IMG/VR virus record: IMGVR_UViG_3300033146_006216
Location: 1 to 39,040 of that record
Strand: one strand, 5' to 3'
Length of the DNA stretch: 39,040 nt
Source: a virus
Position 1 is the stretch's first letter. Each line of letters opens with the position of its first letter. The notes under the pieces are model-generated. The model was not told the DNA's origin. It did no database searches and was given only the letters and a program-made list of their open reading frames with translations. Shown piece by piece: positions 1 to 39,040 of this stretch. Made by a program: the position numbers and the translations under genes.

Positions 1-7
1 ATTGCTA

Positions 8-85
8 CTAATAAAAAGTATTTTTAAAAGATTTTCTTACTAAATTTTCTTTGATAAATATTAGGTTTTCTAAAATTATCTCCAT
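8..85 (-). CDS. Possible 25-residue peptide or gene remnant
   Basis: The minus strand has a GGAGG ribosome site at about 95-99, then an ATG at 85, an open frame of 25 codons and two consecutive stops. The peptide starts MEIILENL and has no recognisable domain. The good ribosome site is the only support. It could be the surviving 5' end of a truncated host gene or a leader peptide. Confidence 0.2.
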   Translation of the reverse strand: MEIILENLIFIKENLVRKSFKNTFY

Positions 86-488
86 TGTGTTTACCTCCAC
101 TTTGACCATACCAGCACGCAAAGTCCAGAAAATATAGAAGTAAAGAGAAATGTTGATAATAATTGGAAATGAAACAGGAAAATTTTTTAATTACTGGAAA
201 TTATTTTTTGAATATTAAAATTGTATTAATTCAAAAAAATGGGCTAATACAAGATGAAACATTCCCTTTTTTAATATTGCCATTAAAGAAGAGCTGGATA
301 ATTTGAAGAAAGCTTTGAATTAAGTTTATAAAAGAGGTAAGTTTTTCTGATTCCTTTTTCTTTACTCTGGTTGACAAAAAGGTTGATAAACTTTTAAATT
401 TTAGTTGCCAAACTGCAATAAGCAGTTCTGAGTAGCTTTTTTTAGAATTTAAGGGTTGACCAAGATTAACTTATGAAGTAAACTCTTA
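86..488. other. AT-rich intergenic stretch with no convincing gene
   Basis: No open frame with a ribosome site is visible. There is an isolated promoter-like pair, TTGACA (371-376) and TTAAAT (394-399) with a 17-base spacer. Just after it lies a small hairpin, AACTGC/GCAGTT (411-427), with a T-run further on at about 437-443. A short frame ending near 322 (IAIKEELDNLKKALN) reads like the tail of a decayed gene. None of these is secure. Confidence 0.3.
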
Positions 489-516
489 TTGCTAGTTAAA
501 GTTTTTGTACTATACT
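456..516 (+). promoter_or_regulatory. Candidate tandem promoters of the toxin-antitoxin operon
   Basis: Two sigma70-like pairs precede higB: TTGACC (456-461) with TAAACT (479-484), spacer 17; and TTGCTA (489-494) with TATACT (511-516), spacer 16. A TATAAT overlaps the second at 516-521. Such operons are usually autorepressed by the antitoxin, so operators should lie here, but I see no clear palindrome. Confidence 0.45.
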
Positions 517-532
517 ATAATTAGGATATTAA

Positions 533-862
533 ATGAAAAGAGACTTTAAAAACAAACACTATAGAGAACTTTATGAAACAGGAAAAAGCAAAAAACTCAA
601 ATTTGACAAAAATATTATAAAAAAGTTTATTTTGAGGGTTAATATGATAGATGCAGCTGTTTCAATAAATGATTTAAGAAAGCCACCATCTAATGAATTT
701 GAAGGATTGGAGGGATTTAAAAATAGATTTTCAATAAGATTAAACAATCAATATCGTTTAATCTTTGATATTGACTTTGAAAATGCAGAAAAAACTGTGA
801 GTAACGTTTTGATTATAGAAATTTCAAAACATTATGAGTCTAAAGGAGGGAGAAATGGCTAG
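533..862 (+). CDS. higB: HigB-like toxin, RelE/ParE superfamily
   Basis: A 109-residue protein of the HigB/RelE fold, predicted to be a ribosome-dependent mRNA endonuclease that slows growth when freed from its antitoxin. The family signature is clear: an N-terminal basic stretch, then INDLRKPPSNEFEGLEG at about 46-62, and the core strand FSIRLNNQYRLIFDI at about 66-80, followed by a C-terminal strand with IIEISKHYE. AGGA at 523-526 serves as ribosome site. The stop overlaps the start of the antitoxin by 8 bases, the usual toxin-first order of HigBA. It belongs to the host-side flank, not to the prophage. Family confident; RNA target unknown. Confidence 0.85.
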   Translation: MKRDFKNKHYRELYETGKSKKLKFDKNIIKKFILRVNMIDAAVSINDLRKPPSNEFEGLEGFKNRFSIRLNNQYRLIFDIDFENAEKTVSNVLIIEISKHYESKGGRNG

Positions 863-1949
863 TAAATACAAACCATTTATAATTTTGGGACCAGGGGATG
901 CCATAAAAGAAGAATTAGAATTTTATGGTTGGACTCAAAAGGAATTGTCGGAAATTATTGGTTATTCTCAAAAACAAGTAAGTAATATTTTAAATAATAA
1001 AACTCCTGTTACCATGGAGCTTGCCAAATTATTAAGTGCAACATTTAAGCAATCTCCTCAATATTGGATTAATCTTGACGCAAATTATAGAGTAGCTTTA
1101 GAGGAGTCAGCAGAATACAAAAATACCTCTGCAAAAGCTTTAATTTATAGGTATATGCCAGTTAGTGATATGCGAAGAAAAGGCTGGTTGCCAAAAGATC
1201 ACAAAGATATCAAAGGCTTGATAAATGCTGTTAAAAGGTTTTGGGATATGACGGAGCTAAATTTTGATTTTTTGGAGAAGGAAGTAGATGCTTTATTCAG
1301 GAAATCTAGTGCATTTAAGAATTTTTCTCCTTATCACGCTTTAACTTGGTTGCAACAAGTAAAAAGAAATATAAAGAATAATCAGGAAAAAAAATATGAT
1401 AGAAATCAACTAGAAAAATTATATAATAATTTATGCAATTACATTTATACACCTGAGTCAATAGAGAATTTTTTGAACGAATTGTCAAATACAGGTGTGA
1501 TTTTCACATTAGTTCCACACTTAGAAAAAACATATACAGATGGGGCATCATTTTGGATTAATGGCAATCCAGTGATTGCTTATACTGCACGATATGACAG
1601 AATTGATAATTTTTGGTTCACTATAGCTCATGAAATAGCTCATATTTTGCATCATTCAAGCCAAGCACAACAAGTATTTATTGATAGTTTAGATAATCTA
1701 GATACTACAATTGAAACAGAAAAAGAAGCTGATAATTTAGCCTCTAAAAAATTAATGATTTCTGAAATTTTAGATTATTTTAAAAGCTCTAAAAGAGTTA
1801 ATCAAGCAAAGATTGATAACTGTTCTAAAAAGTTCAAAATAAATTCTTCTATTATTATTGGTTGCTTGGCTTACCATAAAAAAATAAGTTATAAAAATTA
1901 TGGAAATCAGATAAGCAAAGTAAAGCAACATATCCCAGATAAATATTAA
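855..1949 (+). CDS. higA: HigA-type antitoxin with C-terminal ImmA/IrrE-like peptidase domain
   Basis: A 364-residue protein. The N-terminal part (about 15-80) is a HigA-family XRE helix-turn-helix (WTQKELSEIIGYSQKQVSNILNN) with the typical HigA tail SPQYWINLDANYRVA. The C-terminal third carries HEIAH near residue 259, the zinc site of ImmA/IrrE (DUF955) peptidases. The fusion is about four times longer than a minimal HigA. The expected role is to bind and neutralise HigB and repress the operon. The peptidase could allow stress-triggered self-cleavage, but that is inference. I start at 855, not at an upstream ATG (834), because AAAGGAGGG sits 6 bases before 855 and gives an 8-base overlap with higB. 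Confidence 0.85.
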   Translation: MASKYKPFIILGPGDAIKEELEFYGWTQKELSEIIGYSQKQVSNILNNKTPVTMELAKLLSATFKQSPQYWINLDANYRVALEESAEYKNTSAKALIYRYMPVSDMRRKGWLPKDHKDIKGLINAVKRFWDMTELNFDFLEKEVDALFRKSSAFKNFSPYHALTWLQQVKRNIKNNQEKKYDRNQLEKLYNNLCNYIYTPESIENFLNELSNTGVIFTLVPHLEKTYTDGASFWINGNPVIAYTARYDRIDNFWFTIAHEIAHILHHSSQAQQVFIDSLDNLDTTIETEKEADNLASKKLMISEILDYFKSSKRVNQAKIDNCSKKFKINSSIIIGCLAYHKKISYKNYGNQISKVKQHIPDKY

Positions 1950-1965
1950 TCTTAAGGAGGTTACT

Positions 1966-2041
1966 ATGAAATTAGTAAATTGCTTTCATTGTTGTAGTTC
2001 AACAAAAAGAGCTTAGGATATCGCCAAATATTCTAAGCTCT
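1966..2041 (+). other. Possible 16-residue Cys-rich peptide ending in a hairpin
   Basis: AAGGAGG (1954-1960) precedes an ATG at 1966 and a 16-codon frame (MKLVNCFHCCSSTKRA) that stops at 2016. A 9-base perfect inverted repeat, AGAGCTTAG (2008-2016) and CTAAGCTCT (2033-2041), begins at the last codons. The ribosome site is very good, so a translated leader or micropeptide is possible. The hairpin has no T-tract, so it is a poor terminator. It may be an attenuation or RNA-stability element for higBA mRNA. Confidence 0.3.
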
Positions 2042-2213
2042 AAGGGTACATTAAAGTATATCTTCTTTACAATCATACTTTAAATAAATTTCCTAAAAAT
2101 GTCAATAAGAATTTCAGTTTAAAATTGATGTTATGAATGAATGTATGTATTTTACATAAATAAAATAGGAGATTGTATATGAACTACAATTTTACCTTTA
2201 TAGGAGTTAAAGT

Positions 2214-2348
2214 ATGAAAATTTATATCACTTATATTACATTAAAAAACAGAAAGAGGCCGTAAGTATCTGAATGTGGAAAGAAAGTTTTTTGTTTTGAA
2301 GTAAACGAAGATAAAAGAAAAGTTAAACCTGAAAAGGAGGTAAGTTAA
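2214..2348 (+). pseudogene. Small conserved-looking gene broken by an in-frame stop
   Basis: An ATG at 2214 with an upstream TAGGAG site opens MKIYITYITLKNRKRP, then meets TAA at 2262-2264. The same frame continues without a stop as VSECGKKVFCFEVNEDKRKVKPEKEVS up to TAA at 2346-2348, just before the next gene. Both halves look protein-like, so I read this as one gene of about 44 residues inactivated by a single stop. From memory, similar tiny proteins occur beside the downstream family, but I cannot check that here. The alternatives are two chance frames or stop readthrough. A 12-codon frame (2179-2217) with its own AGGAG site overlaps the start. Confidence 0.4.
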
Positions 2349-2349
2349 A

Positions 2350-2523
2350 ATGGCAAAAAATAAACCGTATGATGATAATGCAAGGAAAGGAGCTGTGACA
2401 AGTCGCTCTCAATTTTTTAACCCTAAAATTAACAGATGGATAAAGAGAGATACTGTAACAGGAAGAATTATGGATGTTAAAGCAGACAGTAATAAATTCA
2501 AGGGTGTCCGTAGAGAAAATTAA
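2350..2523 (+). CDS. 57-residue conserved-type small protein (function unknown)
   Basis: Starts MAKNKPYDDNARKGAV and ends NKFKGVRREN, with a strong AAAAGGAGG site 9 bases before the ATG. It is basic, with no membrane segment or Cys cluster; the central part reads RSQFFNPKINRWIKRDTVTG. It matches my memory of a widespread small uncharacterised family with the pattern RSQ..NP....W.KRD..TG.F.D.K....FKGVR, but no function is known to me. It directly follows the broken small gene and ends at a good terminator, so the two probably formed one transcription unit. Confidence 0.7.
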   Translation: MAKNKPYDDNARKGAVTSRSQFFNPKINRWIKRDTVTGRIMDVKADSNKFKGVRREN

Positions 2524-2531
2524 TTATAATC

Positions 2532-2559
2532 AGGCTTCAGTTTTCTGGAGCCTTTTTTT
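2532..2559 (+). terminator. Intrinsic terminator after the 57-residue gene
   Basis: A nine-pair stem AGGCTTCAG / CTGGAGCCT (one G-T pair) closes a TTTT loop and is followed directly by seven T residues. This is a textbook rho-independent terminator for the small-gene unit upstream. Confidence 0.85.
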
Positions 2560-2777
2560 ATTGCAAATAGTAAAAAAAGTATTACCTGAGTAATACACAA
2601 AAATTAATATAATAAACAAGATGAATGAAATGTCAGTAGGTAGAATACAATTTGAAAAGTTTAGTAAGATGCAGAGTGAATTTGAGGGGAGATTTATTGT
2701 TAATAGTTAAGGGAAGCTACTTTTTAAAAAATTATGTTATTATATAAAAAATTTATAATAATAAGAAAGGAGGAAAT
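2560..2777. other. Intergenic stretch; only a weak 29-codon frame
   Basis: A frame of 29 codons (2621-2710, MNEMSVGRIQFEKFSKM...) lies here without a convincing ribosome site, so it is more likely a remnant than a gene. The last part before 2778 is very AT-rich and presumably holds the promoter of the TPR gene, but no good -35/-10 pair stands out. Confidence 0.3.
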
Positions 2778-3293
2778 ATGTTAAAAATTATTATAGGATT
2801 AATATTTATATCTTTGTCAATTACCAATTCCTACCCTAACTCAGATGATTGTTTTAAATCAAGAGAACAAAGAAAAAACATTAATAGACTAAGATCTAAT
2901 GGTGACTATGAGAAGGTGTTAAAAATATTAGATGAAGTTATGGACTGTTATAATAATAATGAAAAAATTCAACCAGGAATGGACTATTACTATCATTTAG
3001 GGTGGACATATTTAGAAATGAAAAAATATAACAAAGCTATTAAGGCATTTAATAAGGGAATTCCATTTCAAAAAGGGTATCCATGGGTATATCTCAAAAG
3101 AGGAAAAGCTTTTGATGCTATTGGAAATAAAAAAAATGCTTCAAACGATTTAAAAAAATACTTAAGTCTATTTGACGAAAAAGAAAAAGATTTTATGAAA
3201 TATATTGATGAACATGAAGTTACGCTAAAAATTTTGCAAAAATATAAACTTTATGAAAAAGCTAAAAACATCTCTCAAAAATTGAACAAATAA
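2778..3293 (+). CDS. Secreted TPR-repeat protein
   Basis: 171 residues. The first 18-20 form a signal peptide or lipoprotein-like leader (MLKIIIGLIFISLSITNS), but there is no clear lipobox Cys, so periplasmic export or membrane anchoring is expected. Residues about 40-135 hold two to three tetratricopeptide repeats, for example YYYHLGWTYLEMKKYNKAIKAFNKG and WVYLKRGKAFDAIGNKKNASNDL. TPRs are protein-binding scaffolds and no catalytic motif is present. AAAGGAGG just before the ATG fixes the start. The gene is followed after 47 bases by the pentapeptide-channel gene on the same strand, though that gene seems to have its own promoter. The partner is unknown. Confidence 0.7.
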   Translation: MLKIIIGLIFISLSITNSYPNSDDCFKSREQRKNINRLRSNGDYEKVLKILDEVMDCYNNNEKIQPGMDYYYHLGWTYLEMKKYNKAIKAFNKGIPFQKGYPWVYLKRGKAFDAIGNKKNASNDLKKYLSLFDEKEKDFMKYIDEHEVTLKILQKYKLYEKAKNISQKLNK

Positions 3294-3305
3294 ATTTATA
3301 AAAAA

Positions 3306-3334
3306 TTGCTTAACCTAACCAATACATATAAAAT
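3306..3334 (+). promoter_or_regulatory. Promoter giving a probable leaderless mRNA
   Basis: TTGCTT (3306-3311), 17 bases, then TAAAAT (3329-3334). The expected transcription start falls on or next to the ATG at 3341. No Shine-Dalgarno sequence precedes that ATG, in contrast to nearly every other gene in the window. This fits leaderless translation. Confidence 0.45.
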
Positions 3335-3340
3335 AAAAAT

Positions 3341-5035
3341 ATGACTGAAGAAAACAAGTTACCAGTAAGTAGAGAACAATTTGAAAAGTTTATGAAGGAT
3401 CAGGTAAATTTTCAAAACGATAGAGAATATTTTTATCAATTAATTCAAGGTGTTGAGCATTGGAATAAGTGGTTTAATAACCTTAAAAATGATCCAAATT
3501 ATGAGCCGTTAGAATTAAAAGAAATTAACTTTGAATTACTAACAAAGAATGAGCTATTTCCACTTTTAAAAACTTTTAGAGAAATTGACCTTTCAAATTG
3601 TACTATAAATAAATGTCATTTTCACCAATGTGATTTATCAGGTGCAACATTTAATAAATGTAAAATGTCAGAAGTCACTTTTACAAGAGCAATATTAAAT
3701 AATACTTCATTTTATGGTTCAAATTTAGATCAAGTGGACTTTTATGATACAAAAAGTTCTAAAATTATATTTCATGAATCAAAATCTCTAAAAAATATCA
3801 ATTTTGAGGAAGCTGACTATAAAGAAGTTAACTTCAGAGATTGTGTTTTAAAAAATGTTTATGCTATTAATGCTAAATTTGATTCAATTAATTGCATAGG
3901 TTGTGAAATAATTAACTCAGATTTTTCAGAAAGTATTTTCAGAGGCTCCTCAAATTTCAACAATTCAAAGCTCAAAAATGTCAAATTTATTAATTCAAAA
4001 ATTTCAAATTCTGAGATAATAACTGAATCGCAAGACAAGGTAATTTTTAATGAATCATCTGCAATACAGCCAGAATTCAAAAATTCCACTATGAAAAATG
4101 TTGATTTTCAAAATACAAAAATGCTTAGATGTAATTTCAATAATAGTAATTTTAGTAAATGTAAATTTACTTATAAATCAAATTTTTCTGCGAGTATTTT
4201 TGATAATACAACTTTCAAAGAATGTGAGTTTGAAGATATATCATTAACATTTAGTTCTTTTATAAAATCAAAAATAATTGATTCAACTATTGAGGTTGTA
4301 AATTTAAATAAGTCATTATTTATCAATTGTTTTATAAAAGACTGTTTATTAAAGAATGTAACTCTCTCTTCAACAAATTGGGAATATGCGACATTTCAAT
4401 CTTCTGTACTCATAAAGCCCACTATTGACAAAAATACAAAATTTGAAAAAACAAAATTTGGAGATACTATTTTTGACACTATAAAAAAAGATCAAGAGAT
4501 TATTGAAATTCTATCCAAAGGTTTAGTGAATAATATACAGTTTTTTAATCCTGTTTTCGGGCGCAAAGTTCGAGATGAAGCTTGGCTGAATGCATGGAGA
4601 AATGGGATTAATAATAAAAAATCAGTGAAATTTAAAAAGTTTACAATCTTGAATAAAACTTGGAATTGGCTTAGAAGACCTATTTCTTATTACACTATGA
4701 AATTAGTACAGTTTGCTTGGTGGATTTCTTCCTTTTATGGACGAAATATTGTTTTATGGGCAATGTGGAGTGCTTTTATTGCTATTTTATTTGGATTTTT
4801 GTTTAATAATTTAGGTACTGACAATATTTACCTTAACGATGGAATTTTAGACAAAAACATTTGGACTTATATGTATTATTCTGTTGTTACTTTTACAACA
4901 CTTGGCTTTGGAGATATTACACCAATCACAAACAAAGGAATGTTTTATGTGGCTTCCGAAGTTGTATTAGGATATATTATGCTCGGTGGTTTAATATCAA
5001 TTCTTGCAAATAAGTTGGCTAGGAGAAATGATTAA
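3341..5035 (+). CDS. Pentapeptide-repeat protein fused to a K+-channel-like pore
   Basis: 564 residues in two parts. Residues about 65-385 are pentapeptide repeats of the A(D/N)LXX type (for example CDLSGATFNKCKMSEVTFTRAIL), which fold as a right-handed quadrilateral beta-helix. Residues about 440-560 hold two membrane segments around a pore loop reading TFTTLGFGDITP, a TxGFGD variant of the K+ channel filter, as in Ion_trans_2 two-helix channels. It is therefore an inner-membrane channel with a cytoplasmic or sensory beta-helix. Gating signal and ion are unknown. Channel-effector proteins of this general layout occur in stress and defence loci, but nothing here proves such a role. No ribosome site precedes the ATG. 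Confidence 0.75.
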   Translation: MTEENKLPVSREQFEKFMKDQVNFQNDREYFYQLIQGVEHWNKWFNNLKNDPNYEPLELKEINFELLTKNELFPLLKTFREIDLSNCTINKCHFHQCDLSGATFNKCKMSEVTFTRAILNNTSFYGSNLDQVDFYDTKSSKIIFHESKSLKNINFEEADYKEVNFRDCVLKNVYAINAKFDSINCIGCEIINSDFSESIFRGSSNFNNSKLKNVKFINSKISNSEIITESQDKVIFNESSAIQPEFKNSTMKNVDFQNTKMLRCNFNNSNFSKCKFTYKSNFSASIFDNTTFKECEFEDISLTFSSFIKSKIIDSTIEVVNLNKSLFINCFIKDCLLKNVTLSSTNWEYATFQSSVLIKPTIDKNTKFEKTKFGDTIFDTIKKDQEIIEILSKGLVNNIQFFNPVFGRKVRDEAWLNAWRNGINNKKSVKFKKFTILNKTWNWLRRPISYYTMKLVQFAWWISSFYGRNIVLWAMWSAFIAILFGFLFNNLGTDNIYLNDGILDKNIWTYMYYSVVTFTTLGFGDITPITNKGMFYVASEVVLGYIMLGGLISILANKLARRND

Positions 5036-5058
5036 AAAGCTAAGTTAATGTGTTTTTG

Positions 5059-5757
5059 TTAATCATAGCTGTTTTTGTAGTCACTAATAAACCTTAAAAA
5101 GTCATCACCTAGCTTTGTAGTTCTTCTCTGAGTTCTTAGTCCTCCAGTGTATATTATTAGCCCTTTTATTTCTAAATCATTCCAAAAAGCTTTTACTAGA
5201 TTGCAGTTATTTTCAAAAAAATTGAAGCGATTGCCAATATCATCCTTTGTACTTATATATTCTGAATAACCATTTTTGACTAAATATTTTATATGTGGTT
5301 CAGGATTGTGACAAAATTCAAGTATTTTTATATGAGGGATAGTAAGTTGATCTAGATAATTTAAAAATAATCTCTGCAACTCCTCTTCAATGTCAATATC
5401 AATTATTACATTTCCAATAATATTTAACAAAGCTTCATGCTTTTCTTGTTCATGATTTGTTATTCCAATTTGAAGACATTTGTAAATTATAGATATAAGG
5501 TTGTCTTTATTGGTAATATTTTTATTAAAATAATCCTCAGGTGTTGTTTTTAAAAACTTCATTACATCATTTAAATGAACAACAATTTTTTTTAGTAGAA
5601 CTTCCTGTCTTAGCAAAGCTGGCTCTTTTATAAAAGTTTTAAAAACAGCATGTAAGGGAAGTAGGCAACTTGTTGCAATTTCCCCAGTTCTAAACATACG
5701 GTCTATTTCTGGTTCAACATCTGGGAAAGTTTCTTTTATATTAATTGATTCATCCAA
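5059..5757 (-). CDS. Unrecognised protein next to the prophage insertion point
   Basis: About 233 residues, starting at TTG (5757) with AGGAG seven bases upstream. An upstream TTG at 5826 would also be in frame, but it lacks a ribosome site and would lie inside the proposed phage end. No family is recognised. The protein is mostly helical; the C-terminal 50 residues (NLVKAFWNDLEIKGLI ... TKLGDDFLRFI) look like a winged helix or a conserved tail. Its stop faces that of the pentapeptide-channel gene 23 bases away, so the genes converge. The proposed prophage end lies 57 bases upstream of its start, so the prophage probably separated it from its native promoter. Confidence 0.5.
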   Translation of the reverse strand: MDESINIKETFPDVEPEIDRMFRTGEIATSCLLPLHAVFKTFIKEPALLRQEVLLKKIVVHLNDVMKFLKTTPEDYFNKNITNKDNLISIIYKCLQIGITNHEQEKHEALLNIIGNVIIDIDIEEELQRLFLNYLDQLTIPHIKILEFCHNPEPHIKYLVKNGYSEYISTKDDIGNRFNFFENNCNLVKAFWNDLEIKGLIIYTGGLRTQRRTTKLGDDFLRFISDYKNSYD

Positions 5758-5813
5758 ACAGAGTCTCCTTTTAGTTTTTCTAAATTTTACATAAAAAAAT
5801 CCTAAATTGAAAA

Positions 5814-5962
5814 TGTAAGGGGTCAATTAATTTGAGAATTGGGGAGAAGAGAGAAAGTTATCATAACTTATTGAAAATAATATGTGAATAACTTTTTTAA
5901 TCTCAAATTAAATGGCACGCAAGAAAGGGAGTTTTAAGGGTGTTTGTGTCATTTAATTTGAG
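5814..5962. other. Putative left end (attL-like) with three transposase-type sites
   Basis: Three copies of a 17-base motif: GGGTCAATTAATTTGAG (5820-5836, + strand), GTGCCATTTAATTTGAG on the minus strand (5902-5918), and GTGTCATTTAATTTGAG (5946-5962, + strand). The first starts six bases inside a TGTA (5814). One end-proximal site followed by a pair about 80-130 bases further in resembles the L1/L2/L3 layout of phage Mu. The second and third also form an inverted repeat around a 27-base spacer. They could instead be repressor operators. Confidence 0.5.
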
Positions 5963-5967
5963 AAATA

Positions 5968-6519
5968 TTAATACAAAGTAAATCCCCAAGATTGACTATA
6001 TTTTGCAAGCTTCTTCCCTGAGTACATATCTACAATATAACACCAATATAAATCTTTATTTCTTTTATGTGCTATAAAGACTGCACAAGTAGCAGAAAAA
6101 TCTTTTTTTAAAGAAAACTTCATTTTGGACCAAAAAACCGGTTCAACTTCAACAGTAATATTTTTTGCATCAATACTGATTAACCCTTGTTGTTGCAAAT
6201 CATTAAGCAAATCTGTTTGTTCTTTATTTAAAGTTAATGTTTTATTTACAGAATGATTATTAATAAGTTTGGAATTCTGAGGTTTTGAATTATTATATTT
6301 GTTTGTCGATGAAGAATCATAATTATATGAACTAACTTTATCGCCCTGATAGGAAAGTATTAAAAACAATAAAAAACAACCCAATATTATTACAAGCAAG
6401 CAACCGCATCCACTAAAAAACTTATTGCCTTTCTTTTTTAAAGGATAGCCACATTGTGGGCAATCTGTTGCTTTTGATGAAACCTGTTCTCCACATTCCT
6501 TACATATTATTAAAGACAT
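5968..6519 (-). CDS. Zinc-ribbon, single-membrane-span protein (cargo)
   Basis: 183 residues, started at ATG 6519 because ACAGGAG precedes it; a longer frame to 6627 has no ribosome site and would run into the repressor gene. Residues 5-27 form a zinc ribbon with two CxxC pairs (CKECGEQ ... CPQCGYPL). One membrane span follows (about 33-57), then a Ser/Asn-rich linker and an outer domain with no recognised fold. The gene lies between the phage end and the repressor, where lysogenic-conversion genes are common. A membrane superinfection-exclusion role is possible but unproven. Copies of the 17-base end-like motif flank it (5946-5962 and 6541-6557). Confidence 0.6.
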   Translation of the reverse strand: MSLIICKECGEQVSSKATDCPQCGYPLKKKGNKFFSGCGCLLVIILGCFLLFLILSYQGDKVSSYNYDSSSTNKYNNSKPQNSKLINNHSVNKTLTLNKEQTDLLNDLQQQGLISIDAKNITVEVEPVFWSKMKFSLKKDFSATCAVFIAHKRNKDLYWCYIVDMYSGKKLAKYSQSWGFTLY

Positions 6520-6540
6520 TTTTTCTCCTGTATAAATTAT

Positions 6541-6557
6541 GTGCCATTTATTTTGAG
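6541..6557 (+). repeat. Fourth copy of the end-like motif
   Basis: GTGCCATTTATTTTGAG, one mismatch from the consensus, in the same orientation as the copy at 5946-5962. It lies about 20 bases upstream of the minus-strand zinc-ribbon gene. A weak minus-strand promoter (TTGTCT, 16 bases, TAATTT) would have the motif inside its spacer, so an operator role is possible. With 17591-17607 it shares seven further bases (ACAAAAA) after the motif. Confidence 0.6.
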
Positions 6558-6602
6558 ACAAAAATATATTAACATAAAACAGAAGGTATTGAAAACACAA
6601 AC

Positions 6603-7298
6603 TTATAGATAGTAACGTCCTCCCCAAACAATACGACCAATTATAATTGTTTCAATTTTTATATTGTCTGATAAGTGGACTGTTTTATCTTGGTAGTTTA
6701 AATTGTCGCTGTGTAATATAATATTTTTCCCATCTTTATATATTCGTTTTGCGAGGGTGGATTCATCTAATATATCTCTTACTAAATAAATACCACCGTT
6801 TTTAAAAGATTGCCCTGGTGTCGCATTGACAAGAACTATTTCATTATTAAGCAATGTTGGAGACATGGAGTCTCCTGCTATTCTTACTAAAAATAAATAT
6901 TTTAAAGTATCAGCAGATGATCCCCCTGCAATACGCTTAATAAAATCTTTTTTAAATGCATATTTTTCATATTCATCTATAGAATCCTCTGTATAACCTG
7001 CTACTGCCGCTCCTGCTTTTGTTAAAAGTGGAAGCTGAACAAAATTATGGCTTTCTTTTTCAGTATTATCTTGCTTATTTGAAGCTTGATTAGTAGCAAT
7101 ATCATGTCCCTCAATTAACCATGCCAATGATGTTCCAGTTTTATCTTTAATTTTTGTGATATTTTTTAGTGATGGCAACACCGTATCTTGCTCATAAGAT
7201 TGCAATGTGCGTAAAGGTATTTTTAAATAACTTGCAAATTCTTTTTGATCATATCCTAGTTTTTTCCTTACTGTTTTAATTCTGTTTCCGATACTCAT
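6603..7298 (-). CDS. Phage repressor, XRE domain plus S24 LexA/CI-type self-cleavage domain
   Basis: 231 residues. The N-terminal helix-turn-helix spans about 6-60 (GYDQKEFASYLKIPLRTLQSYEQ). The C-terminal S24 domain has the catalytic Ser144 in GDSMSP and Lys184 in LAKRI, with Ala-Gly cleavage candidates at 95/96 and 100/101. It should keep the prophage silent by binding the 7300-7507 region and be inactivated by RecA-stimulated self-cleavage after DNA damage. Mu's own repressor is not of this type; CI-like repressors are found in B3/D3112-like transposable phages. AAAGGAA precedes the ATG. It is transcribed divergently from the early operon, as expected for a lysogeny switch. Confidence 0.9.
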   Translation of the reverse strand: MSIGNRIKTVRKKLGYDQKEFASYLKIPLRTLQSYEQDTVLPSLKNITKIKDKTGTSLAWLIEGHDIATNQASNKQDNTEKESHNFVQLPLLTKAGAAVAGYTEDSIDEYEKYAFKKDFIKRIAGGSSADTLKYLFLVRIAGDSMSPTLLNNEIVLVNATPGQSFKNGGIYLVRDILDESTLAKRIYKDGKNIILHSDNLNYQDKTVHLSDNIKIETIIIGRIVWGGRYYL

Positions 7299-7319
7299 AA
7301 GTTCCTTTTGTTTTCTGTT

Positions 7320-7354
7320 AATAGGGAACTATTTTTTTTAACTTGTTCCCTATT
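7320..7354. promoter_or_regulatory. Inverted-repeat operator near the repressor start
   Basis: Perfect 10-base arms AATAGGGAAC (7320-7329) and GTTCCCTATT (7345-7354) flank a 15-base AT-rich spacer, just upstream of the minus-strand repressor ATG. A related GGGAACC lies at 7418-7424. This is a good candidate for autoregulation by the repressor or binding by the Ner-like protein. A minus-strand TTGACA (7374-7379) could be the -35 of the repressor promoter, but its -10 is poor. Confidence 0.55.
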
Positions 7355-7384
7355 GGTAAACCCATCCCACTACTGTCAATTAAC

Positions 7385-7464
7385 TGCGTATAAGCAAGAT
7401 TTTGTTAAAATATCATTGGGAACCAATATTTTTTATTGACAATATCTTGCGTATAAGCTATATT
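7385..7464 (+). promoter_or_regulatory. Early promoter with duplicated TGCGTATAAGC operator
   Basis: TTGACA (7436-7441), 17 bases, TATATT (7459-7464): a near-consensus promoter reading into the early genes. An 11-base repeat, TGCGTATAAGC, occurs at 7385-7395 and again at 7448-7458, where it fills the end of the promoter spacer. The copies are 63 bases apart, about six helical turns, suiting cooperative binding. A repressor bound at the second copy would block polymerase directly. Confidence 0.75.
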
Positions 7465-7507
7465 ATGCTTGTAAGTTAAATTAATTTCACTCATAGGAAT
7501 AATATAG

Positions 7508-7768
7508 ATGGAAAAAAGTAAAAAAACAACACCAAATAACAACCCAAAAATAGACATAGCAAGGAGAATATATATCTCAAATCAAATAGCGGTTAGAGAT
7601 ATTACACTTCAAATCCTTGCAAAAGAACTTGAAACAACCCCAAGTATTTTAAATAGAGTAATTTCAGGAACAAAAAAATCTTACAGGGTCGCAAAAAATT
7701 TATGTGATTTTTTAAATTTATGTATGGATATTGTTTTTCCAGACTATCCAAAAAAAAATGAGGATTAG
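7508..7768 (+). CDS. Small helix-turn-helix regulator, Ner-like position
   Basis: 86 residues, first gene of the early operon. Residues about 30-70 form a Cro/XRE-like helix-turn-helix (ITLQILAKELETTPSILNRVISGTK). By size and position it is the counterpart of Mu Ner, which lowers early and repressor transcription once lytic growth begins. The sequence is not close enough to name it ner with certainty. AGGAATAATATAG before the ATG is the ribosome site. It is followed three bases later by the next gene. Confidence 0.65.
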   Translation: MEKSKKTTPNNNPKIDIARRIYISNQIAVRDITLQILAKELETTPSILNRVISGTKKSYRVAKNLCDFLNLCMDIVFPDYPKKNED

Positions 7769-7771
7769 ACA

Positions 7772-8158
7772 ATGAATGTAAACTTACTTCTTTCAGGGAT
7801 AATATCTCAAAGCGGTTTAAGTAGAGAGGAGATAGCTGACAGAATGTCTGTTATTTTAAACATTGATGTTTCCCACCACATGCTTAACTGCTGGACTGCT
7901 GAAAGCAAAAAACAACACAGATTTCCTTTAGAATTTTTCCCTGCTTTTTGTAAAGCAATTGGTAACAGTACATTGACTAAAAAACTAATTATTGAGTTGT
8001 TAAAGCCATTTAATATGACGCCAATAACAGCAAATGAACTATATGTGTTTGAACTATTCAAATTAAAAACACAAAAAGATGCATTAGACAAAAGAATTAA
8101 ACAACAGGAAAAGTTTATAAACGCTAAAGCTGAGTTTATTTTTGAGGACTGGCAATGA
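7772..8158 (+). CDS. Transposable-phage HTH-like early protein
   Basis: 128 residues. The N-terminal half (about 15-65) resembles a Cro-like DNA-binding fold: LSREEIADRMSVILNIDVSHHMLNCWTAESKKQHRFP, then FPAFCKAIGN. The C-terminal part (about 93-128) is a charged coiled coil (ALDKRIKQQEKFINAKAEF). I recall proteins of this layout directly upstream of the transposase in many Mu-like phages, with unknown function. The stop overlaps the MuA start (ATGA), so the two are translationally coupled. It may assist transposase or regulate early expression. Confidence 0.6.
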   Translation: MNVNLLLSGIISQSGLSREEIADRMSVILNIDVSHHMLNCWTAESKKQHRFPLEFFPAFCKAIGNSTLTKKLIIELLKPFNMTPITANELYVFELFKLKTQKDALDKRIKQQEKFINAKAEFIFEDWQ

Positions 8159-10317
8159 AATTGAGTACAAAAAAAATAGCAGCAATCTTAAATATATCTG
8201 CTAGAGGTGTTAGAAAAAGATTATTAAACATTAAGCCTATTGAATTTCAACAATCCACTGGCGTTAAAGGCACAACAGCATACTACGCTCTTGAGGATCT
8301 TCCTGCAGACTACAGACAAAAAATAATGGAATCTCAATCTCTTGTTCCTATAACAGTACGAAAAATTAACAATCAAATACAAGTGGGCAAAAGCAAGAAA
8401 GTTATTACAGTTGATAATTTAACAGAAACGCAAAAGCAAATAGGACTTTTAAGAGTTGAACTTATTGAAGCATACAAGGTTGAACGGATAGCAAAACAAA
8501 GGACAAAAGGCATGACCTATGCACGAACTCTTGATACTTTTCTTGGAGCTTACAACAATGGGAATTTCTTGCCACATATATATAAGGTTGTTGGGTCGGT
8601 AAATAAGAAAACATTTTATAGATGGGAAAAAATTTACAGAGACAAGGGTCTTGCAGGGATTACTCCTAAGCATGGGGCATCCAGAAAGGGTTCTTGTAAA
8701 ATTAGAGAGGATGAGAAAAAACTGCTTTTAGAAGAGTATTTAATGCCAAATAAACCTTCTGTTGCGAGTGCAATTAACTATATGAGGCTGAGGCTTGCTG
8801 TATCCGGCAATCCTTCAACCACTTCAACCAGGACACTTCAAAGATGGTTATCTCATTACAGCTCAAAAAACTTTGACCAGGTCATTTTGATGCGTGAGGG
8901 GGAAAAGGCTCTTACTGATAAAGCACTCCCTTTTGTTATTAGAGATAAATATAAGCTTGCGGTTGGAGATGTGTTTGTTGCAGATGGACATGTCTTGAAC
9001 TTTTTAATAAAAGACCCAAGCAAAAACAACACACCAGTAAGAATGACACTTGTTGTTTTTCTTGACTGGAGGTCCGGTTATCCTGCAGGTTTGTCACTTA
9101 TGCCAACAGAGAATATTTATAATATTCACACGGCTCTTTACAAAGCCATCCTTAACTTAGGCACATTTCCAAAAGTAATTTATTTGGACAATGGACGTGC
9201 CTTTAAAGCCAAAATATTTACCAAAAAATCTGCACAAGACCTTGATTTTAAATCTGCAGGATGTTCCGGACTTTACAAAAAATATGGTATGGAAGTGATT
9301 TTTGCTAAACCTTACAGTGGCAGATCCAAAGTTGTTGAAAGGTTTTTTAAAGAGCTTAATAAGTTTGAGCAACAAATGCCTTCATATATTGGGAACAACA
9401 TTGAGAACAAACCTGCACATATGATGAGAAACGAAAAATGGCATCAAGCCATGTCTTCTGATGTGGTACCAACAATTGAAGAAGTTAATGCAATGCTGTC
9501 AGGCTGGCTTGAAAATGTTTATGGACAGCAAGAAAGCAAAGGACTCAAGCCAGGAGAAACTCCTTTTGAATTATTTACTGCAGCAAAACAGCATGATATT
9601 GACCCTTTACAGTTGGCTATTGATCTTGCCCCAGAAGAAAAGAGATTAGTTGGCAGAAATGGGGTTGAGTTGTTTGGTATTAAATATTTTGATGAAAGCC
9701 TTTATGGTTTAAGAGAATATGTGAGAGTTAAATATAGTTTTTCTAATTTAAAGCAAGTATATGTTTTTGATGAGCAATATAATTATATCTGTACAGCTAA
9801 GGCTGTCAGTTCTAAAAATCCTTTAGCTGTTTTAAATAAAGATTCTTACGATTATCAAGAGTTAAAAAATGACTTAAGAAAGCATGGACAACTTAAGAGA
9901 GCTACCAAAAAAGTTGCAGAACTTTCTCTCTCTAATCGCTCTGCAACGGATGCAGATTTTTTTGACATTATTGGTGTTCCACTTCCTTCCAAGCCTGTAA
10001 AACAATTACCCAAACAGCAAAAACAGCTTACTCCGGCATCTTTACAAATTGAACAATCTTATGAAAACGATACTGAAGAAATGCCTTTGTTGGATGGAAT
10101 GGAAAAATACATTTATTTACTTGAACACGGTCTGGAGAATGTAGATCCTGAGTTTATAACTCTATTTGAGGAGACTGAACTTTGGCAAACCACTTATGGC
10201 TCTGAGACTGGACAAATAAGACTTTCACAGATAAAGAAAAAAGGACAGGGGGTGAAGAGTTTAAAAACAATTGACGGTGGGGAAAAAGAAAAGACCAGTG
10301 CAGCAACACCGGTCTAA
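8155..10317 (+). CDS. MuA-type DDE transposase
   Basis: 720 residues (Mu A is 663). Residues 1-65 are the winged-helix N-terminal domain (STKKIAAILNISARGVRKRLL). The next part (about 90-240) should hold the end-binding domains, including GAYNNGNFLPHIYKVVGSVNKKTFYRWEK. The catalytic RNase H-like core has D277 (VADGH), D345 (YLDNGRAF) and E395 (KVVERFFKE), matching Mu D269, D336 and E392 in spacing and context. The C-terminal region is longer than in Mu and rich in Lys/Gln; it should contact MuB. The protein joins phage ends to target DNA for integration and replicative transposition. It presumably binds the 17-base end motifs. Confidence 0.95.
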   Translation: MKLSTKKIAAILNISARGVRKRLLNIKPIEFQQSTGVKGTTAYYALEDLPADYRQKIMESQSLVPITVRKINNQIQVGKSKKVITVDNLTETQKQIGLLRVELIEAYKVERIAKQRTKGMTYARTLDTFLGAYNNGNFLPHIYKVVGSVNKKTFYRWEKIYRDKGLAGITPKHGASRKGSCKIREDEKKLLLEEYLMPNKPSVASAINYMRLRLAVSGNPSTTSTRTLQRWLSHYSSKNFDQVILMREGEKALTDKALPFVIRDKYKLAVGDVFVADGHVLNFLIKDPSKNNTPVRMTLVVFLDWRSGYPAGLSLMPTENIYNIHTALYKAILNLGTFPKVIYLDNGRAFKAKIFTKKSAQDLDFKSAGCSGLYKKYGMEVIFAKPYSGRSKVVERFFKELNKFEQQMPSYIGNNIENKPAHMMRNEKWHQAMSSDVVPTIEEVNAMLSGWLENVYGQQESKGLKPGETPFELFTAAKQHDIDPLQLAIDLAPEEKRLVGRNGVELFGIKYFDESLYGLREYVRVKYSFSNLKQVYVFDEQYNYICTAKAVSSKNPLAVLNKDSYDYQELKNDLRKHGQLKRATKKVAELSLSNRSATDADFFDIIGVPLPSKPVKQLPKQQKQLTPASLQIEQSYENDTEEMPLLDGMEKYIYLLEHGLENVDPEFITLFEETELWQTTYGSETGQIRLSQIKKKGQGVKSLKTIDGGEKEKTSAATPV

Positions 10318-10353
10318 AGTGAATTAAAACTTAATACATAAGGAGAATATCAT

Positions 10354-11052
10354 ATGAAGAAAAAATTTGCAATTACACAAAATGTTGAACAATCCAATGC
10401 TCTTGTTGACAGTCTTATTAACACTCCAACAGGAATTCCAGGCATGGGTTTAGTTTTTGGAAGACAAGGACTTGGTAAAACACAATGGGCAATGAAGTGT
10501 AGTATTGAAAGACAGGCAATATATGTGCAATTGAAAGCAATGTCCACTCCACGGTGGTTTTTGTCTGAGCTTGTAAGTGAACTTGGAGTTACTCCAAAAT
10601 ACACTACGCAAGATTTATTCAGACAAGCAATTGAAGCCTTAACCTCTGCAGAGAACACCAAAAGATTATTGATTATTGATGAGATTGATGAGTGTGATAA
10701 CAAGAATGTACTACTAACAATTAAAGATTTATATGACCATACATTTTTTCCAATATTACTTGTAGGAATGCATGAAGCACAAAAAAAGATTAGACAGTTC
10801 CCACATGTCTATGGGCGGATACAGCAGATTTATGAATACAAAAAATATTCTGCAATACATATTAAGGAAATTGCAGATCAACTTTGTGAAGTTGAGATTG
10901 ATATTGAAGTAGCAAAATGGCTTGAGAATATAAGTGGGAAAACATTAAGGAAAGTTATTATTGTTCTTTATACAATAGAGAAAAAAGCAAAAGGCAACAA
11001 CATCCAAAGCGTTAACTATAAGCACTTAAAACAAATGAGGCTTGTAAAATGA
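10354..11052 (+). CDS. MuB-type AAA+ ATPase, target DNA activator
   Basis: 232 residues. Walker A is G36-RQGLGKT43 and Walker B is LLIIDE with D109-E110. The rest fits ATPases of the MuB/TniB/IstB class: ATP-dependent DNA-binding filaments that choose target DNA and stimulate the transposase. It lacks the longer N-terminal HTH appendage of Mu B (312 residues), as do B3-like versions. AAGGAG lies ahead of the ATG. It overlaps the next gene by 4 bases. Confidence 0.9.
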   Translation: MKKKFAITQNVEQSNALVDSLINTPTGIPGMGLVFGRQGLGKTQWAMKCSIERQAIYVQLKAMSTPRWFLSELVSELGVTPKYTTQDLFRQAIEALTSAENTKRLLIIDEIDECDNKNVLLTIKDLYDHTFFPILLVGMHEAQKKIRQFPHVYGRIQQIYEYKKYSAIHIKEIADQLCEVEIDIEVAKWLENISGKTLRKVIIVLYTIEKKAKGNNIQSVNYKHLKQMRLVK

Positions 11053-11795
11053 CAAAACCAAAAAGTTGTACCAGAAGTAATTCTGAAAGTGACAGGGCAA
11101 AAATATGGCAAGCTGCAAGAAAGTACAAAGGAGCTTTTTCTGTGCAAGATATACAAATATTGTGTAATACAGTACAGACAAATACTTACGATTACTTGAA
11201 TGCATTAATGAGAGCAGGCTATATAAGAAAAGTTGGTAGAAAAAAGATAGGACCTAACCAGGGCAATTTCTATATTTTTATTAAAGACACCGGACCTAAA
11301 CACTTGGTTGCAAAGAAATGTTTACATATCTACTACGACCAGAACACCGGAGAAGTCTTTTCTGACAAATTTAATGAAACAGAAATGGAAAAAGAACTTG
11401 CCAAAATGAAAAAACCAGTTGCACAATGCAAAGTTCCAACTTATACAAATACTCAAAAAAGCAAGATTTGGGATTATGTAAGGGCAAAAGAAAGAACTTT
11501 TACATTGCAGGACGTTGAGCAAGCAATCAACAAAGATACTCCATCAATATATGATTATCTTTGTGATTTGTTGAGAATGAAATATATTAAAAAGTTAACA
11601 AACGGTTCTTATGTTCTTGTTAAAGATACCGGACCTAAAAACCCGGTTGCTCTTGCTTGCAATAAATCAATTTTCAATGACCCAAATCTTCCTGAAGGAA
11701 AACAAATTTTTTCATACAAATATACTGAAAAAGAGATTGTGCAAATAAGAGAACATTACAGAAATACAATGAGGTTCAGAGATGCAAAAGATTAA
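11049..11795 (+). CDS. Tandem winged-helix protein of transposable phages
   Basis: 248 residues made of two copies of one domain. Copy 1 (about 16-89) reads RAKIWQAARKYKGAFSVQDI ... RAGYIRKV ... DTGPKHLVA; copy 2 (about 137-203) reads KSKIWDYVRAKERTFTLQDV ... RMKYIKKL ... DTGPKNPVA. Each looks like a winged helix ended by a KDTGPK.PVA motif. Single-copy relatives are, as I recall, frequent between MuB and the gp16 region of B3-like phages. Internal duplication suggests binding to a DNA dyad without dimerisation, but this is inference. It overlaps MuB by 4 bases and the next gene by 14. Confidence 0.6.
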   Translation: MTKPKSCTRSNSESDRAKIWQAARKYKGAFSVQDIQILCNTVQTNTYDYLNALMRAGYIRKVGRKKIGPNQGNFYIFIKDTGPKHLVAKKCLHIYYDQNTGEVFSDKFNETEMEKELAKMKKPVAQCKVPTYTNTQKSKIWDYVRAKERTFTLQDVEQAINKDTPSIYDYLCDLLRMKYIKKLTNGSYVLVKDTGPKNPVALACNKSIFNDPNLPEGKQIFSYKYTEKEIVQIREHYRNTMRFRDAKD

Positions 11796-12108
11796 ATTTG
11801 ATTTCTTTAAGCAACTTGTAAGTGAATTGGGCGTTTCTTCTCTTGCAAGAAAACTAAACTGTAACAAGGCAATTGTGAGCCAAATTGCAAAAGAAAAGTA
11901 TGTTGGCAACACTAATAAATATATTAATAAATGTTGGCAACTTCTTGGAGAAGATTCAACTGTGGATTGCCCTTTAATGGGAAATATTAGTGGCAACGAC
12001 TGCAGAGAGAAAAAAGCTTGGGTACTTGGAATGGATAGAGTTCCGACAGGCAACAACTTAAGTATTCTCCTGTATCAAACATGTAAAACATGTAAAAAGG
12101 GGGTTTGA
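11782..12108 (+). CDS. HTH protein with C-terminal Cys cluster
   Basis: 108 residues. Residues about 10-45 form a helix-turn-helix (LVSELGVSSLARKLNCNKAIVSQIAKEKYVG). The C-terminal half has CPLMGNISGNDCREKK and ends LLYQTCKTCKKG, four Cys that could bind zinc. This combination (HTH, then CP..G.I....C, then a C..C tail) is typical of a small early protein in Mu-like phages. Its function is not known to me. It overlaps the preceding gene by 14 bases and lies just before the next. Confidence 0.55.
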   Translation: MQKIKFDFFKQLVSELGVSSLARKLNCNKAIVSQIAKEKYVGNTNKYINKCWQLLGEDSTVDCPLMGNISGNDCREKKAWVLGMDRVPTGNNLSILLYQTCKTCKKGV

Positions 12109-12109
12109 T

Positions 12110-12355
12110 ATGAGTATAAAAACAATATGTGCCAAACAAAATGAGACAAAAAAAGCGGTAATTGAGGGCTACAGAAAAGATTTAATTGAACAATTACGAA
12201 CTGCGGAAAACAGGATTTCTCTTGCAATAGAGAAAATGTATGCAGCAGAGCTGAAACCAAGTGATGTTGAAGCGGTATTGCAAGCAATAGGTATGGCACA
12301 AATATCTGCAAAGAGTGTTTACTGGAAGGTGAAAAATGTTGAGCCGGCTGAATAA
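12110..12355 (+). CDS. Small helical early protein
   Basis: 81 residues, charged and helical (KAVIEGYRKDLIEQLRTAENRISLAIEKMYAAEL), with no recognised family. AAAGGGGG 10 bases ahead of the ATG is the ribosome site. It starts 1 base after the preceding stop and overlaps the next gene by 20 bases, so it is part of the same translated chain. Function unknown. Confidence 0.55.
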   Translation: MSIKTICAKQNETKKAVIEGYRKDLIEQLRTAENRISLAIEKMYAAELKPSDVEAVLQAIGMAQISAKSVYWKVKNVEPAE

Positions 12356-12536
12356 AAAAGTAATTGAAAAGCTTGCAGCAGACAAGACACTGACAGAACT
12401 TCCGGTTGTTTTACTTGAAGCTTCTTCATATGAGTGTGTTGATGAAGTTGAAACGAAAGCAGCATACTATAGGAAAAAAGGGTTTTTAATTGCAACAGTA
12501 TATTTTAAAGGAGGATATTATGGCAATAAAAGATAA
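12336..12536 (+). CDS. Small early protein, unrecognised
   Basis: 66 residues, MLSRLNKKVIEKLAADKTLTELPVVLLEASSYECVDEVETKAAYYRKKGF. It has alternating helices and no motif I can name. GAAGGTG precedes the ATG. It overlaps both neighbours (20 bases upstream, 17 downstream), a packing typical of phage early genes. Confidence 0.5.
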   Translation: MLSRLNKKVIEKLAADKTLTELPVVLLEASSYECVDEVETKAAYYRKKGFLIATVYFKGGYYGNKR

Positions 12537-13140
12537 ACAAGGTAACTGGATAGATGGAAGAGGGAAATCAGTCCCTGCAAAGTATGTGGATAAGGTAGAT
12601 AAACAGCGTGACAAAATTGTTGAAAAGCTGTTTAAAAAAGCACAACGCATTCATAAACTTTTAAAAGAGTTTAAATCCTTATCTGAACAGGAAATACTTG
12701 CATTCCAGGAGTATTCACAGAGAGAATCCGGAGTGCAAGTTGGAGGAGTTAAAGGTAATGTGACACTTTCTACTTTTAGTATGGATAAGAAAATTGAAGT
12801 TGACGTGTCTGAAAGATTGGATTTTGATGAAAGGTTGCAACATGCCAAACAACTACTTGATGAACTTCTTACAGAATGGACAGAGAACGCAAGAGATGAG
12901 TTGAAGGTTTTAATTACCCAAGCTTTTGAAACTGATAAGAAAGGCAAGTTAAATGTAAAAGCTATTTTAAACTTAAGAAGAATAAAGATTAAACATCCAA
13001 AATGGAAAAATGCAATGGATTTAATAGATGAAGCAAGGCATGTGTCCGGAAGTAAAAAATATATCCGGTTTTCTAAAAGAGATGGACAGGGTAAATGGAA
13101 AGGTATTGTTTTAGACTTTGCTTCCATTTCAGGAGAATAA
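12520..13140 (+). CDS. DUF3164 family phage protein
   Basis: 206 residues from ATG 12520, chosen because AAAGGAGG lies 8 bases ahead; an upstream ATG (12490) lacks a site. The DUF3164 pattern is clear: D.QGNWIDGRGKSVP near the start, VGGVKGNVTLSTFSMDKKIEVDVSERLDFDERLQHAKQLLDE in the middle, then DKKGKLNVKAILNLRRIKIKHPKWKNAMDLI and the C-terminal YIRFSKRDGQGKWKGIVLDFASI. The family is common in Mu-like phages; its biochemical role is not established to my knowledge. It is not the host-nuclease inhibitor Gam, which I did not find elsewhere in this region. Confidence 0.8.
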   Translation: MAIKDKQGNWIDGRGKSVPAKYVDKVDKQRDKIVEKLFKKAQRIHKLLKEFKSLSEQEILAFQEYSQRESGVQVGGVKGNVTLSTFSMDKKIEVDVSERLDFDERLQHAKQLLDELLTEWTENARDELKVLITQAFETDKKGKLNVKAILNLRRIKIKHPKWKNAMDLIDEARHVSGSKKYIRFSKRDGQGKWKGIVLDFASISGE

Positions 13141-13149
13141 GGGGTTACT

Positions 13150-13590
13150 ATGATAATTACTGCAGCTCCAACTTTTAATAGTAATTGGGTTTATATTTGT
13201 CATCCTGTTTCAAGCTTAGGGCTTGTAAAAGCAAGGATCTTGGCAAATAGAGCATCTGAATATGTTATCAGTAAAGGAATGCTTCCTATCTCTTCTGTAA
13301 GGCTTATTGGAGATTTAATTGACAATAACAAAGATTATGACAAGGCAATGAAGTGGAGCATGGACCTTGTGCATGTTTGCAATCAACTGTGGGTTTTTAG
13401 TGACCAGCTGACCTATGGCATGAAACAGGAAATTGAGTACGCTTCTTCACTTGGAATGAAAATCAAATTTGTTAACTTGGTTTTCAAATACAAAAACCCA
13501 TCCACAAAAAAACATTGTGACTGGGTCACTTGTGAAGATGCTGAATTGTTTAATCAACATCTACATTTTCAAAAATTTCAGGAGGTTTGA
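13150..13590 (+). CDS. Nucleoside 2-deoxyribosyltransferase-like (DUF4406-type) protein
   Basis: 146 residues. VYICHPVSS near the start, ASEYVISKGMLPISS, then the hallmark LWVFSDQLTYGMKQEIEYASSLGMKIKFV (about 91-119), where the Glu of KQEIEYA is in the position of the nucleophile of the deoxyribosyltransferase/YpsA-like Rossmann fold. Relatives are often listed as DUF4406 or related domains in phages. It may act on nucleosides, nucleotides or NAD-derived molecules; the substrate is unknown. Ribosome site weak (AAGGGG). Confidence 0.6.
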   Translation: MIITAAPTFNSNWVYICHPVSSLGLVKARILANRASEYVISKGMLPISSVRLIGDLIDNNKDYDKAMKWSMDLVHVCNQLWVFSDQLTYGMKQEIEYASSLGMKIKFVNLVFKYKNPSTKKHCDWVTCEDAELFNQHLHFQKFQEV

Positions 13591-13591
13591 T

Positions 13592-13867
13592 ATGAAAAAA
13601 TTATTAATTGTATGTTTGGTGACATTTAGTTTTATTGCAGGAGCGGTTTCAATCCATGTGTTTAAACCAAGGTTTGTGTTGGTTAGTAGAAGTGCAATTG
13701 GAATTGATAGGGATGATTTATTTTATAAATTAAGTAATGTGCAAGTATGGGAAATTAAAGATAGACAAACCGGGACAGTGTTTCAACAACTGGTTTTTGC
13801 TTCTCAATATGGTCAAGTTGGAATTGTAGATGATTTACCAGTTGATGAGATAAATGAAGAGGAATAA
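13592..13867 (+). CDS. Small membrane-anchored or exported protein
   Basis: 91 residues from ATG 13592, fixed by AGGAGG 7 bases upstream; a longer frame from 13469 lies inside the previous gene. The N-terminus (MKKLLIVCLVTFSFIAGAVSIHVF) is a signal peptide or anchor. The rest is a short soluble domain with no known motif. It starts one base after the preceding stop. An exported protein made early by a phage could act on the cell envelope, for example in superinfection exclusion, but nothing confirms it. Confidence 0.5.
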   Translation: MKKLLIVCLVTFSFIAGAVSIHVFKPRFVLVSRSAIGIDRDDLFYKLSNVQVWEIKDRQTGTVFQQLVFASQYGQVGIVDDLPVDEINEEE

Positions 13868-13872
13868 AGAAA

Positions 13873-14190
13873 TTGCAAAGTATTGAAGATGTGGTTTTAG
13901 AGCTATCAAATCCCTTAAAGCTTGACTTGGTGGCAAAGATTGTAGTAGGTACGATAGTTGCAGATTGTGAAATAAAAACAAGGAGAGTAAGTATGAACTG
14001 TAAAGATTGTAAAAGAGTTTTAGAACCACATGATTTTTGGGTAAGAACAGATGAAACAATACCTTCTGTTGAATTATTTTATGAATGCACTGTGTGCAAC
14101 AAAGTTTTTAGAACAATTGTATGTGCAGGTGAGTTTATAGAATATACAGATCAGGATGTTTCAAACAACAATTCCGGAGGTGAAAAATGA
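13873..14190 (+). CDS. Small zinc-binding protein, start uncertain
   Basis: The frame from TTG 13873 gives 105 residues, with GAGGA ahead but at long spacing. An internal ATG at 13993 with AAGGAGAG immediately upstream would give a 65-residue protein, MNCKDCKRVLEPHDF ... YECTVCNKVF, with two CxxC pairs forming a zinc ribbon. The second start has the better ribosome site; the upstream 40 residues also look protein-like, so both forms may be made. Function unknown. It is the last gene before the hammerhead ribozyme. Confidence 0.5.
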   Translation: MQSIEDVVLELSNPLKLDLVAKIVVGTIVADCEIKTRRVSMNCKDCKRVLEPHDFWVRTDETIPSVELFYECTVCNKVFRTIVCAGEFIEYTDQDVSNNNSGGEK

Positions 14191-14274
14191 AAACTTAAAA
14201 ATTAATAAAACAGAGACATGCAGGGAGATTTATTAACTATTAGCACTTTATGAGTTTTTTTTATGATTCTGTAA

Positions 14275-14338
14275 TGCCGAAACCGGGCAGAAAGCTTGCC
14301 CGGTCTACCGGAGATAGCCTCCCGGTACTGATGAGGCA
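14275..14338 (+). ncRNA. Type II hammerhead self-cleaving ribozyme
   Basis: All core positions are present. Stem II closes the element: TGCC (14275-14278) with GGCA (14335-14338). GAA then A15.1 are at 14279-14282. Stem III is CCGGGC (14283-14288) with GCCCGG (14298-14303), with A15.1 pairing U16.1 at 14304. H17 is C at 14305. Stem I is TACCGG (14306-14311) with CCGGTA (14322-14327). CTGATGA is at 14328-14334. Cleavage is predicted between 14305 and 14306. Ends in stem II make it type II. It lies between two genes of the early transcript, and the local GC content is well above its surroundings. Confidence 0.92.
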
Positions 14339-14383
14339 GGCTACTTGTTTACACATGAATTAAAGGATTGTGGAGGGCAGACA

Positions 14384-14707
14384 ATGGACGGTAAATATAT
14401 ATTGGAAGTTTTAGAAACTGAAATGACAACAGCAAAAAAACAAAGAGATTTTTGGGAAAGAAAACTAAACGTAAATAATTATCAAAAAGTGATTGAAATA
14501 GATAAAAAACTGGCTACAAAAGCAATGACAAATAGGGAAGCATTAGAGTTATTACAAGATAGAAAAAAATATATGAAAAAAGCAAAACAACAAAACAAAA
14601 ATTTATTGAATTGGATGGACAAAATTTGTGACTTAGATAAAAAAATAGATACCCTTTCAAGCGAAATTGCGAGGATTGAAATAAGGCTAAACCACTATGG
14701 CAACTAA
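14384..14707 (+). CDS. Coiled-coil early protein
   Basis: 107 residues from ATG 14384, chosen for the GGAGG site at 14372-14376; an in-frame TTG at 14345 would start next to the ribozyme. The whole protein is charged and helical, with heptad-like stretches (TAKKQRDFWERKLN, MTNREALELLQDRKKYMKKAKQQNKNLL, DKKIDTLSSEIARIEIRL). No family recognised. It is the first gene downstream of the ribozyme cut, so its mRNA 5' end may be made by self-cleavage. Its stop overlaps the DUF1018 gene. Confidence 0.55.
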   Translation: MDGKYILEVLETEMTTAKKQRDFWERKLNVNNYQKVIEIDKKLATKAMTNREALELLQDRKKYMKKAKQQNKNLLNWMDKICDLDKKIDTLSSEIARIEIRLNHYGN

Positions 14708-15080
14708 TACACAAAAAGCAAAGATACATATTGCAAAGGCAGAGTTGCAGTTAACGGAAGATGATTATCGTTCAATACTTGAAGGTTTTGGGGTTGAAAG
14801 TTCTAAGAACTTGAGTGAAAAAAAAGCAGATGAGTTAATTGCATACTTTAAGCAACTTGGATGGACTCCAAAAATAAAAAACAAAAAATGGCTTGAGGGA
14901 GCGGATCCACGAATCAAAAAGGCTTGGGGACTTTGGTGTTCTGTTTCCTATGCAAAAAATAAAGCAGCAGCCTTTTGTTCCTTCTGTAAAAAATACGGTG
15001 CTCCAACTCCAGAAAAATTAAAAGGCAATCAAGCAACTAAAGTTCTTGAAGTTGTAAAGGCAATGTCCAAGAGAGGATAA
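14697..15080 (+). CDS. Mu gp16-like protein (DUF1018)
   Basis: 127 residues. KAKIHIAKAELQLTEDDYRSILEGFGV, then LSEKKADELIAYFKQLGW, then DPRIKKAWGLWCSVSYAKNKAAAFCSFCKKYGA match the DUF1018/Mu gp16 regulatory-protein family, found next to the middle and late activator genes in Mu-like phages. Its exact role is not settled. It starts inside the end of the preceding gene and is directly followed by the Mor-like gene, the same order as in other transposable phages. Confidence 0.85.
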   Translation: MATNTQKAKIHIAKAELQLTEDDYRSILEGFGVESSKNLSEKKADELIAYFKQLGWTPKIKNKKWLEGADPRIKKAWGLWCSVSYAKNKAAAFCSFCKKYGAPTPEKLKGNQATKVLEVVKAMSKRG

Positions 15081-15347
15081 ATGGAAGATTTTAGAGAGTT
15101 ATTTGAGTTCATAAAACAAACAGAAACTACACTTGAAGATGTTTTAAGAACTTTTGGTGGTGGAGAAGCAATTTATATACCTACACTTAAAACTTTCACC
15201 TGTCGCTTAACTAAAGAAAAGATAGTAACTGATTATACTTCCGGTATGAGCCAAAAAGAATTAATGAAAAAGTATAGGGGAACAGGGGTTTCCAGGTCAT
15301 TTATTAGAGGTGTAATTAAAGAATATATTGAAAATAAAAGGAGGTAA
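15081..15347 (+). CDS. Mor-type transcription activator
   Basis: 88 residues, shorter than Mu Mor (129). The family signature FGGGEAIYIP is at 25-34, followed by a helix-turn-helix at about 47-85 (IVTDYTSGMSQKELMKKYRGTGVSRSFIRGVIKEY). Mor/C proteins bind a dyad upstream of weak promoters and recruit RNA polymerase for middle or late genes. The obvious target in this window is the 37-base palindrome at 17614-17650. The N-terminal dimerisation part is very short. ATG follows the preceding stop directly (TAAATG). Confidence 0.8.
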   Translation: MEDFRELFEFIKQTETTLEDVLRTFGGGEAIYIPTLKTFTCRLTKEKIVTDYTSGMSQKELMKKYRGTGVSRSFIRGVIKEYIENKRR

Positions 15348-15348
15348 T

Positions 15349-15528
15349 ATGAAAAACAAATTTACAGAAGAGGATATATTTTTACAAAGCCTTGGGGAAT
15401 CAACAGAACAAGAAAAACAACAATTTTATTTATTTCTTTATAACCACTATAAAATACTGGGACAAAAATATTTTGACAATACTTGTAAGTATATTAAAAA
15501 ACTTGAAGAGGAGGTAGGCAATGAGTAA
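15349..15528 (+). CDS. Small acidic/helical early protein
   Basis: 59 residues from ATG 15349, set by AAAGGAGG; a frame extending back to 15328 lies in the previous gene. Sequence MKNKFTEEDIFLQSLGESTEQEKQQFYLFLYNHYKILG, predicted helical, no motif recognised. Overlaps the next gene by 8 bases. Confidence 0.5.
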   Translation: MKNKFTEEDIFLQSLGESTEQEKQQFYLFLYNHYKILGQKYFDNTCKYIKKLEEEVGNE

Positions 15529-15718
15529 GGTTGTTAAAAAAATAGAAAAAGACAAGAGGCTTACATTTGTAACAATTTGTGGAGAATGCCCCTATTTAAA
15601 ATGGGAATTATCCATTAAAGAATACCCAAAGAAAAAATATAAATGCAAAAAGAACAACAGAAAAGTTGATCCACTTGCTATGTCGGACAAGTGTCCGTTT
15701 GATGAGGTGAAAAAGTGA
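15521..15718 (+). CDS. Small Cys-containing protein, possible zinc site
   Basis: 65 residues, strongly basic. CGECPY near residue 20, YKCKKNN near 41 and KCPFD near the C-terminus could form a four-Cys metal site. GAGGAGG lies ahead of the ATG. No family recognised. Overlaps both neighbours, so it belongs to the early chain. Confidence 0.5.
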   Translation: MSKVVKKIEKDKRLTFVTICGECPYLKWELSIKEYPKKKYKCKKNNRKVDPLAMSDKCPFDEVKK

Positions 15719-15978
15719 TGAATCGAATTGCCCCTCTTATCGACAAATTGCTTTTAGCACAAACTAGTGTGCAAATCCAAGCATGGGCAAATGAAGAATT
15801 GAGAGAGCATTTTATTATTGTAAATAACTTAAATGCAAGACTACTAAAAGAAGGTAATCAATGGTGTTGGATTGTTGGAGAGTTACCTGAACAAAATTGT
15901 ATTGTAGGATTTGGAGACACACCAGAAAAAGCATTAATAGATTTTTGTAAAAGATTTAGGGGGGACAATGTACAGTAA
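15718..15978 (+). CDS. Small early protein, unrecognised
   Basis: 86 residues from ATG 15718, which overlaps the preceding stop (TGATG). GAGGTG upstream is the ribosome site. MNRIAPLIDKLLLAQTSVQIQAWANEELREHF, then a short beta region (NQWCWIVGELPEQNCIVGFGDTPEKALIDFCKRF) reminiscent of DUF551 or dsRBD-like small folds, but I cannot assign it. Its last 11 bases overlap the SSB gene. Confidence 0.5.
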   Translation: MNRIAPLIDKLLLAQTSVQIQAWANEELREHFIIVNNLNARLLKEGNQWCWIVGELPEQNCIVGFGDTPEKALIDFCKRFRGDNVQ

Positions 15979-16384
15979 AACAGTTTTAATTGGTAGATTA
16001 GGTAGGGATGTTGAAATCAGGTTTGCAAAAACAGGAACAAAGGTTGCAATATTTAGTTTAGTAACAACAAAGTATTATAAAGATAGAGAAGGAAAGCTGC
16101 AGAGCCAAGCACAGTGGCATAATATTGTTGCTTACGGCAAACTTGCAGACCGGGCAGAAAAGGTTCTTGTGAAGGGCTCTCTTGCTTTAGTAGAGGGTGA
16201 AATCAATTATAAACAATGGACAGACAATGCTGGAAATAAAAGGTATCAAACCGAAATCAAACCTTTGTATTTACTTGCTTTGTCAAAAAACGATGCTGAA
16301 AAATTATCTAATGGGTTGTCAGAATCAGGAATTGGTGACATAGAGGTTCCTGCAGATGATTTTGATTCTGATGTGCCTTTTTAG
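15968..16384 (+). CDS. ssb: Single-stranded DNA-binding protein
   Basis: 138 residues. OB fold over about 1-105 (KTVLIGRLGRDVEIRFAKTGTKVAIFSLVTTKYY ... QWHNIVAYGKLADRAEKVLVKGSLALVEGEI), ending in the acidic tip DDFDSDVPF that recruits replication and repair partners in bacterial SSBs. It should coat single strands made during replicative transposition. Mu itself relies on host SSB, so this is an accessory gain. It is the last early gene, 23 bases before a strong terminator. Confidence 0.93.
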   Translation: MYSKTVLIGRLGRDVEIRFAKTGTKVAIFSLVTTKYYKDREGKLQSQAQWHNIVAYGKLADRAEKVLVKGSLALVEGEINYKQWTDNAGNKRYQTEIKPLYLLALSKNDAEKLSNGLSESGIGDIEVPADDFDSDVPF

Positions 16385-16407
16385 TGTAGAGAGTTGAAAT
16401 ATATTGT

Positions 16408-16433
16408 AAAAAGCCTCTTTATTGGGGCTTTTT
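16408..16433. terminator. Bidirectional terminator between early genes and cargo operon
   Basis: Stem AAAAAGCCTC (16408-16417) with GGGGCTTTTT (16424-16433), six-base loop, T-run on the + strand and A-run (T on the minus strand) on the other side. It ends the early operon on one strand and the SDH-protease operon on the other. Confidence 0.85.
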
Positions 16434-16443
16434 TTATTTACTA

Positions 16444-17334
16444 TTATTTACCATTATTTACCATTGCATGACCCATATGATTTTCTATTATTTTTAATGC
16501 TGAGGTATTTGCTAAGGCTTGCATATAAGAGTGGTGAACAGTTAATACAAGGTCTTGTAATTCGTCATCTTCCTCAAGGGCAACTATATTTAACCCATTT
16601 TTTATACATTCTTCAATATGAAAATGTCTGGAATGTGTTAAAGAGTCTGAATGATTGTTTAACCAACTACAAATCTTACTTACTTTTTCTTCTTTATTTG
16701 GGTCATCTTTAAACATATTTTGTTTTAACCATTGGTCTAATAATTTTCCAGCTAATTCAATTGCTTTTTCGCATGCACCTATAAATGTCGGATGATATTT
16801 ACTAATAATTGTTTGCCATAATGGAATTTTACCAGGTTCTTCTTTGATCTCCCTTAAAGCATTATTAAATTCTTCAATAACTCCATATGCAGGAATACCA
16901 TTAAGTTGCGGGTCTATTGGTCCAATATTAGACTGTTTTCCCATGATAATTTCTTTAGAAGCACAGGCTATTAATGTCCCTGCTGACATTGCTATTTGTG
17001 GCACAATAACTCGAATATCGCAATTAAACATTTTATATAAATAATTAACAAAAGATTCGGTTGCAGTTAAACTGCCACCTGGAGTATGTAATAGTATGTC
17101 TAGTCCTTTTGATTTATCAAGCTTGTGAACTGTGGTCATTAAACCATTTTTGTCACCATCATGTATGCCTGCTAAAGTCTCTCCAGGTTTTTGCAAAAAA
17201 CCAGAGTAGTAACAAAGAATATTTCTTTTGGTTTTTTTGTAAAGTTTTTTTAAATACTTTCTTCTTATGAAATCATATGAATCTACTCTGGGGCATTTTT
17301 TTATTTCTTCAAGAACAGAATTCCAATTAGGCAT
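16444..17334 (-). CDS. SDH-type serine protease (ClpP/crotonase fold), cargo
   Basis: 296 residues matching the SDH/Sah serine dehydrogenase proteinase family, a ClpP-fold group. HTPGG at 83-87 forms the oxyanion region, Ser117 in AMSAGT is the likely nucleophile, and GPIDPQ (138-143) supplies a candidate catalytic Asp141. No signal peptide or membrane span, so it is cytoplasmic. It lies on the opposite strand to all surrounding phage genes, between early and late blocks, the usual place for morons. It could process a host or phage protein or provide lysogen defence; the target is unknown. The start overlaps the end of the small upstream gene by 8 bases. Confidence 0.8.
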   Translation of the reverse strand: MPNWNSVLEEIKKCPRVDSYDFIRRKYLKKLYKKTKRNILCYYSGFLQKPGETLAGIHDGDKNGLMTTVHKLDKSKGLDILLHTPGGSLTATESFVNYLYKMFNCDIRVIVPQIAMSAGTLIACASKEIIMGKQSNIGPIDPQLNGIPAYGVIEEFNNALREIKEEPGKIPLWQTIISKYHPTFIGACEKAIELAGKLLDQWLKQNMFKDDPNKEEKVSKICSWLNNHSDSLTHSRHFHIEECIKNGLNIVALEEDDELQDLVLTVHHSYMQALANTSALKIIENHMGHAMVNNGK

Positions 17335-17518
17335 TGAAATTCTCTTTAGATGTATTTAATGGAGAACTGGAAATTGTTGAATTAGAATATGTTATTGGTG
17401 AGTTTTTTAAAACGGAGCATTTTTTAAAAGTCAAAGCAAAATCATTTGGGTTTTCATATTTTGGATATTGTGTTGGATATATACCAAATTTTTCAAACAT
17501 TTTTTTTATATTTTTCAT
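17327..17518 (-). CDS. 63-residue protein in operon with the SDH protease
   Basis: MKNIKKMFEKFGIYPTQYPKYENPNDFALTFKKC, then a Ser/Asn/Thr-rich tail. AAAGGAGAGG precedes the ATG. It overlaps the protease start by 8 bases, so the two are translationally coupled and likely work together: substrate, adaptor or inhibitor are the options. No family recognised. Confidence 0.55.
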   Translation of the reverse strand: MKNIKKMFEKFGIYPTQYPKYENPNDFALTFKKCSVLKNSPITYSNSTISSSPLNTSKENFNA

Positions 17519-17550
17519 AAACCTCTCCTTTGTAATTATTTTGTATTTAT

Positions 17551-17579
17551 AATTTAACTAAACATATAATCCCTGTCAA
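17551..17579 (-). promoter_or_regulatory. Promoter of the SDH-protease cargo operon
   Basis: On the minus strand: TTGACA (17579-17574), 17 bases, TAAATT (17556-17551). A perfect -35 lets the operon be expressed in a lysogen independently of phage control, although the end-like motif 12 bases upstream of the -35 could modulate it. Confidence 0.65.
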
Positions 17580-17590
17580 TCTTTTTTTGT

Positions 17591-17607
17591 CTCAAATTAA
17601 ATGGCAC
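17591..17607 (-). repeat. Fifth copy of the end-like motif
   Basis: On the minus strand this reads GTGCCATTTAATTTGAG, identical to the copy at 5902-5918. With the next seven bases, ACAAAAA, it matches the copy at 6541-6557. It lies directly upstream of the -35 of the cargo promoter and beside the late control palindrome. It is far from the phage end, so it may be an operator, an internal transposase site, or a cargo boundary. Confidence 0.65.
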
Positions 17608-17613
17608 GATTTC

Positions 17614-17650
17614 CAACAGAGTGTCAGACACTGTGTCAGACACTCTGTTG
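17614..17650. promoter_or_regulatory. 37-base palindrome, probable late-promoter activator site
   Basis: Arms of 18 bases with a single mismatch around a central T; it contains two tandem copies of GTGTCAGACAC, each itself a palindrome. A further short dyad (ACACCGTGT, 17652-17660) and a GTGTCAC (17669-17675) follow. A weak -10 (TAGATT, 17663-17668, or TATGTA, 17693-17698) and the first lysis gene lie downstream. No good -35 is present, as expected for an activator-dependent promoter, and a Mor-like gene is encoded 2.3 kb upstream. Confidence 0.6.
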
Positions 17651-17710
17651 TACACCGTGTCTTAGATTGTGTCACTTTTTTTGTTTATTGTTTATGTACG
17701 TGGAGGAAAC

Positions 17711-18295
17711 ATGGACAATTATACAAAACAATTTGATAAGGACTTTAAAGAAAATCATAGGTTGCATTTTTCTAAATCTCCTTTTGATTGGAGAATGTTA
17801 AAAGCACAGGCAATTGCTGAATCTAACTTAAATCCTCTTGCTGTGTCTCCTGTGTCTGCAAAAGGTTTAATGCAGTTAATGCCTAAAACTTTTGAGGAAT
17901 TGGTCAATAAATTGTTTCCCTCTGCACATATTTTTGATGATTCTGTTTTTGATGTTGCCCTCAATGTCACCTGTGGGGTGTATTATGTTTCTTGGTTATA
18001 TGAAAGATTCTCAGAGATACCAGATCCTATTGAAAGATATAAATTTGCTTTAGCTGCTTATAATGCCGGTAGAGGAAATATCAATAAAGCTCTTGAAATT
18101 GCCAGGGACGATGAAGGTCTGCCAGGTAGATATAAACAATGGTTAAAGAGGGGGCAACCTGCCGGAGATTGGCAACATTGGGAAAATACTAAGGCGTATT
18201 TATTTGATGTAACAGGAAAATATTCTTTTGAGACTGTGGATTATGTTAAGCGAATTTTTGACATATACAAGGATCTTACAGGGGGGGCAAAGTGA
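17711..18295 (+). CDS. Lytic transglycosylase (SLT-type endolysin)
   Basis: 194 residues from ATG 17711, chosen for GGAGG 5 bases upstream; an earlier in-frame ATG (17669) has no site. Lysozyme-like SLT fold: catalytic Glu in AIAESNLNP, then AKGLMQLMPKTF and the ALAAYNAGRGNI motif. It cuts the glycan strand of peptidoglycan for host lysis. No signal peptide, so it needs the holin encoded two genes on. First gene of the late region. Confidence 0.88.
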   Translation: MDNYTKQFDKDFKENHRLHFSKSPFDWRMLKAQAIAESNLNPLAVSPVSAKGLMQLMPKTFEELVNKLFPSAHIFDDSVFDVALNVTCGVYYVSWLYERFSEIPDPIERYKFALAAYNAGRGNINKALEIARDDEGLPGRYKQWLKRGQPAGDWQHWENTKAYLFDVTGKYSFETVDYVKRIFDIYKDLTGGAK

Positions 18296-18963
18296 AAACT
18301 TTTTATTCCCTTGTAACCTTAATATGTTTATTTCTTGCAGGTATTGCAGGTTATTATATTGCAGTTGGCATGGAAAAGACTGCAACTATAAAGCATTTAC
18401 AAGCGAAGTTTGATTTAATCCTTTCAGAAAAAGCAAACCAATCCAATCTTCTTAAAAAGGTGAAGCAAAACAACAAAGAGTTGGCAGATGAGCTTAAAAA
18501 AGCTAAGGTTAAAGTCAATTCTTTAACTTATTTAAACATTCAATACAAAAAACAAATTGTAAAAATTAAATCAAGTAAAGTTAAAACAACAACTCCAACT
18601 ACTCAAGAGGTAACTTTTTCAAAGACATTTAATTTTGGAACATTATCCGGTTCATTTAAAGCTGAAAAGATAGTAAATCCTCAATATTTTGAATTTGTTT
18701 TTGACAAACTTCCTGAGCAGGTAACTATTGTTGATACAGAAGCAGGAATTAAAGCATACACCAACAACCAATCAAATATTGAAGTTAAATCTTTAAAAGC
18801 ATCAAGATCTTTTTTAGATGATTTTTCTTTTGTTGCAGGAGTTGAATTGAATAAGTCAATAACCCCTTCTGTGCTTGCAGGAATTGAATATAAAAAAATA
18901 ATTCTTTATGGAAGGTTTGGCGTTGATCCGGCTGTAGGGATTATGAAAAGGTGGGAATTCTAA
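18292..18963 (+). CDS. Membrane-anchored coiled-coil protein, spanin-like
   Basis: 223 residues, GTG start overlapping the endolysin stop (GTGA). One N-terminal membrane span (FYSLVTLICLFLAGIAGYYIAVG), then a long coiled coil (about 35-100), then a C-terminal beta-rich domain with IEYKKIILYGRFGVDPAVG. The anchor plus periplasmic coiled coil and the place in the lysis cassette fit an i-spanin (Rz) role, though it is longer than usual. No separate outer-membrane partner was seen. It could also be a phage structural membrane protein. Confidence 0.5.
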   Translation: MKTFYSLVTLICLFLAGIAGYYIAVGMEKTATIKHLQAKFDLILSEKANQSNLLKKVKQNNKELADELKKAKVKVNSLTYLNIQYKKQIVKIKSSKVKTTTPTTQEVTFSKTFNFGTLSGSFKAEKIVNPQYFEFVFDKLPEQVTIVDTEAGIKAYTNNQSNIEVKSLKASRSFLDDFSFVAGVELNKSITPSVLAGIEYKKIILYGRFGVDPAVGIMKRWEF

Positions 18964-19424
18964 TGAAAGACGGTTTATTTTTATCAATCTCTAAATTAAG
19001 TGCAGGGTGGGAAATGAAATCAATTATATCTGCAATTTTAGCTGTGTTTACTTCATATGTAACCAAAAACATTACTCCTGTTTTTGTTGTATTTTTTTGT
19101 CTTTATATTGTCGATTTTGCAACAGGGATTGCAAAGTCACTTAGTAATAATACTTTTCAAAGTTCCGGACTTTGGCGTGGTTTTGGTAAATGGTTTGGAT
19201 ATTCTGTCATAGTTGGCATTTTACTGTTACTTAAAAATTTACAGGCAACACCAGGAACAGGCACTGTTTGGAAATGGATTGTTGATTGGACTTTGTTTTA
19301 TTTAATGTTTCAAGAATATTCAAGTATATGCGAAAACCTTGAAGTATTTGGGGTGAAGCTTCCCTCATTGACAATGTTATCTGAGTTTACAAAAAACATT
19401 AAGGAGGCTGTAAATGGCAAGTAA
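18963..19424 (+). CDS. Holin, phage_holin_4-like
   Basis: 153 residues from ATG 18963, coupled to the previous stop (TAATG). Several membrane segments: about 20-55 (IISAILAVFTSYVTKNITPVFVVFFCLYIVDFATGIAKSL), 70-90 and 105-120. The DFATGIAKSL ... GLWRGFGKWFGYSV pattern is typical of the Cp-1/phage_holin_4 group. It forms inner-membrane holes at a set time to release the endolysin. Confidence 0.8.
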   Translation: MKDGLFLSISKLSAGWEMKSIISAILAVFTSYVTKNITPVFVVFFCLYIVDFATGIAKSLSNNTFQSSGLWRGFGKWFGYSVIVGILLLLKNLQATPGTGTVWKWIVDWTLFYLMFQEYSSICENLEVFGVKLPSLTMLSEFTKNIKEAVNGK

Positions 19425-19905
19425 AAGACCTGTGGGCAGTCCTCCAATTAAAAAGAAAAGTAAAAAAGATTTGTTTTTTTCCACTTTTAGAAGGCTTTAT
19501 GTTGAAGAAGGAATGAGCGTTGAAAGGATAATTGAGCTTAAAAAAGTGAGTATCTGTGTTAATACCGGATATAGGTGGGTAAAGGCGTACAGTCTTGCAG
19601 AGGAAAGAGAAAGATTTCTTGCCGGTCCTGAAAGTATTTCGCAAGAAATTGACAAGGCTCTTGCACAGGTAATTGCAAAGATAAGAGAAAACGGTGGTTT
19701 GAAAAAAGGTCAAGCAGATGAAATTGCTAAATTAGCAACAGCAAGAGAGAGACTGTCAACAAAGGTATCTTTTAGGCGTGCTGCTATCCGTGTTCTTGAT
19801 GATATTCTTGAATATTTAAATGAAAATGACCATGCTCTGCTTGTTAAGTTTGCAAAGCACTTACCTGAATTAAGGGAAAAGATGAGGCAAATGTATGCGT
19901 CATAA
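19414..19905 (+). CDS. Small terminase-like HTH protein (DUF1804-like)
   Basis: 163 residues. N-terminal basic stretch and helix-turn-helix (about 22-55: FRRLYVEEGMSVERIIELKKVSICVNTGYRWVKA), then helical oligomerisation part with ADEIAKLATARERLSTK. Its location directly before the large terminase, with 11 bases of overlap, points to the small terminase that recognises phage DNA for packaging. AAGGAGG precedes the ATG. Confidence 0.65.
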   Translation: MASKRPVGSPPIKKKSKKDLFFSTFRRLYVEEGMSVERIIELKKVSICVNTGYRWVKAYSLAEERERFLAGPESISQEIDKALAQVIAKIRENGGLKKGQADEIAKLATARERLSTKVSFRRAAIRVLDDILEYLNENDHALLVKFAKHLPELREKMRQMYAS

Positions 19906-21397
19906 CAGGACAGAAATAACCAAACTTACAAAGAAAATATCAGATAGAGAATTTGATAAACAGTTTTATAAAATCCTTGAAAAATCAAGGTCCCTTGCTT
20001 TAAATACGCAACCTTTTTCTAATGATGAAAAAGAAAAAGAAAGAAGATTGGCAAAGGCTGAGTCTAATTTTAATTACTTTTGTAAAACATATATGCCACA
20101 TTATTTTGATCAAGATTGGGCAGACTTTCAAAAAAAAGATTGGCATAAAATTATTAAAGATAATTCAGATCCACATGTCTTGCAAGCAATGAGAGAAGCT
20201 GGCAAAAGTTCATATTTTGGTGTAGCAAATTTTCTGCATAAAATCTGCTTTAAGAAAAAAAACTATCTTATAAGTGTTGGCTACAATGAAGCTAAGTCAG
20301 TTATGACACCTGCTTTTGTAAAAGTAGAGCTGATGTTTAATGCAAGGATTAAGGCTGATTTTGGAGATTTACTTGATGGTGCTCTTTTTGATGCATATGA
20401 CTATTATGTAACTAAAACGGATATTTGTGTTCAAGCTGTGTCAGTGGGGCAAGATCCAAGAGGCTTAAGATGGAGAAATTACAGACCTGACCTTGTAATT
20501 GCAGACGATGTCCAAGAAAAAAGAAGAGTCAAGAAAAATAAAAAGTATGTGGCAGAAGTGGTTAATTGGTTTTTGGAAGATTTGCTCCCTGCCCTCTCTG
20601 AAGATGCATGGCTGTGTTTACTTGGAACTCCAATGGCATCAAGATGTGTTGTTAATACCTTGGCAAAAAAAGAAGGATGGAAGTCCCATAGGTTCACTCC
20701 AATTGATAAAAAAGGTAATTTAACTTTCGTTTCAAAATACCCAAAAGCAAGACTTGAAAAATTAAGAAAGAAAATGGGAAAAACCGCATTTAACCAAGAA
20801 ATTCTGCTTGTTGTAAATGATGATGATTCAACCTTTCAAGAGGAATGGATAAAGACATATCATCCGGAAGAAATTCTAAATACTCCAGGATTGGTAGTAA
20901 GTTGGTTTGACCCTTCTGCTAAACAAAATGAACAAAATTGTTATAAAGCAATCATTACTTTGAAATTTGTTTACGGCATTGCTTATGTGTTGAATGCTTG
21001 GATTAAACACGCTTCTCTTGATAGAGCAATTAGACATCATTTTTCATTATATGAAGAATATAACCACGCTTATATGTGGTTTGAAGATAATGGTTTCCAA
21101 TCAACCTTATTGGGGACATTTCAAAAGGAAGCCAAAGAGCAAGGTTTCTCTGTGCCAGTTAAAGGGATTACCAATACAGCAAATAAAATTGAAAGAATTA
21201 CCATGACTCTACAAAGTGCAATTGAAACCGGTGTTATTAGATTTAATCCTGCTGATTCTGATCAGGCTTTATTAATTGAACAGATTGTTGATTTCCCTGG
21301 TGAGTTTGTAGATGGTCCTGATGCTCTTGAGGGAGCGTATAGGTATGGAATTAAGAAAAGAAAAAAGTCATCTAACTGGAGGGCTGCAAGTGTCTAA
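19895..21397 (+). CDS. Terminase large subunit
   Basis: 500 residues. ATPase part: REAGKS (100-105) as Walker A, LVIADD (200-205) as Walker B, LLGTP (242-246) as coupling motif. Nuclease part: D339 in WFDPS, E397 in WFEDNG, and Asp in VDGPDALEGA near the C-terminus. It drives DNA into proheads and makes the headful cut, in Mu-like phages taking host DNA flanks. It overlaps the portal start by 8 bases. Confidence 0.92.
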   Translation: MRHNRTEITKLTKKISDREFDKQFYKILEKSRSLALNTQPFSNDEKEKERRLAKAESNFNYFCKTYMPHYFDQDWADFQKKDWHKIIKDNSDPHVLQAMREAGKSSYFGVANFLHKICFKKKNYLISVGYNEAKSVMTPAFVKVELMFNARIKADFGDLLDGALFDAYDYYVTKTDICVQAVSVGQDPRGLRWRNYRPDLVIADDVQEKRRVKKNKKYVAEVVNWFLEDLLPALSEDAWLCLLGTPMASRCVVNTLAKKEGWKSHRFTPIDKKGNLTFVSKYPKARLEKLRKKMGKTAFNQEILLVVNDDDSTFQEEWIKTYHPEEILNTPGLVVSWFDPSAKQNEQNCYKAIITLKFVYGIAYVLNAWIKHASLDRAIRHHFSLYEEYNHAYMWFEDNGFQSTLLGTFQKEAKEQGFSVPVKGITNTANKIERITMTLQSAIETGVIRFNPADSDQALLIEQIVDFPGEFVDGPDALEGAYRYGIKKRKKSSNWRAASV

Positions 21398-22769
21398 GAA
21401 AAAAACTATATCTAAGAAACAACAATATCATGCTTTTATTGTTGATGGTGGTGAAAATATAACTAAGGTTTACTCTCCTTTGTTGTTACAAAAAGCACAG
21501 CAAACAAAAGATATTTTATTGAACCCAAATGCTTACAGGGTTGAACAGGTTAATGGGAAGAGGGTACATAAACATAATTTAGATTTATCAACTTTGCATT
21601 TATCTTTTGCCGTTTCTACCTGGAATATGCGTGGAATAATGGCAAAGATTAATAGTGTTGTATCATCCGGTCTTTCCATATCGGCTGTTGGCAAAAACAA
21701 AATTTCACCTGATGAAGAAAAAACATTGTTAGAAAATTTAAATGACCTTTGCCCTAAATATGACAATGACATAATTGAATACGTTAAGGCATATATGCTT
21801 GAGGCTGAGATTTTTGGTTATTCTTTGCCGGTGCAGTATCCTTATGAGTTAGACATTTTACCTTCTAATTACTGTTACAAAAAACTTACAGAAGCAAAAT
21901 GGCTTTATGATATTGGGAAAGGGCAATCACAGCTCTTTTGTCAATATGGCACTACTCCTTCTAAAGGAGAAGAAAAAGGCTTAGTTATTCCAATTGTAAA
22001 ACGAAGTACAGTGGACAGGGTTTATGGTTCACCTGATTTCTTGCAAGCTATGCCTGCTATTGCCTTGAATACTTTAATTGACGAGTACAATCTTAATTTT
22101 TTTGCTAACAATGCAATTCCTTCCTATGCAGTAATTATTTCCGGAGAAGCTCCTGCAGAGTTTGAGGATGTTATTAAAGAACATTTCAGAACACATATTA
22201 GAGGACAGAGCCATAAAACACTAACTTTGTCTCTTCCGGATGGAGCAACTATGAAGTTCGAAAAGCTGAGTACAGAAATTAAAGAAGCTTCATTTAAGCT
22301 ACTTAGAAAAGATACAAGAGATGAGATATTGCAAGCACATGCAGTGCCCCCTGTTATTGCAGGAATAATTGAAACAGGTTCATTAGGTGGGAATGTGGGG
22401 CAAGAGCAAATAACGGCTTATAAAAATCAAGTTGTTGACCCACTGCAAAGGAAATACATAAGACCGCTTCAATTGATTCTTAATAAAATTGTAGGTGATA
22501 GCAAATATCAAATAACATTCAAAACTTATGACATTGAAGATGACAAGTTAAATGCAGAGATTGACAAAATTGATATTGAAAGCGGCAAAATTACAATTAA
22601 CGAGGCAAGAGCAAGAAGAGGACTTGATGCATTAAGTAATAGCCTGGCTGATATTCCTTCTTCTTTTTGGGGTAATGACAAAAATGTTGGTTCTTTTAAG
22701 AGTCTTGATGAGGCAACAGAGGCAATCAAGAAGATTAACGCTCTAATAAGAAAATATGAGGTTGCATGA
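21390..22769 (+). CDS. Portal protein, DUF935 (Mu gp29-like)
   Basis: 459 residues from GTG 21390, with GGAGG seven bases upstream; the longer frame from 21312 lies deep in the terminase gene. Features of DUF935: SFAVSTWNMRGIMAKINSVV, EYVKAYMLEAEIFGYSLPVQYPYEL, HAVPPVIAGIIETGSLGGN, and a helical C-terminal clip (ITINEARARRGLDAL). It forms the dodecameric vertex ring through which DNA enters and leaves. Somewhat shorter than Mu gp29 (512). Confidence 0.85.
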   Translation: MSKKKTISKKQQYHAFIVDGGENITKVYSPLLLQKAQQTKDILLNPNAYRVEQVNGKRVHKHNLDLSTLHLSFAVSTWNMRGIMAKINSVVSSGLSISAVGKNKISPDEEKTLLENLNDLCPKYDNDIIEYVKAYMLEAEIFGYSLPVQYPYELDILPSNYCYKKLTEAKWLYDIGKGQSQLFCQYGTTPSKGEEKGLVIPIVKRSTVDRVYGSPDFLQAMPAIALNTLIDEYNLNFFANNAIPSYAVIISGEAPAEFEDVIKEHFRTHIRGQSHKTLTLSLPDGATMKFEKLSTEIKEASFKLLRKDTRDEILQAHAVPPVIAGIIETGSLGGNVGQEQITAYKNQVVDPLQRKYIRPLQLILNKIVGDSKYQITFKTYDIEDDKLNAEIDKIDIESGKITINEARARRGLDALSNSLADIPSSFWGNDKNVGSFKSLDEATEAIKKINALIRKYEVA

Positions 22770-22846
22770 TGTTTGATAACTGTTTTTATAAAAAAAACAA
22801 CACAGAGGAATTTAAACACCTTTTAAACAGGAATAAATATGTGTGA
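22769..22846 (+). CDS. 25-residue bridging frame between portal and MuF genes
   Basis: ATG overlaps the portal stop (TGATG), the frame runs 25 codons (MFDNCFYKKNNTEEF...) and its stop overlaps the start of the next gene by 8 bases. It would keep ribosomes moving between the two genes (translational coupling). Peptide function doubtful. Confidence 0.25.
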   Translation: MFDNCFYKKNNTEEFKHLLNRNKYV

Positions 22847-23789
22847 TAGATGTAATTCAACAGCCTTGCAAAAATTGATTGGGAAAATGAGTGCTCCTGA
22901 TAAGGAAAATATTTTAAAAACCACTTCCCATTTTTTGCAATTATTTTTTAAAGCACAGACTTTTGATTTTGCAAAACAAGCAGAAGGACTTTTTGAAGGA
23001 GTGGCAAAAATATGGGAAAGCAGAGATAGGGCGTTGTTAAACTTTTTGGTCCAAAATGAATTAATTGAGCAGATAGAAAATTATGTGTTTGTTAACAAGA
23101 CACAAAACAGTATTGAAAAAACATTAACTCCTGCTGATAAAGAGTTTTTACAACGCATACTTTCAGATTTTCCATACATGGATGAAACTGCAAGGATTGA
23201 ACTGGCAGAGCTTTTTGCAACAGAGGCAATAAACTCTTATGAATCTGCTGCATCTTTTGCATTGCTCCGTCTTGGTGCAGCAGTTGAATTTAGTCTGCAA
23301 AACACATTAATAAGAGATGCCATTATAGATAGGTCTTCTTGGTTGTTTGCTGCTACAAGCAAACAATACGAGGAAGGATTAAATGTTGTAATGGTGCATT
23401 TTTATTTGAAAGGAGAGAATCCTTATACAACTCAATTTTTAGACGAGATTCAAGAGGCAATGGGCTACAAAACAAGAGCCAATGCTGCAAGGTTTTCATT
23501 AACAGAAACAGCAACTGTAACTTCAATTGCACAATTTGATGTCTATGAAAAAAACGGAGTACAAACCAAAACTTGGCAACATCTTGGTATTGGAGAGGTA
23601 AGAGAACCACATGTTGCATTAGATGGGGAAACCATAAACATAAATGCAGCATTTGATGTTAATGGCTATTCTGCCAAATTTCCAAGAGACCCTTCCCTCC
23701 CTATTTCAGAAACAATTAATTGTCATTGTGATTTGGATCCGGGTCTTGAAGGCATTGAACCTGATCAAGCTTTTTGGTCTGGAGAATAG
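22839..23789 (+). CDS. MuF-like minor head protein (SPP1 gp7 / Mu gp30 family)
   Basis: 316 residues. The helical N-terminal part is followed by the conserved block YKTRANAARFSLTETATVTSIAQFDVYEKNGVQTKTW, and the C-terminal INCHCDLDP motif with the Cys-His pair typical of MuF domains. These proteins enter the head with the portal and aid morphogenesis or DNA ejection. No toxin domain is fused at the C-terminus, as sometimes occurs in MuF proteins. Located between portal and protease, as usual. Confidence 0.8.
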   Translation: MCDRCNSTALQKLIGKMSAPDKENILKTTSHFLQLFFKAQTFDFAKQAEGLFEGVAKIWESRDRALLNFLVQNELIEQIENYVFVNKTQNSIEKTLTPADKEFLQRILSDFPYMDETARIELAELFATEAINSYESAASFALLRLGAAVEFSLQNTLIRDAIIDRSSWLFAATSKQYEEGLNVVMVHFYLKGENPYTTQFLDEIQEAMGYKTRANAARFSLTETATVTSIAQFDVYEKNGVQTKTWQHLGIGEVREPHVALDGETININAAFDVNGYSAKFPRDPSLPISETINCHCDLDPGLEGIEPDQAFWSGE

Positions 23790-23822
23790 GAGGAGATATG
23801 AAAAAAACAAATGTAGCAATAA
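23789..23822 (+). repeat. 34-base direct repeat, copy 1 (translation start of protease)
   Basis: Exact match to 24154-24187. It contains GGAGGAG, ATG and the first codons MKKTNVAI. Copy 2 lies where the protease reading frame is interrupted. Confidence 0.95.
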
Positions 23823-24166
23823 GCATAAAAAAAGATAGTTACAACGATGAGTTGGGAATTATTTGGGGTTTTGCTTCTGTTGCTGATGTTATTGATTTGC
23901 AAGATGATGTTATTCCACAGGTAGAGCTTGAAAAGGCTGTTTATGATTTTATGGAGTCCTATTATCAAGGGTCAGCTGAGATTAAAGAAAATCACTCAGA
24001 ATCTGCTAATGCCATTTTAGTTGAAAGTTCTTTGATGTGGATTGGAGGAAAATTAAGGTGGTATGTTGGGGTTAAGTTACTCTCTGAGGATTTAAAGGAG
24101 CTTGCAAGGTCCGGGGAAATTAAAGGGTTTTCTATTGGTGGAAGAGCAAATGCGGAGGAGATATGA
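23798..24166 (+). CDS. Prohead protease N-terminal part (XkdF/S78-like), apparently split
   Basis: 122 residues from ATG 23798 (GGAGGAG site); a frame from 23774 overlaps the previous gene. WGFASVADVIDLQDDVI, the candidate catalytic His in KENHSES, and Ser in KGFSIGGRA match the XkdF-like (S78_2) capsid maturation protease. The frame ends right after SIGGRANA, inside the second copy of the 34-base repeat. The expected C-terminal block of such proteases (LKDLKLDEFSLV ... PANPEA) is found in the next frame, so the gene looks split by the duplication. Activity of the short form is uncertain, since both catalytic candidates are retained. Confidence 0.7.
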   Translation: MKKTNVAISIKKDSYNDELGIIWGFASVADVIDLQDDVIPQVELEKAVYDFMESYYQGSAEIKENHSESANAILVESSLMWIGGKLRWYVGVKLLSEDLKELARSGEIKGFSIGGRANAEEI

Positions 24167-24187
24167 AAAAAACAAATGTAGCAATAA
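24154..24187 (+). repeat. 34-base direct repeat, copy 2 (inside the protease)
   Basis: Identical to 23789-23822. It supplies a new ribosome site and ATG for the downstream frame and a stop for the upstream one. Removing 35 bases here (the repeat plus one A of the following A-run) joins the two protease parts in frame. Confidence 0.95.
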
Positions 24188-25731
24188 AAAAATCTAAAAA
24201 ATTAAAGGATCTGAAATTAGATGAGTTTTCGCTGGTGTTCGGAGACGGGGTGGTCCCGGCAAACCCTGAAGCAACAGCAAATTTTTATAAGTCCAATACA
24301 AAGGAGGAAAGTATGGATAAATTGAAAAACTTAATAAAAGCCTTTTTGGAAAAACAAAATCCAGAAAAAAAGGCAGAAGCTGCGGATGACATCAAAAAAT
24401 TTGTTGAGAGTCAGTCCGATGTGAAAAATGCAGAAGAGTTGGTTAAATCAGTTACAACCTATATTGATGAATATACATCAAAAAATGTAACTACTATTCT
24501 TGATGGTGAGGATGCAATTCCTCCTGTTGCAAAGTCTGCAGAAAACCCTTCTCCTGTGATTGCATCACCTGATTATTCAACCGATGATGTTTCAAAAACA
24601 ATCAAAGATATTAACAAAACGCTCAATGCTCTTGTTCAAAAAGTACAAGACATTGAAAAGGAAGGAGGCAAGTCAACTGTGGAAAAAAATATAATTTTTG
24701 GTGGTGGAAATTCTAATTTAGTTTTTCCAGAATTTACCAAATCTCTTGAGTCTCAATTGGGATTAACTCCCGGTCAAAGATTATCTAAGGCAGCAGTTAC
24801 TTCAGGAAGTTTTACTGTTGGCTTAAGGGGAAAGGAAGCAGATAAATTCTTTGATGATGTGATTAAAGAATCAAATCTTTTATCAAACATTAGAACTATT
24901 AAAATGAATGATAAATCAATGAAGATTGATAAAATCGCACTTGGTGGCAAAGTTTTAAAAGGGGCAACTGAAGGTGCTGATCCTGGTGAAACTGTTTCCG
25001 TGACTCCAACACAAATTTCTTTAAATGCAAAAGAACTGATTGGTGTAATCCAAATTACAGATGATGTCCTGGAAGACAACATTGAAGGGGATCAATTTGC
25101 ACAACATTTACTCCGTATGGTTGTAGATGCAGCTTGGAACGAAATAGAAGAAGCTTTTATTGCAGGAGACACAACAGGTGCTACCGGAGACATTAGAGAT
25201 GAGTTTGATGGCTATTACAAACTTGCAAAAGCAGGCTCTGCACATGTGATTGAGGGAATGGCAGACACTCCTGCAAGAACATGGCCCGGCAGTGAAGGTG
25301 TTAAAGCTGCATCTCTTATCAAAAATCTTCCAACTAAGTATAGAATGAACAAAACCAAATTGGGCTTTATTCAGCATTCTGATATTTATGAGGATTATCT
25401 CAGTATGCTTGGTGGAAGAAACACAGGTCTTGGAGACAACTCCATTACAGGTGCAGTTAATGTCCCTTTAAAGGGAATTAGGAATTTAACATGTCCACTT
25501 CTCCCAATTGATCAAGCTTTCACTTATAGCTCTACTCCTTACACAGATGGAACTTTTGTGATGCTTACAATGTTGCAAAATTTAATCGCAGGATTTTACA
25601 GAGAGTTAAGAATTGAGACTGACAGAATTCCACGCAAAAGGGCAACAGACTATGTTATCACTATGAGACTTGCAAACGCTATTCAGGAAACTGATGCCAT
25701 TGCAATTTATGACCACGCAATTGTTCAATAA
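24163..25731 (+). CDS. Major capsid protein with protease-tail and scaffold-like N-terminus
   Basis: 522 residues. Residues 9-47 (KSKKLKDLKLDEFSLVFGDGVVPANPEATANFYKS) look like the C-terminal end of an S78-type prohead protease, not capsid. A second start, ATG 24313 with AAAGGAGG just upstream, would give a 472-residue capsid precursor. That precursor begins with an acidic helical scaffold-like region (to about residue 180 of the long form), then the HK97-like capsid part (VGLRGKEADKFFDDVIKESNLLSNIRTIKMNDKSMKIDKIAL ... YRMNKTKLGFIQHSDIYEDYLSMLGGR). The mature shell protein probably derives from the shorter product after protease removal of the scaffold region. Confidence 0.8.
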   Translation: MKKTNVAIKKSKKLKDLKLDEFSLVFGDGVVPANPEATANFYKSNTKEESMDKLKNLIKAFLEKQNPEKKAEAADDIKKFVESQSDVKNAEELVKSVTTYIDEYTSKNVTTILDGEDAIPPVAKSAENPSPVIASPDYSTDDVSKTIKDINKTLNALVQKVQDIEKEGGKSTVEKNIIFGGGNSNLVFPEFTKSLESQLGLTPGQRLSKAAVTSGSFTVGLRGKEADKFFDDVIKESNLLSNIRTIKMNDKSMKIDKIALGGKVLKGATEGADPGETVSVTPTQISLNAKELIGVIQITDDVLEDNIEGDQFAQHLLRMVVDAAWNEIEEAFIAGDTTGATGDIRDEFDGYYKLAKAGSAHVIEGMADTPARTWPGSEGVKAASLIKNLPTKYRMNKTKLGFIQHSDIYEDYLSMLGGRNTGLGDNSITGAVNVPLKGIRNLTCPLLPIDQAFTYSSTPYTDGTFVMLTMLQNLIAGFYRELRIETDRIPRKRATDYVITMRLANAIQETDAIAIYDHAIVQ

Positions 25732-25759
25732 CAATTAATTATTTTTTTGGAGGTAAAAA

Positions 25760-25990
25760 ATGAGTGATCAAGTAAAAGAAAAAATAACATTATTTGCAAC
25801 TTTAAAAAGTTTGGGAGGTTCGTACAACGCTGCAGGAGCAAAAGTAGTTGGAGGAAAGGTAGTTGGTATTACTGAAAAACAAAAAAAAGTATTAACCGCT
25901 GCAGATGATTCTCCTGTTAAAACTTTTTCTACAGAAAAAGCCGCAACAGACTATGTTGAAAAATTAAGTAACAAAGGTAAAAAAAAGTAG
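25760..25990 (+). CDS. Small head-region protein
   Basis: 76 residues: MSDQVKEKITLFATLKSLGGSYNAAGAKVVGGKVVGITEKQKKVL, then a Lys-rich tail. A GGAGG site precedes the ATG. Short proteins at this place (after the major capsid) are often head decoration or structural proteins, but no family is recognised. Confidence 0.55.
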   Translation: MSDQVKEKITLFATLKSLGGSYNAAGAKVVGGKVVGITEKQKKVLTAADDSPVKTFSTEKAATDYVEKLSNKGKKK

Positions 25991-25999
25991 AGGTGAAAC

Positions 26000-26578
26000 A
26001 TGGCGGCATTGATAACAGTTGATGAATTAAAAACTTATCTAAAAGTAGAAGACACAACTAAAGATGCATTTTATACAGAAGTGATTAACTCTGTCAGTGC
26101 TGCCATTGATTCTTATCTTCACCGGCAGATTGCTAAAACAGACTTTACAAAAATTTATGATGGAGATGGCTCCGGGAAGTTGGATTTGGGGGTTAGGAAT
26201 ATTATTAATATAACTTCAATTGAAATTGATGGTGTCTTGGTAGATTCTTCATATTATGCTGTCTTTACTGATATAGGAATAATAAAAATGCTTACTGGGG
26301 AGTATAGTACCCGGTTGAGAGCCAGTAGCATGGTTTTCCCTTATGGGATTCAAAATATTAAAGTTATATTTTCTGCAGGGTATGACCCTGTCCCTGACGA
26401 TGTTAAACATGCATGTAAAATGCTATGTTCATATTTTTTGAATCGAAGAGGAAAGGAAGATAAGACCTCTGTAAGTGATACTGCTAATAATACTGCAACT
26501 TCTTTTATTGCAAAAATCCCAGCTGATATAAAGATGCTCCTTAACAGATACAAAAATTTTAAGGTGAATGCCATATGA
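26000..26578 (+). CDS. Head-tail connector (gp6/phage_connect-like)
   Basis: 192 residues. Starts LITVDELKTYLKVEDTTKDAFYTEVINSVSAAIDSYLHRQI, the classic helical opening of HK97 gp6-type connectors, with a beta insertion (INITSIEIDGVLVDSSYYAV) and PDDVKHACKMLCSYFLNRRG. It forms the ring below the portal. Overlaps the next gene by 4 bases. Confidence 0.75.
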   Translation: MAALITVDELKTYLKVEDTTKDAFYTEVINSVSAAIDSYLHRQIAKTDFTKIYDGDGSGKLDLGVRNIINITSIEIDGVLVDSSYYAVFTDIGIIKMLTGEYSTRLRASSMVFPYGIQNIKVIFSAGYDPVPDDVKHACKMLCSYFLNRRGKEDKTSVSDTANNTATSFIAKIPADIKMLLNRYKNFKVNAI

Positions 26579-27048
26579 TTGAAATAGATTTTGCAGGAGA
26601 AAATCAAGCCAATTTGTTTTTTGCTGAGTTAGAGCATCTAGGGGAAAAAATTAAAAAGATTCCCAAAAGAGCCATTGAGAGAATTTCAATTTTATTGCAA
26701 AAAGCAGTAAAACAGAAAATCTCAGACAAAGGGCTTATTAAGACAGGGACATTAAGAAGATCAATTTTTCCTTTTACGGTTCAAGTTGGAGTTAATGATT
26801 ACAATGGCGGTGTTTTTACACATATTAAATACGCTCCTACAATTGAAGGAGGCAGTAAGCCACATGAGATAAGACCAAAAAACAAACAATCTCTTATGTT
26901 CACTTTAAGCAATGGAACGGTGGTTTTTGCTAAAAAAGTAAATCATCCAGGGACAGTGGGGTATCACATTTTTAAAGAAGCTTTAGAGGAAAACTATAAC
27001 ACAATATTTGCAATTATCCGGGAAGAAAGGGATATCTCAATTAAATAG
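26575..27048 (+). CDS. HK97 gp10-like tail completion / morphogenesis protein
   Basis: 157 residues. Helical N-terminus with IPKRAIERISILLQKAVKQKISDKGLIKTGTLRRSI, then HIKYAPTIEGGSKPHEIRPKNKQSLMF, the typical A..vE.GT..H.I.Pk..kaL.F pattern of HK97 gp10/phage head-tail joining proteins. It should act at the head-tail joint. Confidence 0.75.
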   Translation: MIEIDFAGENQANLFFAELEHLGEKIKKIPKRAIERISILLQKAVKQKISDKGLIKTGTLRRSIFPFTVQVGVNDYNGGVFTHIKYAPTIEGGSKPHEIRPKNKQSLMFTLSNGTVVFAKKVNHPGTVGYHIFKEALEENYNTIFAIIREERDISIK

Positions 27049-27057
27049 GGAGGAGAT

Positions 27058-27594
27058 ATGAAAAAATTAATAATTATTTTACTTACAGTTTCTTGTTTCC
27101 AAGTATTTGGAGCAAGCATACAAGCTAAATCTGAGGGGACTGAAATGGATTATAACGCTTTTGAAGATTTGATTTTATCAACATTTCAAACGGAACTAAC
27201 AGGAGACATTAAGACCTTTAGAAAAGGACTTCCTGAAAAAATTATACTTGGAGAATATGAGGCAACGGAGCTACCTGTGCTTATAGTACAGAGTAAGATT
27301 GTTGCAGGACCTTCAGGGATGTCAACTGTTTCTGAAATAGAGCGAATTGAACCAGTGCAATTATTATGTATTTTATCTGGAACAGATAGAGAAGTAGTCA
27401 GGCAATCAGGCAATAATATAATTTCTAAAATTGAAGGTGTTGCAGACAAACATAGAGGTAATACAGGAGCTTTTGGACTTAATAGGTTTGTGTATTCTTT
27501 TGATAATGATGTTGTGCAGATGGTGCAGGATGGTGAAAGGTGGTTTGCTGTCCTACAACCAAGCATGGTTATTAAATGCTATGAGGAAGTATAA
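27058..27594 (+). CDS. Tail terminator-like protein with an unexpected signal-peptide-like start
   Basis: 178 residues. From about residue 30 on (MDYNAFEDLILSTFQTELTGDI ... TELPVLIVQSKIV ... VVRQSGNNIISKIEGVADKHRG) it fits gpU-type tail terminator/minor tail proteins in size and place. The first 24 residues (MKKLIIILLTVSCFQVFGASIQAKS) are signal-peptide-like, which is odd for a virion protein assembled in the cytoplasm. ATG 27145 with GAGGGG upstream would give a normal 150-residue form. The first start uses GGAGGAGATATGAAAAAA, nearly the same start region as the protease and capsid genes. Confidence 0.6.
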   Translation: MKKLIIILLTVSCFQVFGASIQAKSEGTEMDYNAFEDLILSTFQTELTGDIKTFRKGLPEKIILGEYEATELPVLIVQSKIVAGPSGMSTVSEIERIEPVQLLCILSGTDREVVRQSGNNIISKIEGVADKHRGNTGAFGLNRFVYSFDNDVVQMVQDGERWFAVLQPSMVIKCYEEV

Positions 27595-27606
27595 GGGAGG
27601 TTATAA

Positions 27607-28629
27607 ATGAAAACCAATATTACCGGATGGCGTGGTATTTCCAAGTCTGCAGAAACAACACAGGGTTTGGCAGCAACTGTTGACATCTCTCTTGCCTTTG
27701 CAGGTGACCCATTGGACCGTGAACCAGATAAAACTTACAAGAACGATGATGAAGTAACCGGGCAAAGAGTTTCCTCTAAGAGTGAAATAACAAGGTATAA
27801 ACTGGCTGGGTCTCACAAACAAAAAGCAATGCCACAAAATCTTGCTTTTTTTCTTGCAATGGCAATGGGGAGTGTTGTGTCTTCACAACCAGATGCCACA
27901 GGTGCCCCAAACACATGGGAACATTTAATTACTTATTTAAATGACGATACAGGCATCCTATTGCCCACTCGAACAATTCGGGAGAATGATGGAATTTCAG
28001 ACAAGGAATACAAAGGTGTTGCTTGTAAGTCAATTGAAATCAGTGGACAAAAAGGAGAACATGTTGAAATGGTGGCAAATCTTCTTGGTCTTGGAAATGA
28101 AACGATTGAAGCAAGCGGGACATACACAAAACCTTCTACAGTACTTGAAAGTTATCTGAATTATTCAGATGTGAATTTGAGAAAAGGAGGGACTTGGGAT
28201 CCTGTAGCAAAAACAATTACAGGTGGAACTGCCCTCGAAGCTAAATTAAAAAATTTCAAATTTAATTTTGATAATGGAGCAACTCCTGAATTTGCTTTTG
28301 GGGACAATTCTAAAGCAGCGACTGAAATAAGAGCAAAAGGAAGGCTTACAACCAAACTTGAAGCTGAATTTGAAATTGATGATGAAAGCCATAAGACTGA
28401 CTTAGAAGCAGGAACTGAATTTGCATTAATTATTCCAATCGTTGGAACGACAATCGAAGGAACTTACAATTACACTGTTGAATTCTTGTTTCCACGCTGT
28501 AAATATGCTGCAGCTAAAAAAGGAACAGATGATGGAATGATGAAAGTAGGATCTGAAATTGAATTACTTGCATCACCTGATAATGCAGTTTATGTAAGGA
28601 TTATTAACAAAATAGCACAAATCTTATAG
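27607..28629 (+). CDS. Tail tube protein
   Basis: 340 residues, beta-rich, with EYKGVACKSIEISGQKGEHVEMVANLLGLG in the middle and TTIEGTYNYTVEFLFPRCKY near the C-terminus, a pattern of siphovirus tail tube proteins. Long compared with lambda V (246), so an extra surface domain is likely. Located directly before the frameshifting chaperone genes, as in lambda-like tails. AGGGAGG precedes the ATG. Confidence 0.75.
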   Translation: MKTNITGWRGISKSAETTQGLAATVDISLAFAGDPLDREPDKTYKNDDEVTGQRVSSKSEITRYKLAGSHKQKAMPQNLAFFLAMAMGSVVSSQPDATGAPNTWEHLITYLNDDTGILLPTRTIRENDGISDKEYKGVACKSIEISGQKGEHVEMVANLLGLGNETIEASGTYTKPSTVLESYLNYSDVNLRKGGTWDPVAKTITGGTALEAKLKNFKFNFDNGATPEFAFGDNSKAATEIRAKGRLTTKLEAEFEIDDESHKTDLEAGTEFALIIPIVGTTIEGTYNYTVEFLFPRCKYAAAKKGTDDGMMKVGSEIELLASPDNAVYVRIINKIAQIL

Positions 28630-28638
28630 GAGGGACAT

Positions 28639-28983
28639 GTGGCTGTACAACTAACTAAAAGCATAAAATTTACAATAGATGTTGGAGATGAAACTGTAAC
28701 TTTAATTTGCAAGCAACCAACAGCAATTGAGCAACAAAAGTTTTTAAAAGCAAGGTTTGATACAAAAAAAAGAGGCAAACTTAAAGACAAATCAATTGAA
28801 GCGGCTATTGAATTTGCTGATCTGATTTTGCTAGATGTTGAAAATGTGGAATATGAAGGAACAGGCGGTAAAATGTTGCCTTTGACAAATAAGGTTGAGG
28901 GATGGAAAGATTTGTTGCCACCCAATTGGAAAGTATCTTTAGCAGGAAGGTTTTCAGAACCGGAAATTGAATTGGGAAACTAA
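28639..28983 (+). CDS. Tail assembly chaperone, lambda G analogue
   Basis: 114 residues from GTG 28639 with AGGAGGG upstream. Small, with KSIKFTIDVGDETVTLICKQPTAIEQQKFLKARF and a helical centre, like tail assembly chaperones that coat the tape measure protein. The last codons carry the slippery heptamer GGGAAAC right before the stop, which allows a longer GT-type fusion. No such protein remains in the finished tail in known phages. Confidence 0.75.
   Translation: MAVQLTKSIKFTIDVGDETVTLICKQPTAIEQQKFLKARFDTKKRGKLKDKSIEAAIEFADLILLDVENVEYEGTGGKMLPLTNKVEGWKDLLPPNWKVSLAGRFSEPEIELGN
28974..28980 (+). promoter_or_regulatory. -1 ribosomal frameshift site GGGAAAC
   Basis: In the zero frame it reads TTG GGA AAC TAA. 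The X XXY YYZ form allows both tRNAs to slip back to GGG AAA, after which the downstream frame is read as CTA ATT TCG. Lambda uses GGGAAAG at the same place in its G/T genes. The immediate stop codon after the heptamer would promote pausing. Confidence 0.85.
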
Positions 28984-29285
28984 TTTCGGAGTTCTTGGAG
29001 TCAGAGGATTACGCTTATATTGATAAGTGTAATTCCTGTACTGCAGTCAATGATGTAGAAGACCCTGTTGCAACTTGTGCTCGTTGTAAAACTACACTTG
29101 TACTTGAAAAATATAATGATGTTTTTCTTGAGTATGTTTCAACTTTAATGGAAATAAGAGATTTAAGGAACTCCGGATTTGATATTAAACAATTAGGTCT
29201 TTCTTTAGAGGATTGGAAAACATTGGTCATAATAGACCGATTTTATGAAATAAAAAAAATAAGCTTAAGCGGTTTGGGAGGTTAA
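28980..29285 (+). CDS. Frameshift extension of the tail chaperone (T-like part)
   Basis: The frame is open from 28971 to the stop at 29283-29285 and lacks a convincing start of its own: the only early candidate is TTG 28995 with GGAG three bases away. After the slip the fusion would be about 215 residues: 114 from the first gene and 101 from here, beginning LISEFLESEDYAYIDKC. It contains a four-Cys zinc-ribbon-like motif (CNSC ... CARC), then helices. In lambda the T extension binds the tail tube protein; the same is expected here. Confidence 0.8.
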   Translation, partial: LISEFLESEDYAYIDKCNSCTAVNDVEDPVATCARCKTTLVLEKYNDVFLEYVSTLMEIRDLRNSGFDIKQLGLSLEDWKTLVIIDRFYEIKKISLSGLGG

Positions 29286-29287
29286 AA

Positions 29288-31240
29288 ATGGCTGTAAATG
29301 CTTCTGCAATGGACAGGACAGTTACTGCAACTGTTAGAGGAAAATTTAAAGATGATTACAGTAGGGGCTTATCTCAATTCAGAAGTGCCACAACAAAAGC
29401 TTTTGCATCAATAAAAAATGCTGCCAAAATTGCAACAATTGCCTTTACAGCAATTGGAGCAGGAATTGTGGCTATTTCTGCAAAGGCTATAGGGTCTTAT
29501 AGAATACAAGAAGATGCGGAAACAAGGATGAGAGCAGCATTGATACAAACAGGGGAATACACAAAAAGCTTGTATGAAAGATATTTAAAATTGGCATCCG
29601 GACTACAGGCTTATACTGCTGTTGGAGATGAAGTTATTTTAAAAGCACAGGATACATTAATTCGCTTTGGCGGTGTTTCAGAAAAATATATGAAAAAAGC
29701 TTTATTGGTGACTTTAGATTATGCAAAATCCATAGGCAAATCAGTACCTTCTGCTGCATTGGACATGGCAAAAGCTTTCTCTGGGAATCTAACTATGTTA
29801 CAGCGATACGGTATTTATGTGGATAAAGCAAAATATCAAACACAGGGTTTGGTTGCAGTTTTAGATGCAGTTACCAAAAAAACCGGTGGTGCTGCACACG
29901 CTTTTGCGGTTTCCTTTTCAGGCAAGATTCAAGCAGTATCAGACCTTTGGGGAGATATGTGGGACGAAGTGGGGAGAACTCTTGCCAAGGCACCTGCAAT
30001 TAATATGTTTATAGATAAGCTTAAAACTCAAATAATTAATTTAACTAATGCTGTCATTAAAAGCAAAGATACAATTGCAAATGGTTTTTTGACTATTGCA
30101 GATACAGCTATTTCACTTGGAAAAGGGATTGTTACTTTTGGGGAGTATGTGATGAAGGCAATCCAAGGGTGGACTCTGATGATAAACCAATTTCAAAAGG
30201 CATTTAGTAAGTTGAAAATTATTGATTTGGAACATCGTTTAACAAAAGCCAAAGAAGCTTATGCAAAAAATGTAGAAAATAATGCATTTAAAACACTTGA
30301 GCAACTTGAGCAACATCAACTTTTTATAGAAAAATTAGAGACAAAACTTGAAACTGCCAAAAACTCTTCAATAGCTTTATATAAAGAACAACAACGAATT
30401 TTAGATAGTATAAAAAATACAGATAAAGGTGCTGAGACCCTTCAAAAACAGCTTGATAAAGTAAGAGAAGCATTGGCAAACTCAAAACAAAACGCTTCAG
30501 GAATGGCAGAAAGTTTAGAAAATGCTGCTGTTGCAGCAGCAAGAATAAATGCTGCAAATATTTCTCCTGTGCAAACTGCCGATAGAGGTTATTCAGATTT
30601 TGCAAATCAAACACCAGGACCAGTCCAAACAACTTCCCAAGCTCCAACCATGCCTGATTCTTATATAAAGGCTCTTGGGGAACAAGCTGATATGGTAAGT
30701 AATATATACCGTGGAATGGCAGATGCAGTTGGTGGCGCTTTGTATGACATGTTGGCAAGTCATGAAGGGGGTTTTAAGGGGATCATAGGTTCCTTAGCCT
30801 CTGCAGTTTCTCAAATGGCAAGATATATTGTACAAGATGCCGGATTAAAGGCACTTTATTCTTGGGCAGAGTATGCTTTATTTGGAGGAGAAAGATATAA
30901 AGATGCTGCAATAAAGTATTCCATGCTTGCAGGAATGGCACTTGTTTCCGCACCGGCTCTTGGTGCATTGGATTCTGCATATAATCAGCCATCTGCCTCT
31001 TCCTCTTATTCTTCCTCATATAGTGAGAATTCAACTTATAAAACACCTATTACAAATTATGCTTCTGATATTGAAAGCAGGAAACAAGAACAGGTGAATA
31101 TTGTGACTATTGTAGTTCAAGACCCTAATCAAACTGGTAAATATTTGCAGAAATATCCAGGTGCAGTGATGAATATTGTGCAGGGAGATATTACTAAGGG
31201 TAGAGAATCAATTATAAAAAAAGGCTTAAGGAGAACGTAA
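29288..31240 (+). CDS. Tape measure protein
   Basis: 650 residues. N-terminal part with AIKNAAKIATIAF-type amphipathic region and a hydrophobic segment (about 52-70, IATIAFTAIGAGIVAISA), a coiled coil around 310-410, and a hydrophobic C-terminal region with Gly/Ser-rich stretch (SSSYSSSYSENS). The motif GVSEKYMKKALLVTLDYAKSIGKSVPSAALDMAKAFSG is typical of tape measure proteins. It sets tail length and takes part in DNA ejection. At 650 residues it would predict a short siphovirus tail, of the order of 100 nm by the usual 1.5 Å per residue rule. Confidence 0.85.
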   Translation: MAVNASAMDRTVTATVRGKFKDDYSRGLSQFRSATTKAFASIKNAAKIATIAFTAIGAGIVAISAKAIGSYRIQEDAETRMRAALIQTGEYTKSLYERYLKLASGLQAYTAVGDEVILKAQDTLIRFGGVSEKYMKKALLVTLDYAKSIGKSVPSAALDMAKAFSGNLTMLQRYGIYVDKAKYQTQGLVAVLDAVTKKTGGAAHAFAVSFSGKIQAVSDLWGDMWDEVGRTLAKAPAINMFIDKLKTQIINLTNAVIKSKDTIANGFLTIADTAISLGKGIVTFGEYVMKAIQGWTLMINQFQKAFSKLKIIDLEHRLTKAKEAYAKNVENNAFKTLEQLEQHQLFIEKLETKLETAKNSSIALYKEQQRILDSIKNTDKGAETLQKQLDKVREALANSKQNASGMAESLENAAVAAARINAANISPVQTADRGYSDFANQTPGPVQTTSQAPTMPDSYIKALGEQADMVSNIYRGMADAVGGALYDMLASHEGGFKGIIGSLASAVSQMARYIVQDAGLKALYSWAEYALFGGERYKDAAIKYSMLAGMALVSAPALGALDSAYNQPSASSSYSSSYSENSTYKTPITNYASDIESRKQEQVNIVTIVVQDPNQTGKYLQKYPGAVMNIVQGDITKGRESIIKKGLRRT

Positions 31241-31241
31241 A

Positions 31242-31580
31242 ATGGAAACTTTTCCTCTTAATCCATACTATTCAGTTTCAGAGGAGATTGCTTTTGATGT
31301 ATTGATCTCCAATACAGGAGAACTTGGTAAAGAACAAAGACGACTCAAAAGTGATAGTTCAAGAAGTGCTTGGAAATGGGAAATGAAAAATGTTGTTAAA
31401 ACTGCTGCCAATCAAGCATGGGATTTCTTTAAGGCAAGGAAGGGGAGCTTTGAGGCTTTTTATTTTATATATGAAGGTGAGACTCATACAGTACGGTTTG
31501 GAACAAACAAGATGAGTAGAGAGCAATTTGAGTATCAACTTTATAATGGTGGGATTGCAATTGTAGAGGTGACATCATGA
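31242..31580 (+). CDS. Minor tail protein (M-like position)
   Basis: 112 residues, METFPLNPYYSVSEEIAFDVLISNTGELGKEQRRLKSD ... WDFFKARKGSFEAFYFIYEG, with the F.ARKG.....F pattern of phage minor tail proteins such as DUF2460 and lambda M-type proteins. It should form part of the distal tail ring. Overlaps the next gene by 4 bases (ATGA). Confidence 0.65.
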   Translation: METFPLNPYYSVSEEIAFDVLISNTGELGKEQRRLKSDSSRSAWKWEMKNVVKTAANQAWDFFKARKGSFEAFYFIYEGETHTVRFGTNKMSREQFEYQLYNGGIAIVEVTS

Positions 31581-32143
31581 CACTTTCTTCTTCTTATTTA
31601 TCTGAAAAAGATAAAGTAGGAAACAAACCTAATACATTGATAAAGTTTTATGAAGACGAAACAACGGTTCATAAATTTATTGATGCTTTAGAAGATCACA
31701 CTATTAATGGAGAATTGTATAAGTCAATGGGATTTGCTGTAAGTGATGTAACAACAACAAAGGAAGGTGGTACGCAACAAATCACAATAACAATACCAAA
31801 TGTCACGAAATTTGGTATTCAGTTATTTGCAGCCGGTGCATTACTGGGGAAGACAGTTGAGGTTTACAAGGTTTTTAGAGATTTAACCACCATTACACCT
31901 CCTTTGTGGTTTAAAGGAACAGTAACACAATCTCCAATGACTGAAATGACCATCACATTAACAGTAGAAGGTAAAGGCAAGATATTAAAAAAACCTTTTA
32001 GGATGCCTTCACACGGAGAAACCTGTTGGCATGATTTTAAGGATGATATTTGTAGATATGCCGGTCCTGAAACATCCTGTGATAGACAAAAAGCAACATG
32101 TAAATCTTATGGTAATTTTGACAATTTTGGGGGGATGCCATGA
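31577..32143 (+). CDS. Minor tail protein, lambda L-like with Cys cluster
   Basis: 188 residues. Beta-rich N-terminus and a C-terminal Cys module, ETCWHDFKDDICRYAGPETSCDRQKATCKSYGNFDNFGGMP, whose four Cys match the iron-sulfur site described for lambda gpL-type proteins. Part of the tail tip. Coupled to both neighbours by 4-base overlaps. Confidence 0.75.
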   Translation: MTLSSSYLSEKDKVGNKPNTLIKFYEDETTVHKFIDALEDHTINGELYKSMGFAVSDVTTTKEGGTQQITITIPNVTKFGIQLFAAGALLGKTVEVYKVFRDLTTITPPLWFKGTVTQSPMTEMTITLTVEGKGKILKKPFRMPSHGETCWHDFKDDICRYAGPETSCDRQKATCKSYGNFDNFGGMP

Positions 32144-32505
32144 TTGATATGTTGTCTTTTAGATATGACATTAAATGCCCATATAATTGTTATTTATTTG
32201 TCTGTGATGTTTTTGAGGTTGTAAAAGGGTGTGAATTTAAAAGACCTTTTGAAAGTTTGCCAATAGATAGATCTTGTTGGAATGACATTTTAAATTCTTA
32301 TTTCAGCAAAAAAAAGAAACGTATTGAACCTTCAAAATGGGACTTGGTTGTGATGAAAATAAAAGGAGTATTGCATCTTGCCATTTATGAAGGAGATGGA
32401 ATGATTATCCACACAACTTTAGATAGACCGGTAAGAAGTTCTTATTCCAGGTATCTAAAACATATTATAGGAGTGTATGAGATATGTCATCAACCGGAAG
32501 TTTAA
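32140..32505 (+). CDS. NlpC/P60-like tail tip peptidase (lambda K-like)
   Basis: 121 residues. Cys17 in YNCYLFV and His79 in VLHLAIYEGDGMIIH follow the NlpC/P60 Cys-His order; His91 is also nearby. In lambda K the matching domain follows a Mov34-like part, which is missing here. It could cut peptide cross-links during DNA entry or act in tip assembly. Overlaps the J-like gene by 22 bases. Confidence 0.65.
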   Translation: MIDMLSFRYDIKCPYNCYLFVCDVFEVVKGCEFKRPFESLPIDRSCWNDILNSYFSKKKKRIEPSKWDLVVMKIKGVLHLAIYEGDGMIIHTTLDRPVRSSYSRYLKHIIGVYEICHQPEV

Positions 32506-35500
32506 TTGGTGGAATAATAGGAGCTGTTATTGGTTTTGCCACCGGTGGTTGGGGTATAGCTGTTGCGTGGGGATTCAGCATTGGCTCCTCTGTAGGAGCG
32601 TTAATAGACCCACCTTCCTTTGGTAATCTTAATTATGGAGAAACAGACCCTGCTCAGCAGTCCAATGTATATAGCTATAATGGATTAAAAAATAGTGAAG
32701 ATAAAAGACAACCTGCTCCAATTGATCTTGGAGAGCATATGGTTGCAGGGAATAGGCACTATTGGGAAAGGCTTCCTGCTGTAGACAATAATTCTGTCCT
32801 TGCTGTTGGGATTACTCTTGCTCTTGGGAAAATTAAAAGTATTAAGAGGATATGGGTTAATGATATTCCTTGGGAGTTATTAACAGGCAAAAAAGGTTAT
32901 CAATATTGGCTTGGAGACAAAGACCAAACTTGGGATAATCCGGATTATTTTGAAGGTTCCGGTGTTGGGAAATCTCTTATTAGAGGCGCTTATGAGACAA
33001 CAGTTGACAATACTTTAATTGAGGAAGGAGGTGCTGTTGTATCCGGTTCTTCTCCTGATGGTTCTCAGGACATTGTTGTTCAACCAAAAGTTATTGAAGA
33101 TGCTGGAGATGGTGGTCTTACGGATGGAACAGACCCTGACCCTGACACAGGTTTTGATGGAGATGAACCTGAATATCAATTACAGCTGGATAATGCTTAT
33201 ATTTATCAATCTCCTGTTCTTGATGCTACAAGTCTTTTTGTTGCTTTCCAAATGAACGCATTAGGGTATTTAAATAGAGAGACAGGAGATTTAGAAGAAC
33301 ATTCTATAAGGATTTCTGTTTATTACAGAAAAGTTGGAGAAACTAATTGGAATTGGGGTTTTACCAAAGTTAAAACTGCAAATTCAAATAGTAAATTAGA
33401 ATGGGAGTGGTTAGTTAAAGACAATTTAGAACCCGGACAATATGAAGTTGCAATTATTAATCACAATGATGTTTTAGATGAATATGAGTATTTAGATGAA
33501 CTTAGATTGGCATACCACAAAGAAGGTTCTGATGATCATTACAATTTTAGAGGAATTGCAAAAATAGAGTTTTATTTTATAGCCAATTCACAATTAAATT
33601 ATCGCATGCCTACTTTTAAAATAGAAACTGAAGGCAGTGAGGAAATAGAGGTTTTTTCAACTCCTTCTGTGTCAACAATTGGGTATAGTAGGAATCCTGC
33701 ATGGCATATTTATTATTTACTTAAAAATCATGTTTATGACCCTTTTCCTGCTGATGCTTTTGATATTCAATCTTTTATTGATGCAGCAACATATTTTGAT
33801 GATAATGATATTAAATGCGATTTAGTGATTGATAATTACAATAGTGCTGAAGAATTTATTCAACAAATATGCACAGCCTCCGGAATGTATTTAAGAGAAA
33901 GTTTTGGTGTGTATTCTCTTGTTATTGACAAAGATGAGGCTTCTACATTTCAATTTGATATGACTACTATGGTTAATCCTGCAATTAGTGAAGATGGAAT
34001 GCCTCCGGAACAACAAGAAACAATTTCAATTGAACCTATACCTGTTGAAGGTAAATATACCCATATTATTGCAACGTTTAGAAATAGAGATTTAGATTAT
34101 GAATATGATGAGATTGAAGTAATTGCAGATGATTGGGATAAAGCAACAGAACCTTATAATCCCTTAAAGGTAAGTTTGCCAGGTGTATCCAGAAGGTTTC
34201 AAGCTGAATTTTTAGTACAAAAAATGATGCAACATTCAAGAAAAGCAGAGGTGATGGTTTCTTTTAAGGCAACTATAGCAGCTTTAAATGTTGATGTTTT
34301 AAATATTGTAAATATTTCACATGAACTACCAGGTTGGGGGTATGATGCAAATGGCGTTAAAGTGGATGCAGGTCCTTTATTCCGGATTATAAGTATTGCG
34401 TATGGACAAAATGATGAAATCCAAATTACTGCAATAAATCACTCTCCAGATATACATTCTGTTACAATTGGCACTTATGACCCACCTTCCTTTGATAAAG
34501 TCACAAAATGCAATCCTGTAACTGGTTTAACTTTATCTATTGTTAACAGAACAGATGATTCCGGGTTTCAATTACCTAAGCTTAAAATTGATTTTACAAA
34601 GCCAGTTGATGTAAATTTCAAACAAGCTCAAATCTGGCTCAAATCTGACAGCATGAAGGATTACCAAAAAGTTGGAGAAACTCCAAATAATTCAATCTCA
34701 ATTGATAATTTAACAGAAGGGAAGAGTTATTCAATTGCTGTTGTAGCAGTTTCAAACAGTAATCCAGCATGGATTGCGTCAATTCCTGAAAGCCCAAAAG
34801 CATCTATTTCAATTCCTTTTGTAACTCCTCCAAATGTAACTTTCAATGAGCCTGGTTGTGTTTATGATGGTTTAACAATCATTGCAGAAATAAATCAATT
34901 ACCAAATTACTCCGGCTATTATGAATTGAGAACCTCCAATCCTGTCGATTGGGAAAATGATGCATCCGGAAAGTTGGCAACTTCATTAAGTAATGTTTTA
35001 ACCGTTGTTCAAAAATCCACTGCAGAAAGTATAACTATTTACGCTAAAGCTAAGACACTGAAAGGAGTGTATTCACAATCTGCTGCATCTTTAGAATTAT
35101 CTAAAAGTCTATATGAAGCTGTAACACATAATGATATTGCACAAAGTAACTCCAAAAATAAAATCCTAAATGGTGGTGTCTTATATAACTATACCACCAC
35201 TGTAAATGGAAAAGTTTATACAAAATTTGATAATTTTTTTTCCGGTGCTTCTGTCTCTGTAATTTCATTGCCAGAGTCTCAAAAATCACAATGGGGTTAT
35301 GGTCCTGATTCACTTTTTAAGGATGCAGAAGATTTGTTGTGTGGTCAGGATATAATTATTCAACCCAAAAACGCTGCAAGGTATATGACTTTAAGCTATT
35401 GGTGTACATGGGCTGAAAAGAATTCTATTAGATATGATAATCCAATTATACTTTTTGATTATATGGATGGTAATCATGTTTCTCTCGGAACTGAAGAATT

Positions 35501-36797
35501 TTTGGGCACAGCAGGAGAAACAACATGGTTTATTAACAAGCACAAACTTACTGTTCCTGCAGGAACAGAGCTTGTACGAATGTATATTAAAGGAACAGGT
35601 GTTTTTGACTGTTTTATGTTTGTTGAAGGCACTTTATATCCTCAATTTATGTTGCATTCTGCAGATTCCGGAGATGGTCTTTTGTCAAACTTGGAGCAGA
35701 TTTCATATCTCCAAATGTTGATGAACCTAAATGCACACATGGACGAGATTACTGGGACAATAGATACTTTCTTAGATAGGACTAAACTTTACTATGAATT
35801 AGAAAATAATGCATTTATTCTTAAAACAAAAGCCTTCAGATTGCTTTCAGGCAATATTGAGGGGAATTATGCCATGATTGAGGCAATGGATGGAACATTA
35901 GTTCTCAAAACCAATACTGAGGGTTATATTTCACAAATTGCATTAGGTAGTACAGGGTATGGATCAGTAATTAATCTTAACTCAGATCAGCTAAATGTTT
36001 CAGCTTTTACAGTATTTACAAATGGAAAAAATTTAGTGGAAAATATAAATGCCTCTCTTACTTTAATTGATGGAGGGATGTTACAATCAGATACTATAAT
36101 CTCAAACATTATATTTTCTGGAGCTGCACTTGAAATAAATAGCAGTACTCCAACAAGAGAACATCCAGTATATGGAACAATAGCAACCGGTGTGTATTTA
36201 GGTTGCAGTGCAAATCCATTAGATACAGATCCTGCAAGAGCAAGGTTTGATATGGATGGTAATTTTTGGATAGGTGCTGTAAATTTTGGAACAGCTCCTT
36301 TTACTTTAAATCCACATGGAGATATGCTTGTTAATTCTGCCAGATTTAACGGAACAATTCGGGTTGATGCTTCTTTTAGCCCACAAACAAGCAAATGGAG
36401 TACTGCCCAAGTTTCAAACGATTACGTCGAAATTACAGAAGATAGCATTGGAGTTTATTATACTGCATACACAACGCCAACTAGTTGTGTAATGAAAAAA
36501 GACCGTTTGACAATAGGAAATGGTCTACGTCAAACTGAATATAATAAATACGGTTTGTTCGAGTGGGACTATTATAATTTAACATGGAAACAATACTGCT
36601 TAAGTATTTATGGTTTAGTAAATATAACAGATTCAGTAACTTTACTTGATTTTAATTTAGGAACCGCAGATGAAGGCTTTATTAAGCCATTGGGTTACAT
36701 GTCTGCAGATGGTACAAAGGGGATATCACAGACAATCGATTTAACAAGCATCACTTCACTTACCGTGAAAAATGGTTTGGTTGTTGGTGCTGCATAA
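32484..36797 (+). CDS. Tail tip host-specificity protein (lambda J-like)
   Basis: 1437 residues, the largest gene here. A Gly-rich hydrophobic N-terminus (GSLIGGIIGAVIGFATGGWGIAVAWGF), as in lambda I-type proteins, appears fused to the J-like hub (AVGITLALGKIKSIKRIWVNDIPWEL; AEEFIQQICTASGMYLRESFGVYSLVIDKDE). Fibronectin-like domains follow (about 660-880), then a long C-terminal fibre part. It forms the central tip and contacts the receptor. A run of Asp/Pro/Gly (DGGLTDGTDPDPDTGFDGDEPE, about 213-234) looks like a linker or an insertion in the hub. Confidence 0.8.
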   Translation: MSSTGSLIGGIIGAVIGFATGGWGIAVAWGFSIGSSVGALIDPPSFGNLNYGETDPAQQSNVYSYNGLKNSEDKRQPAPIDLGEHMVAGNRHYWERLPAVDNNSVLAVGITLALGKIKSIKRIWVNDIPWELLTGKKGYQYWLGDKDQTWDNPDYFEGSGVGKSLIRGAYETTVDNTLIEEGGAVVSGSSPDGSQDIVVQPKVIEDAGDGGLTDGTDPDPDTGFDGDEPEYQLQLDNAYIYQSPVLDATSLFVAFQMNALGYLNRETGDLEEHSIRISVYYRKVGETNWNWGFTKVKTANSNSKLEWEWLVKDNLEPGQYEVAIINHNDVLDEYEYLDELRLAYHKEGSDDHYNFRGIAKIEFYFIANSQLNYRMPTFKIETEGSEEIEVFSTPSVSTIGYSRNPAWHIYYLLKNHVYDPFPADAFDIQSFIDAATYFDDNDIKCDLVIDNYNSAEEFIQQICTASGMYLRESFGVYSLVIDKDEASTFQFDMTTMVNPAISEDGMPPEQQETISIEPIPVEGKYTHIIATFRNRDLDYEYDEIEVIADDWDKATEPYNPLKVSLPGVSRRFQAEFLVQKMMQHSRKAEVMVSFKATIAALNVDVLNIVNISHELPGWGYDANGVKVDAGPLFRIISIAYGQNDEIQITAINHSPDIHSVTIGTYDPPSFDKVTKCNPVTGLTLSIVNRTDDSGFQLPKLKIDFTKPVDVNFKQAQIWLKSDSMKDYQKVGETPNNSISIDNLTEGKSYSIAVVAVSNSNPAWIASIPESPKASISIPFVTPPNVTFNEPGCVYDGLTIIAEINQLPNYSGYYELRTSNPVDWENDASGKLATSLSNVLTVVQKSTAESITIYAKAKTLKGVYSQSAASLELSKSLYEAVTHNDIAQSNSKNKILNGGVLYNYTTTVNGKVYTKFDNFFSGASVSVISLPESQKSQWGYGPDSLFKDAEDLLCGQDIIIQPKNAARYMTLSYWCTWAEKNSIRYDNPIILFDYMDGNHVSLGTEEFLGTAGETTWFINKHKLTVPAGTELVRMYIKGTGVFDCFMFVEGTLYPQFMLHSADSGDGLLSNLEQISYLQMLMNLNAHMDEITGTIDTFLDRTKLYYELENNAFILKTKAFRLLSGNIEGNYAMIEAMDGTLVLKTNTEGYISQIALGSTGYGSVINLNSDQLNVSAFTVFTNGKNLVENINASLTLIDGGMLQSDTIISNIIFSGAALEINSSTPTREHPVYGTIATGVYLGCSANPLDTDPARARFDMDGNFWIGAVNFGTAPFTLNPHGDMLVNSARFNGTIRVDASFSPQTSKWSTAQVSNDYVEITEDSIGVYYTAYTTPTSCVMKKDRLTIGNGLRQTEYNKYGLFEWDYYNLTWKQYCLSIYGLVNITDSVTLLDFNLGTADEGFIKPLGYMSADGTKGISQTIDLTSITSLTVKNGLVVGAA

Positions 36798-36821
36798 TAT
36801 ATTCAACAAAAGGAGGAATAT

Positions 36822-37055
36822 ATGAAAAAAACAAATAAGCAAGAAAACCAAAATAAAAAACTGGAAACAAAAACAGAGCAACCTATTAAAGACTATAAAA
36901 AAGCATGTGACGAGTTATTTAAGCTTGTAAATGGTTTGTTACCTTCTCTTTCTGAGCCTGCACGAATAGGTTGTGTAGTGATTTTGAACCGTATTATGGC
37001 AGAAACCAATATAATGAAAAAATCAAACCCAGCTCAAACACCTTTTACAAAATAA
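36822..37055 (+). CDS. Small Lys-rich protein between J and fibre
   Basis: 77 residues. Charged N-terminus (MKKTNKQENQNKKLETKTEQP), then a helical stretch with LPSLSEPARIGCVVILNRIM. No family recognised. The start region AGGAGGAATATATGAAAAAAACAAAT closely resembles those of the protease and capsid genes. A fibre chaperone is possible by position only. Confidence 0.5.
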   Translation: MKKTNKQENQNKKLETKTEQPIKDYKKACDELFKLVNGLLPSLSEPARIGCVVILNRIMAETNIMKKSNPAQTPFTK

Positions 37056-37070
37056 GGAGGGAGGCAACAT

Positions 37071-38465
37071 ATGGCATCAGAATCATATTCTCAGGATATA
37101 TCTGCAAAACTTAGACAAGTCCTTGCAACCAACGTTCAGTTGCAAACACAAATGAAAACTTTAGATTATAAAAATGCAGTGGCATTATTGCATGATGATG
37201 GTGTGTTTGAGGGGTTTCTATTCTCAAACACAGGTATGGATCTTACTGTATCCAAAACTGGCACTTATGTTTTAAAATCTGAGTCCGTTGCTCTTTTTCA
37301 AGGGTCCAAAGTGACTGTATTGGACACAGAAAATATTCTTACAGTTAATCCAGGAGACTCTTCAAATCCAAGAATAGATGTTATTTTTCTAAATAAAGAA
37401 GGGGTTTTTTTAAACCAGGGTGAAGCTGCAGCAACACCGGTTGAACCAACAGTCACAGACGGTTTAAAATTATGTTCTATCTCTGTTCCTGCAGGAGAAA
37501 CAGATGGTTCTGGTCTTGTTTTGACAGATGCACGTGTGTTCGTAGAAACTAGTAATGTGGTTAAATCAGTGGATGGAAGAACTGGTGTTATCACTTTAAA
37601 TGATTTATATGGATCAAAAGGCAAAGAACATGAACATAATAATAAAATGGAATTAGATGAAATTTCAAATAGTGGATCCGGTATTATTATATCAGAGACA
37701 GAAAGGGCAAAGCTTTCAGGAATTGATGATTCTGCCAACAACTATTCTCACCCGACAACACACCCCCCATCAATAATTGTCCAAGATTCAAGTAACCGAT
37801 TTGTAACAGATTTAGAGATAGCAACCTGGAACGGTAAGGAGCCTGCTTTTACAAAAAATACAGGCTTTAATAAAGATTTAGGTACAACAGCAGGGACTGT
37901 TTCAGAGGGAAACCACACCCATCCAACAATAGGGAACGCATTGAAAATACAAGGAAAAGATGTTTCAACAACTGCCCCAACTGACGGACAAGTGTTGGCA
38001 TTTTCTTCTTCTACTAGTAAATATGTACCAACAACACCTTCAAGTGGGGGGGGGACTCTAACATACGAACATATGAGTACAGGTTGGATTAATACTACAG
38101 TTGGAACAACCTACAGTAATTTAACAATAACATATTCAAAAGAGTCAGGCAGTGGAACAGAGTTTAGTACCAGTACAAGGATATTTACTGCAGCACGAGG
38201 CGGAAAATTGCGAGTGGCTCTTCATGGATTGGTAACTCATTCAGCGAGCTATTCAAGTATGTATATAAAGCTAAAGAAGAATACTACAGAAATTACCAAT
38301 AGTGAAAGTTCAACTGCACAAATAATCGCTGGTAAAAATATGGGATTTAGTTATGAATTTTTTATTGAACTGTCTTCAGGAGACACTCTCCAATGGCTTG
38401 CAAAATCTGCATCTGCTGGAGGAAGTTTTAAAAAAATACAATTAACATTTCAGTGGGTGGCGTAA
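37071..38465 (+). CDS. Tail fibre / receptor-binding protein
   Basis: 464 residues. The N-terminal domain (1-160; NPGDSSNPRIDVIFLNKEGVFLN, SVPAGETDGSGLVLTDARVFVE) is a known fibre/baseplate-adhesin opening. Next come VKSVDGRTGVITLNDLYGSKG and His-rich shaft motifs (EHEHNN, SHPTTHPP, NHTHPTIG) typical of trimeric fibres. The C-terminal 140 residues after a Gly run form a beta-sandwich head likely to bind the receptor. AGGAGGGAGG precedes the ATG. Confidence 0.75.
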   Translation: MASESYSQDISAKLRQVLATNVQLQTQMKTLDYKNAVALLHDDGVFEGFLFSNTGMDLTVSKTGTYVLKSESVALFQGSKVTVLDTENILTVNPGDSSNPRIDVIFLNKEGVFLNQGEAAATPVEPTVTDGLKLCSISVPAGETDGSGLVLTDARVFVETSNVVKSVDGRTGVITLNDLYGSKGKEHEHNNKMELDEISNSGSGIIISETERAKLSGIDDSANNYSHPTTHPPSIIVQDSSNRFVTDLEIATWNGKEPAFTKNTGFNKDLGTTAGTVSEGNHTHPTIGNALKIQGKDVSTTAPTDGQVLAFSSSTSKYVPTTPSSGGGTLTYEHMSTGWINTTVGTTYSNLTITYSKESGSGTEFSTSTRIFTAARGGKLRVALHGLVTHSASYSSMYIKLKKNTTEITNSESSTAQIIAGKNMGFSYEFFIELSSGDTLQWLAKSASAGGSFKKIQLTFQWVA

Positions 38466-38479
38466 ATAAAGGAGGAAAA

Positions 38480-39040
38480 ATGAAAATTAAACTTTGGCTA
38501 CATGAAACAATTTTAAAAAATAGTGATGACTGCAGTATTTTCAGAGCCGGATTTGATTTAGATTTTATTAAAAAGTATGTAAAATTAGCATATAAATCTC
38601 AGCCAATTGATATTGAATTTAAAGACTATGAGGAGTTTACATCTATACCTACAGAGGCTGACAGACATGTTGCTTTAAACAATTTTAAACTTGTTGCCTT
38701 TCCAACAGATGCTGTTGATTGCCTATTAATTGCCGACAAAGACATGGGTAAATGTGGTTTACAGGCAACAGCAGAGCGTTTTAATCACTTAGTTTTTAAT
38801 GTTTATAAGAATATTTATAATAAAAATGATTTGGAGAGTTTAGGGTTTTTGTTTGCACATGAGTTAGGCCACACTTTAGGTTTAAATCATTATGTAAGAC
38901 CAAGTTATGTTAACCCTGATACTGTAGACCCTGTATGGTTGGACTATTTAATAATGCAATACCCTGCAAAACATATAACGACTATAGAGGAACTGGAAAC
39001 TGAAGATATTTGGAGAGACCAAATTGTAACACCTAAAAAT
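38480..39040 (+). CDS. Zinc metalloprotease, metzincin type (runs off the right edge)
   Basis: At least 187 residues from ATG 38480 with GGAGG upstream, cut by the window end. H127-E128-x-x-H131-x-x-G-x-x-H137 (AHELGHTLGLNH) is the extended metzincin zinc site, and Met159 in LIMQYP could be the Met-turn. No signal peptide. It follows the fibre gene, so it may be a virion or late protein acting on envelope or surface proteins, or a conversion gene. Substrate unknown. Confidence 0.75.
   Translation, partial: MKIKLWLHETILKNSDDCSIFRAGFDLDFIKKYVKLAYKSQPIDIEFKDYEEFTSIPTEADRHVALNNFKLVAFPTDAVDCLLIADKDMGKCGLQATAERFNHLVFNVYKNIYNKNDLESLGFLFAHELGHTLGLNHYVRPSYVNPDTVDPVWLDYLIMQYPAKHITTIEELETEDIWRDQIVTPKN

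Follow-up and report, generated by a model that had tools for sequence, protein, structure and literature searches.

The closest described counterparts of the element analysed here are the type II hammerhead ribozymes of Rfam family RF02276, which were reported from prophages in 2011 by Perreault et al. (PMC3088659). Other members of the type cleave in vitro, tandem prophage hammerheads cleave in E. coli, and in one type II hammerhead a pseudoknot was required for fast cutting (PMC3088659). A second group of counterparts comprises those tandem prophage hammerheads and HHphage of haloviruses HF1 and HF2; there an early gene follows HHphage at a distance of 13 nt, and an RNA 5' end has been mapped no more than 3 nt from the cut site (PMC3088659). 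The purpose of hammerheads in phages was left open in that study (PMC3088659), and the recurrent slot before the late-gene switch described below makes it experimentally testable.

The window, meaning the whole stretch of DNA analysed, is a 39,040-base virus record and represents a Mu-like phage. Its ribozyme shares with RF02276 and the type II hammerheads described by Perreault et al. (PMC3088659) the core, the permuted layout with an open stem II, the pseudoknot joining loop I to the 3' tail, and the phage or prophage setting. It differs from them in its loop I of 10 nt and in the sequence of its pseudoknot (PMC3088659), and its stem II can form four pairs where the RF02276 consensus has two. 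Like HHphage and the tandem prophage hammerheads, it would be part of a phage polycistronic transcript, but those belong to other phage groups and precede other downstream genes, and HHphage is a variant in its core (PMC3088659).

Architecture of the window ribozyme

RF02276 matched the plus strand at 47.8 bits, above the curated gathering cut-off of 37 that defines membership (E-value for the entire window 6.4e-7, with all of the model, positions 1-66, aligned), and was the only Rfam family to exceed its own cut-off anywhere in the 39 kb. The parts of the element are as follows.

14275-14345, plus strand: type II hammerhead ribozyme (Rfam RF02276, Hammerhead_II), cmscan 47.8 bits
14275-14278, plus strand: 5' strand of stem II, TGCC, pairing with 14335-14338; two pairs here in the Rfam consensus
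14279-14281, plus strand: core GAA (G12-A14), from base-by-base reading
14282-14304, plus strand: stem III hairpin, nine pairs including the core pair A15.1-U16.1, 5-nt loop AAAGC
14305, plus strand: C17; expected cleavage site 14305/14306, predicted from its position in the hammerhead core
14306-14327, plus strand: stem I hairpin, six pairs, 10-nt loop I
14315-14320, plus strand: 5' strand of the pseudoknot, TAGCCT, in loop I; register covaries in 138 subclass ribozymes
14328-14334, plus strand: core CTGATGA, from the Rfam alignment and base-by-base reading
14335-14338, plus strand: 3' strand of stem II, GGCA, from base-by-base reading
14338-14343, plus strand: 3' strand of the pseudoknot, AGGCTA, in the 3' tail, pairing with loop I

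The catalytic core of the family was complete (CUGAUGA, GAA, A15.1-U16.1, and C at H17), with zero changes, and the layout was that of type II, with loops closing stems I and III and stem II open. Stem I is formed by TACCGG (14306-14311) and CCGGTA (14322-14327), and stem III by ACCGGGCAG (14282-14290) and TTGCCCGGT (14296-14304), the innermost of its nine pairs, among which A15.1-U16.1 is counted, being G-U. Loop I and the 3' tail can form six Watson-Crick pairs, so that the pseudoknot of four or more pairs found in the majority of type II hammerheads is present as well. A14338 has two mutually exclusive partners, U14275 in a fourth stem II pair or U14320 in the first pair of the pseudoknot. 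The ribozyme has a G+C content of 61%, against 33% for the genome.

Judged by its sequence, then, this is a genuine type II hammerhead ribozyme. A first-pass annotation had proposed that a Mu-like phage carries a complete type II hammerhead and had suggested the Rfam type II model as a check, and the match at 14275-14345 (plus strand), with its intact core, bears that identification out. Its coordinates, its cut site at 14305/14306 and its stems I (6 bp) and II (4 bp) also stand, while its stem III of six pairs plus the core pair has to be corrected to eight plus the core pair. The interval that it gave was 14275-14338; the pseudoknot was overlooked, and the element runs beyond 14338.

Gene neighbourhood and recurrence in Mu-like phages

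The plus strand of the window carries, in order, genes for MuA, MuB, DUF3164, GemA, Mor and SSB, an arrangement that places the phage among the Mu-like phages. The Pfam match of Mor is weak and lies slightly below threshold (23.4 vs 24.9 bits), and PHROGs supports the assignment. The genes bearing on the position of the ribozyme are listed here.

8155-10317, plus strand: MuA-like transposase (Pfam Mu-transpos_C, E 2.8e-11)
10354-11052, plus strand: MuB-like ATPase (Pfam AAA_22, E 8.2e-16; TniB, E 7.8e-8)
12490-13140, plus strand: DUF3164 gene, the anchor used for related phages (Pfam E 2.7e-64)
13993-14190, plus strand: small upstream gene without a PHROGs match, 65 aa counted from its ATG; its stop lies 84 nt 5' of the ribozyme
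14384-14707, plus strand: downstream gene, 107 aa, overlapping gemA, no PHROGs family; ribosome-binding site GGAGGG at 14372-14377
14697-15080, plus strand: gemA, the Mu gp16 homologue (Pfam GemA, E 2.6e-15; phrog_286)
15081-15347, plus strand: Mor-like late transcription activator (Pfam Mor, E 6.2e-5; phrog_532, E 1.6e-6)

The ribozyme (14275-14345) thus lies in sense orientation in the slot between the end of the DUF3164 gene (13140) and the start of gemA (14697). A predicted hairpin with an eight-T run in its 3' half (14210-14272) occupies the gap after the upstream gene, directly 5' of the ribozyme. Two other readings of the site were discarded: an intrinsic terminator, as no GC-rich hairpin with a trailing T run was reported at this place, and a peptide from the 37-codon open frame that passes through it (14250-14363), which has no visible ribosome-binding site. 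Single-protein searches of viral contigs with DUF3164 or MuA returned no close relatives of the window phage, and a search with GemA returned one distant locus.

Recurrence of the arrangement was examined in loci sampled by DUF3164 alignment (80 from bacterial genomes and 80 viral), together with nine annotated phage regions, using a structural scan that covered all three hammerhead layouts. About 40 hammerheads were found in 171 Mu-like loci (2.76 Mb), against 2 after mononucleotide shuffling. Among the 153 loci in which DUF3164 is followed by gemA, the scan gave 38 hammerheads, every one of them in sense orientation, and 37 of the 38 were situated between the two genes, in a stretch that makes up 5.3% of the strand-bases. 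An Rfam match was confirmed in all 10 loci picked from the scan hits, including DMS3 and Vibrio phage martha. In the Mu-like ribozymes stem I was paired in 98% and stem III in 93%, with several types of pair, compared with 25-47% in slid registers.

The Rfam model by itself exceeded its cut-off in 22 of the 80 Mu-like viral records found via DUF3164 (15 of 50 and 7 of 30). Roughly three quarters of the sampled Mu-like records, many of which are fragments, had no hammerhead above the cut-off, and given this patchy presence the ribozyme is not generally required by Mu-like phages. The ribozyme of DMS3, used as a 91-base query, matched 123 phage records, of which 119 belong to Pseudomonas phages; among the matches listed, the region was annotated as hypothetical proteins or not at all, and so the ribozyme had passed unannotated. 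The slot ribozyme occurs in widely used laboratory phages, DMS3 and JBD30, and in over 100 related records. In DMS3 itself the type II hammerhead before gemA (NC_008717, about 8950-9021; 5612-5683 of locus L131) scored 66.2 bits, and its cut is predicted at 8982/8983 of NC_008717.

The first-pass annotation had placed the ribozyme between small accessory genes and gp16/Mor, which agrees with the sense strand and with MuA, MuB and DUF3164 upstream and gemA, mor and SSB downstream. It had also called this location unusual, a view that the 37 of 38 hammerheads in the slot, the 22 of 80 records and the approximately 120 DMS3-type Pseudomonas phages contradict. The kind of ribozyme is known, type II hammerheads in prophages having been described already in 2011 (PMC3088659). 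The surprise is the recurrence of one slot in Mu-like phages: neither an earlier description of it nor any link of hammerheads to gemA, Mu-like or transposable phages was found in the literature, most subscription journals lying outside the search.

Some of the sampled phages carried more than one copy. Three Mu-like loci (L373, L279 and L256) had two hammerheads per phage, one just 5' of MuA and one 5' of gemA, those of L373 lying at 4120-4187 and 8696-8760, respectively. Another locus (L303, record G085 32339-35541) gave seven type II hammerhead matches in about 3.2 kb, four of them above the Rfam cut-off.

Structural subclasses, pseudoknot and stop codons

The ribozymes fell into two main groups. 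In the common Mu-like kind stem II is 2 bp long and loop I is mostly of the GTGGTG type, while the other subclass has a stem II of 3-4 bp and a CTGATGA-GRCAG tail. The first was found in loci with Mu-like genes in 42 of 43 cases and the second in loci without detected Mu-like genes in 147 of 150, but each set came from searches favouring its own kind (the DUF3164 anchor and the GRCAG pattern, respectively) and short loci are numerous, which likely makes the split between phage types sharper in the sample than in nature. The three exceptions, with a 3-4 bp stem II in a Mu-like setting, are the window, L350 and L373.

With the proteobacterial Mu-like hammerheads, such as those of DMS3 (NC_008717, about 8952-9013) and Vibrio phage martha 12B12, the window ribozyme shares its sense orientation and its slot between early genes and gemA-mor. 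In those, stem II has 2 bp, loop I is usually of the GTGGTG type and a stop codon mostly adjoins the ribozyme, whereas the window ribozyme belongs to the other subclass and is preceded by an 84-nt gap. With members of the 3-4 bp subclass (L316, L372, L040 and L373) it shares stem II, loop I and the pseudoknot layout, and differs from most of that subclass in its Mu-like setting. By string similarity its nearest counterpart is L316 (0.85). In L373 a ribozyme of the window subclass has the stop codon of an early gene on one side and the gemA-mor pair on the other. The genes directly 3' of window-subclass ribozymes in other phages showed no shared theme, falling into 24 families with at most 3 of 59 in any one.

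Across 138 distinct ribozymes of the window subclass, four adjacent positions of the pseudoknot were paired in 85-91%, by C-G, T-A, G-C and A-T pairs. Slid registers were mostly far lower, with single slid positions reaching up to 91%; since the search pattern prescribed the first tail bases and the tails are rich in G and C, it is the register as a whole, and not any single column, that bears the argument for the pseudoknot.

The stop codon of the upstream gene was the other regular feature. For upstream open frames of at least 40 codons, the interval from -10 to +6 relative to the ribozyme start contained it in 98% of the ribozymes of the common Mu-like kind and in 80% of those of the other subclass, and it lay exactly at 0 or +1 in 56% and 54%, respectively, these counts being non-independent through shared descent. 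Shifted positions gave 6-7% and less than 1%, a control that consists of random nearby positions, mostly inside genes, and so makes the contrast to intergenic features of other kinds look too large. Across phages with type II hammerheads, the commonest arrangement has the upstream stop ending exactly where the ribozyme starts or one base into it. The window departs from the usual distance of up to about 10 nt, the nearest stop of an open frame of at least 40 aa being 84 nt upstream; a TAA at 14272-14274 adjoins the ribozyme but closes a frame of a mere three codons.

Proposed function and alternative explanations

The sequence, structure, position and strand of the element, together with the covariation seen in its relatives, make it likely that this is a working type II hammerhead, which would cut the early mRNA cotranscriptionally between the replication genes and gemA-mor. 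As the RNA emerges, stem III would fold, followed by stem I, and the tail would then close the pseudoknot, holding stems I and II together. Self-cutting after C14305 would split the early mRNA into a side carrying MuA, MuB and DUF3164 and a side carrying gemA, mor and SSB, and would leave the coding regions on both sides intact, which fits the flush stop codons of the relatives. Because the type II layout closes both stem I and stem III, each product would have a hairpin at its new end. The stem III hairpin, bearing a 2',3'-cyclic phosphate, would form the 3' end of the upstream mRNA, and the downstream one would begin with a 5'-OH, the stem I hairpin and the pseudoknot, 5' of the next ribosome-binding site. 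Type II would be the sole permutation in which both cut products have a closed hairpin where the RNA was cut, and this may be the reason for its use by phages. The two mRNAs could then decay at different rates, and this would set the amounts of GemA and Mor. From the letters of the genome we infer the cutting, the protection of the ends and the altered output of Mor; an effect on mRNA stabilities and on the timing of late activation, as the first-pass annotation had suggested, is plausible and in keeping with the recurrence of the position.

An alternative is that the ribozyme processes a leader. A promoter-like site (TTAGCA-16-TATGAT, 14240-14267) would start an RNA at about 14274, from which the ribozyme would trim approximately 31 nt, leaving a gemA-mor mRNA whose 5'-OH hairpin end resists 5'-end-dependent decay. 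The site ends 7 nt 5' of the ribozyme, its predicted start coincides with the first base of the ribozyme, and the window has an 84-nt gap in place of the flush upstream stop of its relatives. Against this, promoter-like sites of this sort do not exceed their chance frequency (8 found vs 10.7 expected in shuffles), and the ribozyme is usually intercistronic, since most Mu-like relatives have the upstream stop adjoining it. Leader processing is accordingly considered unlikely.

It is likewise unlikely that cutting occurs constitutively and brings no regulatory benefit, the ribozyme being a passenger or small mobile insert that is tolerated as neither coding region is harmed. Such an origin would account for its patchy presence (22 of 80 records), for the occurrence of the same subclass in other phages ahead of unrelated small genes, and for the array of seven ribozymes in one record. 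Against it, the uniform sense orientation, the one preferred slot in Mu-like phages and the covariation of stems and pseudoknot argue for selection for cutting at a particular place.

Folding predictions bear on whether the window copy is active, and values for the window only are used here, since comparison of energies across ribozymes was spoiled by 2-nt loops arising from over-extended stems. When the 74-nt RNA is folded in isolation, the structure of lowest predicted energy (-31.9 kcal/mol) disrupts stems II and III, and the hammerhead fold, calculated at -27.2 kcal/mol by an energy model that omits the 6-bp pseudoknot, lies 4.7 kcal/mol above it. The stem III hairpin alone gave -15.6 kcal/mol. 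In the growing transcript, the hammerhead stems are predicted to be adopted up to 14338, with stem III forming earliest. That the element is an inactive relic or misfolded copy, with an intact core but no cutting, is also improbable: the preference for another fold and the failure of 4 of 18 consensus-conforming hammerheads to cleave when tested by Perreault et al. (PMC3088659) speak for it, but the omitted pseudoknot, the early formation of stem III and the unchanged core bases all speak against it.

A wider role may tentatively be suggested, in which the type II hammerheads of phages serve as intercistronic punctuation, set flush to a stop codon, with both coding regions kept whole and a hairpin on both new ends. 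Mu-like phages would have placed at least two subclasses of them before gemA-mor, and sometimes before MuA, uncoupling the late-gene switch from the replication-gene mRNA.

At its left end (533-5035) the window carries genes foreign to the Mu-like module, which perhaps represent host flank. As read by eye from the translations, they include a HigB-like gene paired with a HigA/ImmA-like one, and a gene for an ion-channel-like protein with pentapeptide repeats.
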